A stretch of DNA of 64,000 bases from Oceanospirillum linum. GTDB taxonomy: Bacteria; Pseudomonadota; Gammaproteobacteria; Pseudomonadales; Halomonadaceae. Within the stretch, counting starts at the first letter, position 1. Every line of letters starts with the position of its first letter. The translations under genes were made by a program, and so were the position numbers. The notes beneath the pieces are model-generated. The model did no database searches, was not told the DNA's origin, and saw nothing but the letters and a program-made list of their open reading frames with translations. Below, one piece after another: positions 1 through 64,000 of the stretch. The stretch is taken from NCBI RefSeq assembly GCF_001995095.2, contig NZ_MTSD02000006.1:124001-188000 (forward strand). Direction: 5' to 3'.

Positions 1-1029
1 GATGCTGTCTTGAAAAATAAGACATTGGACGCCCGTTTTGCAAGCCAGCAACTGGAAGGTGCCGCAAGGCTCACACCTGATCTTTTGCAGTTAGATATGC
101 AACGTGTTTTTATTACACCGCCTCAGGATATAACCTCTGAACCCGCTAACGCGGTCTCAGCTAAAGAAAAACGTCATGATATGTTTGAGCAGGTTTTCAG
201 GTCCGAATGGCCTGATTTTGACCTGAAAATTGCAGACTTTTCAATTTATGGTGTCAGTGGTCAGCAGCTGGATGCAGCATATAGAACTGAACGGTCTTCA
301 AGGCAGGTTCGTTTGTCCAATTTATCCCAGGGCAGCGCTCATTTTTCGGGCACCCTTGATTGGTTGACCGGAGATGCAGCCGGTAGCACTGATGCTCAGA
401 CCTCTCTGATTCTGAATATCAAAGGCGGTGATTTAAAAGATATACAAACCGGTTTTGGTATCCCTGCCGCTATAACCAGCAGTAAATCGGATTCAACGAT
501 CCGTTTAAACTGGCAGGGACTTCCTCATGATGTTCGATCTGAAACGCTTAACGGGCAAGTGAGCGTTGACCTGGAGCGAGGCTCTTTTGAACAGGTCGTG
601 TCAGTTCCCGCTTTAAAATTGTTATCATTGCTTAATTTTGAATCTTTGGTGCGTCGACTACAGCTCGATTTCTCTGACCTGTCCGGTAAAGGGCTGTCTT
701 ATGACAAGGTAACCGGTCGGGTTGACATAAAGAATGGCATAGGGGTTATCAGTGAGCCTGTTCAGGTAGAAGGGACAGCAACAAAGTTTGCAATGACAGG
801 TGAGCTGGATTTTGTTGAGGAAAGGTTTGACCAGGAAATGGTTGTGACGCTACCCGTTGGTGAGACATTGCCTTTCGCGGCTATCTTAGCAGGCGCTCCC
901 CAGGTTGGCGGCACTATCTACATCGTCCAGAAGGTATTTGGCGATCTGTTTGATAAGTTTACGCAGGCCACATATACCATCAGGGGTGAATGGGATGATC
1001 CACAAATTGAACTGAAGCGGGTTTTCTGA
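1..1029 (+). CDS. yhdP: YhdP-family AsmA-like envelope protein, C-terminal part (5' truncated by window)
   Basis: The reading frame is open from the first base, so only the last ~340 residues are visible. Full YhdP proteins exceed 1200 residues. The visible part is rich in beta-strand patterns, with a run around window residues 180-340 ([35 protein letters not shown]) typical of the C-terminus of YhdP/AsmA-like proteins. The family is linked in E. coli to phospholipid transport to the outer membrane. Placement directly before tldD is the usual gammaproteobacterial order and supports the call. The true start lies outside the window. Confidence 0.8.
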
Positions 1030-1049
1030 TCCGTTCTGCGAGAGAGATT

Positions 1050-2483
1050 ATGATTGAACAGGTTTCCCGGGAGCTTTTGTTGCCCGGTAATGTAAGTCTT
1101 GAGCAACTGGATCACTTTCTGGTTGAGACTATGGGGCCAGGCATCGATTTTGCTGACCTTTATTTTCAGCAATCGATGAGTGAAAGCTGGGTTCTGGAAG
1201 AAGGCATTGTTAAAGATGCCGGATACAGTGCAGATCGTGGAGTCGGCGTTCGCTCAGTTTCCGGTGAGAAAACGGGCTTTTCTTACAGCGGAGATATCAG
1301 TGCTCTGGCTATTTCGCAGGCTGCTCAGGCGGCTCGAAGTATTGTTCGTCAGGGGCAATCCGGTAGCGTTGAGGCTTTGTCTAAAGTGGACTTCAAACCT
1401 CTGTATGCGGCAGATAACCCTATCTTAGCTTTAAGCTCCGAGGAAAAACTGGCTATTCTGCAGCAGGCCGATAGCATTGCCCGCGATCAGGATTCCAGAG
1501 TTAAAGAGGTTACTGCTTCGTTATCAGCGAACTTCGAACAAATCTTGGTCGTTGCCAGCGATGGTACTCTGGCTGCAGATATTCGTCCATTGGTTCGGGT
1601 TAACGTTAGTGTGATTGCAGAACAAAACGGTCGCAGAGAGCGAGGTTCGGCAGGTGCAGGCGGGCGCTACAATCTGAAAACCCTGATGGATAAAACTCTG
1701 GCTGAGTCTGCTGCAAAAGAGGCTGTACGTCAGGCTCTGGTGAATCTGGAGGCTGTGGATGCTCCTGCCGGTAATATGCCGGTGGTTTTAGGCCCTGGCT
1801 GGCCTGGTGTTCTTCTGCATGAGGCTGTAGGGCACGGTCTTGAAGGTGATTTTAACCGCAAGGGTTCTTCAGCCTTCTCCGGCCGGATGGGGGAGCAGGT
1901 GGCATCTTCCCTGTGTACTATTGTTGATGATGGCACTTTGGCAGATCGCCGTGGTTCTCTCTCTGTGGATGATGAGGGGACGCCAACGCAAAATACGACA
2001 CTCATAGAAAATGGCCGTCTTGTGGGTTATATGCAGGATAAGATGAATGCCCGCCTGATGAAGCAGTCGGTGACGGGAAATGGTCGCCGAGAGTCGTTTG
2101 CACATCTTCCCATGCCCCGAATGACCAATACCTATATGCTGCCTGGAGAGCATGCCCCTGAGGAGCTGATCTCCAGTGTGAAGAACGGCATCTATGCTGT
2201 GAACTTCGGTGGTGGCCAGGTTGATATTACTTCAGGTAAGTTTGTTTTCTCTGCCAGTGAAGCCTACCTGATTGAAAATGGTAAAGTGACCACGCCTATT
2301 AAAGGCGCAACTTTGATCGGAAACGGCCCGGAAACGATGCGGAATGTTTCTATGGTAGGTAACGATCTGCGACTGGATGATGGCGTTGGTGTCTGTGGCA
2401 AAGATGGGCAAAGTGTTCCGGTAGGTGTTGGTCAGCCATCGCTGAAGATTGATGAACTGACGGTTGGCGGAACCGGTCAGTGA
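1050..2483 (+). CDS. tldD: Metalloprotease TldD
   Basis: This 477-residue protein has the expected TldD length. It carries the zinc-binding motif HEAVGH at residues 257-262 followed by GLEGD, which marks TldD as the catalytic subunit; its partner TldE lacks the motif. TldD and TldE form a cytoplasmic heterodimeric protease that degrades unfolded peptides and matures microcin B17, and it has been tied to CcdA antitoxin turnover in E. coli. The start sits 20 bases after yhdP, so the two are probably co-transcribed. The partner gene pmbA (tldE) is 750 bases downstream on the same strand, separated by darP on the opposite strand. Confidence 0.97.
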
Positions 2484-2504
2484 TATTTAGGGGATTTGTT
2501 AAGG

Positions 2505-2534
2505 GCATAAGAGGTCTGAAGCGACCTCTTGTGC
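2505..2534. terminator. Hairpin between convergent tldD and darP
   Basis: A 12-bp stem with one G-T wobble (GCATAAGAGGTC paired with GACCTCTTGTGC) encloses a 6-base loop 20 bases after the tldD stop. The T-tract is poor on the plus side, so termination strength is uncertain, but the position between convergent genes fits a shared terminator. Confidence 0.5.
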
Positions 2535-2588
2535 GGTGTTATTCAGGGGGCGGCTTTTGGCTCCCTGTATTTAGCTGTATGTCTCAGT

Positions 2589-3113
2589 TTAAAGGCCGAA
2601 AATTTCCCGCAGACTCCGAAAAATTTTCCGGGCGGCTGCCGGAGGTTTCTCATTTTTCAGTTCTTTCTGGGCCGTTCGGATCAGCTGTCGCATCATTTGC
2701 CGATCAGTCTCTGGCTTTTCCTCAACCAGCGCGTTCAATACATCATCGCCTTCAGCGATCAGGCGATCACGCCAATGCTCCAGCATATGGAACTGGCGGT
2801 TATAAGCTTCGCTTGTGGTATCGAAAAGGGCAATTCTTTCAGCGATCGCCTCGGTATCTTCCCGACGCATCACTTTGCCAATATATTGCAGATGGCGTCG
2901 CTGAGCTTCGTGGGAGCGAATCCGTCGAGATTCATCAATGGCCGCCAGCATCTCATCGGAAAGCGGCAACTGTTTCACCTGATCTGCATTTAGGGTCAGA
3001 AGTTTTGCACCCATTTCCTGAAGTGCCTTCATTTCCCGTTTTATCTGGGATTTGCTCGGGCCTTCTTCGAACTCTTCGTAGTCTTCTTGAATCTGGTCGG
3101 TCATATTCTTCAC
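2589..3113 (-). CDS. darP: Ribosome biogenesis factor DarP (YjgA, DUF615)
   Basis: The protein has 174 residues and matches the DUF615/YjgA family: an acidic N-terminus, the segment SKSQIKREMKALQEMG near residues 20-35, and helical repeats rich in R, E and Q. In E. coli the protein binds late 50S precursors and promotes maturation of the peptidyl transferase centre. It lies between tldD and pmbA on the opposite strand, an arrangement common in this group. The divergent 121-base gap to pmbA presumably carries both promoters. Confidence 0.92.
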   Translation of the reverse strand: MKNMTDQIQEDYEEFEEGPSKSQIKREMKALQEMGAKLLTLNADQVKQLPLSDEMLAAIDESRRIRSHEAQRRHLQYIGKVMRREDTEAIAERIALFDTTSEAYNRQFHMLEHWRDRLIAEGDDVLNALVEEKPETDRQMMRQLIRTAQKELKNEKPPAAARKIFRSLREIFGL

Positions 3114-3234
3114 TTGTACAGTTATTACTTACGGGAAGTTTAACACAGTTAGCAATTAAGGCCGATGCGGAGCGGAGTACTGACATGTGTTTGAGCCATT
3201 TTATAAAGAAAACAGAATTTTATAGGAGTCCGCT

Positions 3235-4623
3235 ATGAGTCAGGACCAGAATCAAAGTCAAAAGAGGTTCTCTGCAGCAAATACTGAGCTCAGTGAGCAG
3301 ATGGAAAGCTGGCAGCAGCAGCTGCCATCCTGCGCCGATAAAGTTCTGCAACTGGCAAAGCAGAAAGGAGCGACCAGCGCGGAGCTTTCTATCGGAGCCA
3401 GCAGAGGGTTATCAGTGAATGCCCGTATGTCTGAAGTTGAGACGGTAGAGTTTAATCAGGATCAGAGTTTGTCACTGACATTGTACCAGGGACAGAGAAA
3501 GGGACATGTTTCTATCACTGACCTGACTGATCCGGCGCTAGAGCAGGCGGTTGATATGGCGTTGGCCTTTGCTGAGCATACCGCAGAAGATCCCTTTGCG
3601 GGTCTTGCTTCTGCTGAATTGATGGCGGAATCCTGGCAGGACCCGGAGCTTTATTATCCAAAGCCTTTTGATGTTGATCAACTGGTCGATCTGTCTCTGG
3701 TTTGTGAATCTGTTGGTAGAAAGGATAGCCGCATTACGAACTCTGACGGTGCCGGTTTTCATATCGGAGAGCGTACGAGCTTATATGCAAACAGCCATGG
3801 TTTTCAGGGGCAATTATGGGGTACTAATTACTCTGCCAGCTGTGTACTGATCGCCGGTGAAGGGGATCAGATGCAGCGGGATTACTGGTATGACAGCCAG
3901 CGCCAATGGGATCTTTTAAGCTCGCCAGAGGTCATTGGTCAAAAGGCTGCAGAGCGAACCCTGATGCGTCTTAACCCGCAAAAAATCTCAACCCGCAAGG
4001 TTCCTGTCTTGTTTGCTGCTGAAGTTGCTTCTGGTTTGCTAAGTCATCTTATGGGAGCGATCAGTGGTGGTAGTCTCTACCGCAATGCCTCTTTTCTGAA
4101 AGATCGCCTGGGTGAACAGCTTTTCCCTGAGTTTGTTTCTGTTTTTGAACAGCCTCATCTCAAAGGTGGTGTTGCCAGCGCGCCTTATGATCAGGAGGGA
4201 ATTGCAACCCGGGATAATATATTTGTTGCTGATGGTGTTCTGCAGCAATACATGTTGGGTTCATATTCTGCCCGCAAACTGGGGCTGGAAACGACGGCAA
4301 ATGCCGGGGGTGCCCGTAACCTCAGAATTTCATCCACCGGTGAAAGTTATGACCAGATACTGAATAAACTGGGAACAGGTCTGCTGGTAACCGAGTTGAT
4401 GGGCCAAGGGGTTAATATGGTCACCGGTGACTATTCCCGCGGTGCTGCAGGTTTTTGGGTTGAGAATGGCGTGATTCAGTACCCGGTACATGAGATTACT
4501 ATTGCAGGAAATTTACAGGATATGTTCAGTCATATCGTGGCAATCGGCTCAGATGTGGACACCCGAGGTAATACGCAGACAGGCTCGATTCTGATTGAGC
4601 AGATGTCTGTCGCTGGGGCCTAG
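3235..4623 (+). CDS. pmbA: TldE/PmbA protease subunit
   Basis: The 462-residue protein belongs to the U62 family, with the segments SDGAGFHIGERTSLYANSHG and GGARNLRIS and a C-terminal ITIAGNL motif. Unlike TldD it has no HExxxH zinc site, as expected for TldE, which supplies part of the substrate channel of the TldD/TldE heterodimer. The N-terminus has about 25 extra polar, Gln-rich residues before the conserved domain. The sequence TAGGAG lies just ahead of the ATG. A strong hairpin terminator follows. Confidence 0.96.
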   Translation: MSQDQNQSQKRFSAANTELSEQMESWQQQLPSCADKVLQLAKQKGATSAELSIGASRGLSVNARMSEVETVEFNQDQSLSLTLYQGQRKGHVSITDLTDPALEQAVDMALAFAEHTAEDPFAGLASAELMAESWQDPELYYPKPFDVDQLVDLSLVCESVGRKDSRITNSDGAGFHIGERTSLYANSHGFQGQLWGTNYSASCVLIAGEGDQMQRDYWYDSQRQWDLLSSPEVIGQKAAERTLMRLNPQKISTRKVPVLFAAEVASGLLSHLMGAISGGSLYRNASFLKDRLGEQLFPEFVSVFEQPHLKGGVASAPYDQEGIATRDNIFVADGVLQQYMLGSYSARKLGLETTANAGGARNLRISSTGESYDQILNKLGTGLLVTELMGQGVNMVTGDYSRGAAGFWVENGVIQYPVHEITIAGNLQDMFSHIVAIGSDVDTRGNTQTGSILIEQMSVAGA

Positions 4624-4673
4624 GGGGAAGCGGCTGAGAAATCAATAACCGCCTGATCCGTTGTGTCAAAAAG

Positions 4674-4705
4674 AAAGGCCGGATAGTGCTCTATCCGGCC
4701 TTTTT
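4674..4705. terminator. Strong rho-independent terminator after pmbA (bidirectional)
   Basis: A perfect 13-bp stem AAAGGCCGGATAG / CTATCCGGCCTTT encloses the loop TGCT and is followed by a T-run. The A-run on the 5' side also makes it plausible for mgtE, which converges from the other strand. Confidence 0.9.
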
Positions 4706-4795
4706 GATAAGTGGTGCTGTTTGTTCTGGTAGGCAGCGTGGTTTGTTCTGGTAAGTCGTGCTGTTCTTTTGGTCAATAGCGGTTTGAAAGAAGGC

Positions 4796-6151
4796 TTAAA
4801 GATAAAAAGCGGTGGCAAGCCCCAGGAATGCTAAAAAGCCGATGACATCTGTGACGGTGGTGAGAAGCACACTTCCTGCCAGGGCAGGGTCAATTTTCAT
4901 CCATTTCAGCATCAGGGGCAGAGCAGCCCCCGCCAGAACTGCAATCAGGAGGTTAATGATAATAGCGGTGCCGATAATCGCACCAAGCTTAACATCATCA
5001 AACCATAGTATCGCAACACCGGCTACAACCAGGGCCCAGACAACCCCGTTGATAAGTCCTACGATAAACTCCCGGTTCAATAGCCAGGGGGTGTTGCTGG
5101 ATGAAATATGCCCGAGTGCCATACCCCGGATAACGACGGTCAATGTCTGACTCCCGGCAATACCTCCCATACTGGCAACAATCGGCATCAGAACGGCCAG
5201 AGCGACGACTTTTTCAATCGTTGCGTCAAACAACCCGATGACAGCTGATGCCAGAAATGCGGTCAGCAGATTGATACCTAACCAGACGGCCCGACGTCTT
5301 GCAGTGAGAAGAATAGGTGAGAAGGTATCCTCATCTTCATCCAGACCTGCCATGCTCATCAAAGAGTGATCGGCATCTTCCCTGATAACGTCGACCACGT
5401 CATCAATAGTGATACGACCCAGCAATGTTCCCTGGTCATCGACAACAGGAGCTGAGATCAGGTCGAACTTTTCAAATAAGTTTGCGACCTCGTTATCCGG
5501 CATATCCGCGGGAATGACAATGGTGTCAGTATCCATAACTTCACGTACTGTGATATTTGGGTCTGAAACCAGTAGGCGAATAATGGGCAGCATGCCAATA
5601 AAGTGATCGCCCCGACTGACAACCAGCACCGAGTCGGTGGAGTCTGGCAGTGACTCGTGGCGACGAAGATAGCGCATAACCACATCCAGGGTGATGTCCG
5701 GCCGAACGGTGATGGTGTCTGTATTCATCAGACCGCCAGCAGTATCCTCAGGATAGGATAGTACCGATTCAACCCGGTGCCTGTCCTGGGTATCCATGGA
5801 GACCAGAACCTCCTGGATCAGAGTATCCGGCAGCTGCTGGAGAAGATCGGCAATATCATCGGTTTCCAGACCTTCAGTCGCCGTCAGAAACTCTTCAGGC
5901 TTCATGCGTTTCAGGTAAATTGCCTGAATATCATCTACAAGGTGCTGAAGAACCTCGCCCTGAAACTCAGGCTCAATCAGATTCCAGAGCAGATCTCTTT
6001 CTTTTGGAGGAGAAGATTCAAGTAGGTGTGCAACGTCCTGAGCAGGCAGGCCTCGGTTGAGCATGCGGCGAACCTGGGCAAACGCGCCTGAGTCCATTGC
6101 ATTGGTCAGACGTTCGAGCACTGGAGGGATATCCTGTTTTTCGCTGGCCAT
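4796..6151 (-). CDS. mgtE: Magnesium transporter MgtE
   Basis: This 451-residue protein has the full MgtE architecture: an N-terminal helical MgtE_N domain (about 30-130), paired CBS domains (about 135-255, including DTITVRPD and TITIDDVVDVIRED), and a C-terminal five-helix membrane domain (about 285-450). The membrane part carries MPIVASMGGIAGSQT and the pore-proximal TTVTDVIGF, whose Asp is the conserved Mg2+ site. MgtE is a homodimeric Mg2+ channel gated by Mg2+ binding to the cytosolic domains. It appears monocistronic. No Mg2+ riboswitch was recognised in the 250 bases upstream. Confidence 0.96.
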   Translation of the reverse strand: MASEKQDIPPVLERLTNAMDSGAFAQVRRMLNRGLPAQDVAHLLESSPPKERDLLWNLIEPEFQGEVLQHLVDDIQAIYLKRMKPEEFLTATEGLETDDIADLLQQLPDTLIQEVLVSMDTQDRHRVESVLSYPEDTAGGLMNTDTITVRPDITLDVVMRYLRRHESLPDSTDSVLVVSRGDHFIGMLPIIRLLVSDPNITVREVMDTDTIVIPADMPDNEVANLFEKFDLISAPVVDDQGTLLGRITIDDVVDVIREDADHSLMSMAGLDEDEDTFSPILLTARRRAVWLGINLLTAFLASAVIGLFDATIEKVVALAVLMPIVASMGGIAGSQTLTVVIRGMALGHISSSNTPWLLNREFIVGLINGVVWALVVAGVAILWFDDVKLGAIIGTAIIINLLIAVLAGAALPLMLKWMKIDPALAGSVLLTTVTDVIGFLAFLGLATAFYL

Positions 6152-6403
6152 AAATTACCGTGGTTGTCTGAAGGTATACTTAATATTATCGCCGATTCTG
6201 CTGTATCAGGCAGAAGATGATTTTTTCGCCGGGTAAAACGCTCCGGGTGTTTATGGCGTGGTGAATATATATTTTTATCCAGAAATCCGGTTGATACAGA
6301 AGCTATTTATGATTCTGGTACTTTTTGATTCTAATCAATATTTCAGTGTATTGATATTAACCGGATTTTTCTACGATAGCTAAACAGCAAGGGTATAGCT
6401 GAG

Positions 6404-6688
6404 TTAAATTCCGTCTCCAAGCCCTTTAGCGAATAGCTGGGTTATGGCTGCTTCGATCTCTGGTGCCTGTGTATCATCGGCATTCACCTCCACATGAAAG
6501 ACAGTGCCTTGAGGTGAACTCATCATCATCAGAGCCATCATGTTACGGCAGTCTGCGCTACGCCCTGAATCATGGTGCCGAAGTGTGATGCTGGCACCTT
6601 CGAAACTGCTGGCCAGTTCCAGCAGTTTTGATGCTGGTCTGAGATGAAAACCCTTACTGTTCTTAACGGTAACAGTGAACTCTGCCAT
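6404..6688 (-). CDS. ptsO: Phosphocarrier NPr of the nitrogen PTS
   Basis: This is a 94-residue HPr-family protein. The phosphorylated histidine is His15 in KGFHLRPAS, and the region around NMMALMMMSS replaces the regulatory serine segment of HPr. The ATG at 6688 (MAEFTV) is chosen over an in-frame TTG three codons upstream because AAGGA is suitably placed before it. NPr passes phosphate from EI-Ntr to EIIA-Ntr (PtsN). It follows rapZ by 5 bases on the same strand, so it is surely co-transcribed with it. Confidence 0.93.
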   Translation of the reverse strand: MAEFTVTVKNSKGFHLRPASKLLELASSFEGASITLRHHDSGRSADCRNMMALMMMSSPQGTVFHVEVNADDTQAPEIEAAITQLFAKGLGDGI

Positions 6689-6693
6689 AGCGG

Positions 6694-7557
6694 TCAATCC
6701 TTATTGGCCAGGCTGAGATCCCGGTGTCTTACCAGTGTCTGCGGGTGCTGATGTTTAAATTTTTCTGCCAGCTGGTCTGCAACAAAAACAGATCGATGCT
6801 GCCCGCCAGTACACCCAATACCAACGGTTATGTAGCTTCGGCTACTGGCTATAATACTGGGGAGCCATTTATCCATAAAACCGGATATATCAGAAATCAT
6901 GGCTCGTACACTGAAGTCCTGTTCTAAAAACTCGATGACAGGTGCATCCTGGCCCGTAAAACCACGCAGATGTGTTTCCCAGTATGGGTTTGGTAAACAG
7001 CGGACATCAAAAATAAAGTCGCAATCTTTGGGTGTTCCCCGCTTAAAGCCAAAGGATTGAAACTGAATGGCTACATTTTTTTGGTGAGAGGCGCTTTCGA
7101 GCTGCTGAGTGATGATTTCTCTCAGGTCGTAGATGCTGAGGTTACTGGTATCAACTCTCAGATCAGCCTGTTCAGCAATCAGCTCAAGCAGGTTGGCTTC
7201 CTGAGCTAAAGCTTCGGAGAGAGAAACAGTTTCTGACGAAAGCGGGTGTTTGCGCCGGGTCGCATTAAAACGGTCAATCAAAGTGCCATCATCAGAATCA
7301 AGATAGATAATCTGGGGATCATATCCCTCTGATTTCAATTTCTCTATGTGAGGCTGTACACCCTGTGGATCGGTAACAATATTTCTGGCATCAATGCTGA
7401 CAGCAACCATTGGATTCGAATCAGGGAGATTCGATGGTAATTGGCTCAGAAGTCCGATTGGCAGATTATCGATGGCGAAGTAGCCCAGATCTTCAAGTAC
7501 ATGCAAAGCAATACTTTTGCCCGACCCGGAGCGACCACTAATAATAACCAGTTTCAT
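6694..7557 (-). CDS. rapZ: RNase adapter protein RapZ
   Basis: The protein has 287 residues, the standard family length. It has a Walker A motif GRSGSGKS at residues 8-15 and the C-terminal signature GCTGGQHRSV. In E. coli RapZ binds the sRNA GlmZ and recruits RNase E, coupling glucosamine-6-phosphate level to GlmS synthesis. It also senses glucosamine-6-phosphate through the C-terminal domain. It sits between ptsN and ptsO as in most gammaproteobacteria, although here 210 bases containing a large inverted repeat separate it from ptsN. Confidence 0.96.
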   Translation of the reverse strand: MKLVIISGRSGSGKSIALHVLEDLGYFAIDNLPIGLLSQLPSNLPDSNPMVAVSIDARNIVTDPQGVQPHIEKLKSEGYDPQIIYLDSDDGTLIDRFNATRRKHPLSSETVSLSEALAQEANLLELIAEQADLRVDTSNLSIYDLREIITQQLESASHQKNVAIQFQSFGFKRGTPKDCDFIFDVRCLPNPYWETHLRGFTGQDAPVIEFLEQDFSVRAMISDISGFMDKWLPSIIASSRSYITVGIGCTGGQHRSVFVADQLAEKFKHQHPQTLVRHRDLSLANKD

Positions 7558-7684
7558 GACACATCCCTTTCAGCTAATCAGTTTGTGCTGTGGCCGGCAG
7601 TTATGCGGAGTCTGGCATGTAAATATAGCCACAACAGGTGATCCTATCAGTGAAATCTAATCCGTTACAGAGGTGATGGTAGAC

Positions 7685-7723
7685 ATTGATAGGGTCGGCT
7701 GTATGACAACAGACCCTATCAAT
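7685..7723. repeat. Perfect 12-bp inverted repeat between ptsN and rapZ
   Basis: The arms ATTGATAGGGTC and GACCCTATCAAT are separated by 15 bases. No T-run follows on either strand, so it is not a classic terminator. It lies in the ptsN-rapZ intercistronic gap on their transcript and could be an mRNA stability or processing element, or a protein-binding dyad. Confidence 0.75.
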
Positions 7724-7767
7724 ACGGTGTGAGCAGAACGTTATTCACATCGGTTGGGCTCAGGCTG

Positions 7768-8217
7768 TCACTCCTGTATCCATAGTTCATACAGATTCTC
7801 GGAGCTGGCTGCTTCACGCAGTTGACGACAAAAATCTGGGTCAGAGAATTTTTCTGCTAATCCGGACAAAAGTTGCAGATGCGCATCTGTAGCCTCTTCC
7901 GGAACAAGCAAAATAAAGACCAGGTCAACCGGGCGACCATCAATCGCATCGAAGTCGATCTTGTCTTTAAGACGAATAAACGTACCTATGCTTTCCGAGC
8001 AGTTTTTTACCCGGCAGTGAGGAATTGCAATACCTTCACCTACGCCGGTACTCCCAAGACGTTCTCTGGATATGAGGCTATCAAACACCTCAGTACTTTC
8101 CAGAGTTGGAATCTGTTGAGAGATAAACTTACTGAAGAACTCTAGGAGGCGTTTCTTGCTGCCTCCGGAAACCCCATCAAGGGTTCTCGGAGGAGTCAGA
8201 ACAGAATTGAGTAACAT
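7768..8217 (-). CDS. ptsN: Nitrogen-regulatory EIIA protein PtsN
   Basis: This 149-residue PTS EIIA-2 family domain has its phospho-accepting His67 in GIAIPHCRV. PtsN takes phosphate from NPr and, depending on phosphorylation state, modulates potassium transport and other targets; it does not transport sugar. The ATG start reads MLLNSVLTPPRT, with the typical N-terminus of the family. It lies 22 bases after hpf in the rpoN-hpf-ptsN-rapZ-ptsO order that is standard in the group. Confidence 0.95.
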   Translation of the reverse strand: MLLNSVLTPPRTLDGVSGGSKKRLLEFFSKFISQQIPTLESTEVFDSLISRERLGSTGVGEGIAIPHCRVKNCSESIGTFIRLKDKIDFDAIDGRPVDLVFILLVPEEATDAHLQLLSGLAEKFSDPDFCRQLREAASSENLYELWIQE

Positions 8218-8239
8218 AGATATCAGTTATGCTCAATAA

Positions 8240-8548
8240 TTAGCGGGCTGTCGCACCCTGTTTACGGGCCTGGGCTTTTTCTTTGTGCTTGATCAGCTGG
8301 CGGTCAATTTTATCCGTCAGCATATCAATAGACGCATACATATCGTCAGCTTCTGCGTTGGCATGCAGATCAGCACCAGCAACGTGTAATGTAGCTTCTG
8401 CAATCTGGCGCTCTTTCTCCAGCTTCAGAACAACCTGTACATTGGTAATGTTGTCAACGTGACGTTCCAGGCGCTCAAATTTAGTGGAAACATACTCTTG
8501 AAGCGCTTCAGTTAGTTCCAGATGTTGACCGGTAATATTTAATTGCAT
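8240..8548 (-). CDS. hpf: Ribosome hibernation promoting factor HPF
   Basis: The 102-residue short-form HPF/YfiA family protein begins MQLNITGQHLELTEAL. I chose the ATG at 8548 because AAGGAGCT lies just upstream; an in-frame start 21 codons earlier would add a non-conserved extension. It has the conserved basic C-terminal tail (KHKEKAQARKQG). HPF binds the 30S decoding region and promotes 100S dimers in stationary phase. Position directly after rpoN is canonical. Confidence 0.95.
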   Translation of the reverse strand: MQLNITGQHLELTEALQEYVSTKFERLERHVDNITNVQVVLKLEKERQIAEATLHVAGADLHANAEADDMYASIDMLTDKIDRQLIKHKEKAQARKQGATAR

Positions 8549-8632
8549 AAATAGCTCCTTATTATTCGCGGTCTTGCCATTTTGATTGTATCGCTTTTCA
8601 GGTATTTGCAAAGCGTTTTTTCTAAATTGATT

Positions 8633-10168
8633 TTAAATCAATTTCTTACGTTCATTTGATGGCGGTATATTCATTGCTTCACGGTACTTGGCAACAGTGC
8701 GTCTTGCAACCTTGATACCTTGCTCTGCCAGCATGTTAGCGAGCTTGCTGTCACTGAAGGGCTTCCTGGGAGGCTCATCTGCGATCATTTTCTTAATCAT
8801 AGCCCGAATTGCTGTGGAAGAGGCTTCTCCGCCAGCTGTTGTGCCGACATGACTTGAGAAAAAGTACTTCAGTTCAAAAATCCCACGAGGTGTATGAATA
8901 TATTTCTGTGTCGTTACCCGGGATATCGTTGACTCATGCATTCCAATGGCGTCTGCGATGTCGTGCAGAACCAGGGGTTTCATCCCCTCTTCGCCTATCT
9001 CAAGAAATGCCTGTTGACGCTTAACAATTTCAATGCCTACCTTAAGCAGGGTTTCATTACGGCTATGCAGACTTTTCAGAAACCAGCGAGCTTCCTGGAG
9101 CTGGTTTTTCATAAAGGTGTTATCGCGGCTATTATCTGCGCGCTTGATGAGCCCTGAGTATGCCCCGTGAATTCTGATCTTAGGTGCAATATCGGGGTTC
9201 AGGTCGACTTTCCAGTGATCCTCTTCCCGGGTGACAAACAGATCCGGCGCTATATATTCTGCGTGTTCCGTTGAGATCGATGAACCTGGTTTGGGATTCA
9301 GGCTGCGAATCAGCGCAATAATTTCCTGCAGTTCAGGTTCTTTGACCCTCAGACGACGCATCAGCTGAGTGAAGTCACGACTGCCCAGCAGGTCTAAGTA
9401 CAGTGTAATCAGCTTACGGGTTTTTTCCATCAGAAAAGCACTGGTATCCAGTGTTTCCAATTGAACCAGAAGACACTCCTGAAGGTCTTTTACTCCGCAG
9501 CCAATAGGATCGAGACTCTGAATATAGCCTTGTACAGCCTGAACATCTTCTATTTCCAGTTCGTATTCACCGGATTGTAGTTCACTTCTGCTTTGCAGAC
9601 CTTCGTAGATCTCTTCGATAGGAGAGGACAGGTAGCCATCAGGGTCTATACTGTCGATAATAGCTTCAGCAATCATACGGTCCCCGGCAGGGAGACCAGA
9701 CAGATTAAGCTGCCATAGCAGATGGTCCTGCAAAGTTTCAGTGACAACACCACGCTGTTCCAGGTATGAACCGTCATCATCGCTGGGGGCGGATGACTGT
9801 GTGTAGAGACTCTCCTGGTATACATCGTCCCATCCGCTATCTACGGGAAGATCCTCAGGTATGGAATCCTGCCAGCTATCTTCAGCGGTGGCGGTGTAAC
9901 TTTCCAGTTCTGACTCCTGGGACTCAGCAGAGGTATTGCCTTCACTTTCAGGCTTACTTTGCTCCTCTTTGTTGCTGTCAGCATTGCCCTCAGTATCGCT
10001 ACCTGAGTTAAATTCATCCTCAACTTCCAGCATAGGGTTTGATTCCAGGGCTTCCTGAATCTCTTGCTGGAGGTCAAGTGTCGACAGCTGCAGCAAGCGG
10101 ATCGCTTGTTGCAATTGAGGTGTCATGGTCAGGCTTTGACCAATTTTAAGCTGTAAGGCCGGTTTCAT
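8633..10168 (-). CDS. rpoN: RNA polymerase sigma-54 factor RpoN
   Basis: The 511-residue protein has all three regions. Region I is Gln/Leu rich and activator-responsive (MTPQLQQAIRLLQL). An acidic, Ser/Glu-rich linker follows at about 50-130. The core-binding and DNA-binding regions end in the RpoN box ARRTVAKYRE near residue 495. RpoN directs transcription from -24/-12 promoters with AAA+ activators. It follows lptB by 25 bases and precedes hpf, the conserved order, linking the LPS export and nitrogen PTS blocks. Confidence 0.97.
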   Translation of the reverse strand: MKPALQLKIGQSLTMTPQLQQAIRLLQLSTLDLQQEIQEALESNPMLEVEDEFNSGSDTEGNADSNKEEQSKPESEGNTSAESQESELESYTATAEDSWQDSIPEDLPVDSGWDDVYQESLYTQSSAPSDDDGSYLEQRGVVTETLQDHLLWQLNLSGLPAGDRMIAEAIIDSIDPDGYLSSPIEEIYEGLQSRSELQSGEYELEIEDVQAVQGYIQSLDPIGCGVKDLQECLLVQLETLDTSAFLMEKTRKLITLYLDLLGSRDFTQLMRRLRVKEPELQEIIALIRSLNPKPGSSISTEHAEYIAPDLFVTREEDHWKVDLNPDIAPKIRIHGAYSGLIKRADNSRDNTFMKNQLQEARWFLKSLHSRNETLLKVGIEIVKRQQAFLEIGEEGMKPLVLHDIADAIGMHESTISRVTTQKYIHTPRGIFELKYFFSSHVGTTAGGEASSTAIRAMIKKMIADEPPRKPFSDSKLANMLAEQGIKVARRTVAKYREAMNIPPSNERKKLI

Positions 10169-10193
10169 AGGTTACGGCTTATTCCCAAAGTGG

Positions 10194-10919
10194 TTATAAC
10201 TTGAACTCGTTCCCGAGATAGACATCCCGGACCTGTTGGTTATCCATGATATTAGCTGCATCGCCTTCGGCAATAATTTGTCCTGCACTGACGATATAGG
10301 CTTTCTCACAGATATCCAAGGTTTCACGAACATTGTGATCGGTAATAAGAACACCAATATTTCGTGCCTTAAGCTGGCGAATAATCGACTTGATCTCATT
10401 CACTGAAATAGGGTCGACCCCGGCAAAAGGTTCATCCAGCAGGATAAACGAGGGCTCTGTGGCTAACGCTCTGGCAATTTCAACCCGGCGGCGCTCACCG
10501 CCAGACAGACTCATTCCCAGGCTTTTTCGGATATGAGTAATACTAAATTCGTTGAGCAGGCGTTCCAAATGCTCTTTGCGCGCTTTTTTGGTGAGGCCTT
10601 TTCGGGTTTCCAGAATACCCAGAATATTGTCTTCAACAGAGAGTTTACGGAAAATGGAGGCTTCCTGAGGTAGGTAGCCAACCCCTTTCTGTGCCCTACC
10701 GTGCATGGGTAAAGGTGTTATATCCTCTCCGTCCAGCGTAACGTATCCTGCATCGGAGCGAACTAAGCCGACTATCATATAAAAGGATGTCGTTTTACCT
10801 GCGCCATTTGGTCCCAGCAAACCGACAACCTGACCCTGGTTAACCTCAAGACTGATATCTTTGACAACCTGGCGTTTTTTATAGCTTTTTGCCAGATGAC
10901 CGGCCTTCAGTGTTTTCAT
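10194..10919 (-). CDS. lptB: LPS export ABC transporter ATPase LptB
   Basis: This 241-residue ABC ATPase has Walker [10 protein letters not shown] (36-44), the signature [15 protein letters not shown], and Walker [14 protein letters not shown]. LptB powers extraction of LPS from the inner membrane with LptF and LptG (not in this window) and LptC. Its ATG overlaps the lptA stop by ATGA, indicating translational coupling. Confidence 0.97.
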
Positions 10920-11488
10920 TGTGCCTGCTCACCTTCACCCGGAAACAGAATGATTTTTACCCGGCCATCCGTTGACTGTTCATTTTGTGTTTTATTCTGT
11001 CCCCAGGCCTGAATACGCTTACTTTGCAGGTGATAACGAATACGTTCACCGCTGAAGCTGTCCTGGCCATTTTCCAGCTCAGCCTGATGGGTTAACTCAA
11101 CCTGCTGTTGTGATGCAAGGTAGTCAATTTTCATCGCATAGGCTTTAACAATAGGGTCTTCTGGCTTAGGTTGTTGCTGCAGGTAAACGCGATCATTGAG
11201 GCCTTCGGCAATAATTTTGTCAATTTCGCCGTCTGATCTGCGATAAACAGTTACTTTATGGGCTTTAACCCTGAGACTACCTTGCTCTATTTCAACCTTA
11301 CCTGTGTAAATAGCGGTGCCTTGGTCAGGGTTAAACTCAGCATTTTGTGCTAATACGCTGATGGGTTGTTGGGCGTCATTTTCCAGTGCTGATGCAGGTG
11401 TAAATGCAAGACCTGTCATGATCAGCAGTAAGAGCCGATAGAATGCCTTAGTAAAGAAACGGGATAAATGACGAATAGGTTGTGCCAT
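10916..11488 (-). CDS. lptA: Periplasmic LPS transport protein LptA
   Basis: The 190-residue protein has an N-terminal hydrophobic signal segment (about residues 13-33, [16 protein letters not shown]) followed by the OstA/LptA beta-jellyroll repeat region ([22 protein letters not shown]). LptA oligomers bridge LptC and LptD to carry LPS across the periplasm. Two bases separate it from lptC, and it overlaps lptB. Confidence 0.94.
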
Positions 11489-11490
11489 GC

Positions 11491-12153
11491 TTATTTATCC
11501 TGTTGTGATTCCGGTACATTAGTTCTTTGGATCAGGGGCAGGCTTTGCTTCTGATAAAGGCTTTTGACCTGGTTTTTTAGCGTGATTTGGTTGGTCGTCA
11601 GATCAGCAAATAAGCCTATGGCGGAAGTCATGCCTTCCTGAGTGATAATCTTGATGGCCTTGTCTGTTGTTACCTGGTTTTTGTCCATATCAATATTCAG
11701 CTGTTCCGTGCTCAGCTGCATATCAACAGGAGCCTCAATCGTAGCATCTGACAGGTTTTCTGCCGATATCTGCCAGACTATAACATTTTGATTTAATTGA
11801 AAATGACTGCCGTCACCTTCGACTAAACCAGAATTGGCCATCGCTTGCCACTGAGGCATACCAGTGCTTCCATAACTGATGATCTCAGGGTTGACCAGCG
11901 CCGTTTCTTCAATATCAGGATAGTGCAGCAGGCGTTCACTCCTGAGTGAACGACTTAGTACACCATCGGCGTTATACTCCAGAAAGGTGCTGTTAACCGT
12001 ATAGTAGTCTGGCTCAGATGGGGCATCAGGCAGATCGGAAAACAGGTCAAAAGACTGAGGGCGTTGTACGTCAAGGAAATGTACTGCAACGCCCAGAGCC
12101 ATAAGACCAATAAGGCTGATAAAACGTTTTTTCAGACGTTTACCAAATAGCAT
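11491..12153 (-). CDS. lptC: LPS export protein LptC
   Basis: I place the start at the ATG at 12153 (MLFGKRLKKRF), giving 220 residues. A longer frame to 12225 would run into kdsC and adds no conserved sequence. A single transmembrane segment (about 11-27, ISLIGLMALGVAVHFL) is followed by a periplasmic jellyroll domain with SEPDYYTVNSTFLEYNADG, the family start. LptC anchors the inner-membrane end of the LPS bridge. It begins 2 bases after the kdsC stop. Confidence 0.93.
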   Translation of the reverse strand: MLFGKRLKKRFISLIGLMALGVAVHFLDVQRPQSFDLFSDLPDAPSEPDYYTVNSTFLEYNADGVLSRSLRSERLLHYPDIEETALVNPEIISYGSTGMPQWQAMANSGLVEGDGSHFQLNQNVIVWQISAENLSDATIEAPVDMQLSTEQLNIDMDKNQVTTDKAIKIITQEGMTSAIGLFADLTTNQITLKNQVKSLYQKQSLPLIQRTNVPESQQDK

Positions 12154-12155
12154 TT

Positions 12156-12695
12156 TCAGCAACCCAGAATATAGTAATCGAGAGCGTCCTGTAGGGTTCC
12201 CTGCGCTTGCATGATGAAGTCGCAAACTTCACGAACGGCACCCTGCCCACCTTTTCGATTGGTACACATGTCCGCATGCTGAACCATATATTCAGGCGCA
12301 TTGGGCACGGTAATACCCAGTCCAGAGGCTTTGATTGCAGCAAGGTCCGGCAGGTCATCGCCGCAATAGGCTATTTTTGACCAGTCCAGGCGCTTATTCT
12401 CTTTTATTGTTTTCAGGGCTGCCAATTTGTCCTCGCGGCCCTGGAATAACGTTTTAATTCCCAGCGCCTGAGCCCGCAGCTCAACCATCTTAGAGCGTCG
12501 GCCGGTGATAATTGCAACTTCAACACCGCTGGCCTGCAGCATTTTGATGCCATGACCATCAAGGCTGTTGAATACCTTACTCTCACTGCCATCGGCATGA
12601 AAGTAAAGGCTACCGTCCGTGAGCACACCATCGACGTCCAGTACCAGAAGGCGGATAGAACGGGCTTTATCTTTGGGTGTGTCGATATATGACAT
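12156..12695 (-). CDS. kdsC: 3-deoxy-D-manno-octulosonate 8-phosphate phosphatase KdsC
   Basis: The 179-residue HAD-family protein has the nucleophile motif LDVDGVLTDG near residue 20 and the late motif GDDLPDLAAI. It removes phosphate from Kdo-8-phosphate during Kdo synthesis for LPS. The ATG at 12695 (MSYIDTP) is preferred over an in-frame TTG four codons upstream because GGAGC is correctly spaced before it. It lies between kdsD and lptC in the usual order. Confidence 0.95.
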   Translation of the reverse strand: MSYIDTPKDKARSIRLLVLDVDGVLTDGSLYFHADGSESKVFNSLDGHGIKMLQASGVEVAIITGRRSKMVELRAQALGIKTLFQGREDKLAALKTIKENKRLDWSKIAYCGDDLPDLAAIKASGLGITVPNAPEYMVQHADMCTNRKGGQGAVREVCDFIMQAQGTLQDALDYYILGC

Positions 12696-12805
12696 AAGAA
12701 GCTCCAAAAATGGCTCTGAATTCTGTGCTATGACAGAAGGGCTTTATACCTGGATTTAAGTCACGTGAGAGATTTAAATCACGCGAGGCCTGAGTGACGA
12801 CCGGT

Positions 12806-13771
12806 TTAAATAACGCCTGCCCGCAGCAAGTCATGCATATTAAGAGCACCAACAGGGCGACCCTCAGTATCTGTCACTAAGAGTGCATTAATTTTTTTCT
12901 GCTGCATGATTTCTACGGCTTCAGCTGCAAGCTGTTCTGCTGAAACGGTTACAGGGCTAGCCGTCATTACATCATCCACGATGACCCTGTGGATATCTAA
13001 ACCTTGGTCTAGCGTCCGGCGAAGATCACCATCGGTATAAATACCGGACAGCTGGCCCTGTTCAGAAACAACGCCTGCCATGCCGAGCCCTTTTTGGGTT
13101 ATTTCCAGTAAAACTGTTTGCAGGACTGTTCCTGTTTTGACCAGTGGCAGGCGGTCTTCGGTATGCATGATGTCGGCTACTTTCAGAAGCAAGCGGCGTC
13201 CCAGACTGCCACCGGGGTGAGAAAATGCAAAATCCTCCGGACTGAACCCTCTGGCTTCAAGAAGCGCTATAGCCAATGCATCCCCCATGACCAGCGCTGC
13301 TGTAGTGCTGGACGTTGGCGCAAGATCTAATGGGCAGGCTTCCTGTTTTATATCAATAAACAGATGGGCTTCTGAGAACTTTGCAAGGGTCGAACTCTTT
13401 GAACCGGTAATGCTGATCAAAGGAATTGCCTGACGCTTCAGAAGTGGAAGTAGAGTCGTGACTTCTGAGGTTTCACCGGAGTTTGACAGGGCGATAACAA
13501 CATCCCCACGGGTGATCATGCCCAGGTCACCATGGCTTGCTTCACCGGGATGAACAAAAAAAGCAGGGGTACCGGTGGAGGCCAGTGTAGCGGCAATTTT
13601 GTTCCCAATATGGCCGGATTTCCCCATGCCAGTGACAACAACTCTGCCGCTGCATGTTAGCAGCAGTTCGCAGGCATTCGTAAAGTTTGCATCAAGGTGG
13701 CGGGCCTGAGCAGTAACAGCTTCGGCTTCCAGTTTAATGGTTCGCTGTGCGGAGGTGATATAGTCATGCAT
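12806..13771 (-). CDS. kdsD: Arabinose-5-phosphate isomerase KdsD
   Basis: The 321-residue protein has an N-terminal SIS sugar isomerase domain (about 35-175; GMGKSGHIGNKIAATLASTG and SNSGETSE) and two C-terminal CBS domains (about 200-320). It converts ribulose-5-phosphate to arabinose-5-phosphate, the first committed step of Kdo synthesis. It starts 13 bases after the antiporter gene, as in E. coli yrbG-kdsD-kdsC-lptC-lptA-lptB. Confidence 0.96.
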   Translation of the reverse strand: MHDYITSAQRTIKLEAEAVTAQARHLDANFTNACELLLTCSGRVVVTGMGKSGHIGNKIAATLASTGTPAFFVHPGEASHGDLGMITRGDVVIALSNSGETSEVTTLLPLLKRQAIPLISITGSKSSTLAKFSEAHLFIDIKQEACPLDLAPTSSTTAALVMGDALAIALLEARGFSPEDFAFSHPGGSLGRRLLLKVADIMHTEDRLPLVKTGTVLQTVLLEITQKGLGMAGVVSEQGQLSGIYTDGDLRRTLDQGLDIHRVIVDDVMTASPVTVSAEQLAAEAVEIMQQKKINALLVTDTEGRPVGALNMHDLLRAGVI

Positions 13772-13784
13772 GAAGAGGTCTCCG

Positions 13785-14744
13785 TCAGATTGCAGCCAGA
13801 TAAACGGTATAGAGATAACCGATATAAATAAGACTCAGAATGCCGCCTTCCAGGCGGTTCAGCTTGCCTTTTTTACGCATAATAACGATAAGAGCGGCCA
13901 CCAGCAGGGTAAGACCTGCCATTGTGAGGTAATCGCGCCCCATCACGTCTGGGTCAATAACCACTGTTGCAAAGAAACCCGGAACCGGCAATACAGCAAG
14001 CAGATTGAAAATATTTGAGCCAACAACGTTACCTAGGGCGATTTCATGATGACGTTTAAGTGCACTGGCAACACTTGCGGCCAATTCAGGCAGGCTGGTG
14101 CCAATAGCAACAATCGTGAGGCCGATAATGACATCGCTGATGCCGAAAGATGTTGCAATATTGATGGCGCCCCAGACCAGCATGCGTGAGCTGCCAATCA
14201 GAAGTGCCAGACCCAGCAGCAGCCAGAAAATTGCTTTTCCCTGGGGCATATCCGGGATCTCTTCCTCCTGGTCTGCCATCGAATCAGAGTCACCTTTAAA
14301 TAACCACAGCAGACTAAGCACCAGAGCAGCCACCAGAATCAGAGAGTCAACAAGGGTGATCTGACCGTCGATCATGACGGCTCCTGCCAGGAGTGTAATA
14401 CCAAGCAGTAAGGGAATCTCTTTACGCATCAGTTTCATATTGATGGGCAGAGGTGCAATTAATGCTGTAATACCGAGCACAAGACCTATATTGGCGATGT
14501 TTGAGCCAAGGGCATTACCTACGGCAAGTCCCGGATTACCTCCGATAGCGGCGATAGCTGACACCAGTATTTCAGGCGCAGAAGTCCCGATGGATACTAT
14601 AGTCATACCTATCAGCATAGGTGACATGCCAAGATTTTTTGCTGTTGCAGCGGCGCCGGCAATAAAGCGGTCGGCACTCCAAACCAGCAGAGCTAAGCCA
14701 ATAATCAAAGCAGCTATTGAAAAGGGGAGTGTTTCGGGAATCAT
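13785..14744 (-). CDS. yrbG: Calcium/sodium antiporter family protein (YrbG)
   Basis: This 319-residue polytopic membrane protein has two inverted Na+/Ca2+ exchanger repeats, each with the alpha-repeat signature: GTSAPEILVSAIAA (about 53-66) and GTSLPELAASVASAL (about 215-229). About ten transmembrane segments are visible. Members exchange cations across the inner membrane; the ion is not proved for E. coli YrbG in vivo. It heads the kds-lpt operon and is divergent from mla. Confidence 0.93.
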   Translation of the reverse strand: MIPETLPFSIAALIIGLALLVWSADRFIAGAAATAKNLGMSPMLIGMTIVSIGTSAPEILVSAIAAIGGNPGLAVGNALGSNIANIGLVLGITALIAPLPINMKLMRKEIPLLLGITLLAGAVMIDGQITLVDSLILVAALVLSLLWLFKGDSDSMADQEEEIPDMPQGKAIFWLLLGLALLIGSSRMLVWGAINIATSFGISDVIIGLTIVAIGTSLPELAASVASALKRHHEIALGNVVGSNIFNLLAVLPVPGFFATVVIDPDVMGRDYLTMAGLTLLVAALIVIMRKKGKLNRLEGGILSLIYIGYLYTVYLAAI

Positions 14745-14864
14745 AAGGCCTGTTTAATTCAGTTAAGTGTCGGGGGGGGCAATTAAAGAAGTTACGGTGG
14801 CCGAATGCAAGTCTGAAATTGTGAAACCTGCGTATAGAGTTGTAATGAAAGAGGGATGCATAAA

Positions 14865-14892
14865 TTGATAAAGTGATCAATAAAACGATACT
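14865..14892 (+). promoter_or_regulatory. Candidate sigma-70 promoter for the mla operon
   Basis: TTGATA and GATACT are spaced by 16 bases, about 90 bases before mlaF in the divergent yrbG-mlaF gap. They match consensus at 5 and 4 of 6 positions. This is a pattern match only. Confidence 0.35.
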
Positions 14893-14982
14893 GATTAATA
14901 TGAAAGCTGTATTTCTTTGCCCTCTACGGTAAAGTTCAGCCTTCTTAAAATTGCACATTTCGTACAGGGTTTCTTATTTAAT

Positions 14983-15807
14983 ATGTCTGATACTGCCAAT
15001 TTGGTTGAGATCAACGGGCTCACATTTTTGCGTGAGAAGCGTGCGATTTTTTCAGATCTGAGTCTGCGTATACCTAAAGGGAAGATCACCGCTATTATGG
15101 GGCCCAGCGGAACCGGTAAAACCACCTTGCTTCGCCTGATAGGGGGGCAGCTGAAGCCCGATCAGGGTAATGTTGTTGTTGATGGTCTCGGAGTGCCGGG
15201 GTTGAGCCGTAAGCAGTTGTTTGAACTTCGTCAGCGAATGGGAATGCTTTTTCAGAGTGGTGCACTTTTTTCTGAACTCAGTGTTTTTGAAAACGTTGCT
15301 TTTCCTTTGAGGGTTCATACGTCACTGCCAGACGATATGATACGGGATCTGGTACTGATTAAACTTGAGTCAGTTGGTCTGCGTGGTGCCCGTGATTTAA
15401 TGCCCTCGGAGCTTTCGGGCGGTATGGGCAGACGTGTAGCTCTGGCTCGTGCTATTGCGCTGGATCCTGAACTTATGATGTATGACGAGCCTTTTGTAGG
15501 GCAGGATCCTATAACGCTTGGGGTTTTGGTGAAACTGATTCGTCAGCTGAATGATGCACTTAATATGACAACAGTGCTTGTTTCCCATGATATTGATGAG
15601 TGTCTGAGTATTGCGGACCATGTTTGTGTGCTGAGCGGTGGGCAGGTATTGGTGGAAGGAACCCCTGAAGAGATTCTTAAAAGTGACCTGGCTGAAGTAA
15701 AACAGTTTATACAGGGGTTGCCGGACGGTCCGGTGCCTTTCAGGTATCCGGCGAGTGATTTTGCTGAGGATATTCTATTCGCCGGTAAGAGTGGAGTGTC
15801 AGTGTAA
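14983..15807 (+). CDS. mlaF: Phospholipid transport ABC ATPase MlaF
   Basis: The protein has 274 residues from the ATG at 14983 ([11 protein letters not shown]); the frame is open further upstream but that part is not conserved. It has Walker [10 protein letters not shown], signature [15 protein letters not shown] (the GMGRR variant is typical of MlaF), and Walker [13 protein letters not shown]. MlaF drives the MlaFEDB complex, which moves phospholipids between inner and outer membrane to maintain lipid asymmetry. The stop overlaps the mlaE start by one base. Confidence 0.96.
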
Positions 15808-16589
15808 TGCTGGATTGGTTGCAACATATAGGTCATAGAGTGCTTTCCGTTGTTGCCGGGTTAGGCCGTTCAGCACAGCTTCTGATAGCGGCGCTTTTTG
15901 GGGTTGGCTATGTTCTGAAAAATTTCCGACTCCTGGTTAAGCAGGTCTATGTAACAGGGGTTTTATCCATCGCCATTATTGGCGTGTCCGGCCTTTTTAT
16001 CGGTATGGTTCTTGGGCTTCAGGGATATTCTATTCTGGTAGATTTTGGCGCTGAAGAAGCATTGGGGCAGATGGTTGCACTGACGCTGCTTCGTGAGCTG
16101 AGTCCTGTTGTTGCTGCATTACTATTTGCGGGACGTGCCGGCTCTGCCCTCACAGCAGAGATCGGTCTGATGAAAGCAACAGAGCAATTAGCCAGTATGG
16201 AAATGATCGGTGTCGATCCGATTAAGCGGGTTATTGCACCGCGCCTTTATGCCGGGATTATCGCGTTACCGCTTTTGTGTATTTTGTTTAGCGTGGTTGG
16301 TGTCTGGGGTGGCATGTTGGTTGGTGTGGAATGGCTTGGGGTTTTTGAAGGCTCCTACTGGGGTAATATGCAGGCCTCGGTTAGCTTTATTCATGATGTC
16401 TTAAATGGTGTGATTAAAAGTGTTGTCTTTGCTTTTGTCGTGACCTGGATCGCTGTTTTTCAGGGCTATGACCTGGAGCCAACATCAGAGGGTATCAGTC
16501 GTGCAACGACTAAAACGGTGGTGCATGGCTCGCTGGCAGTATTGGGGCTGGACTTTGTTTTGACTGCATTAATGTTTGGGGATTTTTGA
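15807..16589 (+). CDS. mlaE: Phospholipid transport permease MlaE
   Basis: The 260-residue permease is of standard length, with about five or six transmembrane segments and the conserved block [19 protein letters not shown] followed by [11 protein letters not shown]. It forms the membrane dimer of the Mla ABC complex. It is translationally coupled to mlaF (TAATG), and mlaD starts within 2 bases of its stop. Confidence 0.96.
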
Positions 16590-16590
16590 T

Positions 16591-17055
16591 ATGACAACTC
16601 GTTGGATCGAGATCAGTGTGGGTGGCTTTGTCATCGCAGGTTCTCTGGCATTATTACTTCTGGCCTTTAAGGTCAGCGGACTTGACCTGAGTAGCGATGA
16701 TAAAAACGCTTATACGGTTTATGCTCACTTCAATAACATTGGTGGCTTGAAGCCCAGAGCTAAAGTTACCATGGCGGGTGTTACCATAGGCCGTGTTTCC
16801 GCCGTGGAAATCGATTCACAGTGGTATGATGCCAAAGTGACACTGAAAATTGATAACAGTATGCGAAATAAGTTGTCCACGGATACAACGGCTATGATTC
16901 TTACCTCCGGGCTTTTGGGGGAGAACTACATTGGCTTGGTTGTCGGTGCGGAAGAAGAGATGTTGGCTGATGGCGGTGAGATACGGGATACTCAGCCAGC
17001 ACTCGTGCTGGAAGATCTGATTGGAAAATTCCTTTCCAGTATGGGTAAAGAGTAA
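16591..17055 (+). CDS. mlaD: MCE-domain lipid-binding protein MlaD
   Basis: The protein has 154 residues, starting at MTTRWIEISVGGFV immediately after mlaE. One N-terminal transmembrane helix (about 8-28) anchors a periplasmic MCE domain (about 38-118; FNNIGGLKPRAKVTMAGVTIGRV and SGLLGENYIGL). MlaD forms a hexameric ring that channels lipid between MlaFE and MlaC. Confidence 0.95.
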   Translation: MTTRWIEISVGGFVIAGSLALLLLAFKVSGLDLSSDDKNAYTVYAHFNNIGGLKPRAKVTMAGVTIGRVSAVEIDSQWYDAKVTLKIDNSMRNKLSTDTTAMILTSGLLGENYIGLVVGAEEEMLADGGEIRDTQPALVLEDLIGKFLSSMGKE

Positions 17056-17120
17056 GCACCATCGGTTCACATATAAATCCGGTTCTTTCCGGAAATAAGA
17101 TAAATCTAAAGAGTTAAATT

Positions 17121-17786
17121 ATGCTGACGCAGCGATCTATATTCGGTTTTTTGGCATCTGTAGTTCTGGTGCTTGCTGTGGTTATGCCTGCCAGAGCGGT
17201 TGTCGAAACACCAAAAGACGTGGTAACCCGAACGGCCAATGAGTTATTGGGTATTATTGAAGAAGCTCGTATCTACTACGATGAAAACCCTCAGCGCTTT
17301 TATGACAATGTTGAGCAAATTCTGGCGCCTGCTATCGATATGCGTCGTTTTGCTGCAGGTGTAATGGCTAAATACTACCGGGTTGCGACCAAGGATCAGC
17401 GTCGCCGGTTTCTGGATGTGTTCAAGGGCAGTATGATCCGGACTTATGCTAAAGGACTGCTGGCTTTTTCCAATGAAGAGATTCGGGTGTTGGAGCCCAA
17501 AGGGCCATCCCGTGACCCTGACCGTGATACGGTGGAGATGGAAATAGTGGCGGTTGATGGAACCGTTTACCCTATTATCTACTCCATGCGTAAAGGAAAT
17601 GATGGCCTCTGGCGTATTACCAATGTAACGGTCAACGGTATTAATCTTGGACTGACATTCCGCAATCAGTTTGATAGTGCAATGCAGGCCCATAACCGCG
17701 ATTTTGACTATGTCATTGAGAACTGGCTGAAAAGTGATTCTGCCTCTGTCATTTCAGGGGATTCCGCTGAAGAAGCGAGCGAGTAA
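17121..17786 (+). CDS. mlaC: Periplasmic phospholipid-binding protein MlaC
   Basis: The 221-residue protein has an N-terminal signal peptide ending near PARA (residues about 22-26) and the Ttg2/MlaC domain with the segment MRRFAAGVMAKYYRVATKDQRRRF. It shuttles phospholipid between the MlaA-OmpC complex at the outer membrane and MlaD. It is the fourth gene of the mla operon, with a 65-base gap before it. Confidence 0.95.
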   Translation: MLTQRSIFGFLASVVLVLAVVMPARAVVETPKDVVTRTANELLGIIEEARIYYDENPQRFYDNVEQILAPAIDMRRFAAGVMAKYYRVATKDQRRRFLDVFKGSMIRTYAKGLLAFSNEEIRVLEPKGPSRDPDRDTVEMEIVAVDGTVYPIIYSMRKGNDGLWRITNVTVNGINLGLTFRNQFDSAMQAHNRDFDYVIENWLKSDSASVISGDSAEEASE

Positions 17787-17788
17787 CG

Positions 17789-18133
17789 ATGAAGCCGTGT
17801 GCAGAAAAGAACCAGAGAGCGACCATCGTCACTAGCCCGTCTGGAGTGTTACAGGTGAGTGGTGTGTTGGATTTTTCAACAATTTTACCACTGCGGAAAC
17901 AGGGTGAACTTCTGATAGTGGAAGGGCCTGAAAGTATTGAAGTGGACTTTTCTGGTGTTCATGCATCGGGTAGTGCTGCGGTTTCACTGATGATGTGTTG
18001 GCTGCGAGCTGCCTGTCGGGCTGATAAAGCGATTCATTTCACGGGAGTACCAGACCTTCTTGAGCGGATTATCGCGGTATCGGGTCTTTCCGGTCACCTT
18101 TCTTTTGAGCGCCCCCACCGCTGTTGTGAATAG
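17789..18133 (+). CDS. mlaB: STAS-domain protein MlaB
   Basis: This small cytoplasmic protein of 114 residues has a STAS fold (VDFSGVHASGSAAVSLMMCWLRAA). MlaB binds MlaF and is needed for activity and stability of the transporter. It starts 2 bases after the mlaC stop. Low sequence conservation is normal in this family, and the position in the operon makes the call firm. Confidence 0.9.
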   Translation: MKPCAEKNQRATIVTSPSGVLQVSGVLDFSTILPLRKQGELLIVEGPESIEVDFSGVHASGSAAVSLMMCWLRAACRADKAIHFTGVPDLLERIIAVSGLSGHLSFERPHRCCE

Positions 18134-18276
18134 TGTTCATCTGAAATGATTAGGGGCAAAAATCGCCTTTTGTCCTCTTTTCTAATAATATTGTCCTCTT
18201 AGCTTTATCAAGCGTGTGTCATCACCAAAGCTCATCTCTTTATCAGATGGCGCTTAACCCAAACGCGGAGACAAAA

Positions 18277-19825
<1,549 letters not shown>

Positions 19826-19843
19826 CAGGTTTTATTCATTACT

Positions 19844-20491
19844 ATGAGCCAATCGCAAGAGCCACAACAACTGATTATCGCTCTGTCAAAGGGGCGTATT
19901 CTTGATGAGACTCTGCCGCTTTTTGAGCAGGCAGGGATCTATCCGCTGGAAGATGTCCGTAAAAGCCGGAAACTGATTTTCGATACCAATCTGGATCATG
20001 TGAAACTGATCATTATTCGTGCCACGGATGTTCCGACCTATGTTGAACTGGGGGCTGCTGATATGGGCGTTTCCGGTAAAGATGTACTGATGGAGCATGG
20101 TGCCAAGGGTATCTATGAGCCACTGGATCTGAATATTGCCCGCTGTCGTCTGATGACGGCAGGTATGAAGGGGCAAAAACGACCGGAAGGTCGTATACGT
20201 GTCGCGACTAAATTTATCAATGTTGCCAAACGGTATTATGCTGAACAGGGTGTTCAGGCTGACCTGATTAAACTTTACGGTGGCATGGAACTGGCACCTA
20301 TCATGGATCTGGCCGATGAAATTGTTGATATCGTAGATACCGGCAACACATTGAAAGCCAATGGTCTGGAAGCCCGTGAAGATATCGCACCCATCAGCAC
20401 CCGATTGGTGGTTAGTCAGGGCGCGATGAAAATGAAGCATCAGCTCATACAGCCTATTATCGAGCAATTGCGTTCTGCCGTTAACGGGTAA
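19844..20491 (+). CDS. hisG: ATP phosphoribosyltransferase, short form HisG
   Basis: At 215 residues the protein is the short HisG form, lacking the C-terminal regulatory domain of the ~300-residue long form. It has [14 protein letters not shown] and the PRPP-binding region [13 protein letters not shown]. Short HisG requires HisZ for activity and histidine feedback; hisZ is not in this window. HisG joins ATP and PRPP in the first step of histidine synthesis. It starts 18 bases after murA. Confidence 0.96.
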
Positions 20492-20499
20492 GACGTAAA

Positions 20500-20565
20500 C
20501 AGGGTTCAGTTTTTAGCTTACCCTGTGCTTTCCCCGGAGGTTAGCGTCTGCCTCCGGCTATTTTT
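20500..20565 (+). promoter_or_regulatory. Tandem hairpins between hisG and hisD
   Basis: Two stems are visible: CAGGGT / ACCCTG (20500-20525), then CCGGAGG / CCTCCGG (20534-20557) followed by CTATTTTT. The second resembles a weak terminator inside the hisG-hisD gap and may cause partial termination. No histidine-rich leader peptide was found near it. Confidence 0.5.
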
Positions 20566-20596
20566 CCTCAAGTCTTTTTTAAACCGGAAAATCCCT

Positions 20597-21913
20597 ATGT
20601 CATCGAACGTCTCTGTAAAACGTCTTGTTTCCTCCCAAGCTGATTTCTCCCAACAACTTGATACTTTGCTTGCCTGGGAGTCAGTTTCTGATACCGCTGT
20701 AAATGAAGCGGTGACTGATATTTTGCATCAGGTTAAGCATCAGGGTGATAAAGCGGTTATGGCATTTACAGAGCGCTTTGATCATCTGCATGTGGAGGAT
20801 TTTTCCAGTCTTGAAATGACTCAGGAGCGCCTTAAGCAGGCACTGGATGGCCTGCCGGCAGAGCAGCGGGCAGCCCTGGAGCGTGCCGCAGAGCGTGTGC
20901 GTTCTTATCACGAGAAGCAAGCTCAGGGTCAAGGTTCCTGGGAGTACACTGAAGAAGATGGCACCTTGTTAGGGCAACAGGTTATGCCGATGGATCGCGT
21001 CGGTGTTTATGTGCCCGGTGGCAAAGCTGCATACCCGTCCTCTGTGCTAATGAACGCGATTCCGGCTAAAGTTGCAGGTGTTGAAGAGATCATCATGGTT
21101 GTGCCTACACCTCATGGTGAGCTGAATGAGTTGGTTTTAGCCGCTGCCTGTATTTCAGGGGTTGATCGTGTTTTCACGATTGGTGGTGCTCAGGCAGTGG
21201 CCGCTCTGGCCTATGGCACCGAAACAGTACCTCGGGTCGATAAGATCGTCGGGCCTGGTAATATCTTTGTAGCGACTGCCAAACGCATGGTTTTTGGTGC
21301 TGTCGGTATCGATATGATTGCGGGCCCTTCTGAAATTCTGGTGGTGTGCGATGGTAAAACGAACCCTGACTGGATTGCCATGGATCTGTTTTCTCAGGCA
21401 GAACATGATGAAGATGCCCAGCCTATTCTGGTGAGCTGGGATAAAGATTTTATCGATCAGGTTGAGGCCAGCATTCAGAAGCTGATGCCAACACTTGAGC
21501 GTGAGCCTATTGTTCGGGTTTCTATGGCGGAGCGGGCGGCCCTGATTCAGGTGAAGGATCTGGATGAAGCGATTGAGGTGACGAATCGCATTGCTCCGGA
21601 ACATCTTGAGCTTTCCATTGAAGATCCCAAAGCGGTTGTAAGCCGGATTCGTCATGCCGGAGCCATCTTCATGGGACGCTATACAGCGGAAGCTCTGGGT
21701 GATTATTGTGCAGGGCCTAACCACGTTTTGCCTACATCGGGAACCGCGCGTTTTTCATCACCTTTAGGGGTCTATGACTTCCAGAAGCGTTCATCATTGA
21801 TCATGTGTTCGGCAGATGGTGCCTCTGAGATGGGTAAGATTGCTTCCGTTCTGGCTCGTGGGGAGAGTTTAACGGCACATGCTCGCTCTGCGGAGTATCG
21901 CATTAAGGGTTAA
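20597..21913 (+). CDS. hisD: Histidinol dehydrogenase HisD
   Basis: The protein has 438 residues from the ATG at 20597 ([10 protein letters not shown]); the frame is open a further 24 codons upstream but runs through the intercistronic hairpin. It has the zinc/substrate motifs [18 protein letters not shown] and [16 protein letters not shown]. HisD oxidises histidinol to histidine in two NAD-dependent steps. The rest of the his pathway is not in this window. Confidence 0.97.
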
Positions 21914-21930
21914 GCCCGATCTGTATTTTT

Positions 21931-21954
21931 AAACCGGCTTAGGCCGGTTTTTTT
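21931..21954 (+). terminator. Rho-independent terminator after hisD
   Basis: A perfect 8-bp stem AAACCGGC / GCCGGTTT with loop TTAG is followed by TTTT, 18 bases after the hisD stop. It closes the mla-murA-his transcript and faces the convergent DMT gene. Confidence 0.93.
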
Positions 21955-21984
21955 GTTTCCAGAGAGATATCCGCATGAATACTT

Positions 21985-22869
21985 TCAGATTTGACCGGGC
22001 TTAATAACCGGTTTTGCTCTGAGTGTCACAGGACTGGCGATAAAACCACCGGCTACGACAAGCAGCAAGGCCACGAGTAATATAAAACTCCATTCACTGA
22101 TGCCAGCCAGAACCAGACTAAAAGCGGTGATTAAAGGGGCGGCAAAGCTGGATATGGCCAGAAGAGAGCGGTTGCCCTGTTTTATACCGATGTCCCAGAG
22201 ATAGAAGGCTCCCCCCACTGGGCCCAGGCCTAATAGCAGAGCGCCTATAATCTCTGTAGTGGAAAACTGCCAGTAAGGTGTTTCGAAGGAAAAATGAGCA
22301 ATCAGAGAAAGTAGGGCAACGACCAAGGATAGCCAACCAATATTGTCGGCACTACCTGTGTTTTTTGAGAGATACCAGGAGTAAGTCGACCAAATTAAAG
22401 CGCAGGATGCAGCTAGCAGGTAGCCGGTCAGGTAATCAGAAGATATATCCGCAAATGCTGAGCCTCCCTGGTGCTGACTTATCACAAGGCTTACTCCGGT
22501 AAAGCCGATCAGACCACCATATAACGCCTGTTTTTTTCTGCCTTTTTCAGCTACAAACAAGGTCAGAATCAAGGGCCACAGATAGACAATCAGGCTGACC
22601 TGAATTGCCGGAGCAAATCGAAGCGCCATAAAATAACAAAAATGGAACCCGAATAGGCCTGCTATGCCAATAAGCCACTGAGGCGAGCTCATGGTCGGGC
22701 GCTCAAAAAGTGCAGTATGCTGTGCTCCACGCTTTATAAACATCAGGGCTGCAGATATTGAAAAGCAGATAAAAAGCAGCTGAAATGCAGGGATTTTACT
22801 GGTAAGACTGCCGAGTAGGGCAAGTACGCCCCATGAGCTGATAGCAGTTAAGCCTAAGAAAGTGGGCAT
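21985..22869 (-). CDS. EamA/DMT-family exporter
   Basis: This 294-residue protein has ten predicted transmembrane segments in two EamA repeats (about 5-130 and 150-285). The second half contains LLLGLGPVGGAFYLWDIGIKQGN, which resembles the YddG aromatic amino acid exporter subgroup, but the substrate cannot be fixed from sequence. It stands alone, convergent with hisD. The 142-base gap to the AraC regulator downstream of the kinase carries its promoter. Confidence 0.85.
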   Translation of the reverse strand: MPTFLGLTAISSWGVLALLGSLTSKIPAFQLLFICFSISAALMFIKRGAQHTALFERPTMSSPQWLIGIAGLFGFHFCYFMALRFAPAIQVSLIVYLWPLILTLFVAEKGRKKQALYGGLIGFTGVSLVISQHQGGSAFADISSDYLTGYLLAASCALIWSTYSWYLSKNTGSADNIGWLSLVVALLSLIAHFSFETPYWQFSTTEIIGALLLGLGPVGGAFYLWDIGIKQGNRSLLAISSFAAPLITAFSLVLAGISEWSFILLVALLLVVAGGFIASPVTLRAKPVIKPGQI

Positions 22870-23011
22870 GTTGCTGACTCCATACTGAATGACCGATAAG
22901 TTATGGTCAGAATTTTAGAGTCAGTTTAGAGGGCATAGTGTGCTGAAAAGCTGATGTTTTATACTTAAATAGACATTTAAAGGTCCTTGATAAGGTATTT
23001 AAAGCGGAGAC

Positions 23012-23752
23012 TTAGCGAGCCCGGTAGGCTTTAGGTGGCTGCCCCCAGTATTGACGAAAACTGCGACTGAACGCTGATGCATCGGTATAACCAACATTTT
23101 GCGCAATAATTGCAACGGGGATATCACTGTGACTGAGTAGTGCTCGTGCCTTTTGCATGCGCAGTACCTTAAGGTATTGCAAAGGAGGCTGACCATAGAT
23201 ATCTGTAAAGCGCTGCTTGAAATGGCTCAGGCTTAAACATGCGATATCCGATAACTGGCTAAGCTCAGGCGTATAACTGAGATCTTTTTTCAGAAAATCG
23301 ATGACTAACTCTATTCTTTTATCCTTCTGTGCGTAGGGCTGCTGTTGAGATAGTAGGTGATAAAAGATATGACCCATGGGTTGCTCAATATCTGGGTCGA
23401 GCTGGTTATTGAGTTGCTGCCCTGCAAAAAGACAGAAGTCAAAGAAGTGGCTACTGACCGCTAGAAGAGGTTTCTTCAGTTGAGTCAGATGTGCTGGGAG
23501 GCTGTGGATATCTGCAACCAGAAAACGGGATTCCTGGTGAGAGGAGAAGCGATGAATGTGGCCCGGAGGAATAACAACCGCCTGTTTCACTCCTAACTCT
23601 GATTCAAACCTGAAGGGGATATGCTCACCGGGCTCAGAAGAGCCAATTGCCAGTTTAATTCTTCCCTGCAAGGGAATGACAACCTGAGCATGATCATGTC
23701 GGTGCTTTCTGGGGTTCAGGGTGTACGAGCGAAGTGATAATCGTGTATGCAC
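23012..23752 (-). CDS. AraC-family regulator with N-terminal cupin domain
   Basis: The 246-residue protein has an N-terminal AraC-type cupin (about 10-95; VIPPGHIHRFSSH) and a C-terminal pair of helix-turn-helix motifs (about 150-246; LSLSHFKQRFTDIYGQPPLQYLKVLRM and NVGYTDASAFSRSFRQYWGQPPKAYR). The start is a GTG at 23752, 9 bases after the stop of the upstream sensor kinase, with no strong ribosome site, so translation may be coupled. The inducer is unknown. The adjacent DMT exporter downstream on the same strand is a possible target. Confidence 0.88.
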   Translation of the reverse strand: MHTRLSLRSYTLNPRKHRHDHAQVVIPLQGRIKLAIGSSEPGEHIPFRFESELGVKQAVVIPPGHIHRFSSHQESRFLVADIHSLPAHLTQLKKPLLAVSSHFFDFCLFAGQQLNNQLDPDIEQPMGHIFYHLLSQQQPYAQKDKRIELVIDFLKKDLSYTPELSQLSDIACLSLSHFKQRFTDIYGQPPLQYLKVLRMQKARALLSHSDIPVAIIAQNVGYTDASAFSRSFRQYWGQPPKAYRAR

Positions 23753-23761
23753 AGTCTGTAC

Positions 23762-25645
23762 TTAGCCCCCTACAGACAGTGTTTCCGGCAAAAGAGGCAG
23801 CTGTATCATAACTTTCAACCCTTCACCTGGTTTGGATGCTGTCTGAATACTGCCAGCGAGGGCCTGAGAAACCTGATTGTAAACGATATGCATACCAAGG
23901 CCGATACAGTTGCTGTCCCGCCTGGAGGTGTGAAAAGGTTCAAACAGTTTATTAAGTTCCTGCTGTGACATGCCCTGGCCATTATCCTGATAGCAGATCG
24001 AAAGCCCGTCCGGTGTTTCCCTGATTGAGATGGCAATATTATTGGACGGATCAGAGGACTTAAAGCCGTGGATAATGCTGTTATTAATCATTTGGTGGAA
24101 TATTTGCACCCAGCTTTGAGTGATGGTTGGCCAATTCAGATTATCTTCACAGGTGAGCTGAACATTAATCTGTTTATCCTGAAGTTTTTGCTGCAACCCG
24201 ATAATGATATCACCGAGCAGTTGCTTAACATAGACAGGCTCAACTCTGCCTTGTCCGCTCTGTGCTGCAGTCTGCTTGAATACCTGTATCAGGCGAACAA
24301 CCTGCTGCAGATTTGCTTGCATTAGCTTATAGGCTTCAAGGTTGTGGCCTTCTTCTGAATCCGGCTCAAGCATCATGCCCGCTGTGATGGCAGCTCCCAG
24401 GGGGGTGTTAATTTCGTGGGCGATACCGGAGATTAGAGACGCCAGTGCAGCCATTTTCTCACGCTCTATAAGTTGGTTTTGAGTGATTTCAAGTTTATGA
24501 AGAGATTGCTCAAGCTCAAGTGTCCTCAGAACAACACGTTTTTCCAGTGTTTCATTAAGCTCCTGAAGTGCTTGTTCCGCCCGCTTGCGGGAGGTGATCT
24601 CAATGGCTGAGCCTCGCATGCTAACCTCTTGGGAATGGGAGTCTACCCGTGTCCCATGAAAGATAAAATTGCGCTCTTCACCCCGGAGGTTAAGTTTGAC
24701 CTCTAGTCCTTTGAAATCATGACCCTGGCTCATAGCCTTGGTCATCTCACTGTTCGGAATAAGATCTGTCAGCTTGTAGTTACAGATCTGAATATCTGTT
24801 ATACCCAACTGAGTTTGCATCTGCTCTGAAGCGAACGTAACTCTGCCATCAGCATCGGTTTCCCAGAGCCAGTCAGAGGCTGAGTTGGCAAAGTCAGTAA
24901 AGCGGTCTTTCTCTGTTTCTATTTCCCCATAGAGCCGGTTTAAGGTGTGGCTGAGCTGGTTAACTGAAAGAGCCAGTACACTGATTTCATCGTGCTCTGA
25001 GGTTATAAAGGGGACATGGTCCAGTTGCAGAGTCTTGAGCGGCTGGTTTGGCCGAAAGTGATCCAGGTAGTTCAGAATTCTCAGAATCCGCCGGTTTACG
25101 CTAAGCTGGAAAACCCAGAGAATCAAACCTGAAACGATAAATGTTTTTATGCCATTGGCGATCAGTGTTGATAGAAGCGTTTGCAGAAGCTGTTGGTAAA
25201 TGCGCTCCGATGAGGACTCTACATAGAGCTGCCCCAGCATAAAGCGTGTATCGTCATCCGGGCCACTGTATTGAAGAGGAATAAACCGGTTAATTTTATC
25301 ACCGGTCACTTCTTTGCCTGCCTGCCAAACCTGATTGCTGGTCGCAGAGGTAACTCTTATAAAAGATATATCCGGTAATTTAACCAAGCCTTCCAGTCGA
25401 ATATTGAGCTGGTGCTCATTAAACTCCCACAAATTAATTGTCAGTGATTCGACATGGACATCTTTTAGCTCCTGAAACCGTGTTTCGACAGAGCTGACTT
25501 CTGTGTGGTAGTCGCTATAAAGTTGAATCAGAGTGGAGGTCAGGGTAATCAGGCTGCTGATTATGACGAGAACAATCATAATCCTGCGACCGATAACACT
25601 GGCAAAGGGATGTCGTGAAAGCTTGTGTGAAGTCGACAGCTGCAT
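23762..25645 (-). CDS. Membrane sensor histidine kinase with PAS domain
   Basis: The protein has 627 residues. TM1 (about 20-43) precedes a ~110-residue periplasmic sensor with [17 protein letters not shown], typical of single-Cache-like sensors. TM2 (about 158-180) leads to a HAMP-like linker, a PAS domain (about 250-355), a coiled coil, the phospho-acceptor His410 in [11 protein letters not shown], and an ATPase domain with [23 protein letters not shown] and GLGMHIV. All kinase boxes look intact. There is no receiver domain and no response regulator gene nearby; the next gene is an AraC regulator without a receiver. Confidence 0.9.
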
Positions 25646-25754
25646 AGAGGCTACCAGTCACCCAATAAAATGTGGTTAACGCATTATTTTCAGCATAAAG
25701 GCTGAATAAGGTACTGGCAACTGTATTCAGCAGGCTTTGCCAGGCCTGAAAGTA

Positions 25755-25782
25755 CCAAACCCCGAGTTTCCCCGGGGTTTGG
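25755..25782 (-). terminator. Hairpin terminator after purH
   Basis: A 10-bp stem CCAAACCCCG / CGGGGTTTGG lies 50-80 bases after the purH stop and ahead of the sensor kinase. The T-tract on the minus strand is weak (TACTTT), so strength is uncertain. Confidence 0.65.
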
Positions 25783-25834
25783 TCTGTCTTCATATATCAG
25801 AGCTGGCGACACTCAGCCGCCCTCACTCTAGTGG

Positions 25835-27418
25835 CTAGTGGCGGAAGTGACGCATTCCGGTAAACACCATCGCCATGCCGTGCTCATCCGCTGCATCAAT
25901 AACTTCCTGATCGCGCATAGAGCCACCGGGCTGAATGACGGCGCTGATACCGGCTTTAGCTGCCGCATCGATACCATCACGGAATGGGAAGAAAGCATCG
26001 GATGCCATTACAGACCCTGGTACTTCCAGGCCTTCATCCTCGGCCTTGATACCGGCGATTTTTGCACTGTACACACGGCTCATCTGGCCGGCACCTACAC
26101 CAATGGTCTGACCGTTTCTTACGTAAACAATGGCGTTGGACTTAACGAATTTCGCTACCTTCCAGGCGAAGGCCAGATCACGCATCTGTTCTTCAGTTGG
26201 TGCTTTTTTAGTCACAACTTTCAGGTCTTCGTCGGTCACCATGCCCAGATCACGATCCTGAACCAGCAGGCCGCCATTGACACGTTTGTAGTCCAGGCTG
26301 TGATCACGCTCACCCGGCCAGTTATCGCCGCAGTCCAGCAGGCGTACATTAGCTTTAGTCGCAACAATTGCACTAGCTTCTTCAGAAACTCCGGGTGCGA
26401 TAATAACTTCAACAAACTGGCGATCCACAATCGATTTTGCAGTTTCAGCATCCAGAGGGCGGTTAAAAGCGATGATGCCGCCAAACGCTGATGTCGGGTC
26501 GGTCTGGAAGGCGAGTTCATATGCCTGCAGTGGGTTGTCTGCAATCGCAACACCGCAAGGGTTCGCGTGTTTTACGATAACACAGGCTGGTTCTACGAAT
26601 GATTTAACACATTCGAACGCAGCATCGGTATCTGCTACATTGTTGAAAGACAGCTCTTTACCCTGCAGCTGTTTGGCTGTGGATACACTGGCCTCAACCG
26701 GGTTTTTCTCAACATAGAAAGCCGCTTTCTGATGCGGGTTTTCACCATAGCGCATCTCTTGTTTTTTCTCATACTGCACATTATAGGTACGTGCAAAATC
26801 TTCGCTGCCACCTTCAACCAGGCGACCAAAGTAGTTGGCGATCATGCCATCGTAAGCAGCGGTATGCTCAAACGCCTTAATGGCCAGATCAAAACGGGTC
26901 TGCTGCTCAACGGCACCGCCATTAGCGTCCATATCCGCCAGAATACGACTGTAATCATCTACATCAACGACAATAGAAACAAAAGCGTGGTTTTTTGCCG
27001 TAGAACGCACCATGGTTGGCCCGCCGATGTCGATATTTTCTACTGCCATTTCCAGGGTGCAGTCATCACGGGCAACAGTGGCTTCAAACGGATAAAGGTT
27101 TACTGCAACCAAGTCGATACCCTGGATGCCATTCTCAGCCATCACAGCATCATCCTGACCGCGACGGGCCAGAATACCGCCGTGAATTTTTGGATGCAGT
27201 GTTTTAACGCGACCATCCATCATTTCAGGGAAGCCGGTGTAGTCAGAAACTTCAATCGCTGGTACACCCTGCTCTTTCAGCAATTTGTAGGTGCCGCCGG
27301 TGGACAGAATTTCAACACCGCGCTCGGTCAGTGCTTTGGCAAAGTCAACAACGCCGGTTTTATCCGAGACGCTGATTAATGCCCGGCGAACCGGCAGATT
27401 TTGTGCTTTGGCAGACAT
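25835..27418 (-). CDS. purH: Bifunctional AICAR transformylase / IMP cyclohydrolase PurH
   Basis: The 527-residue protein has an N-terminal MGS-like cyclohydrolase domain (about 10-155; [15 protein letters not shown]) and a C-terminal AICAR transformylase domain (about 200-527; [15 protein letters not shown]). It catalyses the last two steps of IMP synthesis. It is preceded by dusB-fis, whose terminator lies in the gap, so purH probably has its own promoter at about 27420-27455. purD, often next, is absent here. Confidence 0.97.
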
Positions 27419-27449
27419 AATGTGCTCTTTTCTCTTATATAGGTGAGTA

Positions 27450-27486
27450 AGAAAACAGAAAGCGGCAGAGGTAATCTGCCGCTTTC
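27450..27486 (-). terminator. Rho-independent terminator of dusB-fis
   Basis: A perfect 12-bp stem GAAAGCGGCAGA / TCTGCCGCTTTC with a 5-base loop is followed on the minus strand by TGTTTTCTT, 20 bases after the fis stop. Confidence 0.9.
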
Positions 27487-27505
27487 ATCAAAAAGTCGGT
27501 TTGGG

Positions 27506-27820
27506 TTACAGCATGCCGTAGGTCTTTAGCTTTTTGCGCAAGGTACCACGGTTGAGGCCGAGAATCTCAGAAGCCTGACTCTGATTGTCTTTCGTGTAGG
27601 CCATAACAGCTTCCAGCAGAGGAGCTTCAATCTCAGCCAGTACCATCTGGTAAAGATTACTGGCCGGCTGCCCATCAAGATGGGCAAAGTAATTACTCAT
27701 CGCTTCTTCAACACTGGCACGCAGTGTCTTCTGGCCTGCCTGAGCCTGGGTGATGATCTCAGGGGGATTATCGGAGATATCTGTATTACTGCTCATATTC
27801 TTATCGCTAAGTGCGTTCAC
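27506..27820 (-). CDS. fis: DNA-binding protein Fis
   Basis: The protein has 104 residues with the C-terminal Fis helix-turn-helix (NQSQASEILGLNRGTLRKKL). The start is taken as the GTG at 27820, which overlaps the dusB stop (GTGA) and has GGAGGAGG upstream. An ATG eight codons later has a poorer site. Fis is a nucleoid protein that activates rRNA promoters in fast growth. Coupling to dusB is the typical arrangement. Confidence 0.95.
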   Translation of the reverse strand: MNALSDKNMSSNTDISDNPPEIITQAQAGQKTLRASVEEAMSNYFAHLDGQPASNLYQMVLAEIEAPLLEAVMAYTKDNQSQASEILGLNRGTLRKKLKTYGML

Positions 27821-28827
27821 AACAGCGCCTCCTCCATAAAGGAAGACACGTCATCTGCCTGATCCGGTTTCAGTATAAAGTGCTTAATAGCGGCTTGCTG
27901 CTCTTTGGGCTGCTCCAGTCGGTTAAAATACCGACGGAAGTCTGCACCGTGTTCATGTGAGCCCAGGTACCAGTTGACGTGTTTCCGGGCGATGCGAACC
28001 CCCATCACCTCTCCGTAAAACTGATAAAGCTCGTTCAGGTGACGACTTAAAATGTCCAGGCGCGTCACCGCGTCAGGCTCAGGTAAATGTTCACCGGTTT
28101 CCAGAAAGTGACTGATCTGCCGAAATATCCAGGGATGCCCCTGAGCGCCTCGACCGATCATGACGGCATCTGCCCCCGTGTAGTCCATAACATAACGGGC
28201 TTTTTCCGGTGATGTAATATCACCATTGGCGAATACAGGAATTGAAATGCTCTGCTTTATTTGAGCAATAGTGTCGTACTCTGCTTCGCCTTTGTAGGCA
28301 TCAGCACGGGTTCGGCCATGGACAGCTAACGCCTGAATTCCGCTTTGTTCAGCAATATGAGCGATGGTAACGCCATTGCGGTGCTCGTGATCCCAGCCAG
28401 TGCGAATTTTGAGTGTGACCGGAATATCCACAGCGCCGACAACGGCATCCAAAATATCGGAAACAAGCTTTTCATCTTTTAACAAAGCGGACCCTGCGGC
28501 TTTATTACAGACTTTTTTGGCTGGGCAGCCCATGTTGATATCAATAATCTGAGCGCCATGTTCTGCATTCAGACGGGCAGCTTCAGCTAGCATATCCGGA
28601 TCCCCACCCGCAATTTGCACGGATCTGGGCTCTTCTTCGCCGCTATGATTCATCCGCAAGCGGGATTTTCGGGTATTCCAAAGCTTCACATCTGAGGTGA
28701 CCATTTCTGACACCACAAGACCTGCACCCATTTCACGGCAGAGTTGCCGGAAGGGGCGATCGGTAACGCCAGCCATGGGGGCAAGAATAACCGGGCTGTC
28801 TAAGGTGTAAGAACCAATTTTAACCAT
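27817..28827 (-). CDS. dusB: tRNA-dihydrouridine synthase DusB
   Basis: This 336-residue FMN-binding TIM-barrel enzyme has APMAGVTDRPFRQLCR near the start, the catalytic-Cys motif NMGCPAKKVCNKAAGSAL, and VHGRTRADAYKG. It reduces uridines in the tRNA D-loop. It overlaps fis by 4 bases. Confidence 0.96.
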   Translation of the reverse strand: MVKIGSYTLDSPVILAPMAGVTDRPFRQLCREMGAGLVVSEMVTSDVKLWNTRKSRLRMNHSGEEEPRSVQIAGGDPDMLAEAARLNAEHGAQIIDINMGCPAKKVCNKAAGSALLKDEKLVSDILDAVVGAVDIPVTLKIRTGWDHEHRNGVTIAHIAEQSGIQALAVHGRTRADAYKGEAEYDTIAQIKQSISIPVFANGDITSPEKARYVMDYTGADAVMIGRGAQGHPWIFRQISHFLETGEHLPEPDAVTRLDILSRHLNELYQFYGEVMGVRIARKHVNWYLGSHEHGADFRRYFNRLEQPKEQQAAIKHFILKPDQADDVSSFMEEALL

Positions 28828-29007
28828 GGGTAACCGTAAAATATAAACGCTACACCAGGGTATTGGCGCAGAGTTTCGTTAGGCTTTAAAAAAGCGCTAA
28901 GCATTGTAAATCGAGGGGCGCTAATGATACTAGGAATCCGGCAAGTGTAAAGCTGAACTCAGAATATATTGATCAAAATATATACAATATTGCACCCTGA
29001 TATGGAA

Positions 29008-29037
29008 GCCCTGCTCTACTCATGCAGATAGCAGGGC
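29008..29037 (-). terminator. Hairpin terminator after gdhA
   Basis: The stem GCCCTGCT / AGCAGGGC with a 14-base loop lies 64 bases beyond the gdhA stop on the minus strand and is followed by only a short T-containing tail. Confidence 0.55.
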
Positions 29038-29100
29038 GTAGTTTGGTGGGAAAGCTGTAAGCGTTGCGCTGTTTATGATGGCCTCTATTATTTGCAGGCG

Positions 29101-30761
<1,661 letters not shown>

Positions 30762-31715
30762 TTAAAGCCGGCTGGATGGGAAGAGGTAGACACTGAAGCT
30801 GTGAGGCGTATTTGTTTTTGCTCGGACCGGGAGTGTTAGTGCGATAGGGAGGTCTGGAGGTAGCATCTGATCAGCAAAAGGTTTGCCTTGCAGATAGGTC
30901 TCAGGCTGATAGATAAATTCGGCGATAGCTTTACCGCGTTCATCCCGCAGCTCCAACTGAATGGCTGGGAAAGGCAGCTCATTGGTCGTTGGGTTGTTCA
31001 GCACCAGGTCGGCGCTGGTTTGAGTGCCCTCTGTTTTAATTGCTTGCTGGGATACCTCCAGCACATCAAAGTCTGAAGGAAGGTAATGTTCGCAGCTTGA
31101 AAGGCTGCAAATCGCTTCGGCAAATCCTGAAAGCCCAGGAGATTGGCTGAGTGCCCGGGTATTACTCCAGAGCAAAATTAAAATCAGAAGCACAAGCCCC
31201 GCTGCGGCGCTGGCCGGAATCCACGGGACTCCCCGGGGGATAGGAATTTCCACCTTTCTTTTGGCCGGAGGTGGTGTATCTGCTTGTGCAGAAAAATGCA
31301 GGTCAGGACTGATAGGCGGAAGGTCTTCACGCTCTGCTGTCAATGCTACATCGTTGGGATGTTGGTGATCCGTGAGCTGATTTTCCTTATGGACAGAAGT
31401 AGGGGGTTCCTCACTTAAAGGTGATCCCAAGGGAATATCTTCTGCCTGGAGGTGCTCGGGAGGCAGGCTGCTGGCCTGCTCTGCATTACACGGTGATGTG
31501 GTTACAGGTTGTATTTCGTTGTCAGGCTCTTCTATCTGAGACTGAGGTGCGACGGTATGTTGCTTTGATCCTAGTTCAAACAAATGGTTAGCTGCATTGA
31601 AAATTTTCTTACAACGGCCGCAACGTGCAACGCCAAAGGCCTGTTGCAGGTCTGCATCAGAAATAACAAAGCAGGTTGAGCAGTGCGGGCAGCGAGTAAG
31701 CCGGTCATCCATCAT
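30762..31715 (-). CDS. Zinc-ribbon and DUF3426 membrane protein
   Basis: The 317-residue protein has an N-terminal MJ0042-type zinc ribbon with paired cysteines (CPHCSTC and CGRCKK, residues about 9-37). A long acidic, Pro-rich low-complexity stretch (about 50-155), one transmembrane helix (about 168-188, ASAAAGLVLLILILLW), and a C-terminal DUF3426 domain follow. Function is unknown. It commonly follows prmA, as here, with a 151-base gap. Confidence 0.87.
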   Translation of the reverse strand: MMDDRLTRCPHCSTCFVISDADLQQAFGVARCGRCKKIFNAANHLFELGSKQHTVAPQSQIEEPDNEIQPVTTSPCNAEQASSLPPEHLQAEDIPLGSPLSEEPPTSVHKENQLTDHQHPNDVALTAEREDLPPISPDLHFSAQADTPPPAKRKVEIPIPRGVPWIPASAAAGLVLLILILLWSNTRALSQSPGLSGFAEAICSLSSCEHYLPSDFDVLEVSQQAIKTEGTQTSADLVLNNPTTNELPFPAIQLELRDERGKAIAEFIYQPETYLQGKPFADQMLPPDLPIALTLPVRAKTNTPHSFSVYLFPSSRL

Positions 31716-31866
31716 CGGTCTGTCATTTTTCCAACAAGAGTCTGAGTTACATCATAAGATTATGAAAGCAAACAGGCAATCCCATTCGTCGGGGATCCCC
31801 TGTTTATAACAGCTTCAAGTCATTGAGCAAAGTGTACTTTTTTCGTTTTGAGCGTAGCCTGGCAGA

Positions 31867-32766
31867 TCAGGATTGGACTTTTGTAGCGCTCAGGCAGACC
31901 CACTCCTCTTTCTGATGTACAGGCTCAAAGTCAAACCATGGCTGGTAAGCGGCAATGACCTCATCAGCCTGATGTGACAAAATGCCAGACAGCACCAGGT
32001 TACCCTGATCTTTAACCAGAGCCGCAAGAGTCGGGGCGAGGTCGATCAGAGGGCCTGCCAGAATATTGGCCAGCATCAGGTCTGCTTGTATATCATCGAT
32101 TTTTCCGGGGTAATAAACGTCAAAGCTATCTGCCGGAAGGCTGTTCCGATCTGTGTTTTCCCGGGTGGCAACCAGAGCTTGAGGGTCATTATCTACGCCA
32201 TAAGCCTTTTCGGCACCTAACAGCAAGGCAGCAACTCCCAAAATACCTGAACCACAGCCATAATCGATAACCGTTTGGCCTGATACGTCGTGCTGATCGA
32301 GCCACTCCAGGCACATAAAAGTAGTGGGGTGCGTGCCGGTACCAAAGGCCAGTCCCGGGTCTAGCACCAGGTTTGTTGCTTCTGGGTCCGGAGCTTCTTT
32401 CCAGCTTGGGCAAACCCAGAGCCGGTTACCAACCTGTATGGGGTGGAAGTTTTCCATCCACTCCCGCTCCCAATCTTTGTCTTCGAGGATCTCCAGGCGG
32501 GATGCCGGAAAGGGTTGATCCGGGAATACAGAAGCCCAGCCACTTTGCAGTGCTTCAATCATGGCCTTACTGTCTTGTTCGGCATCAAACAGCCCTGTAA
32601 TACGGGTTTGTTGCCAAAGGGGCGTTGTACCTCTGATGGGCTCAAAAAGAGGCTGGTCCGCACCGTCTTCCAGAGTTACAGCATTGGCATCAGCGGCCAA
32701 CAGCAACTCTTCCAGAACTTCCGCATGGGCAGGTGTGGTATCGATCTTAATCTGAAGCCAGGGCAT
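31867..32766 (-). CDS. prmA: Ribosomal protein L11 methyltransferase PrmA
   Basis: The protein has 299 residues from the ATG at 32766 (MPWLQIKIDT), which has GGAGA just upstream. The frame continues upstream but is not conserved. SAM-binding motif DYGCGSGILGVAALLLGA and catalytic loop LANILAGPL are present. PrmA trimethylates L11 at several residues. It follows accC in the standard order. Confidence 0.95.
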   Translation of the reverse strand: MPWLQIKIDTTPAHAEVLEELLLAADANAVTLEDGADQPLFEPIRGTTPLWQQTRITGLFDAEQDSKAMIEALQSGWASVFPDQPFPASRLEILEDKDWEREWMENFHPIQVGNRLWVCPSWKEAPDPEATNLVLDPGLAFGTGTHPTTFMCLEWLDQHDVSGQTVIDYGCGSGILGVAALLLGAEKAYGVDNDPQALVATRENTDRNSLPADSFDVYYPGKIDDIQADLMLANILAGPLIDLAPTLAALVKDQGNLVLSGILSHQADEVIAAYQPWFDFEPVHQKEEWVCLSATKVQS

Positions 32767-32945
32767 GGTTTTCTCCGGGACTGAATCTCTGAATTCCTGA
32801 GCCAACACTGGCTCTATGTGGTGCATTGTACACTGAATTCGGTAATGATTCGGAGAATGAGTTTCTAAAAAGTTAGTCGTAAATGATGGTGGGTTTGCTC
32901 TGCAGAGCCGTCGCAGGTGATATTTTTCCTGTATCCATATCAAAA

Positions 32946-32974
32946 AAAACCGGAAGCACCTGGCTTCCGGTTTT
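32946..32974 (-). terminator. Strong terminator between accC and prmA
   Basis: A perfect 12-bp stem AAAACCGGAAGC / GCTTCCGGTTTT with a 5-base loop is followed on the minus strand by an extended T-run, 40-70 bases after the accC stop. prmA therefore probably has its own promoter. Confidence 0.92.
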
Positions 32975-33012
32975 CAGCGGTTGGTTATCCACAAAGATAT
33001 TAACTGAATGGA

Positions 33013-34353
33013 TTACAAAGACAGTTTTTTCTCAAGGTAGTGAATGTTGGCGCCACCTTCCATAAAGCCGCTGTCACGAACCAGGTCTTGTTGCAGTCCA
33101 ATGTTGGATTTAATGCCATCAATGACAATTTCATCCAGAGCACTGCGCATGCGGGTTAGTGCAATCTCGCGGGTTTCACCCCAGGTAATCAGCTTGCCGA
33201 TCAGGGAATCATAATAAGGCGGTACGCTGTAGCCGTCATATAGATGACTATCCATCCGAACACCCAGACCGCCGGGAGCATGGAAGTGGTCGACTTTACC
33301 CGGTGAGGGCAGGAAGGTTTTAGAGTCTTCCGCATTGATGCGACACTCAAAAGAGTGGCCACGAATCACGATGTCTTCCTGCTTGATACTCAAAGGCAGG
33401 CCGCTGGCAATACGTAGCTGTTCTTTCACGATATCAACGCCGGTAACCATCTCGGAAACCGGATGTTCAACCTGTACGCGGGTGTTCATTTCAATGAAGT
33501 AGAAACCGCCATCTTCGTAAAGAAACTCGAATGTGCCGGCGCCACGATAGCCAATTTCAACACAGGCCCGCACACAGCGTTCCTGCACTTCACGGCGAAT
33601 ATCATCAGGAATACCCGGTGCTGGTGCTTCTTCCAGAACCTTCTGATGCCGACGCTGCAATGAACAGTCGCGATCACCCAGGTGAATTGCACTGCCCTGA
33701 CCATCTGCCAGCACCTGAATCTCAACGTGACGAGGGTTCTGCAGGAACTTCTCCATGTAAACCGTATCATCACCGAAAGCCGCTTTGGCTTCTGCTTTCG
33801 TTACTTGTACAGCGTTTACCAGGTGTGCTTCGGTATGGACAACGCGCATACCCCGGCCACCACCACCGGCGGCGGCTTTGATAATGACCGGCAGTCCAAT
33901 ACGGCGGGCTGTCTGAACCACAAATTCAGGGTCATCCGGTAACGGGCCATCAGAACCTGGAACCGTAGGGACACCGGCTTTTTTCATCGCATCAATGGCA
34001 GATACTTTATCACCCATCAGGCGAATAACGTCAGCAGTCGGGCCGATGAATTTGAAGCCGCAGCGTTCTACCTGCTCTGCGAAGTCAGCGTTTTCCGCAA
34101 GGAAACCATAGCCGGGGTGGATACCCTCGGAATCGGTAACTTCTGCGGCACTGATAATGGCAGGAATGTTCAGGTAGCTATCGGTGGAGGATGCCGGGCC
34201 GATACATACAGATTCGTCAGCCAGACGAACATGCATCAGGTCGCGGTCAGCGGCAGAGTGAACGGCTACAGTCTTTATGCCCAGTTCTTTACAGGCACGC
34301 AGAATACGTAGCGCAATTTCACCCCGGTTTGCAATAAGTACTTTATCAAGCAT
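33013..34353 (-). CDS. accC: Acetyl-CoA carboxylase, biotin carboxylase subunit AccC
   Basis: The 446-residue ATP-grasp enzyme has the glycine-rich loop [12 protein letters not shown] and the catalytic region [18 protein letters not shown]. It carboxylates biotin on AccB, the first half-reaction of malonyl-CoA synthesis. It starts 57 bases after accB and forms the aroQ-accB-accC transcript. Confidence 0.98.
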
Positions 34354-34410
34354 GATCGAGCCTTATGAATTCTGGAGTCAAAAAAGAGATGTCAGTCGTT
34401 TTGGCAAAAC

Positions 34411-34860
34411 TTAAACGATAGACACCAGTGGCTGATCAAATTCAACAGGCTGACCATCTTCAACCAGAATCTCGCCCACAGTGCCGTCTTTATCTGCTTC
34501 GATCTGGTTCATCATTTTCATGGCTTCAACGATGCAGATAGTATCGCCTTTCTTAACCTGCTGGCCTACTTCAACGAAGACTTTTGCGCCTGGGGCTGGT
34601 GAACGGTAGAAAGTACCTACCATTGGGGATTTGACCAGATGTCCTGCAGGGGCTGCTGGAGCAGGAGCTGATGCCTCAGCCGTTGCTGGAGCCGCAGCTG
34701 CTGGGGCCGGAGCCGCCATTGGAGCCGGTGCATACTGAACCTGAGCGGTGCTCATATTACGGCTGATGCGAACAGACTCTTCGCCTTCCTGGATTTCGAT
34801 CTCAGCAATGTTGGATTCTTCCAGCAGCTCAATCAGTTTTTTTACTTTACGAATATCCAT
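34411..34860 (-). CDS. accB: Biotin carboxyl carrier protein AccB
   Basis: The 149-residue protein starts at [13 protein letters not shown] (ATG 34860, with AAGAGAT upstream). An Ala/Pro-rich flexible linker (about 44-73) joins the N-terminal region to the biotinyl domain, with biotin-accepting Lys115 in the motif EAMKM. It carries carboxybiotin between AccC and the AccAD transferase. Confidence 0.97.
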
Positions 34861-34969
34861 GATCAATCTCTTTTCACTTGTGTGTGGAACATGAGTCAGC
34901 GTCATACGCTGGCTGTTATTGGCTTTCTGCAAAGGCAGAGAATTTCAGGCCTGATAGGGAGGTGCCCGA

Positions 34970-35428
34970 TCAGACAATCTTTAGTGTTCTATCATTAAGA
35001 AACTTTAATGCCGCTGAAAGGGCAAAGTCGTAACCTTGTGCTCCCAGACCGCAGATCACTCCCTGAGCCACATCGGACAGATAGGAGTGATGACGGAAAG
35101 GCTCCCGGGCATGAACATTGGACAGATGGATCTCAATGAAGGGGATCTGAACACCCAACAAGGCATCGCGCAATGCAACGCTGGTGTGAGTAAAAGCTGC
35201 AGGGTTGATAATGATAAAGTCTGTATTTTCGTCGCGAGCGGCATGAATCCGGTCTATTAGTGCATGCTCGGCATTACTCTGGAAGCATTCAAGCTGATGG
35301 CCCTTCTCAGCGGCTGTTTCCGCCAGATGTTCAGAAATATCAGCCAATGTCTGGCTGCCATAAATTTCAGGCTCGCGGGTTCCGAGAAGGTTCAGATTGG
35401 GGCCGTTTAACACCAGAATGGAAGCCAT
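34970..35428 (-). CDS. aroQ: Type II 3-dehydroquinate dehydratase AroQ
   Basis: The 152-residue protein has [17 protein letters not shown] at the start and the catalytic loop [20 protein letters not shown]. The start is set at the ATG at 35428 (MASILVLNG), not the in-frame ATG six codons earlier, from family alignment. It dehydrates 3-dehydroquinate in the shikimate pathway. It heads the acc operon and has a terminator-like hairpin 33-70 bases upstream. Confidence 0.96.
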
Positions 35429-35804
35429 AATTAACTGAATATCCAAGTGACGAGAATGCGAAAAACAAAAAGCAAACAGTCGTTTGAGTCTGTTTGCTGC
35501 TAAAATCGGTAAAAAGAAGTTTAACTGTATTTAATATCGGTTAAATGATGATAAAGCGGCAGTTTCTTCTTTGTGTGTAAGCGTAGTTTGCCGAATTTGA
35601 GAGATCTTGTCCAGTTTTCGTCTGTTCTGCTTTGTTTGGCTGCTTTTTACTGCGTGTTACTGAATTTTACCTGTTTGTAGCAGGCTTGGGGAAACGTCCC
35701 TTTTCTGGCTTCAGATCCGCCCTGGCAGCACTGAAATCAATGCTTCGCAGGTTTGTTTTTAGGAGCCCGGTGCAACTAGTCGTTCCGACGACTTAAGACT
35801 CTGA
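35429..35804 (-). other. Long leader region ahead of aroQ-accB-accC, no gene
   Basis: These 376 bases hold no recognisable gene. On the minus strand they contain a possible promoter (TGGACA, 17 bases, CAAACT, around 35590-35620) and, next to aroQ, a strong terminator-like hairpin. I looked for remnants of the DsbD membrane and thioredoxin domains and saw none. Confidence 0.55.
35461..35497 (-). terminator. Terminator-like hairpin just upstream of aroQ
   Basis: The stem GCAAACAG / CTGTTTGC (loop 10 bases) is followed on the minus strand by TTTTTGTTTTT, ending about 33 bases before the aroQ ATG. It could end the upstream transcript or act as an attenuator in the aroQ-acc leader. Confidence 0.8.
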
Positions 35805-36293
35805 TTATCGTGCATTCTGAACAAGGTTAAGCTGCTGGGTGTGCGGTGGATAGCACAGGCCCGCTTCTGCGCATCCCTGGAAGGTAACCTCGATAACGGC
35901 ACCCTGTTTGAGCATTTTTGCTGGCATACTGAACTGGTAGCTGAGTACTGCTTTATGCCTGAGTATCTCGACATCGCCCTGAAACTCATCCACAACCTGC
36001 TCACCTCGTGGAATTTCAATAATGGTCAGATCGGCATTTTCTGGCAGAACAGGCAACACTTTAAAGCGGGAGCGATAAAGATAATGCTCTGGCTCAATTC
36101 TCCAGGTCAGGGTTAATGTTGTCCCTTTAAGGCTGCCTTCCAGTTGGAACGCCTGCTCTACAGGAAGAAAGCCATCAGCGGACGCACTGCCAAAACCGTC
36201 CGGCTTCTGGTCAAAAAAGCCCGCTTTAGCGCTTAGTGAAAGTGTTGTCATTATCAGAAAAGTCAGTAGTGAAAAAGAGTGTTTTAGGTTCAA
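35805..36293 (-). CDS. Stand-alone DsbD N-terminal (alpha) domain protein
   Basis: The 162-residue protein has a signal peptide (residues 1-24, ending SAKA) and an immunoglobulin-like DsbD alpha domain, with IEPEHYLYRSRF (66-77) and the redox cysteine pair C141/C147 in CAEAGLCYPP. Full DsbD is about 600 residues, with a membrane domain and a thioredoxin-like domain; both are absent, and a stop directly follows. The start is a TTG at 36293 with AAGGAAG seven bases upstream. It could accept electrons from a separate CcdA/ScsB-like membrane reductase elsewhere in the genome. Domain identity is firm; the role is inferred. Confidence 0.82.
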   Translation of the reverse strand: MNLKHSFSLLTFLIMTTLSLSAKAGFFDQKPDGFGSASADGFLPVEQAFQLEGSLKGTTLTLTWRIEPEHYLYRSRFKVLPVLPENADLTIIEIPRGEQVVDEFQGDVEILRHKAVLSYQFSMPAKMLKQGAVIEVTFQGCAEAGLCYPPHTQQLNLVQNAR

Positions 36294-36481
36294 GATAAGT
36301 CTTCCTTTGGTTATGATCGTAAAAGGCTAACCCCGTTTTATCCTGTGCTGAGGTGTTTATGTCAGCACATTGGGTTTTACCCAAACAAGCCCCATAATAG
36401 TAACAGGTAGCTAATAAGATTCTGTCTCTTGTACAGGGTTCCGACTAAAGTGAAATTATCAGCACGCACGAGGAATATAAA

Positions 36482-37540
36482 ATGTTAAAGCAGCTTGGAG
36501 CGAAAGTCGCTGACCAGTGGGATAACCTGAGAGACCTTATGCCGGGTAGTATGATGGGTAAAGTGATTGGTAGTGGTCTTGCGGTTTATCTTGTTGGTGC
36601 TGTCGGTGTGGGCTGGTACTGGAGCCAGGAGCCGGACTCGTTCTCTGTCGCTGAGAATGCCCGGGCAGAGGCGCAGCTGCATGGTCATACGGATAAAGCC
36701 GGTACGATTGGTTATGCAACAACAACAACGTTAGTTCGTATTGCAGAGACGTTGCTGGATAAACCTGGCGGTTACCTTGCTAACGACCGCTTACCTCCAG
36801 GGCTTTGGTTGGACAACATCCCCAGCTGGGAGTACGGGGTTCTGATTCAGCTTCGCGATATGAGCCGCTCCTTGCGCAAGGATATATCACGCTCACAGTC
36901 CCAATCCACAGAAGATAAAGACCTGACGATTGTTGAACCTCAGTTTAACTTTGATAGCAATAGCTGGATTCTTCCATCTTCGGAAGGAGAGTATCGTCAG
37001 GGTATTAAAGCGTTGATTCGCTACCGCGATCGCTTGGTGGATGATAACCAGAGCGATGCTCAGTTCTATGCGCGTTCTGATAACTTAAGAAACTGGCTAA
37101 TGGATGTGGAAACCCGTCTGGGTAGCTTGTCACAGCGTCTGAGTGCCAGTGTAGGCAAATCACAGGTTAATATTGATCTGGCCGGTGACCCCTCGGCAAC
37201 GCAGTCGAGCTATAAACCGGATCAGCAAGAGGTAAAAACACCCTGGTCAGAGATTGATGATGTTTTCTATGAGGCTCGGGGAACGGCCTGGGCTCTGATT
37301 CATATTCTTAAAGCAGTAGAGACTGATTTCCAGGGCGTATTGAAGGACAAAAATGCAGAAGTAAGCCTGCGTCAGATTATCCGTGAGCTGGAAGCAACTC
37401 AGGACGCGCTCTGGAGTCCTATGATTCTGAATGGTAGTGGTTTTGGTATGTTTGCTAATCACTCTTTGGTGATGGCGTCATATATATCGAGAGCTAATGC
37501 AGCGATTATTGATCTGCGCGAACTATTATCAAGGGGTTGA
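36482..37540 (+). CDS. DUF2333 family membrane-anchored protein
   Basis: The 352-residue protein has one transmembrane helix near residues 27-45 (VIGSGLAVYLVGAVGVGWYW) followed by W-S-x-E-P-D, the hallmark of DUF2333, and then a helical, probably periplasmic domain. Function is unknown. A good ribosome site (GAGGA) precedes the ATG. It is divergent from the DsbD-domain gene across a 188-base gap and is closed by a strong terminator. Confidence 0.87.
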   Translation: MLKQLGAKVADQWDNLRDLMPGSMMGKVIGSGLAVYLVGAVGVGWYWSQEPDSFSVAENARAEAQLHGHTDKAGTIGYATTTTLVRIAETLLDKPGGYLANDRLPPGLWLDNIPSWEYGVLIQLRDMSRSLRKDISRSQSQSTEDKDLTIVEPQFNFDSNSWILPSSEGEYRQGIKALIRYRDRLVDDNQSDAQFYARSDNLRNWLMDVETRLGSLSQRLSASVGKSQVNIDLAGDPSATQSSYKPDQQEVKTPWSEIDDVFYEARGTAWALIHILKAVETDFQGVLKDKNAEVSLRQIIRELEATQDALWSPMILNGSGFGMFANHSLVMASYISRANAAIIDLRELLSRG

Positions 37541-37622
37541 TCGGGGCGACGAAAGGCAATATGTGAGTCGCGAGTTATGATATGACTCAACGTAATTATA
37601 AATAGTATTTATCTTACATGAG

Positions 37623-37660
37623 AAACCGGCTTTGCATACTTTGCAACAGCCGGTTTTTTT
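37623..37660 (+). terminator. Rho-independent terminator after DUF2333 gene
   Basis: The stem AAACCGGCT / AGCCGGTTT encloses an inner TTGCA / TGCAA pairing and is followed by TTTT. Confidence 0.9.
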
Positions 37661-37714
37661 GTCACTCTCGGAGGTGTGTTTTAGTCGATAAAACAAAGAA
37701 TAAAGGATACAGGT

Positions 37715-38095
37715 ATGAATATGGAACATTTTAAAGTTGCTGTTATCGGTGCAGGACATGCCGGTATTGAGTTACTGGAGAGATTACTTGAAGCTGATTT
37801 TGTCGATATCGTTGGTGTGGCTGACAGTAATGAAAACGCTCCGGGTATGCTGTTGGCCCGAGAGCATCAGGTGTTGACCACAACCGATATGAATAGCCTG
37901 TTGGTGAATAGCACTGAGATTGACATTATTATCGATGTGACCGGTGTGAAGGCGGTTCGGGACGCTCTGCGCAGCCATATGCAGGAAAGCGGTAACTACC
38001 ATACAGTGATTATGCATGAGCGAATTTCAGCGCTGCTGTTATCACTGTTTAACGGTGAGATGGTAGAAACGAAAGCCAGCGACGAATTCTATTAG
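37715..38095 (+). CDS. Small stand-alone Rossmann-fold NAD(P)-binding protein
   Basis: The 126-residue protein opens with a beta-alpha-beta nucleotide motif, GAGHAG (residues 12-17), followed at the end of strand 2 by GVADSNENAPG, where the acidic residue suggests NAD preference. DIIIDVTG (about 70-77) follows. It resembles the NAD-binding half of homoserine dehydrogenase/oxidoreductase families but ends before any catalytic domain. It has its own ribosome site (AAAGGA) and terminators on both sides. I do not assign a reaction; a redox or NADH-sensing role is only a guess. Confidence 0.75.
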   Translation: MNMEHFKVAVIGAGHAGIELLERLLEADFVDIVGVADSNENAPGMLLAREHQVLTTTDMNSLLVNSTEIDIIIDVTGVKAVRDALRSHMQESGNYHTVIMHERISALLLSLFNGEMVETKASDEFY

Positions 38096-38131
38096 TAAAG
38101 CGCATATTAGACGACGGGTTCACCCAGGCGA

Positions 38132-38160
38132 AGGCCCCCGTTTTACCGGGGGGCTTTTTT
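38132..38160 (+). terminator. Terminator after Rossmann protein gene
   Basis: A GC-rich stem (GCCCCCG / CGGGGGC) with the loop TTTTAC is followed by TTTTTT. It lies between this gene and the convergent thiolase gene. Confidence 0.9.
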
Positions 38161-38201
38161 ACGACTTATCGCCTTTTTACGGCTTATTAAGGCGTAAGGA
38201 A

Positions 38202-39380
38202 TTAACGTTCAATCAGCATGGCAATGCCCTGGCCGCCACCGATACAGAGGCTGACTACGGCATATTTACCCTGTACACGTTCCAGTTCGTACAGCGCTTT
38301 AACGGTGATGATGGCTCCCGTTGCTCCGACCGGGTGACCCAGAGAGATACCGCTGCCATTAGGGTTTAGTTTGTCCTCCGGCAGGCCCAGATCTTTAGCT
38401 ACAGCCAGTGCTTGGGCGGCAAAGGCTTCGTTTACTTCCCAGACATCGATATCGTCAACGGATAGCTGATGTTTTTCCAAAAGCTGACGAATGGCCGGAA
38501 CCGGGCCAATCCCCATATATTGAGGCTCAACGGCGGCAAAGCTATAGCCTACCAGTTTGGCCATCGGTGTCAGCCCGAGCTTCTGGGATTCACTCTCTGA
38601 CATCATGGTGACTGCCGCAGCGGCATCATTAAGGCCGGATGCATTACCTGCCGTCACAGACCCCTCTTTTTGGAATACCGGGCGGAGCTTGCTCATATCG
38701 GCATCTGTACAATCCTGGCGAATATGTTCGTCAGTAACAAACTCCGAAGTGCCTTTACGGGTTTTAAGCTCAACGGGCAGAATCTGATCTTTAAAGCGAC
38801 CCTGTTCAGTAGCGGCCTGGGCGCGCTGATGGCTGAGTGCTGCCAGTGCATCCTGCTGCTCCCGGCTAATATCCCACTTCTCTGCGATATTTTCAGCCGT
38901 TACACCCATATGGTAGTTTTCCATCGGGCAGGTCAAAGCGCCGGTCATGGAGTCTACAATCTGGCCATCACCCATGCGTTGTCCAAAGCGTGCCGCAGGT
39001 ACCCAGTATTGCGCGCGGCTCATTGATTCAGCGCCACCGGCAACGGCTGCATCGCAAACACCCAGTTCAATCTGTTGTGCAGCGGAGATAATCGCCTGAA
39101 GTCCGCTGCCGCAAAGGCGGTTAACAGTCAGGGCCGGTGTATTTACAGGCAGGCCAGCTTCCAGTGCGGCCACCCGGCTGATGTACATATCGCGACGGTC
39201 GGTGTGCAGTACGTTACCAAAAACAACATGGCCGATCTGTTCCGGTTTCAGAGTTGCCCGCGCAACGGCTTCCCGTGTTACTGAGGCGGCCAGATTTGTT
39301 GCCGGAATATCTTTTAAGCTACCGCCAAAACCACCAATAGCGGTACGTACACCGCTAAGGAATACTACTTTTTGTGTCAT
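38202..39380 (-). CDS. Acetyl-CoA acetyltransferase / 3-ketoacyl-CoA thiolase
   Basis: The 392-residue thiolase has the acyl-accepting Cys90 in NRLCGSGLQAI, His349 in SLGHPVGATGA, and the proton-transfer Cys379 in SLCIGGGQG. It resembles PhaA/BktB-type biosynthetic thiolases, but chain-length preference cannot be read from sequence. AGGAGC precedes the ATG. It follows the acyl-CoA ligase on the same strand by 137 bases and probably belongs to the same acyl-CoA metabolism unit. Confidence 0.93.
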   Translation of the reverse strand: MTQKVVFLSGVRTAIGGFGGSLKDIPATNLAASVTREAVARATLKPEQIGHVVFGNVLHTDRRDMYISRVAALEAGLPVNTPALTVNRLCGSGLQAIISAAQQIELGVCDAAVAGGAESMSRAQYWVPAARFGQRMGDGQIVDSMTGALTCPMENYHMGVTAENIAEKWDISREQQDALAALSHQRAQAATEQGRFKDQILPVELKTRKGTSEFVTDEHIRQDCTDADMSKLRPVFQKEGSVTAGNASGLNDAAAAVTMMSESESQKLGLTPMAKLVGYSFAAVEPQYMGIGPVPAIRQLLEKHQLSVDDIDVWEVNEAFAAQALAVAKDLGLPEDKLNPNGSGISLGHPVGATGAIITVKALYELERVQGKYAVVSLCIGGGQGIAMLIER

Positions 39381-39517
39381 GTTTTGCTCCTGAGTATTCG
39401 CTCTGGCTACCCTGTTAAGTAGCCAGAGAGAGTATTTATACCTTGAGTATTTTTGTTAATGATGTCCGTGACAGCTATCCGCAGGTCATATGTGTAGCGT
39501 CCGCCGATAGCTTTGAT

Positions 39518-41158
39518 TTATGCCAGCAGCGCGCGGATCTCTTTTTTATTGATCTTGCCAACGGAGGTTTTAGGAATATCATCGACCATGCGAATCTGGT
39601 CCGGAATCGCCCATTTAGAGATATGCCCAGAGTCGACATACTGGATCAGGTGTTGCTGTAATGCCTCCTGAGTCAGCGTCTCATTTTTGGGTACAACCAT
39701 TGCAAATGGTCGTTCGCCCCATTTGTCATCCGGCACGCCAACTACCGCGACAGCGGCTACACCCTCATGCTGACTAATCAGGTTTTCCAGCTCGATGGAG
39801 GAAAGCCACTCTCCACCGGTTTTGATTACGTCTTTGATGCGGTCTTTGATTTCAACGAAGCCGTTTTCATGGATGCTGGCAACATCGCCGGTGTGTAGTC
39901 GGCCGCCTTCCCAGAGCTCTTCCTGTTTCTCTGTTTCTTTAAAGTAGCCCTGGGTCAGCCAGGGGGCCTGAACTGTGATTTCACCAACAGCTTCGCCATC
40001 GTGGGCCGCCAGAGAACCGTTTGCCTCAGTAATTGTCAGGTCAACCATGTTCGATGCAACGCCAGTCAGAGTGCGGTATTTCAGTTGCTTGTCTATTGGC
40101 AGAGCACGTTGCTCCTGATTCAGGTGGGTTACAGTGAGTAGCGGGCAGGTTTCGGACATACCGTAAGCGCAATAGATATCAGCACCCTTGTCCATGGCAG
40201 CTTTTGCAAGCCCCTGGGGCAGAGCGCTACCGCCAATCAGAATTTTCCAGTTATCAAAGTGCGCTTCTTTGCCTGACTCACAGCCAAGTAGCATCTGCAG
40301 AATAGTAGGTACACAGTGAGAGAAGGTGACATTATACTCATGGATCAGGTTAACCAGCATATCCGGCTCGTAGCGACCGGGGTAGACCTGTGTGCAGTTC
40401 AGCATAACGGCGGCATAGGGAACCCCCCAGGCGTGTACATGAAACATTGGGGTGATCGGCATATAGACGGAATCAGAGCGAAGTAGCGGCAGGCCTGCAT
40501 AGCTGCCCAGCATGCCCACCATATTCAGGGTGTGTAATACCAGCTGGCGATGACTGAAGAAAACGCCTTTTGGGTTGCCTGTCGTCCCTGTGGTGTAAAA
40601 AGTTGTGGCAATACTGTCTTCATCAAAATCCGGAAACTCGCATACAGGCTCTTCCGCCCGCAGCAGGGTTTCATATTCACCGACAAAGGAAATATTTCCC
40701 ACGGCCTGACTACCGGCCTGGTCGGTTAATCGGATATAGCCATTAACTGTGCTCAGGTGACCGTCCAGTTGTTCAACGAGGGGAATAAAGTCATCATGCA
40801 CAAGAACCAGCTTATCTTCAGCATGGTTCATGGTATAGGCGATCTGTTCCGGAGACAGGCGGATATTAACGTGGTGCAGAATGGCACCCAGCATCGGCAC
40901 TGCAAAATAGCACTCCAGGTAACGGTGACTATCCCAGTCCATGACCGCTACGGTATCTCCTGCCTGAACACCCGCTGCTTTCAGCGCATTGGCCAGTTGT
41001 TGCACCCGCTGTCGAAAGCTCCGATAACTGAATCGGGTTTCGCCCCGATAGATAATCTCGTTATCAGGCTCAAAACGACCTGCAGAAGCAAAAATTTGCT
41101 TGATAAGTAATGGGTAAGATTCTGCGGCTTTAGCGCCTGGTAGAATTTTGGTTGGCAT
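39518..41158 (-). CDS. Fatty acyl-CoA ligase (AMP-binding, AlkK-like)
   Basis: The 546-residue acyl-adenylate-forming enzyme has the P-loop [17 protein letters not shown], the AMP motif [12 protein letters not shown], and the hinge/Lys region [13 protein letters not shown]; the catalytic lysine lies near the C-terminus ([12 protein letters not shown]). It resembles the medium-chain AlkK group, which also includes methylmercaptopropionate ligases, so the substrate is open. GGAGA precedes the ATG. It is divergent from an AraC regulator. Confidence 0.9.
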
Positions 41159-41427
41159 ACTGTATCTCCGATTATTTTTGTTCTTACTGTCTGAGCTTGT
41201 TTACACCCTGCACTGTTTACAAGTTGATGCCCCTTCACCTATAGGTTTTAGCGGGTCAGGCGTCAAACATGAACGAGGGAAGTATGATTTTTGAGCGAAA
41301 CATGCCCTGGCAACAAGGTCTTGTCGTCTTAAGATGGTTTAATGGCGTGAAATGATTATTTTTATATCATAGGATAGTCTGAGTGGTGACGCCGTTTTGC
41401 GAAACCCGTAAGTCATTTTGGAGGCAT

Positions 41428-42453
41428 ATGTTCAGGCAAGCGGATCAGATTAGTGTTATTGGTAGCTGGCCTTTAGTGATTAGTCGGGCTCTTGATCAAT
41501 ACCATATTGATGGCAGTGCGCTCTTAGCACGGGTCGGGATTGACCAGTCAGCAGCAAACCAGCCGGAAACCCGCTACTCTCTGGCGACCCTTGACCGGCT
41601 TTGGCGACTTGCCAGGAATTTATCCGGTGATGAGGCTGTCGGCCTTACGGTGGCGCGATTTGTAAGACCGACATCCTGGCATGCTTTGGGTTTTGCCATT
41701 TGGTCCAGTGATACTTTGATGGAGTGCTTTCGCCGTTTGGCAGAAAATGTACGTATGTTTGCGGATTATGCTGATATGTCCGTTACGCCTTTTGGCTCTG
41801 ATGTTGAGGTCAATGTACGACTGAAAACCGGCCTGCGCCGGGATCAGCTGGCATCAGAGGAGTTGGATGCCTTTATCGGTACCTCTGTACTGACGGCCCG
41901 GCATATTTATCACCCTGATTTTTCACCGAAAAGTATTTGGCTGAGCCGTCCTCAGCCTCTGGACCCAACATCCTGGCAGCGATTGTTTAAGTGCCCGGTT
42001 TTTTTTAATGCGTCCTACGATAAAATTGTTTTTGATGCTGCCGCTATGTATCGGCCATTACTGACAGCCAGTCCTGAACTTGCTGAACAAAATGATGCTC
42101 TGGTAGCTGACTATCTGGCGCGATTGGATCGAAGCGACCTTATTGCCCGGCTTGAATCCCTTTTATTGAACCACTTACCTATGGGGAGCTTACCTCTGGA
42201 GGTCGCAGCTGCTCAGCTGAATTTTAGTCCGCGCACTTTTCAGCGGCGGCTGCAGGAGAAAGGGAGTAGTTATCAGCAGGTACTGGATGAGCTTCGGCAG
42301 AAGCAGGCTTTACATTGGGTTCGGCTGAACTATCTGACAATAGGCGAGATTAGCTATCGGCTGGGCTTTAATCATCCCGCAAATTTTACCCGGGCTTTTA
42401 AACGCTGGTTTGATGAAACACCGAAAAAGCTGCGGAAAAATCTTCTGAATTAG
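41428..42453 (+). CDS. AraC-family regulator with arabinose-binding-like N-domain
   Basis: This 341-residue regulator has an N-terminal Arabinose_bd domain (about 15-200; RPTSWHALGFAIWSSDTL) and a C-terminal AraC helix-turn-helix pair (LNFSPRTFQRRLQEKG and ISYRLGFNHPANFTRAFKRWF). The start is uncertain: the ATG at 41428 has GGAGG only 3 bases away, and an in-frame GTG at 41383 is possible. Relatives control amino acid or fatty acid catabolism. Its divergent position suggests it regulates the ligase and thiolase. Confidence 0.87.
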   Translation: MFRQADQISVIGSWPLVISRALDQYHIDGSALLARVGIDQSAANQPETRYSLATLDRLWRLARNLSGDEAVGLTVARFVRPTSWHALGFAIWSSDTLMECFRRLAENVRMFADYADMSVTPFGSDVEVNVRLKTGLRRDQLASEELDAFIGTSVLTARHIYHPDFSPKSIWLSRPQPLDPTSWQRLFKCPVFFNASYDKIVFDAAAMYRPLLTASPELAEQNDALVADYLARLDRSDLIARLESLLLNHLPMGSLPLEVAAAQLNFSPRTFQRRLQEKGSSYQQVLDELRQKQALHWVRLNYLTIGEISYRLGFNHPANFTRAFKRWFDETPKKLRKNLLN

Positions 42454-42490
42454 ATCGCTTTATGGGGTAGACCACCCGGTGATGCAGATA

Positions 42491-42523
42491 ATAAAAAACG
42501 CCGGATAAACCAGCGTTTTTTAT
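42491..42523. terminator. Bidirectional terminator between AraC gene and ppa
   Basis: An 11-bp stem ATAAAAAACGC / GCGTTTTTTAT gives U-rich tails in both directions and lies between convergent genes. Confidence 0.88.
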
Positions 42524-42565
42524 CAGAACTCTGCTCACATGGCGGGGCAGAGTGATAACAGCTTC

Positions 42566-43099
42566 TTACTTGCTGTTATTGTAGGCTTCGATAGATTTAA
42601 CAATCTCAGCACGAGCTTCGGCAGCATTGCCCCAGCCTTCAACTTTAACCCACTTACCTTCTTCCAGATCTTTATAGTTTTCAAAGAAGTGGGAGATCTG
42701 CTCACGTAGCAGGGCTGGAATGTCTTCAACATCCTGAATTTCTTTGTAAACTGTGGTCAGCTTGTCATGAGGTACGGCGATTAGTTTCGCATCAGGCCCT
42801 GCCTCATCAGACATATTCAGTACGCCAACCGGGCGGCAGCGAACGACGGAACCAGGCAGAACTGGGTAAGGTGTAATTACCAGAACATCCAGTGCATCAC
42901 CATCTTCAGACAGGGTGTGAGGGATGAAGCCGTAGTTCGCAGGGTAGAACATTGGGGTTGCCATGAAACGGTCAACCATGATCGCATTGTAGTCTTTCTC
43001 GATCTCATACTTGATCGGTGAGCTTTGCGCGGGAATCTCAATTGCTACATAGATATCGTTTGGTGCGTCTTTACCGGCAGGAATTTTTTCAAAATCCAT
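42566..43099 (-). CDS. ppa: Inorganic pyrophosphatase Ppa
   Basis: The 177-residue family I pyrophosphatase starts at [13 protein letters not shown] (ATG 43099). The metal and substrate residues appear in [19 protein letters not shown], and DGDALDVLV. It hydrolyses PPi and pulls biosynthetic reactions forward. Its presence alongside a PPi-type phosphofructokinase 5 kb away implies competing PPi users. Confidence 0.97.
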
Positions 43100-43461
43100 T
43101 ATTCTGACCCCAGAAATAGAAAACGTTGAATGGAAATTCAGGGAAGATCCCCTCATTAAAAGCTGGCAGGATTATATAGTCACTCACCTTTGATTGCCAT
43201 TATCACACCATAGATTCCTACTAAAGAACACACTGGCAGGCTGTCTTTATAGCTGTTGAAGGGGATGTGTTCTTTGTGAGGGAAGGTTCCCCCTGTTACA
43301 GTTTTTATACTCACAGTGGGATAGCTGTTACGACAAACACTATTGCATAATATTTGCATATCATCCGATCAGTTAAACTGCAGTATTCAGACCGGCGTCT
43401 GAATACGCTAGTGCAGTGCAAAAAATATGCAGTTCACCGGAAAACGATCTGAGTTGGTGCA
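43100..43461. other. Divergent ppa / PP2C-kinase intergenic region
   Basis: These 362 bases carry no gene. They hold two copies of TTGCATA (43343-43349 and 43354-43360), one helical turn (11 bases) apart, and a perfect 10-bp dyad at 43383-43406. Promoters for both divergent genes must lie here. Confidence 0.6.
43383..43406. promoter_or_regulatory. Perfect dyad upstream of PP2C-kinase gene
   Basis: Arms GTATTCAGAC and GTCTGAATAC are separated by CGGC, 56 bases before the ATG. No T-run follows, so it is more like an operator or a 5' UTR hairpin than a terminator. Confidence 0.65.
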
Positions 43462-45186
43462 ATGACCCGAGATAGTCAATTAAAAATCAGTTATGGCCAG
43501 GCCTTTATTGCGCCGGACAGAAACTCAATACGATCGACAATGTCGGTCAGAATCCCTGAAGGCTCTGGTCTGGCCGTAAAAGGTGTGTCTGCCGTTGTGG
43601 CGGATTCTACCTGGCGTAATGTTATTGCCAAGCAAGCGGCAGAAACCTGTGTACGGGGATTTTTGGCAGATTACTATGCTACGCCGGATAACTGGGATGT
43701 GAAAACGTCGGCGACTAAAGTGTTGAGTGCCCTTAATGGCTGGCTGTTCAGTCAGGGAAAGAATGTTACTAATGGCAACTATATCAGTTCATTCAGCAGT
43801 GTCGTTTTAAAAGGGCGTCATGGTCACCTTTTTCATATGGGAGATACACTGGTTTATCGTTTACGGGGTGGTGAGTTTGAGCAGCTGAATCGCGAGCACA
43901 CCAACTTTATTGGTGGTTATCGTTACCCGTCCCGGGCCCTTGGCCTGGACCCCAGTGTTGATATTGATTATCACCAGTTTTCCTTAAAGCAGGGCGATAT
44001 CCTGCTGTTTACCACTCAGGCCAGTAAAGGCACTCTGGTGGCATCTGATTATGTTCAACAGATTCGCCATAATGCTTCAGATCTGAATGAGGCCTGTGAT
44101 CAGCTGTTGAATGTTGCGATGGAAAAAGCCAGTGCCCGCGGTTATAGCAGCACTCATTTTTGTTTTCAGTTGGTACGTATCGATATGCTTCCTGAAGAGT
44201 CTGGTGACACGATAGGAGAGGCATTTGGTGCTTTGCCGGTGCCCAGAGAGCTGAATATTGGTGACGATCTGGACGGTTACCGTGTGATGGAAGTGCTTAA
44301 TAAAAGCAATATGAGCTGTATCTACCGGGTAGAAGACAAGCATACCGGCCGGGAGATGGTGCTTAAGGCACCGTCACCTCAACTGGAAAGTCGGAAAGAC
44401 TTTTTACGCCAGTTTATTATGCAGCAGTGGGTGGTTGAACGGGTAAACTCGCCTTATGTGGCTAAAATTGTCGATGCTTCCCGCCCCAGAAACTATCTTT
44501 ATTATCTGCGGGAGTTTGTTGATGGCCGTACTTTGACCGAGTGGATGCTTCAGAATCCCCATGCAGAATTGCGTCGCCTGATTGATCTTATTGAGCAAAT
44601 GGTAAAAGCAGTTCGGGCGTTACACCGGCGGGATATTCTCTGCCAGGGGCTACATCCGGATAATATTCTGGTGGATCAGCGAGGCATGATCAAGCTGATC
44701 GATTTTGCATCATGTGCTGTTCCGGGGACAGATGATTTGCCTTCGCCATTATCCATCGTGCGTATGGTCGGCCTGACCCCCTTTAGTGCGCCGGAGTATC
44801 GCCTGAATCGTGAGCCAGGGCCTAATGCAGATCAGTTTTCGTTGGCCGTCATTGCCTACTGGATGCTAACCGGGCAGCAACCTTATGCGGACCAGATGGA
44901 GCACTTTCATAGTCGGGTGGATTTTTCTCGACTTGAATATCTGCCAAGCTATCAGTTTAATCCGATGGTGCCGGTATGGCTGGATGGAACTTTGCGTCGG
45001 GCTCTGCAGCCAAACCCGGAACTTCGTTACCGCCGCCTGTCTGAATTTATCTATGACCTGAAAAAACCTAATCCACATTACATGAAAGAGGGGGCAATGC
45101 CATTAGTGGAGCGTAATCCTCTGATGTTCTGGAAAGGGTTATCGGGTATCCTGCTACTTTTATTAATAGGCAGTATGGTGACTTAA
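43462..45186 (+). CDS. PP2C phosphatase-like / Ser-Thr kinase-like fusion, both active sites degenerate
   Basis: The 574-residue fusion has an N-terminal PP2C-like domain (about 7-242), a kinase-like domain (about 271-535), and a C-terminal transmembrane helix (about 556-572). The PP2C part keeps HMGDT (125-129) but reads ADS (47-49) where ADG is expected and TTQASKG (184-190) where TTDG is expected, so metal-binding Asp residues are missing. The kinase part keeps Lys302, Asn401, Asp414 (DFA for DFG) and APE (443-445), but the HRD motif is CQG (394-396), losing the catalytic Asp, and the glycine loop is NKSNMSC. Family members are usually active bifunctional enzymes; this copy looks like a pseudoenzyme scaffold. 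It is monocistronic and terminated. Confidence 0.88.
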   Translation: MTRDSQLKISYGQAFIAPDRNSIRSTMSVRIPEGSGLAVKGVSAVVADSTWRNVIAKQAAETCVRGFLADYYATPDNWDVKTSATKVLSALNGWLFSQGKNVTNGNYISSFSSVVLKGRHGHLFHMGDTLVYRLRGGEFEQLNREHTNFIGGYRYPSRALGLDPSVDIDYHQFSLKQGDILLFTTQASKGTLVASDYVQQIRHNASDLNEACDQLLNVAMEKASARGYSSTHFCFQLVRIDMLPEESGDTIGEAFGALPVPRELNIGDDLDGYRVMEVLNKSNMSCIYRVEDKHTGREMVLKAPSPQLESRKDFLRQFIMQQWVVERVNSPYVAKIVDASRPRNYLYYLREFVDGRTLTEWMLQNPHAELRRLIDLIEQMVKAVRALHRRDILCQGLHPDNILVDQRGMIKLIDFASCAVPGTDDLPSPLSIVRMVGLTPFSAPEYRLNREPGPNADQFSLAVIAYWMLTGQQPYADQMEHFHSRVDFSRLEYLPSYQFNPMVPVWLDGTLRRALQPNPELRYRRLSEFIYDLKKPNPHYMKEGAMPLVERNPLMFWKGLSGILLLLLIGSMVT

Positions 45187-45240
45187 TCGATCTGCCCAGC
45201 AGATGATTTTACAGTTAAAATACCTGTGAAAGCAGATATT

Positions 45241-45268
45241 AAAAGGAGTCGGCCCTGACTCCTTTTTT
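45241..45268 (+). terminator. Terminator after PP2C-kinase gene
   Basis: The stem AAAAGGAGTC / GACTCCTTTT with a 6-base loop is followed by more T. It lies 55 bases after the stop and 38 bases before the next gene. Confidence 0.92.
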
Positions 45269-45306
45269 ATTGCACCGCATGAAACAGAAAAGGCCGGTCA
45301 GATACT

Positions 45307-45711
45307 ATGGTTGAGAAAGAGATACCTGCTGTAAAGAAGCAAGTCGCCACATCACAAGATCCTTTGCATGGGGTAAAGCTTGAGCAGATTCTGAACGAGT
45401 TGGTTGCAGAATATGGTTGGCCGGGTTTGCATCAGAGGATTGCAGTGAACTGCTTTAAATCAGAGCCAAGTATCAGATCCAGTCTGAAGTTTTTGCGTAA
45501 AACGCCTTGGGCGCGCCAGAAGGTAGAGAGCCTGTATTTGAAAATGAAGGGTTTTTCTACTGATAAAAGAGCAACGAAAACAGAGGCGCAGCTGGTAGCA
45601 GAGGTGAAAAAGTCGCTCGATAAAAACAAAGCTCAGTCTTCAGATGTTGCTTTGAAATCGAAAGACCCCTGGCTTAAAGCAAAAGGCACACTTGGTCTGA
45701 GAAAAGACTAG
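45307..45711 (+). CDS. VF530 family (DUF2132) protein
   Basis: The 134-residue protein has the VF530 core DPLHGVKLEQILNELVAEYGW (about 18-38) through FLRKTPWARQKVESLYL. Small VF530 proteins are about 75 residues; this one has a ~20-residue N-terminal and a ~55-residue Lys-rich C-terminal extension. The family is described as DNA-binding from structure, without a defined role. The basic tail would favour nucleic acid contact. Confidence 0.87.
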   Translation: MVEKEIPAVKKQVATSQDPLHGVKLEQILNELVAEYGWPGLHQRIAVNCFKSEPSIRSSLKFLRKTPWARQKVESLYLKMKGFSTDKRATKTEAQLVAEVKKSLDKNKAQSSDVALKSKDPWLKAKGTLGLRKD

Positions 45712-45960
45712 TATACTTGTCCAATATACCTGACGTCCCAGCTGTTTTCTTATACTGGGTGCAGCTTCGGCCGTGACAACAATGGATAGTATTGCAGATA
45801 TCGGCGCGCTTTATGCCGCCATACTGAGACCTAGCAGGTCACAACAGAGATTTAAGAGAGGAAAAAAGGCATCCTGCCCTGCCATTTATCCATTATGGCG
45901 ATTCCATATAAGCTTTCCCAGCATCTTTATAATGGCCAAACCCTTAGATGTAATTTAACC

Positions 45961-45975
45961 CCTGTCTGTGACAGG
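45961..45975 (-). terminator. Short hairpin after MFS gene
   Basis: CCTGTC / GACAGG with a 3-base loop lies about 20-30 bases beyond the MFS stop. It has no clear T-run on the minus strand, so this is a weak call. The rest of the 282-base gap from 45712 holds nothing else recognisable. Confidence 0.35.
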
Positions 45976-45993
45976 CAGATGACACCATACATA

Positions 45994-47223
45994 TCAGGCG
46001 GCTTTAAACTCTGCAGCAGCAAAACGCTTAGGTGTCAGAGGGAGATGCACAAGGGCAGCCAGTAAGCCAAGGCCAGCACTTAAGCTCAATGCAATACTGT
46101 AATCACCGTACCATTCAAACAGAAGGCCACCCCACCAGCTGCCAAAAAAAGCACCTACCTGATGGCTGAACATGACAATTCCAAATAGTGATGCCAGATT
46201 TTTCGTGCCAAAAAGGTGCGCAACGCAGCCGCTGGTCAGGGGGACGGTGGACAACCATAGCATTCCCATAACAACAGAGAAGGCATAAAACACTTCATAG
46301 GTGGGCGGGAGTATGATCAGCATAATGATCAGCAGGGTTCTCAAACCATAGATCAGGGTGAGCAGATAAGGCTTGTGCCAGCGATCCCCTGCCCAGCCGA
46401 CGGTGACGGCACCAATCACATTGATCAGCCCGATTAAGGCGATCGAGTTGGATGCCACACTGGATGGCAGACCACAGAAGTTTACAAACCCTGCCATATG
46501 CACGGTGATAAAGGCAACGTGGAAACCGCAGACAAAGAAGCCGATATTCAACAGCTGATATTCCGGCACCTGTATCGCTTTGCCAATGGCCTGCCAGTCA
46601 AAAAGTCGGGTTGGTGAGGAGATCTGAGCTGAGCGGCGTTCTTCCCTGAGTTGCTTGCTCTCGGCTAGCAACCAGGCTAGGGCAAAAACGATCAGCGTCG
46701 AGCCTGCAAACCACATAAAGGTATCGGACCAGCCGATTACAGGGCTAATTTTTCCCAGAATAAAGGCGTAGCCGAACTGACCTAATGAACCGCCAGCACT
46801 GGCGATGCCAAGGGCCAGGGTACGCTTATTCGCAGGAAATTTTTGCCCGACAGCAGCAAGAACAATGGGGAAGGTGGTCGCACCGACACCGATACCGACC
46901 AATAGGGCGTTACCGATAAAGAAAAGCATGTTGTCCTGTGCGATGGCGGCTAACACCATGCCCAGTCCATAGAGCAGTGCGCCCACAAGTAGAATACGCA
47001 CCGTGCCAAAGCGCTCTGCCAGAAGGCCGGCTACGGGAGAAACGGCACCCCAAAGTAAATTTTGTACGGCAAAACCAAAAGCCAGGTCAGACTGACTGAT
47101 ACCGAGGTCGCTGTTGATGTTTGGAATAAGCAGGCCAGTGGATAGGCGAACGCCCATGTTGTAAGCCAGAATAATGCCGGCGGCGAGAACAACCCACCAG
47201 GGGTTAATGCGTGCGGTGTTCAT
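45994..47223 (-). CDS. Major facilitator superfamily transporter
   Basis: The 409-residue protein has 12 predicted transmembrane segments and the MFS loop motif GLLAERFGTVRILLVG between helices 2 and 3. It resembles the oxalate/formate or monocarboxylate antiporter-like group, but I cannot name a substrate. The gene is flanked by its own gaps, and no regulator or enzyme neighbour hints at a role. Confidence 0.87.
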   Translation of the reverse strand: MNTARINPWWVVLAAGIILAYNMGVRLSTGLLIPNINSDLGISQSDLAFGFAVQNLLWGAVSPVAGLLAERFGTVRILLVGALLYGLGMVLAAIAQDNMLFFIGNALLVGIGVGATTFPIVLAAVGQKFPANKRTLALGIASAGGSLGQFGYAFILGKISPVIGWSDTFMWFAGSTLIVFALAWLLAESKQLREERRSAQISSPTRLFDWQAIGKAIQVPEYQLLNIGFFVCGFHVAFITVHMAGFVNFCGLPSSVASNSIALIGLINVIGAVTVGWAGDRWHKPYLLTLIYGLRTLLIIMLIILPPTYEVFYAFSVVMGMLWLSTVPLTSGCVAHLFGTKNLASLFGIVMFSHQVGAFFGSWWGGLLFEWYGDYSIALSLSAGLGLLAALVHLPLTPKRFAAAEFKAA

Positions 47224-47330
47224 ATTTTAGTCCCTATTCAGCAATGCCCCCTTAGATGAGGATCGAATATATTCCTGCAAAAAAGTTATTAAGGGAAATG
47301 AGTTTTGTGAATAGGTGTGATTCTGCAAAA

Positions 47331-47362
47331 TAAAAAAGCCCCGATATGCGTTTATCGGGGCT
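47331..47362 (-). terminator. Terminator after phosphofructokinase gene
   Basis: A 10-bp stem AGCCCCGATA / TATCGGGGCT is followed on the minus strand by TTTTTATTTT, 40 bases beyond the stop. Confidence 0.93.
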
Positions 47363-47399
47363 CTTATTTCAGTGCTAAAGCGTGTTATCGATTATGATA

Positions 47400-48665
47400 T
47401 TACGCTTTAAATTCCGGCAGCTTTTTCTCTGCCAGCTGATGACTCAGGCGAACATAAGTTGGCAGACCGGTTTTTTCGTCGTATGGCAGCTCGGCTTCGC
47501 CACGGATCAGAGGTTCCAGATACTCACGGCAGGCTTCGGTGATACCAAAACCATCTTCGGTGATAAAGTCCCGTGGCATAAACTTCTCAACATTGGCCAC
47601 TTTATCCAGAGGGGCTTCTTCAATAACCCACTCAAACGGCGCGTTGCTCTTACGGATAATCGCCGGCATAACGGCATTTTTACCCGCAACCGCCATCTCG
47701 ACAGCAGCCTGACCTACGGCATAGGCCTGCTCGACGTCAGTTCTGGAGGAGATGTGACGAGCAGCACGCTGCAGGTAGTCGGCAACCGCCCAATGGTATT
47801 TGTAGCCCAGGTCTTCACGGACCATGTTCGCCAGTGTTGGTGCCACGCCGCCGAGCTGAGTGTGGCCGAAAGCATCTTTAGTGCCAGCGTCCGCAATGAA
47901 GGTGCCGTCTTCGTAGTGCGCGCCTTCTGAAACAACGATGACACAGTAGCCGTTGTCTTTCACGCTTTGATCAACCTTCTTCATAAAGGCTACACGGTCA
48001 AAAGCGATCTCAGGGAAGATAATGATATGTGGCGGCTGGCCTTCTGCTTGCTGTGCCAAACCACCGGCTGCAGCAATCCAGCCGGCATGGCGACCCATCA
48101 CTTCAAGGATAAACACCTTGGTGGAGGTTTCGCACATAGACTGGATATCCAGGCCCGCTTCCATAGTGGAGAGTGCGATATATTTGGCCACAGAACCAAA
48201 ACCCGGGCAGGTGTCGGTGATCGGCAGATCGTTGTCAACGGTTTTAGGCACATGGATCGCTTTGATCGGGTAGCCTAATTTCTCGGAGATTTGCGATACT
48301 TTCAGGCATGTATCTGCTGAGTCGTTACCGCCGTTATAAAAGAAGTAGCCGATATCGTGGGCTTTAAATACTTCGATAAGACGCTCGTACTGCTCGCGGT
48401 GCGTCTCCATGTCTTTCAGTTTGTAGCGGCAAGAACCGAATGCGCCACCAGGGGTGTGACGTAGTGCAGCAACGTCCTGCTCAGAGATAGCATTGGTATC
48501 GATCAGCTCTTCAACCAAGGCGCCGATGATGCCGTTTTGACCGGCATAAACAGTACCAATTTTGTCGCTGTGTTTACGTGCAGTTTCGATGACACCACAG
48601 GCACTGGCATTAATAACAGAAGTAACACCACCTGACTGGGCATAAAACGCGTTTTGCTTGCTCAT
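47400..48665 (-). CDS. pfp: Pyrophosphate-dependent 6-phosphofructokinase
   Basis: The protein has 421 residues from the ATG at 48665 (MSKQNAFYAQSGG), with AGGAG upstream. The active site reads GGND (112-115) and KTVDNDLPITD (141-151). The Lys before TVDND and the lack of GGDGS point to PPi rather than ATP as phosphoryl donor. The reaction is reversible between fructose-6-phosphate and fructose-1,6-bisphosphate. The donor is inferred from motifs and would need an assay. Confidence 0.9.
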   Translation of the reverse strand: MSKQNAFYAQSGGVTSVINASACGVIETARKHSDKIGTVYAGQNGIIGALVEELIDTNAISEQDVAALRHTPGGAFGSCRYKLKDMETHREQYERLIEVFKAHDIGYFFYNGGNDSADTCLKVSQISEKLGYPIKAIHVPKTVDNDLPITDTCPGFGSVAKYIALSTMEAGLDIQSMCETSTKVFILEVMGRHAGWIAAAGGLAQQAEGQPPHIIIFPEIAFDRVAFMKKVDQSVKDNGYCVIVVSEGAHYEDGTFIADAGTKDAFGHTQLGGVAPTLANMVREDLGYKYHWAVADYLQRAARHISSRTDVEQAYAVGQAAVEMAVAGKNAVMPAIIRKSNAPFEWVIEEAPLDKVANVEKFMPRDFITEDGFGITEACREYLEPLIRGEAELPYDEKTGLPTYVRLSHQLAEKKLPEFKA

Positions 48666-48996
48666 CTCTGAACTGGCTCCTGAGAGTCGTTGAGGTCTTA
48701 AAATAGTAGCCATACGGGAGAGGATCAGATCCTGAGTCCGTCGAATTTGGCCCCGAAAAATGTCGGCAATACTACTTGAATTTGGCCTCTTTTGCATGGC
48801 TGTGGGCAAGTTTTTTCATGCTTTGCAGATATAGGCTTTGTAAGCGCCTGTTTTAATGTTGGTATTCTGAAATCATCACTATTTAGTTGCAGGCTAATTC
48901 TGTTGGGCAAGGCGTCTTCTCATGCTAATCTTCTGTGAATTTTTCCGGCGCGTGCCAGAGGTCTCAGGCACGACCTAAATGGTTTAGGGAGTTTTT
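48666..48996. other. Divergent pfp / mpl intergenic region
   Basis: These 331 bases hold no gene. Near pfp there is a 13-base palindrome AGGATCAGATCCT (48721-48733), and a 10-base direct repeat GAATTTGGCC occurs at 48743-48752 and 48778-48787. Promoters of both genes must lie here, but I cannot place them with confidence. Confidence 0.55.
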
Positions 48997-50385
48997 ATGC
49001 ATCTGCATATTCTGGGTATCTGCGGAACCTTTATGGGCAGTCTGGCGATTTTGGCCCGGGAGCTGGGTTATAACGTGACGGGCTCTGATGCGAATGTCTA
49101 TCCGCCCATGAGTACCCAGCTGGAAGAGCAGGGCATCGAAATCACTCAGGGCTTTTCTCCTGAGCAATTGGAGCCAGTGCCGGATCTGGTGATTGTCGGT
49201 AATGCCATGAGCCGTGGCAATCCGGCGGTGGAAGCTGTGTTGAATAAAGGGATCCCCTACACCTCTGGTCCTCAGTGGTTGTCTGAGCACGTACTGAAAG
49301 ACAGGTGGGTGATGGCGGTTTCCGGCACTCATGGTAAAACCACCACGACCAGTATGCTGGCGCAGATTTTGGATTACGCCAAAATGGCACCGGGCTTTCT
49401 GGTGGGTGGGGTGCCGGAAAATTTCGGTATTTCCGCGCGCTTGGGTGAGACACCTTTTTTTGTGATTGAAGCGGATGAGTATGACTCAGCTTTTTTTGAT
49501 AAACGCTCCAAGTTTGTTCACTACCGCCCGCGAACCTTGATTATGAATAATCTTGAGTTTGATCACGCCGATATCTTCCCGGATCTGGCAGCGATTCAGC
49601 GTCAGTTTCACCATCTGGTGCGGACTGTACCCTCTGAAGGCCTGATTGTTTCTGCAGATTGTCAGTCTTTGAACGGTGTTTTGGAGCAGGGATGCTGGAC
49701 GCCGACGCAGATGATCAAAGCACATTCCGGCAAAGAGGGCTGGTCTACCCGTATGCTGCGTGAAGATGGCAGTCGCTTTAAGGTTTTGTTGGATGGTGAA
49801 AAAGTGGCGGAAGTGAATTGGTCGCTTTCCGGGCAACATAATGTTGCCAATGCTGTCGCTGCCATTGCTGCCGCCCGCCATGTGGGGGTGACACCTGAGA
49901 TTGCCGCACAGGCACTGGCAGAGTTCCGTAATGTGAAGCGACGTATGGAGCTGCGTGGCGAAGTGGATGGCGTTAAGGTTTATGACGACTTTGCCCATCA
50001 TCCCACGGCTATCAATACCACCCTCGAAGGGGCAAAAGCTCAGCTGGCGCTTGATCCGCATCTGCAGGAAGGGGAAGGCCGGATTCTGGCGGTGATTGAG
50101 CCCCGATCTAATACGATGCGTCTGGGAACACTGCAGTCCCAGTTGATCGATTGTACTCAATATGCCGATGAGGCCTTCTGGTATCAGCCTCCTGGTCTGG
50201 ACTGGAATCTGGGGGCTGTGGTGGCCAATGCACCGGTTCCTTCTGAGTTGGTAGGTGATTTGGAACACCTGATTGTTCGGCTGGTCGAAGCCAGTCGCCC
50301 CGGGGATCGTATCGTCGTGATGAGCAATGGTGGCTTTGGCGGTATTCATCAGAAATTGTTGGATGCTTTAGCGGTCAAGTCCTGA
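48997..50385 (+). CDS. mpl: Murein tripeptide ligase Mpl
   Basis: This 462-residue Mur-ligase family enzyme has the ATP loop SGTHGKTTTTSML (about 109-121), the central motif EADEYDSAFFDKRSKF, and the C-terminal domain with YDDFAHHPTAI. Mpl attaches recycled L-Ala-D-Glu-mDAP tripeptide to UDP-MurNAc, bypassing MurC, MurD and MurE. GGGAG precedes the ATG. Confidence 0.96.
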   Translation: MHLHILGICGTFMGSLAILARELGYNVTGSDANVYPPMSTQLEEQGIEITQGFSPEQLEPVPDLVIVGNAMSRGNPAVEAVLNKGIPYTSGPQWLSEHVLKDRWVMAVSGTHGKTTTTSMLAQILDYAKMAPGFLVGGVPENFGISARLGETPFFVIEADEYDSAFFDKRSKFVHYRPRTLIMNNLEFDHADIFPDLAAIQRQFHHLVRTVPSEGLIVSADCQSLNGVLEQGCWTPTQMIKAHSGKEGWSTRMLREDGSRFKVLLDGEKVAEVNWSLSGQHNVANAVAAIAAARHVGVTPEIAAQALAEFRNVKRRMELRGEVDGVKVYDDFAHHPTAINTTLEGAKAQLALDPHLQEGEGRILAVIEPRSNTMRLGTLQSQLIDCTQYADEAFWYQPPGLDWNLGAVVANAPVPSELVGDLEHLIVRLVEASRPGDRIVVMSNGGFGGIHQKLLDALAVKS

Positions 50386-50629
50386 GTGCGTGAAATATAC
50401 TTACACCCGCAAAAGTGGTTTTGACTAAGGTTTAGTATCCTCGGATGCTCTGGGTCACGATGATGACCGTAAGAGGGTTGTCGTGCACTCGGGGTTACTG
50501 TTGATGTTAAGCTTGTCTTCCCGCTTTGCCGGATATAACGACAGTTATAGTCTTGCGGTAATCGTAGCCCCGTTTATTTTGGCAGTCCCTGCTACTGTTT
50601 ACTTTGTTTTTTCTATTTAAGAGTCCTAT

Positions 50630-51292
50630 ATGAGTCATACCGAACAGCCTTCTACTGATTCATCCGAGTGTTCCTCGGCAGCTTTGAGCGGCGATAAGCG
50701 CGTGACGGTTGCTCTGACCGGTGCTTCCGGTGCTCAGTACGGAATCCGCCTGATCGAGTGCCTGATCGCATTGGGTTGTGAGGTTTCTGTGATGGTCTCC
50801 AAAGCCGCTCAGGTCGTGATTACGACTGAGACGGAAGAGCGTTTTCCTTCTGGCAGCGATAAGCTGCAGGCCTATCTGGTGACACGCTTTAAGGCAGAGC
50901 CCTGGCAGATTAAAGTGTATGGCCGGGAGAACTGGATGGCACCGGTAGCGTCAGGTTCCGGCGCGCCTCACAAGATGGTGGTTTGCCCTTGCTCCACCGG
51001 TACTTTGTCAGCAATAGCCACCGCTGCCAGTAATAACCTGATTGAGCGTGCAGCCGATGTGGCCCTTAAAGAGCGCCGTCAGCTGATTCTGGTTCACAGG
51101 GAAGCGCCCTATCATGAGGTTCATCTACAGCATATGCTGACGCTGACCCGCATGGGGGCTCTGGTGATGCCAGCCAGCCCCGGTTTTTACCACAACCCGC
51201 AGCGCATTGAGGATATGGTGGACTTTATTGTCGCCCGTATTCTTGATCAGCTGGGTTTTGAGCAGACGCTGATGCCCAGGTGGGGCGAGTAG
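50630..51292 (+). CDS. ubiX: Flavin prenyltransferase UbiX
   Basis: The 220-residue protein has a ~22-residue polar Ser/Glu-rich extension before the conserved TVALTGASGAQYGIRLIECL. Other family marks are CPCSTGTLSAIATAASNNLIERAADVALKERR (about 124-155) and MPASPGFYHNP. UbiX makes the prenylated FMN cofactor for the UbiD decarboxylase in ubiquinone synthesis. The mpl-ubiX order is common in related bacteria; a 244-base gap separates them. Confidence 0.95.
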   Translation: MSHTEQPSTDSSECSSAALSGDKRVTVALTGASGAQYGIRLIECLIALGCEVSVMVSKAAQVVITTETEERFPSGSDKLQAYLVTRFKAEPWQIKVYGRENWMAPVASGSGAPHKMVVCPCSTGTLSAIATAASNNLIERAADVALKERRQLILVHREAPYHEVHLQHMLTLTRMGALVMPASPGFYHNPQRIEDMVDFIVARILDQLGFEQTLMPRWGE

Positions 51293-51367
51293 TTCCGGTC
51301 TCTGCGAGGCGATAAAGGCTCTTCAAATCTCCTCAGGAAACAAGAAGGTGTGCATGAGGGAAATGAC

Positions 51368-51403
51368 GAGCCCGATGTAGGCTAAAGCTTGATCGGGCTC
51401 TTT
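51368..51403. terminator. Terminator between convergent ubiX and DMT gene
   Basis: A 9-bp stem GAGCCCGAT / ATCGGGCTC with a 15-base loop is followed by TTTG on the plus side. Confidence 0.75.
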
Positions 51404-51409
51404 GTCAGC

Positions 51410-52270
51410 TTAGGTTTGCTTTTTGCTTAAAGTTTCGTTAACCGCCGCGGCAATGATCAGGCTGCCACCAATCAAGGTCATCGTCTCCGCTTGTTCACCC
51501 AGAATCAGAAACGCGAGCAATGCCCCGTACACGGGTTGCAGGCAGGAGATCAGGCTAATGCTGGCGGCCTTCAGGTAGCGTAAGCTGCTGGCAAGCAGCG
51601 TGTGTGGGGCTGCGGTAAAAACCGTGGCCAGAAGGAAAAGCTGGAACCACTGTTCACCGGGTAAGGAAAATACTTCTGCGCTGACAAAGGGCAGCAGCAT
51701 TATAGCCACCAGGAGGGATTGCCAGCCCATGGTCTGAACAGGGCTGTACTGACTGTAATACTTCTTCATAAAGAGATTACGCAGTGTGAACAGAAATGCT
51801 GATATGACACCCCAGAATACTCCCAGCGCGATAGGGTCGTCAGGATTCAATGAGGGCGTCATCAGGCTGACGCCCGAAACGACCAGCAGTGCGGCAAAAA
51901 GATCTTTACCCTTAAGGCGTGCACGATCAAATACAGGCTCCAGTAGAACGGTCATGACCGGAAAGGTAAACAAAGAGAGAATACCGACAGTGACACCGGC
52001 GATTTGCATGGAGTGGAAGTAGGTTACCCAATGTAGCCCCATCAGAACGGAAAGCCCCAGAATGCCGAGATTATGGTGGTTGTGGGCGAAGGCGATTTTT
52101 TTGTTCCGCAGCCTCAGCCAACCCAATAATAAAACACCGGCAATCAGGCAGCGCCAGGCTGTCATATCTAAGGCATTCAAGTGGAGTGTCTGGGAAAAAA
52201 GTGCGGTGCCGCCAAACAGTAGCAGGCCGCCATGAAGGCTTAAAAGCCCCTTTAAATGATCAGAGTGCAT
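51410..52270 (-). CDS. EamA/DMT-family transporter
   Basis: The 286-residue protein has ten predicted transmembrane segments in two EamA repeats (about 5-130, 145-280). It is not closely similar to the DMT protein at 22 kb. The substrate is unknown. Its start overlaps the end of the upstream degenerate-GGDEF gene by 11 bases, so it is probably co-transcribed with that pair. Confidence 0.87.
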   Translation of the reverse strand: MHSDHLKGLLSLHGGLLLFGGTALFSQTLHLNALDMTAWRCLIAGVLLLGWLRLRNKKIAFAHNHHNLGILGLSVLMGLHWVTYFHSMQIAGVTVGILSLFTFPVMTVLLEPVFDRARLKGKDLFAALLVVSGVSLMTPSLNPDDPIALGVFWGVISAFLFTLRNLFMKKYYSQYSPVQTMGWQSLLVAIMLLPFVSAEVFSLPGEQWFQLFLLATVFTAAPHTLLASSLRYLKAASISLISCLQPVYGALLAFLILGEQAETMTLIGGSLIIAAAVNETLSKKQT

Positions 52271-53225
52271 TGTGGGCCCGCATATCCGGATCGGCTAGAG
52301 CACGTTCCATAAATTGATTGGATGTTTCACTGGCCTGGAGTGTTACCGGGTTGAGGCCGAGGTCTCTTGCAATCGCTGACAACTCGAAATGATCTTCCAT
52401 CTGCTGGATCAGGCGCTCTTTCAAAACGATACAGCCGTTGATTGAGGTATTAGGCAGAAGTAATAGAAAGCTGTTGTCGCTCATACGATAAATTTCATCC
52501 CCGGTTCTGCCAACCTCTTCCATAATTTGAGACACCTTAATAAACAGATTGCGTGTTTTATATTCGCCCTGGCGGGCAGTGAAGTCTTCAATATTGTGAA
52601 TTGTAAACAGCAGTGCTGAAAGAGGGCGGCGGGTTGCTTTTGCACGGGAAACTTCCGCTACCAGTCGTTTACTCAGCTGGTTGGCAGAAAAGGCTCCTGT
52701 CAGACTGTCCTTACCACTGAGTCTTTCCAGTGTCTGTGTTTGACTTTCCTGGGTGTAGGCAAAGATAAAGCAGATACCGGAAAAAAGGCTTAGGTTGATG
52801 GCAAGGTCGATCAATATCAGAGGATTGATCTGTTCCACGGCAAAAAAAACAAACAGAGAGAAGAATAATAATAAACTAAAAGAGGCTTGGCGGACCGGTA
52901 AAATAAAGTAGGTCAGCACTGGGACCATATAAAGCCACTGCCGGTAGAGAGGATCAAACAGAGGGCCACTGTTCAGAACAACCAGACCAAGCAAAACAAG
53001 CAACGGGTACGGTGTGATATCCCGGCTTTCATTACTCTGAAATAGCCGGATAAGCGCCAATACCAGAATAAACGGGCTGGATAGAGCTGGCCAGAGAATT
53101 TGTTGATAGTGCCCGAGCATATAGTGATACCAAGCGATAATCGCCAGAACAAAAGCCAGGGAAAAATAGAGCCCTGCCGTGACTTTGTCTCGCATTTTAG
53201 ACGTGTTCTGGCCCAGATCAATCAT
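52260..53225 (-). CDS. Membrane protein with degenerate GGDEF domain (first of a tandem pair)
   Basis: The protein has 321 residues from the ATG at 53225; a GTG at 53261 that overlaps the preceding stop is also possible. Six or so transmembrane segments (about 15-160) precede a GGDEF-type fold, recognised by KDSLTGAFSANQLSKRL. The signature loop reads YRMSDNSFLLLLP where a cyclase has GGDEF, so diguanylate cyclase activity is unlikely. Its layout and neighbour show it to be a paralogue of the next gene upstream. A receptor or partner-binding role is inferred. Confidence 0.82.
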   Translation of the reverse strand: MIDLGQNTSKMRDKVTAGLYFSLAFVLAIIAWYHYMLGHYQQILWPALSSPFILVLALIRLFQSNESRDITPYPLLVLLGLVVLNSGPLFDPLYRQWLYMVPVLTYFILPVRQASFSLLLFFSLFVFFAVEQINPLILIDLAINLSLFSGICFIFAYTQESQTQTLERLSGKDSLTGAFSANQLSKRLVAEVSRAKATRRPLSALLFTIHNIEDFTARQGEYKTRNLFIKVSQIMEEVGRTGDEIYRMSDNSFLLLLPNTSINGCIVLKERLIQQMEDHFELSAIARDLGLNPVTLQASETSNQFMERALADPDMRAHNAL

Positions 53226-53257
53226 ATAAATTCTGCTCGTTCTGAATATCGATAAAA

Positions 53258-54169
53258 TCACTTTTCAGGTACAGGGGGGGCGCTAATGTCCTGTTGTTCA
53301 GCAAAGGCGATCGCTTCAGATGCCTTGTCCAGCAACTCCTGCTCAGTTTCGTGCTCTCCGGGAACGACGGCGGCCAGGTGCATGCATTCATTAAAGTTGT
53401 TGTAGTACTGATAGCAGATACTGAGGCTGTCCCGGAAAGAGCCGGAGGGGGTTAGTGCGACAAGGTAGTCATCAACCCGATAGAGGCGGTCAAAAGGGCG
53501 TAGAGCCTGGTTTATCAGTTCTGATGTTTTGCGCAATGTCAGATCTGAATATTCCTGACGGCCTTTGAAGCAGAGCAGAGACAGGCTGGTATTTTCCCGG
53601 TCAGCCCGTGCCAGCTCCCTTGGCAGGTCATCCCGTAATTGCTGAGTATTGTAAGCGGAGCTTTCGGCATCAAGACTGACCAGCTCCTGTAGGTGCTGCT
53701 GTTTCTCTCTGTTGGTAAAAATGAAAATACAGGCTACAGAAGTAGCTGACCAGAACAGATAAAGTACCTGAAGCCTTTCAATCCCAGCCAGCTGGACCGT
53801 TGTGGATAGATTGAAAATCAGGGCGTAGCCCAGTGTCAGTGTCAGAGCCGACTTAAAAGGCAAAAGACTAAACAGGTAAAATGGCAGTATATAGGCCCAG
53901 TGAGCGCTCAGGATTACAGGAACCCAGAAGCCTGCAATCGTTAATGTAGCCACCATCGCAAGAATCAGAAGAGGCAACATGCGGGAAGGTTTCAGAGGGA
54001 AAACGAAGTTATAAAGGCCCGTCACAAGAAGAGTCAGGCTGATTAGCATCAGAGCCTCTCCTGCCTGGGGCAGTTGATTCAGATACTGTGTCCAGCCCAA
54101 TAGCAAGGTCGCTGCTCCGGCGAGGATAAAGTAAATGGCGTTCAGGCGTGCTTTGTACTTGGTGTCCAT
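53258..54169 (-). CDS. Membrane protein with degenerate GGDEF domain (second of a tandem pair)
   Basis: The 303-residue protein has five or six transmembrane segments (about 10-152), then a short linker and a GGDEF-like domain (SLDAESSAYNTQQLRDDL). The signature loop reads YRVDDYLVALTP, so the GGDEF active-site glycines and acidic pair are lost. Its stop overlaps the next possible start by GTGA. It is the first gene of the three-gene minus-strand unit with the downstream paralogue and DMT transporter. Confidence 0.82.
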   Translation of the reverse strand: MDTKYKARLNAIYFILAGAATLLLGWTQYLNQLPQAGEALMLISLTLLVTGLYNFVFPLKPSRMLPLLILAMVATLTIAGFWVPVILSAHWAYILPFYLFSLLPFKSALTLTLGYALIFNLSTTVQLAGIERLQVLYLFWSATSVACIFIFTNREKQQHLQELVSLDAESSAYNTQQLRDDLPRELARADRENTSLSLLCFKGRQEYSDLTLRKTSELINQALRPFDRLYRVDDYLVALTPSGSFRDSLSICYQYYNNFNECMHLAAVVPGEHETEQELLDKASEAIAFAEQQDISAPPVPEK

Positions 54170-54305
54170 TCGCGTATAGTTGCCAGTTCTGGAAATGAAT
54201 ACAGCGGATTATAACGATTACAGCCCTTAAAGGTAGAGGGTGTTCCAGATATTTGTTACAGGAAAACAGTCGCAGAAAATAAGAGCATCAGGGTTTACTA
54301 ACACC

Positions 54306-55562
54306 ATGAATATCAAACAGTATATGCAGGAGATGGGTCAAAAAGCCCGTCTCGCCTCACGCGCTATCGCAAAAGCAGATACCGGCTTAAAAAACAAAGC
54401 CCTTCTGGCCACCGCAGATGCCCTGGATGCAGCCCGACCGATACTGGCCGCTGAAAATGAAAAAGACCTGGCAAATGGTCGTAACAATGGTTTGGACAGC
54501 GCCCTTTTGGATCGTTTGGCACTGACTCCCAAGGTCATCGACACCATGATTGAAGGCTTACGTCAGGTTGCGGCTCTACCTGACCCTATCGGTGAAATCA
54601 CCGATATGAATTTTCGCCCGAGTGGTATTCAGCTAGGTAAAATGCGTGTTCCTCTTGGTGTCATTGGTATTATTTATGAATCCCGCCCTAACGTCACTGT
54701 GGAGGCGGCCAGCCTCTGCCTGAAGTCCGGAAATGCGGTGATACTTCGCGGTGGTTCTGAGGCCATTCATTCTAATCAGGCGATTGCCCGATGTATTGCC
54801 CAGGGGCTTGCGGCTGCGGATTTACCGGCGGCCACGGTTCAGGTTGTTGAGACGACTGACCGGGCTGCGGTAGGTGAGCTGATTACCATGCCAGAATTTG
54901 TAGATGTGATTGTGCCCCGGGGTGGCAAGGGTCTGATTGAACGGGTTAGCAAAGATGCCTCCGTGCCTGTGATTAAGCATCTTGATGGTATCTGTCATGT
55001 CTATATTGATGATCAGGCCGATCTGGATAAGGCTGTTAAGATCGCCGTAAATGCTAAGACTCACCGCTATGGTACCTGTAATACTATGGAAACCTTGTTG
55101 GTAGCTGAGTCCGTTGCAGCAAAGGTACTGCCTTTGTTGGCAGAGGAGTATACGGCGAAAGGTGTTGAGCTGAGAGGCTGTGAGAAAACCCGCGCTATTC
55201 TCGCCGATGCCATTCCGGCGACGGAAGAAGACTGGAGTACGGAGTATCTGGCCCCGATACTGGCGATCAAGGTGGTGTCATCTGCAGATGAAGCGATTGA
55301 TCACATTAATGATTTTGGTTCTCATCATACGGATGCCATTGTGACTGAAAATTACACCCTGGCGCGCCGTTTTCTGGCCGAGGTGGACTCCAGCTCGGTG
55401 ATGATCAATGCTTCGACCCGTTTCGCGGATGGGTTCGAGTATGGCTTAGGTGCTGAGATCGGTATCTCCACTGATAAAATTCATGCCCGTGGCCCGGTTG
55501 GTTTGGAAGGTCTGACCTCCCGGAAATATGTGGTCTTTGGTGATGGCCATATCCGTGACTAG
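54306..55562 (+). CDS. proA: Gamma-glutamyl phosphate reductase ProA
   Basis: The protein has 418 residues from [11 protein letters not shown] (ATG 54306), the usual length. NADPH-binding and catalytic regions are recognisable, including [20 protein letters not shown] and the active-site Cys in [12 protein letters not shown]. ProA makes glutamate semialdehyde for proline synthesis. It starts the plus-strand block that ends at dacA, and it has its own terminator. Confidence 0.97.
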
Positions 55563-55582
55563 CTGTAGCGTCGCGTTATCAG

Positions 55583-55609
55583 CGGCAGGTCAGTAGGCCT
55601 GCCGTTTTT
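55583..55609 (+). terminator. Terminator after proA
   Basis: The stem CGGCAGG / CCTGCCG with an 8-base loop is followed by TTTTT, 20 bases after the proA stop. Confidence 0.88.
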
Positions 55610-55633
55610 GTATCTGCAATGACTCTAACTTAA

Positions 55634-56308
<675 letters not shown>

Positions 56309-56496
56309 TCCTTTCGGTATTTGAGCGCGTTTTTTTGCCTGATGTTAAACTAATGTCTCTTTTTATGGCTTTTGGCGTGAGTTTTTACAGGGAAATGAAC
56401 ATTAAGGCTACAAAGCTGCTCTAACTTGTAAGACAATTGAGTTCTTATTTGATTAATCCTGAATTCGTCTGGTTAATCCTGAAAATCTGAGGTCCT

Positions 56497-56874
56497 ATGC
56501 AAACAGAACAACTCAAGCAGCTGGTTATTGACTCGCTGGAAGAGATGAAGGGTAACGATATTGTGGTGCTTGATGTCAGAGGCAATACAAGTGTTACCGA
56601 TTTTATGGTTATCGCCAGCGGTACATCTAACCGCCATGTGGCCTCCATGGCTAATAATGTGGTGGTGAATGTTAAAGAGCAGGGCGTTCGTCCGCTGGGC
56701 GTGGAAGGTCAGACCGGTAGTGAGTGGGTTCTGGTGGATTTGGGGGGTATTGTTGTTCATATCATGCAGCCAGCAACCCGCCAATTCTATGACCTTGAGC
56801 GTCTCTGGAGTGATTTACCGGAGGATTCTGTTGTGGAGTCCGGAATCCAGGAGTCGTCGGAGAGCCATTCTTGA
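56497..56874 (+). CDS. rsfS: Ribosomal silencing factor RsfS
   Basis: The 125-residue RsfS/DUF143 family protein has [21 protein letters not shown] and [20 protein letters not shown]. It binds L14 on the 50S subunit and blocks subunit joining in starvation. GAGG precedes the ATG. The stop overlaps the TTG start of rlmH. Confidence 0.95.
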
Positions 56875-57338
56875 GGATCAAGCTTATTGCAGTGGGCACT
56901 AAAATGCCCAAGTGGGTAGAGCAAGGCTACGAAGAGTATGCTAAACGTCTGCCCCGGGAGTTTTCTCTGGAATTGATGGAGATTGCTCCCGGCAATCGCG
57001 GTAAGAACGCTGATATTGAGCGTGCAATCCGAAAAGAAGGTGAGCTGATGATGTCTAAGATCAGCTCATCTGACCATGTGGTTGCTCTCGAAGTACTCGG
57101 GAAAACATGGTCGACGGAGCAGCTGGCAAAAGAAGCTGAAGGCTGGCAAATGCTCGGTCGTGATGTTTGTCTGCTGGTTGGTGGCCCTGAAGGCCTTGCC
57201 CAGGAGTGTAAACAAAGAGCAAATCAGCAATGGTCACTATCGCCTCTCACACTGCCACACCCTATGGTGAGGCTCCTGTTAGCGGAGCAGGTTTACCGGG
57301 CCTGGAGTGTTATTCAGGGGCACCCTTATCATCGCTAA
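56871..57338 (+). CDS. rlmH: 23S rRNA pseudouridine-1915 N3-methyltransferase RlmH
   Basis: The 155-residue SPOUT enzyme starts with a TTG codon ([15 protein letters not shown]), supported by family alignment and overlap with the rsfS stop (TTGA). The knot region LLVGGPEGL and the C-terminal [19 protein letters not shown] are intact. It methylates position 1915 in helix 69. It is translationally coupled to rsfS. Confidence 0.95.
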
Positions 57339-57371
57339 AACTCTCATCTTTCCAAGAACGGTGATAACCGG

Positions 57372-59252
57372 ATGTCTGAAAAACGCACACTGAAAAACCT
57401 CGACCTTGAATACCGTCTTTTCAAGGAACGGATCTTTGTCGCTTTTGCCATCGTTATCCTTCTTGTTATGGTACTTGTTTCCCGCATGGTTTATCTGCAG
57501 GTATACCAGTACGACGTCTATAGTACCAAGTCCGATAAAAACAGAATGCACGTAAGGGCTATTCCCCCGACCCGAGGCCTTATCTTTGATGGCAAAGGGC
57601 GTGTATTGGCAGAAAACCTGCCCAGTTATAACCTGATGTTTGTTCGTGAGCAGGCGAAAGATATTCAAGGTGTACTGAACACTCTGTCGGAGGTTCTGGA
57701 ACTGAGTGAAACTCAGCAAAAAGAGATTGCCGAGCAGACTTATAGCCAGCGCCGGCCATTCCACTCCGCCCTTCTGTTAAGCCAGCTAACAGAAGAACAG
57801 ATCGCTAAAATTTCTGTCAATCGTTATCGTCTTCCTGGTGTTGAGATTGAAGCTCAGCTGATTCGCCACTATCCGTATGGACCGATGACAGCTCATGTTC
57901 TGGGCTATGTTTCCCGTATTAGTGAGCTGGATCTTAAGAAAGTTGACCGTTCTCAGTATGCGGGGACTTACTATATTGGAAAGAGTGGAATTGAGCGTCA
58001 GTATGAAGAGACCCTGCATGGAAAAGTGGGGGTTCAAACGGTTGAGACCAATGCCCGCGGGCGGGTGCTAAGTATTCTGGATGAGACTTTACCTGAGCCA
58101 GGAAAATCCCTGAAGCTACACCTGGATGCTGATCTTCAGTATGCCGCGATGCGTGCACTATCCGGCTTTCGTGGCTCTATCGTGGCTATTGAGCCTAAAA
58201 CAGGCGGTATCCTGGCGATCGCCAGCACGCCAAGTTTTGATCCTAATCTATTTGTTTCCGGTATTGACGGCAAGACCTATAAAGAGTTGATTACCTCCCG
58301 TGACCTGCCCATGTTTAACCGGAGTATCCGGGGGAACTATCCTCCTGCTTCAACTATTAAAGCTTTTATGGCAATTGCCGGGCTTGAAGAGGGGATTGTC
58401 ACTCAGGACTTTACCATTGAAGACCCCGGCTGGTTTCAGTTACCAAATGATGATCGTTATTACCGCAACTGGAAGCGGATTGGGCACGGTACAGTGGACT
58501 TGAGAAAAGCGATTGTGGTTTCAAACGATACCTACTTTTATAACCTGGCCTACAATTTAGGCATTGATCGTATTTATCCCTTTATGCAGCGTTTTGGATT
58601 TGGTTTGAATACAGCACTGGATATACCTCAGGCCTCTCCAGGGCTTATGCCAAGTCGCGACTGGAAACGCACCAAACGGAAGTCTCCCTGGTTTCCGGGT
58701 GAAACACTAAGTGTTGGAATTGGCCAGGGGTATTGGCAGGCAACGCCCCTGCAGATTGCGACGTCAATGGCGGTGCTGGCTAACAGGGGTAAGTGGGTAC
58801 AGCCCCGATTGGTAAAAAGTATTGATAGTAAAGACGTCGCCGCTGATAACAAAGAATCTCCAAAAGATATCGTGCTATCCGATGAGCGTTACTGGGACAT
58901 CGCTATAGAAGCTATGGTTGATGTGGTTCATAGTGGAACGGGGACAGCGCGACGGATCGGTAAGCGGGTTGACTATACCATTGCAGGTAAAACCGGTACC
59001 GCTCAGGTAAAAAGCATCAAACAAGACGAAGTTTACGATGAAAGCAAACTGGCCGAGCGCCACCGGGATCATGCAATGTTTGCCGGTTTTGCTCCGGCCC
59101 ATGATCCGAAAATTGCATTGGCGGTCATCGTAGAAAATGCGGGTAGCGGCAGCACGACAGCCGCACCCATCGCTCAGATGGTTTTTGATGCTTACCTGAA
59201 AAAAGAGCGTGGTCTGAGGCTGACTGACTCAGCGGGCGGAGGAAAACAGTGA
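57372..59252 (+). CDS. mrdA: Penicillin-binding protein 2 (elongation transpeptidase) MrdA
   Basis: The 626-residue class B PBP has one transmembrane anchor (about 21-43), a PBP dimer domain (about 60-235), and the transpeptidase domain with the acylation site S327-T-I-K330, SND, and KTGTAQV. It crosslinks lateral-wall peptidoglycan with RodA. Its stop overlaps the rodA GTG start. Confidence 0.97.
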   Translation: MSEKRTLKNLDLEYRLFKERIFVAFAIVILLVMVLVSRMVYLQVYQYDVYSTKSDKNRMHVRAIPPTRGLIFDGKGRVLAENLPSYNLMFVREQAKDIQGVLNTLSEVLELSETQQKEIAEQTYSQRRPFHSALLLSQLTEEQIAKISVNRYRLPGVEIEAQLIRHYPYGPMTAHVLGYVSRISELDLKKVDRSQYAGTYYIGKSGIERQYEETLHGKVGVQTVETNARGRVLSILDETLPEPGKSLKLHLDADLQYAAMRALSGFRGSIVAIEPKTGGILAIASTPSFDPNLFVSGIDGKTYKELITSRDLPMFNRSIRGNYPPASTIKAFMAIAGLEEGIVTQDFTIEDPGWFQLPNDDRYYRNWKRIGHGTVDLRKAIVVSNDTYFYNLAYNLGIDRIYPFMQRFGFGLNTALDIPQASPGLMPSRDWKRTKRKSPWFPGETLSVGIGQGYWQATPLQIATSMAVLANRGKWVQPRLVKSIDSKDVAADNKESPKDIVLSDERYWDIAIEAMVDVVHSGTGTARRIGKRVDYTIAGKTGTAQVKSIKQDEVYDESKLAERHRDHAMFAGFAPAHDPKIALAVIVENAGSGSTTAAPIAQMVFDAYLKKERGLRLTDSAGGGKQ

Positions 59253-60397
59253 GTACACGTGATTTTTTGCACCGGTTGCCAGGGGCTGCTAATGCATTCC
59301 AGCGTCCTGCTGGTTGGCTGGAACGGATCCATATCGATTTCTGGATGCTGATGATTCTGTTTGTTCTCATCAGTTGCGGCCTTTTTGTACTTTATAGTGC
59401 ATCTGGTGAGAGCCTGCATGATGTCGAACGCCAGGGGATGCGTTTTCTTGTGGCTCTGGCAGGCATGTTTATTATTGCTCAGATTGAGCCGCGGCACCTG
59501 CAGCGCTGGACGCCTGTTTTTTACCTGGCCGGGGCCGTTCTTTTACTGGCTGTTTTACTGTTTGGTGTTGGTGCAAAAGGGGCGCAGCGCTGGATTCAGA
59601 TACCGGGCATTGGTTTTCGCTTTCAGCCATCGGAAATTATGAAGCTGGCGATGCCGATGATGGTTGCCTGGTTTCTGGCTAATCGACCTTTACCCCCGGG
59701 TTGGAAACATTTATTGATTTCAGCTGTCATTATTGGGATACCCGTGTTGATGATTGCCCGGCAGCCTGATTTAGGAACTTCGCTTTTGGTAGCCGCTGCT
59801 GCTGTTTTCGTTGTGCTGCTGGCGGGGTTGAGCTGGAAACTGATCGGCGGTTTTATTGTCCTCGGCATTTCCGCACTACCGGCACTCTGGTATGTGATGC
59901 ATGATTATCAACGTCAGCGAGTACTGACTTTCCTTAACCCGGAGATTGATCCTTTAGGTTCTGGCTGGAACATCATTCAGTCAAAAACAGCCATTGGTTC
60001 TGGCGGTGTTTATGGGAAGGGGTGGCTTCAGGGAACCCAGTCGCAACTTGAGTTTCTTCCTGAACGGCATACGGATTTTATTATCGCTGTACTGGCTGAA
60101 GAGTTTGGCCTGGTTGGTATTGGCCTCATTCTGTTGGCCTACCTTGCGATTATTGGCCGCGGGCTCTTTATTGCATTAAATGCTCAGGATACCTACGGCC
60201 GTTTAGTGGCTGGCAGTATTACACTGACATTTTTTGTCTATGTGTTCGTTAATATTGGTATGGTCAGTGGGTTATTGCCAGTGGTGGGGGTTCCGCTACC
60301 TCTGGTGAGTTATGGCGGCACTTCTATTGTTACTTTGATGGCAGGATTCGGGATTCTGATGTCGATTCACACCCATCGAAGCTTAGTTCGAAAGTAA
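59249..60397 (+). CDS. rodA: Peptidoglycan glycosyltransferase RodA
   Basis: The 382-residue SEDS protein has about ten transmembrane segments, the loop QRVLTFLNPEIDPLGSGWN, and the SEDS hallmark FQPSEIMKLAMP. It polymerises glycan strands with PBP2. The GTG start overlaps the mrdA stop, with GGAGGA upstream, indicating tight coupling. Confidence 0.96.
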   Translation: MSTRDFLHRLPGAANAFQRPAGWLERIHIDFWMLMILFVLISCGLFVLYSASGESLHDVERQGMRFLVALAGMFIIAQIEPRHLQRWTPVFYLAGAVLLLAVLLFGVGAKGAQRWIQIPGIGFRFQPSEIMKLAMPMMVAWFLANRPLPPGWKHLLISAVIIGIPVLMIARQPDLGTSLLVAAAAVFVVLLAGLSWKLIGGFIVLGISALPALWYVMHDYQRQRVLTFLNPEIDPLGSGWNIIQSKTAIGSGGVYGKGWLQGTQSQLEFLPERHTDFIIAVLAEEFGLVGIGLILLAYLAIIGRGLFIALNAQDTYGRLVAGSITLTFFVYVFVNIGMVSGLLPVVGVPLPLVSYGGTSIVTLMAGFGILMSIHTHRSLVRK

Positions 60398-60496
60398 TCT
60401 CTCAGAGTTTTGAGAGGAGATTAATGTTTTTTATTTGCTTGTTTTGTTAGAGTGCACAAAATATAAGCAAGCTTATTCAGTTTTGGACGTGACAGC

Positions 60497-61543
60497 ATGA
60501 GACATCTGATGAATATCAAAACCACTTTATATCGTTGGTTTGGACGTAGCTCCATTGCAGCGTTGGCCTTTGTTCCGATAGGCTGCGCCACTGCCAATAC
60601 ACCGGAGCAACCAACGCAGACTGAATACGAGCGTAATGTACTGATTGAAGATTTTGTTACCGAGATGGTTCGTGATCACGGCTTTACACCATCTGCTTTG
60701 AAAACTGTTCTGGATAAAGCAGAGAAGAAGCAGAGTATTCTGGATGCGATCTCCCGTCCGGCAGAAAAGACCTTAGAGTGGAAAGATTATCGCAAGATTT
60801 TTATTACCGATAAACGTATTACTGGTGGTGTTCGCTTTATGCGTAAACACCGGGTCGTTCTTGAACGCGCTGAAATGATTTACGGTGTCCCGAAAGAAAT
60901 TATCACTGCGATTATCGGTGTCGAGACTTACTATGGACGCATGGCAGGTAACTATAGGGTTGTCGATGCTTTAAGCACTCTGGCTTTTGACTATCCACCC
61001 CGTGCTGAATTTTTCCGTGGTCAGCTAAAAGAGTATTTTATTCTGGCGCGTGAAGAGAGTATCGACCCGTTGTCTATTAAAGGATCTTATGCCGGCGCCA
61101 TGGGGTATGGTCAATTTATTCCAAGCAGTTATCGTAATTTTGCCGTCGACTTTGACGGTGATAAAAAGCGTGATATCTGGAATAACCCAACGGATGCCAT
61201 TGGTAGTGTTGCTAATTATTTCAAAGAGCACCACTGGCAGACAGGTGAGCCCGTCGTTGTCCCTGCTACCGTTCAGGGCGATGCTTACAGCGAGTTTGTT
61301 AACACGAGTCTGAAGCCAGAGCTTTCGGTTCAGGAATTGGCTGAAAAGGGGTTTACACCAAAGGATCGTCGTCGTTACTCCGGTATGGCTACAGCTATGG
61401 AACTGCAGGGTGAAAAGGGTGTTGAGCATTGGTTAGGGCTCAGGAATTTTTACGTAATTACCCGCTATAATCACAGTAGGCTTTATGCGATGGCCGTGTA
61501 TCAATTAAGTCAGAAAATAAAGCAAGCAGACCAGCAGGGATAG
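60497..61543 (+). CDS. mltB: Lytic murein transglycosylase B
   Basis: The 348-residue SLT_2 family enzyme has the catalytic Glu region TAIIGVETYYGRMAGNYRV and SYAGAMGYGQFIPSSYRNFAVDFDGD. An N-terminal signal ends near a Cys in PIGCAT, a lipobox with Pro rather than Leu at -3, so lipidation is uncertain. It cleaves glycan to anhydro-muropeptides. It follows rodA by 99 bases. Confidence 0.93.
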   Translation: MRHLMNIKTTLYRWFGRSSIAALAFVPIGCATANTPEQPTQTEYERNVLIEDFVTEMVRDHGFTPSALKTVLDKAEKKQSILDAISRPAEKTLEWKDYRKIFITDKRITGGVRFMRKHRVVLERAEMIYGVPKEIITAIIGVETYYGRMAGNYRVVDALSTLAFDYPPRAEFFRGQLKEYFILAREESIDPLSIKGSYAGAMGYGQFIPSSYRNFAVDFDGDKKRDIWNNPTDAIGSVANYFKEHHWQTGEPVVVPATVQGDAYSEFVNTSLKPELSVQELAEKGFTPKDRRRYSGMATAMELQGEKGVEHWLGLRNFYVITRYNHSRLYAMAVYQLSQKIKQADQQG

Positions 61544-61557
61544 GTGAGATAGAGTCG

Positions 61558-62409
61558 ATGGCAGCCAGATCAATCTCTGCATCTGTAAATCAGGGGCAGG
61601 CGTTTCGCCGGTATTACGGTGTTTTGTTTACTTTGCTGGCTTTTTTGGCAGGTTGTAGCATGTCACCTTCCGGCTCGCGCTATGAACTCCAGCAGGACGC
61701 AGCACCGGATGATGTTTTTGATATGAATAAGATCAAAGACTTAGATCCGGTTTATGAGCCCCCAAGCCCCGCTGGAAATAGATCACCCTATTCTGTCTGG
61801 GGAAAAAGCTATACCGTACTGCCATCCAGCAAGGGATATAAAGCTGAAGGCACCGCCTCCTGGTATGGTAAGAAGTTTCATGGATATCACACATCAAATG
61901 GTGAGATTTATGATATGTATCAGCTGTCTGCTGCACATAAAAGCTTACCTCTCCCTTCCTATGTTCTGGTGACTCACCTGACTAACGGAAAGCAGGTTCT
62001 TGTGCGGGTTAATGACCGCGGCCCCTTCCATGATGACAGGCTGATTGATCTTTCTTACGCAGCGGCGGCCCGGCTTGATATGTTGGCAACGGGCACAGCT
62101 CCTGTCAGGATTGAGGCCATAGATCCCGTAAAATGGAACAGTGGTATTGATCCCTCGATCAATCAGCTTCAACCCCCAGTGCTTGTTCAGGTCGCGGCGA
62201 TGAGCAAATCTGAATCTGCACTCAGGCTGGGGCAACAGTTAGAGGCGGGAACCGGCCAGGCGATGAAGGTACTTCCTGCTCAGGTGAACGGGCGGTTACT
62301 GTACAAAGTTCAGCTGGGTCCTGTTGAATCCCGTTCTGAGCTTCAGCGTTTGATTCATCAGCTATCGGACGATGGTTTTGTCAGGCCGATCATCATCCCT
62401 ATCCCCTGA
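61558..62409 (+). CDS. rlpA: Septal ring lytic transglycosylase RlpA
   Basis: The 283-residue lipoprotein has a lipobox LAGC near residue 33, a double-psi beta-barrel domain (about 95-190; GTASWYGKKFHGYHTSNGEIYD and VNDRGPFHDDRLIDLSYAAA), and a C-terminal SPOR domain (about 205-280) that binds denuded glycan. It begins 14 bases after mltB. Confidence 0.93.
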   Translation: MAARSISASVNQGQAFRRYYGVLFTLLAFLAGCSMSPSGSRYELQQDAAPDDVFDMNKIKDLDPVYEPPSPAGNRSPYSVWGKSYTVLPSSKGYKAEGTASWYGKKFHGYHTSNGEIYDMYQLSAAHKSLPLPSYVLVTHLTNGKQVLVRVNDRGPFHDDRLIDLSYAAAARLDMLATGTAPVRIEAIDPVKWNSGIDPSINQLQPPVLVQVAAMSKSESALRLGQQLEAGTGQAMKVLPAQVNGRLLYKVQLGPVESRSELQRLIHQLSDDGFVRPIIIPIP

Positions 62410-62500
62410 TAAGCCTCAGAATGAACTTTGGTCCTGTTGGCCAGTCTGATTAGGCGTACTTATGCTCCGTTGTGGTGCTAGGTGCGCTTTTGGTACGGCA

Positions 62501-62509
62501 TGGTATACT
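62501..62509 (+). promoter_or_regulatory. Candidate extended -10 promoter for dacA
   Basis: TGG followed by TATACT, about 90 bases before dacA, matches an extended -10 element. No good -35 hexamer is seen at 17 bases. Confidence 0.4.
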
Positions 62510-62595
62510 TGCCGGTTTTAATAGCATTGCTCTTTTTTGGGGCGGTGGACATACACGCAGTATCCTGCATTTTAAAAGGTTAAGAGTTAGTCATC

Positions 62596-63762
62596 ATGAG
62601 GATTTTTAGACAAATTCGTGCAAAAGCAGTGGTTATCTTCTCGATTCTGGGGCTAATACTATCGGTGACAGCCCAGGCAGCTCTGATACCCGCTCCGCCG
62701 AAGCTTGCTGCTAAATCCTATATTTTGATTGATGCTGATAGCGGCCGTGTACTGGTCGAGCATAATGCAGATAAACAACTCCCTCCGGCCAGTTTGACTA
62801 AAATGATGACTGCTTATTTGGTCGAGTCCGAGGTTTCCAAAGGAAACCTGAGTCCGGAAGATAAAGTGCGGGTCAGTGTTAAGGCCTGGAAAGCGCCAGG
62901 CTCGCGTATGTTTATCAAAGAGGGCGATTTTGTTGTTATCGAGGATCTGCTTAAAGGTATTATTATTCAGTCAGGCAATGATGCCAGTATTGCTGTAGCG
63001 GAGCATATTGGTGGCAGTGAAGAAGCTTTTGCTGACCTGATGACTCAGCATGCGAAGATGATGGGTATGAAAAATACTCAGTTTTTGAATGCTACCGGCT
63101 TGCCTGGTAAAGGGCACTACTCTACAGCCCATGATTTGGCTCTTTTAGCTAACCGCATTATTAAAGACTTCCCGGATCTGTATAGCGTCTACTCGCAACA
63201 GTATTTCACCTACAATGGTATCCGTCAGGCGAATCGTAACCGTCTGTTGTGGCGCGATAAATCCGTCGACGGCTTGAAAACCGGTCATACTGATGAGGCT
63301 GGCTACTGCCTTGTTTCTTCAGCAAAACGCGGTGATATGCGTCTGATCTCTGTGGTTATGGGAACCAGCAGTGAAGAAGCACGCGCCCGTGAGAGTCAGA
63401 AATTACTGGCTTATGGTTTTCGTTACTTTGAAACGCTGGAGCCCTATTCCGCCGGTACGGTGCTGAATGAACCGAAAGTTTGGGGCGGTCAGCAACCTGA
63501 TGTGAAATTGGGTATCCGCGAAAATCTGAATATTACAATTCCCCGAGGCCAGGCTAAGCGACTGACAGCTAAACTCAATGTTAACAAAGTGATTAAAGCT
63601 CCGGTTACAGAAGGGCAGTCGATGGGCGTGCTTCAGATTAGTCTTGATGGTGACGTTTTAGCGGAGCGTCCCCTGGTCGCCTTAGAGTCGGTAGAACAAG
63701 GTGGTTTCTTTAAGCGTCTCTGGGATAGTATCGTGCTATTTTTTAAAGGACTGCTGGACTAG
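62596..63762 (+). CDS. dacA: D-alanyl-D-alanine carboxypeptidase (PBP5/6 family)
   Basis: The 388-residue protein has a signal peptide (1-29), the active-site S66-L-T-K69, SGN near residue 130, and KTG in GLKTGHTDEAGYC. The C-terminal domain (about 290-380) ends in an amphipathic helix (FKRLWDSIVLFFKGLL) that anchors PBP5-type enzymes to the membrane. It trims pentapeptides and sets crosslinking. It ends the elongation cluster. Confidence 0.96.
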   Translation: MRIFRQIRAKAVVIFSILGLILSVTAQAALIPAPPKLAAKSYILIDADSGRVLVEHNADKQLPPASLTKMMTAYLVESEVSKGNLSPEDKVRVSVKAWKAPGSRMFIKEGDFVVIEDLLKGIIIQSGNDASIAVAEHIGGSEEAFADLMTQHAKMMGMKNTQFLNATGLPGKGHYSTAHDLALLANRIIKDFPDLYSVYSQQYFTYNGIRQANRNRLLWRDKSVDGLKTGHTDEAGYCLVSSAKRGDMRLISVVMGTSSEEARARESQKLLAYGFRYFETLEPYSAGTVLNEPKVWGGQQPDVKLGIRENLNITIPRGQAKRLTAKLNVNKVIKAPVTEGQSMGVLQISLDGDVLAERPLVALESVEQGGFFKRLWDSIVLFFKGLLD

Positions 63763-63823
63763 AAATTTAAACCTGATGCCCATATATCTGTCGGGAAGCA
63801 ATTCAGGTCGTTAAACGATAAAG

Positions 63824-63842
63824 ACCAACTGGATTAGTTGGT
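63824..63842 (+). repeat. Hairpin in dacA 3' region
   Basis: ACCAACT / AGTTGGT with a 5-base loop lies about 60 bases after the dacA stop. Two further weaker pairings follow before the terminator. Confidence 0.6.
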
Positions 63843-63906
63843 GAAAACCAAAGACAATAAGAGTCCTTGGTTGACTGTTGATGCCGGTCTGCTGCCGGCT
63901 TAGAGG

Positions 63907-63929
63907 ACGGGGCCCTGAGGCCCCGTTTT
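63907..63929 (+). terminator. Rho-independent terminator after dacA
   Basis: A perfect 8-bp stem ACGGGGCC / GGCCCCGT with the loop CTGA is followed by TTT. Confidence 0.9.
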
Positions 63930-63991
63930 GCTATTTAAAGATAGGCTGGGAAGCACATCTCAGGCTATTACAAGTTTCAAAGGTTTGGATT

Positions 63992-64000
63992 ATGAGTAAT
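63992..64000 (+). CDS. Possible start of next gene, cut by window
   Basis: An ATG with AAAGG about 8 bases upstream begins 9 bases before the window end. Only three codons are visible, so the product cannot be named. Genes such as ybeD or a D-amino acid aminotransferase commonly follow dacA, but that is context only. Confidence 0.25.

Follow-up and report, generated by a model that had tools for sequence, protein, structure and literature searches.

A core PP2C-kinase fusion in the family of Oceanospirillum linum, predicted to be a double pseudoenzyme with a non-catalytic role

An open reading frame of Oceanospirillum linum, located at 43462-45186 of the window (the whole stretch of 64,000 nucleotides that was analysed), encodes a fusion of a PP2C-like half and a protein kinase-like half, which have both lost catalytic residues and yet are kept throughout the host's family, suggesting that the protein probably works by binding rather than by chemistry. 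The preferred reading, given a probability of about 0.72, is that of a core double pseudoenzyme with a non-catalytic job, descended from a nitrate-linked, membrane-anchored PP2C-kinase fusion. The pseudoenzyme reading of the sequence is well supported by evolution, and we infer that both phosphatase and protein-kinase activity are absent. A kinase or phosphatase fold is generally taken as a sign of reversible phosphorylation, to which this family would be an exception; annotation would likely describe a bifunctional kinase/phosphatase, and the functional inference would thus be corrected for some 270 sampled genomes.

Domain layout and catalytic residues

The reading frame starts with ATG, has no internal stop and specifies 574 amino acids; by this protein, the closest named relatives are Oceanospirillum sanctuarii (96%) and O. 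maris (92%). The features of the locus are as follows:

42566..43156, minus strand: ppa, inorganic pyrophosphatase, the divergent neighbour and marker of the orthologous locus, found in orthologous loci
43462..45186, plus strand: pseudo-PP2C/pseudokinase fusion, tail-anchored, 574 aa, as predicted from the ORF, Pfam, residue counts and profile alignment
43477..44211, plus strand: PP2C-like half, approximately residues 6-250 (residue counts, structure-profile match of the homologue L079, fixed-position counts)
44254..45069, plus strand: kinase-like half, approximately residues 265-536 (Pfam match, residue counts)
45121..45171, plus strand: C-terminal transmembrane helix, residues 554-570 (hydropathy)
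47400..48809, minus strand: PPi-dependent phosphofructokinase (PFP), convergent downstream, a positional marker found in 48/72 orthologous loci

A Pfam search assigned residues 276-487 to PF00069 (Pkinase; E = 1.8e-26), and the PP2C half alone gave a marginal match to PF13672 (PP2C_2; residues 54-148, E = 0.032). The latter domain is matched by the PP2C half of related fusions with intact catalytic residues, and that of L079, the sole intact fusion tried, also matched solved bacterial PP2Cs (2jfr, 5d2u, 1txo and others). The N-terminal half is identified as PP2C because of end-to-end homology with these intact fusions: a profile of the orthologues (27 rows) was aligned by hhalign with a profile of intact fusions (12 rows) over 567 columns, including the whole PP2C domain, at 41% identity and a probability of 100. 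The initial annotation had described a full-length, membrane-anchored PP2C-kinase fusion, and this description held; the best hydrophobic 17-mer (residues 554-570) has a comparable C-terminal segment in 73/73 orthologues. The arrangement of PP2C domain, kinase domain and C-terminal membrane helix is that of the nitrate/nitrite-linked fusions discussed below. AlphaFold2 models were of low confidence, both for the whole protein (mean pLDDT 52.5, pTM 0.42, from a shallow 8-row alignment) and for the kinase half (mean pLDDT 42.0).

Catalytic positions were compared between two sets of homologues. From 118 fetched loci, 109 homologues were aligned (without L002, L112 and L032-L038, each a weak hit or a duplicate), and the 73 family orthologues are those rows of the host's family in which the active sites were read, with one degenerate copy per genome. 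The intact set consists of 72 near-complete rows, namely the 36 of the first alignment minus L107, L108, L110 and L111, plus 40 homologues added from other families of the order, which came mostly from the top of the match list and represent the nearer part of the diversity, more distant ones lying outside the sample; one more distant listed homologue (G341) has an internal stop. The N-terminal region is missing from L107 and L110 and the C-terminal one from L108, and the catalytic positions that these three fragments cover are intact; L111 was kept out because it is degenerate. Motif names are those in general use for PP2C and kinase folds, and column counts were computed.

In the PP2C half, the aspartates that bind metal in PP2C/PPM phosphatases at motifs 1, 8 and 11 are replaced by S25, Q186 and T231. 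None of the 73 orthologues has Asp at motif 1 (Ser or Ala instead) or at motif 8 (Gln, Arg or Pro in 73/73), and motif 11 is mixed (Asp 23/73, Glu 28/73, other 22/73, with Thr or Ser in Oceanospirillum). At motif 2, Asp48 is kept here and in 72/73 orthologues, and the following Gly has become S49 (Ser, Thr or Ala in orthologues, Gly in 0/73), so that the Asp-Gly pair is absent.

In the kinase half, the beta-3 Lys (K302; 70/73), the catalytic-loop Asn (N401; 68/73) and the DFG Asp (D414; 71/73) are present and largely kept. The three are retained jointly in 66/73 members and one or more is missing in 7/73, including L052, where all of them are gone (R, T and F). The alpha-C Glu is replaced by Q321, with Gln in 73/73 and Glu in 0/73 versus 72/72 intact homologues. 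The HRD Asp, required in an active kinase, is G396 here and is likewise absent from all 73 orthologues versus present in 72/72 intact rows; the Lys of HRDxK is H398 in this protein, and DFG has become DFA, as in 13/73 orthologues. The site of the HRD Asp is occupied by eight different residues (Q27, G10, R9, H8, N6, L5, A5 and S3), a drift that would be expected if catalysis there were gone, whereas the alpha-C Gln is invariant. Under a definition of pseudokinases as having lost at least one of the beta-3 Lys, HRD Asp and DFG Asp, the whole clade qualifies through the loss of the HRD Asp.

All intact homologues have four of four PP2C aspartates and five of five kinase residues (K, E, D, N, D) in 72/72 rows. 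Four catalytic positions (the aspartates of PP2C motifs 1 and 8, the alpha-C Glu and the Asp of HRD) therefore separate the two sets completely, 0/73 versus 72/72, which exceeds chance for a monophyletic group, and no intermediates were found among the rows read, L111 aside. The intact fusions (L075-L083, L085-L106, L109, L159-L198) are odd kinases themselves, with HQD and a Gly-free phosphate loop: Gly is absent from the loop region in 70/72, and Gln replaces the Arg of HRD in 68/72. Since intact homologues share both features, the glycine-poor loop and the missing HRD Arg are ancestral.

These counts bear unevenly on the initial annotation. The motifs ADS (47-49), TTQA (184-187), CQG (394-396) and DFA (414-416) lie exactly where it had placed them, and its question of whether the substitutions are conserved in orthologues can be answered by the key losses, which are clade-wide at the four positions above. 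TTQA was correctly read as the loss of a metal aspartate. ADS was not, because the Asp remains and only the Gly is gone, and the glycine-poor loop does not indicate decay. As for CQG, loss of the HRD Asp is general but the motif itself occurs in only 6/73 orthologues, all Oceanospirillum, the others having mostly HQ with Q, R, H, N, L, A, S or G as the third residue. Three losses had escaped that annotation (motif-1 Asp, motif-11 Asp and alpha-C Glu). Its pseudoenzyme proposal thus fits the residue losses, their conservation and the purifying selection described below, after removal of ADS and the loop from the evidence; the signalling scaffold or sensor that it envisaged, and the well-folded state, are putative.

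Residues newly fixed in the degenerate clade, defined as present in at least 93% of its rows and at most 10% elsewhere, occupy 30 positions, 25 in the PP2C half and 5 in the kinase half (Fisher p = 4e-5). Among them are R24, N53, G152, Y153, R226 and G227, each in 73/73, with R226-G227 falling within a short insertion that precedes motif 11. A basic residue was gained at 14 positions, 8 of them in the PP2C half, and the acids lost include those at positions 25, 186, 190, 321 and 396. Together these changes suggest that the former metal site has turned into a basic or protein-binding surface. Acids were gained at 19, 268 and 375, of which only the first, with Asp or Glu in 70/73 degenerate versus 0/72 intact rows, is near a former metal motif. 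The possibility that other acids replace the lost ones, raised in the initial annotation, is thereby divided: D/E19 and D48 might hold one metal, and no acid was gained near the kinase catalytic loop (73 degenerate versus 72 intact rows). A migrated catalytic acid beside that loop was rejected, the acid gains of the kinase half being at 268 and 375 only.

Descent, retention and selection

In a tree of 107 rows (without the fragments L108 and L110), the 73 degenerate rows fell on one side of a single branch with SH-aLRT support of 99. Similarly, a tree of 54 rows chosen from 149 placed 17/17 degenerate rows together (100/100) on a stem of 0.6 changes per column. A homologue of either type was found in 272/275 genomes of the host's family, 254/254 of those of good quality and 24/24 genera (E 1e-20), with the active sites examined in 73 of these 275. 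Outside the family, the fusion gene is patchy in the order, with a match in 126/281 sampled genomes (1e-60; 12 family genomes subtracted).

The degenerate protein is under strong constraint. Among 23 orthologue pairs, dS was < 1.2 in 13, and the overall omega of these ranged from 0.021 to 0.086, which is similar to or below the values of the three intact-homologue pairs measured (0.070-0.098, two of them with dS > 1.2). Both halves are constrained, the highest omega being 0.102 in the kinase half of one pair, and omega was lower in the PP2C half in 9/13 usable pairs. Oceanospirillum pairs were saturated (dS at least 1.7 where it could be computed), and these figures come from other genera. All 73 orthologues have open frames of 570-594 aa with no internal stop.

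A lone divergent homologue of family f11 (L111:5974-7500, plus strand, genome G082) is differently degenerate in both halves, with Ser-Ser at motif 2, no TTDG, YRA for HRD and DMS for DFG; a nitrate gene was not found in its fetched flanks. It adjoins the degenerate clade on a very long branch in the 107-row tree. A homologue of this type occurs in 1/2 genomes of the family, the other genome being 75% complete, and no inference is drawn as to a second conserved degenerate lineage.

Gene neighbourhood and genomic associations

The neighbourhood was examined in 72 orthologous loci from 72/73 genomes (G038 was left out), with flanks of approximately 5-6 kb (1.3 kb downstream in L054), by tblastn at 1e-12 using one query per gene. 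The ppa gene lies divergently upstream in 71/72 loci and is adjacent in 70/72. Homologues of narK, nirB, nirC, nirD and nasC were found by tblastn in the fetched flanks of 0/72 orthologous loci, in contrast to the other homologues, of which 60/76 loci have at least one such gene within 4 kb; several of the 16 loci without one are on short contigs. Gene names were assigned by matching one representative of each cluster to NCBIfam: NarK, NirB and NirD pass the curated cut-offs, and those called nirC (formate/nitrite transporter family) and nasC (a molybdopterin oxidoreductase nearest NasC and FdhF) are below them.

In four intact loci (L075, L076, L077 and L079), ppa, nirD, nirB and the fusion occur together, a layout that is taken as ancestral. 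In L077, PFP, mpl and ubiX also lie downstream, and in the window an old block at 42566-51292 reads ppa, fusion, PFP, mpl and ubiX, with two pyrophosphate enzymes close by. A link to pyrophosphate metabolism through ppa and PFP was considered and is weakened, because the same ppa-PFP-mpl order is present in L142, L145 and L154 (3/20 loci), from members of the order where the fusion was not found; what surrounds the gene therefore reflects its descent rather than a role in pyrophosphate metabolism.

The fusion can become separated from the nitrate genes without losing the residues, as indicated by four intact copies of family f17 whose fetched flanks lack nitrate genes (in L083 and L186 the neighbours are ppa and DUF2333, in L161 and L162 DUF2333 alone). 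This family appears to show a state halfway between the nitrate-linked fusions and the degenerate ones.

Two further observations concern Oceanospirillum. A gene for a VF530-family DNA-binding protein (45307-45711) lies directly 3' of the fusion on the same strand; it was found in this locus and in five named Oceanospirillum loci (L032-L036) and not in the other 66 orthologous loci. At L104 (G004:C1:413481-414197), one Oceanospirillum genome carries an intact, nirC-linked fusion, with a separate frame of 338 aa upstream of the fusion and nirC that matches the PP2C half only.

At the genome level, NirB occurs in 54/73 family genomes and gave no match at 1e-100 in 19/73, and the degenerate protein is present in 73/73, so nitrate assimilation is not its shared role. 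A single PF00069 match (1e-10) was obtained in 21/81 family genomes, and this match is the degenerate gene itself in the 20 identified; regulation of a canonical kinase is therefore unlikely as a shared role. PF13672 had no match at 1e-5 in 60/81 family genomes. Both counts refer to these two domains at these cut-offs, below which, or in other families, kinases and phosphatases might escape. The host genome has NirB and two further PF00069 matches, and an intact copy of the fusion was not found in it.

Interpretation and comparison with known systems

The history proposed here begins with a membrane-anchored PP2C-kinase fusion that would have been located amid genes of nitrate/nitrite transport and reduction in the old ppa-PFP-mpl block. 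In the common ancestor of the family, the nitrate genes may have moved out of this block, with the fusion staying beside ppa; residues needed for either standard activity would then have disappeared from the fusion, which would have become established as a core gene that serves a new, non-catalytic function. The product is pictured as a tail-anchored binding protein at the inner face of the membrane. Its remodelled PP2C half, with 25/30 of the newly fixed residues, may bind an anionic ligand or a phosphorylated partner without hydrolysis, at a site where Ser and Gln with neighbouring Arg have replaced the metal-site acids. With K, N and D in 66/73, most members may have kept nucleotide binding in the kinase half but would be unable to transfer phosphate, and a conformational switch might be driven by whether nucleotide is bound. 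The seven members that miss one or more of these residues indicate that nucleotide binding would be dispensable in some lineages.

A more specific version, put forward only tentatively, is a non-enzymatic core sensor of a phosphorylated ligand, in which a dead PP2C receptor with a basic pocket and a dead nucleotide-binding kinase switch would share one membrane anchor, often in cells with no detectable canonical kinase; a nucleotide, a phosphoprotein or a pyrophosphate-type metabolite would be the candidate ligands, with the same reservation.

Other explanations have to be weighed against a binding role. That the gene is merely decaying on its way out might be suggested by the lost catalytic residues and the drifting HRD site, but it is scarcely credible in view of omega values of 0.021-0.086 in 13 pairs, open frames of 570-594 aa in 73/73 orthologues and a homologue in 254/254 good genomes; selection, frames and retention together argue that this is not a decaying gene. 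Eukaryotic pseudokinases commonly act as allosteric partners of active enzymes, and a partnership of this kind with an active Hanks kinase or PP2C of the cell would be favoured by the two additional PF00069 matches of the host genome; as a role common to the family it appears very unlikely, however, when 21/81 genomes have a single PF00069 match at 1e-10 and 60/81 have no PF13672 match at 1e-5.

The remaining alternatives retain some chemistry. The protein could be a residual or partner-dependent phosphatase, weak rather than dead, if D/E19 (70/73), D48 (72/73) and an acid at motif 11 (51/73) rebuilt one metal site, and the pseudophosphatase PHLPP2 is described as still binding one zinc ion (PMC12002173, in the part consulted). 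The same source reports no detectable activity in vitro for the one-zinc PHLPP2, and motif 8 is Q, R or P and motif 1 is S or A in 73/73, with Thr at motif 11 of the present protein, which leaves this explanation quite improbable. It is also conceivable that the kinase half uses its Lys, Asn and Asp for another ATP-dependent transfer, as in the AMPylation by SelO: SelO and SidJ are given as pseudokinases with new chemistry (PMC12599244, in part), and changed catalysis would fit the joint retention of K302, N401 and D414, as well as the invariant Gln321. Seven members nevertheless keep the gene without at least one of K, N and D, and both the majority of newly fixed residues and the lower omega (9/13 pairs) are found in the PP2C half, so an altered enzyme is considered unlikely. 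A core double pseudoenzyme that acts by binding remains the preferred reading. The case would provide a natural experiment in the conversion of a signalling enzyme into a core binding protein, for which the intact relatives, the ancestral gene order and the family f17 state are all available, and it offers a deletable core gene for study.

The nearest known relatives are the nitrate/nitrite-linked PP2C-kinase fusions of the same order (e.g., L079, L085 and L105), which have the same length, domain order and C-terminal helix and share 41% profile identity. They differ in that their catalytic residues are intact in 72/72, whereas the degenerate type has lost residues in both halves, and in having a nitrate/nitrite gene within 4 kb in 60/76 loci versus 0/72. 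In the titles and abstract openings of the open-licence PubMed Central literature, no paper on point was found for a nitrate-linked fusion or a bacterial double pseudoenzyme. We know of no PP2C domain in EssB/YukC and of no kinase domain in PHLPP2, the two membrane-associated or scaffolding cases considered below.

A 2025 review of bacterial pseudokinases distinguishes seven families, ActPs1-3, GLW, CP1, DYD and DLHK (PMC12599244), which have a Hanks fold with lost motifs like the kinase half described here, as compared by eye on the published motif patterns only. In the part of the review consulted, DYD members also lack the alpha-C Glu and are membrane-associated, like the degenerate protein, and a CP1 member in its Table 1 resembles it in retaining the Lys, lacking HRD and having DFS, although CP1 has no membrane region and carries a COG3899 domain, and DLHK differs in keeping the HRD Asp (PMC12599244). 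A term search of the same text for PP2C, Halomona and Oceanospirill returned nothing, and no PP2C fusion is described in that part (PMC12599244). EssB/YukC is likewise presented there as a membrane-anchored bacterial pseudokinase with a non-catalytic role, but it is part of type VII secretion, and the likeness considered here is one of description (PMC12599244).

For the PP2C half, PHLPP2, a PP2C-family pseudophosphatase of animals, may be regarded as a close parallel, since its activity is reported to have disappeared in the ancestor of a large clade and a membrane scaffolding role has been proposed for it (PMC12002173, in the part consulted). PHLPP2 differs in being eukaryotic and in that its inactivity was measured, whereas that of the bacterial protein is deduced from its residues (PMC12002173).
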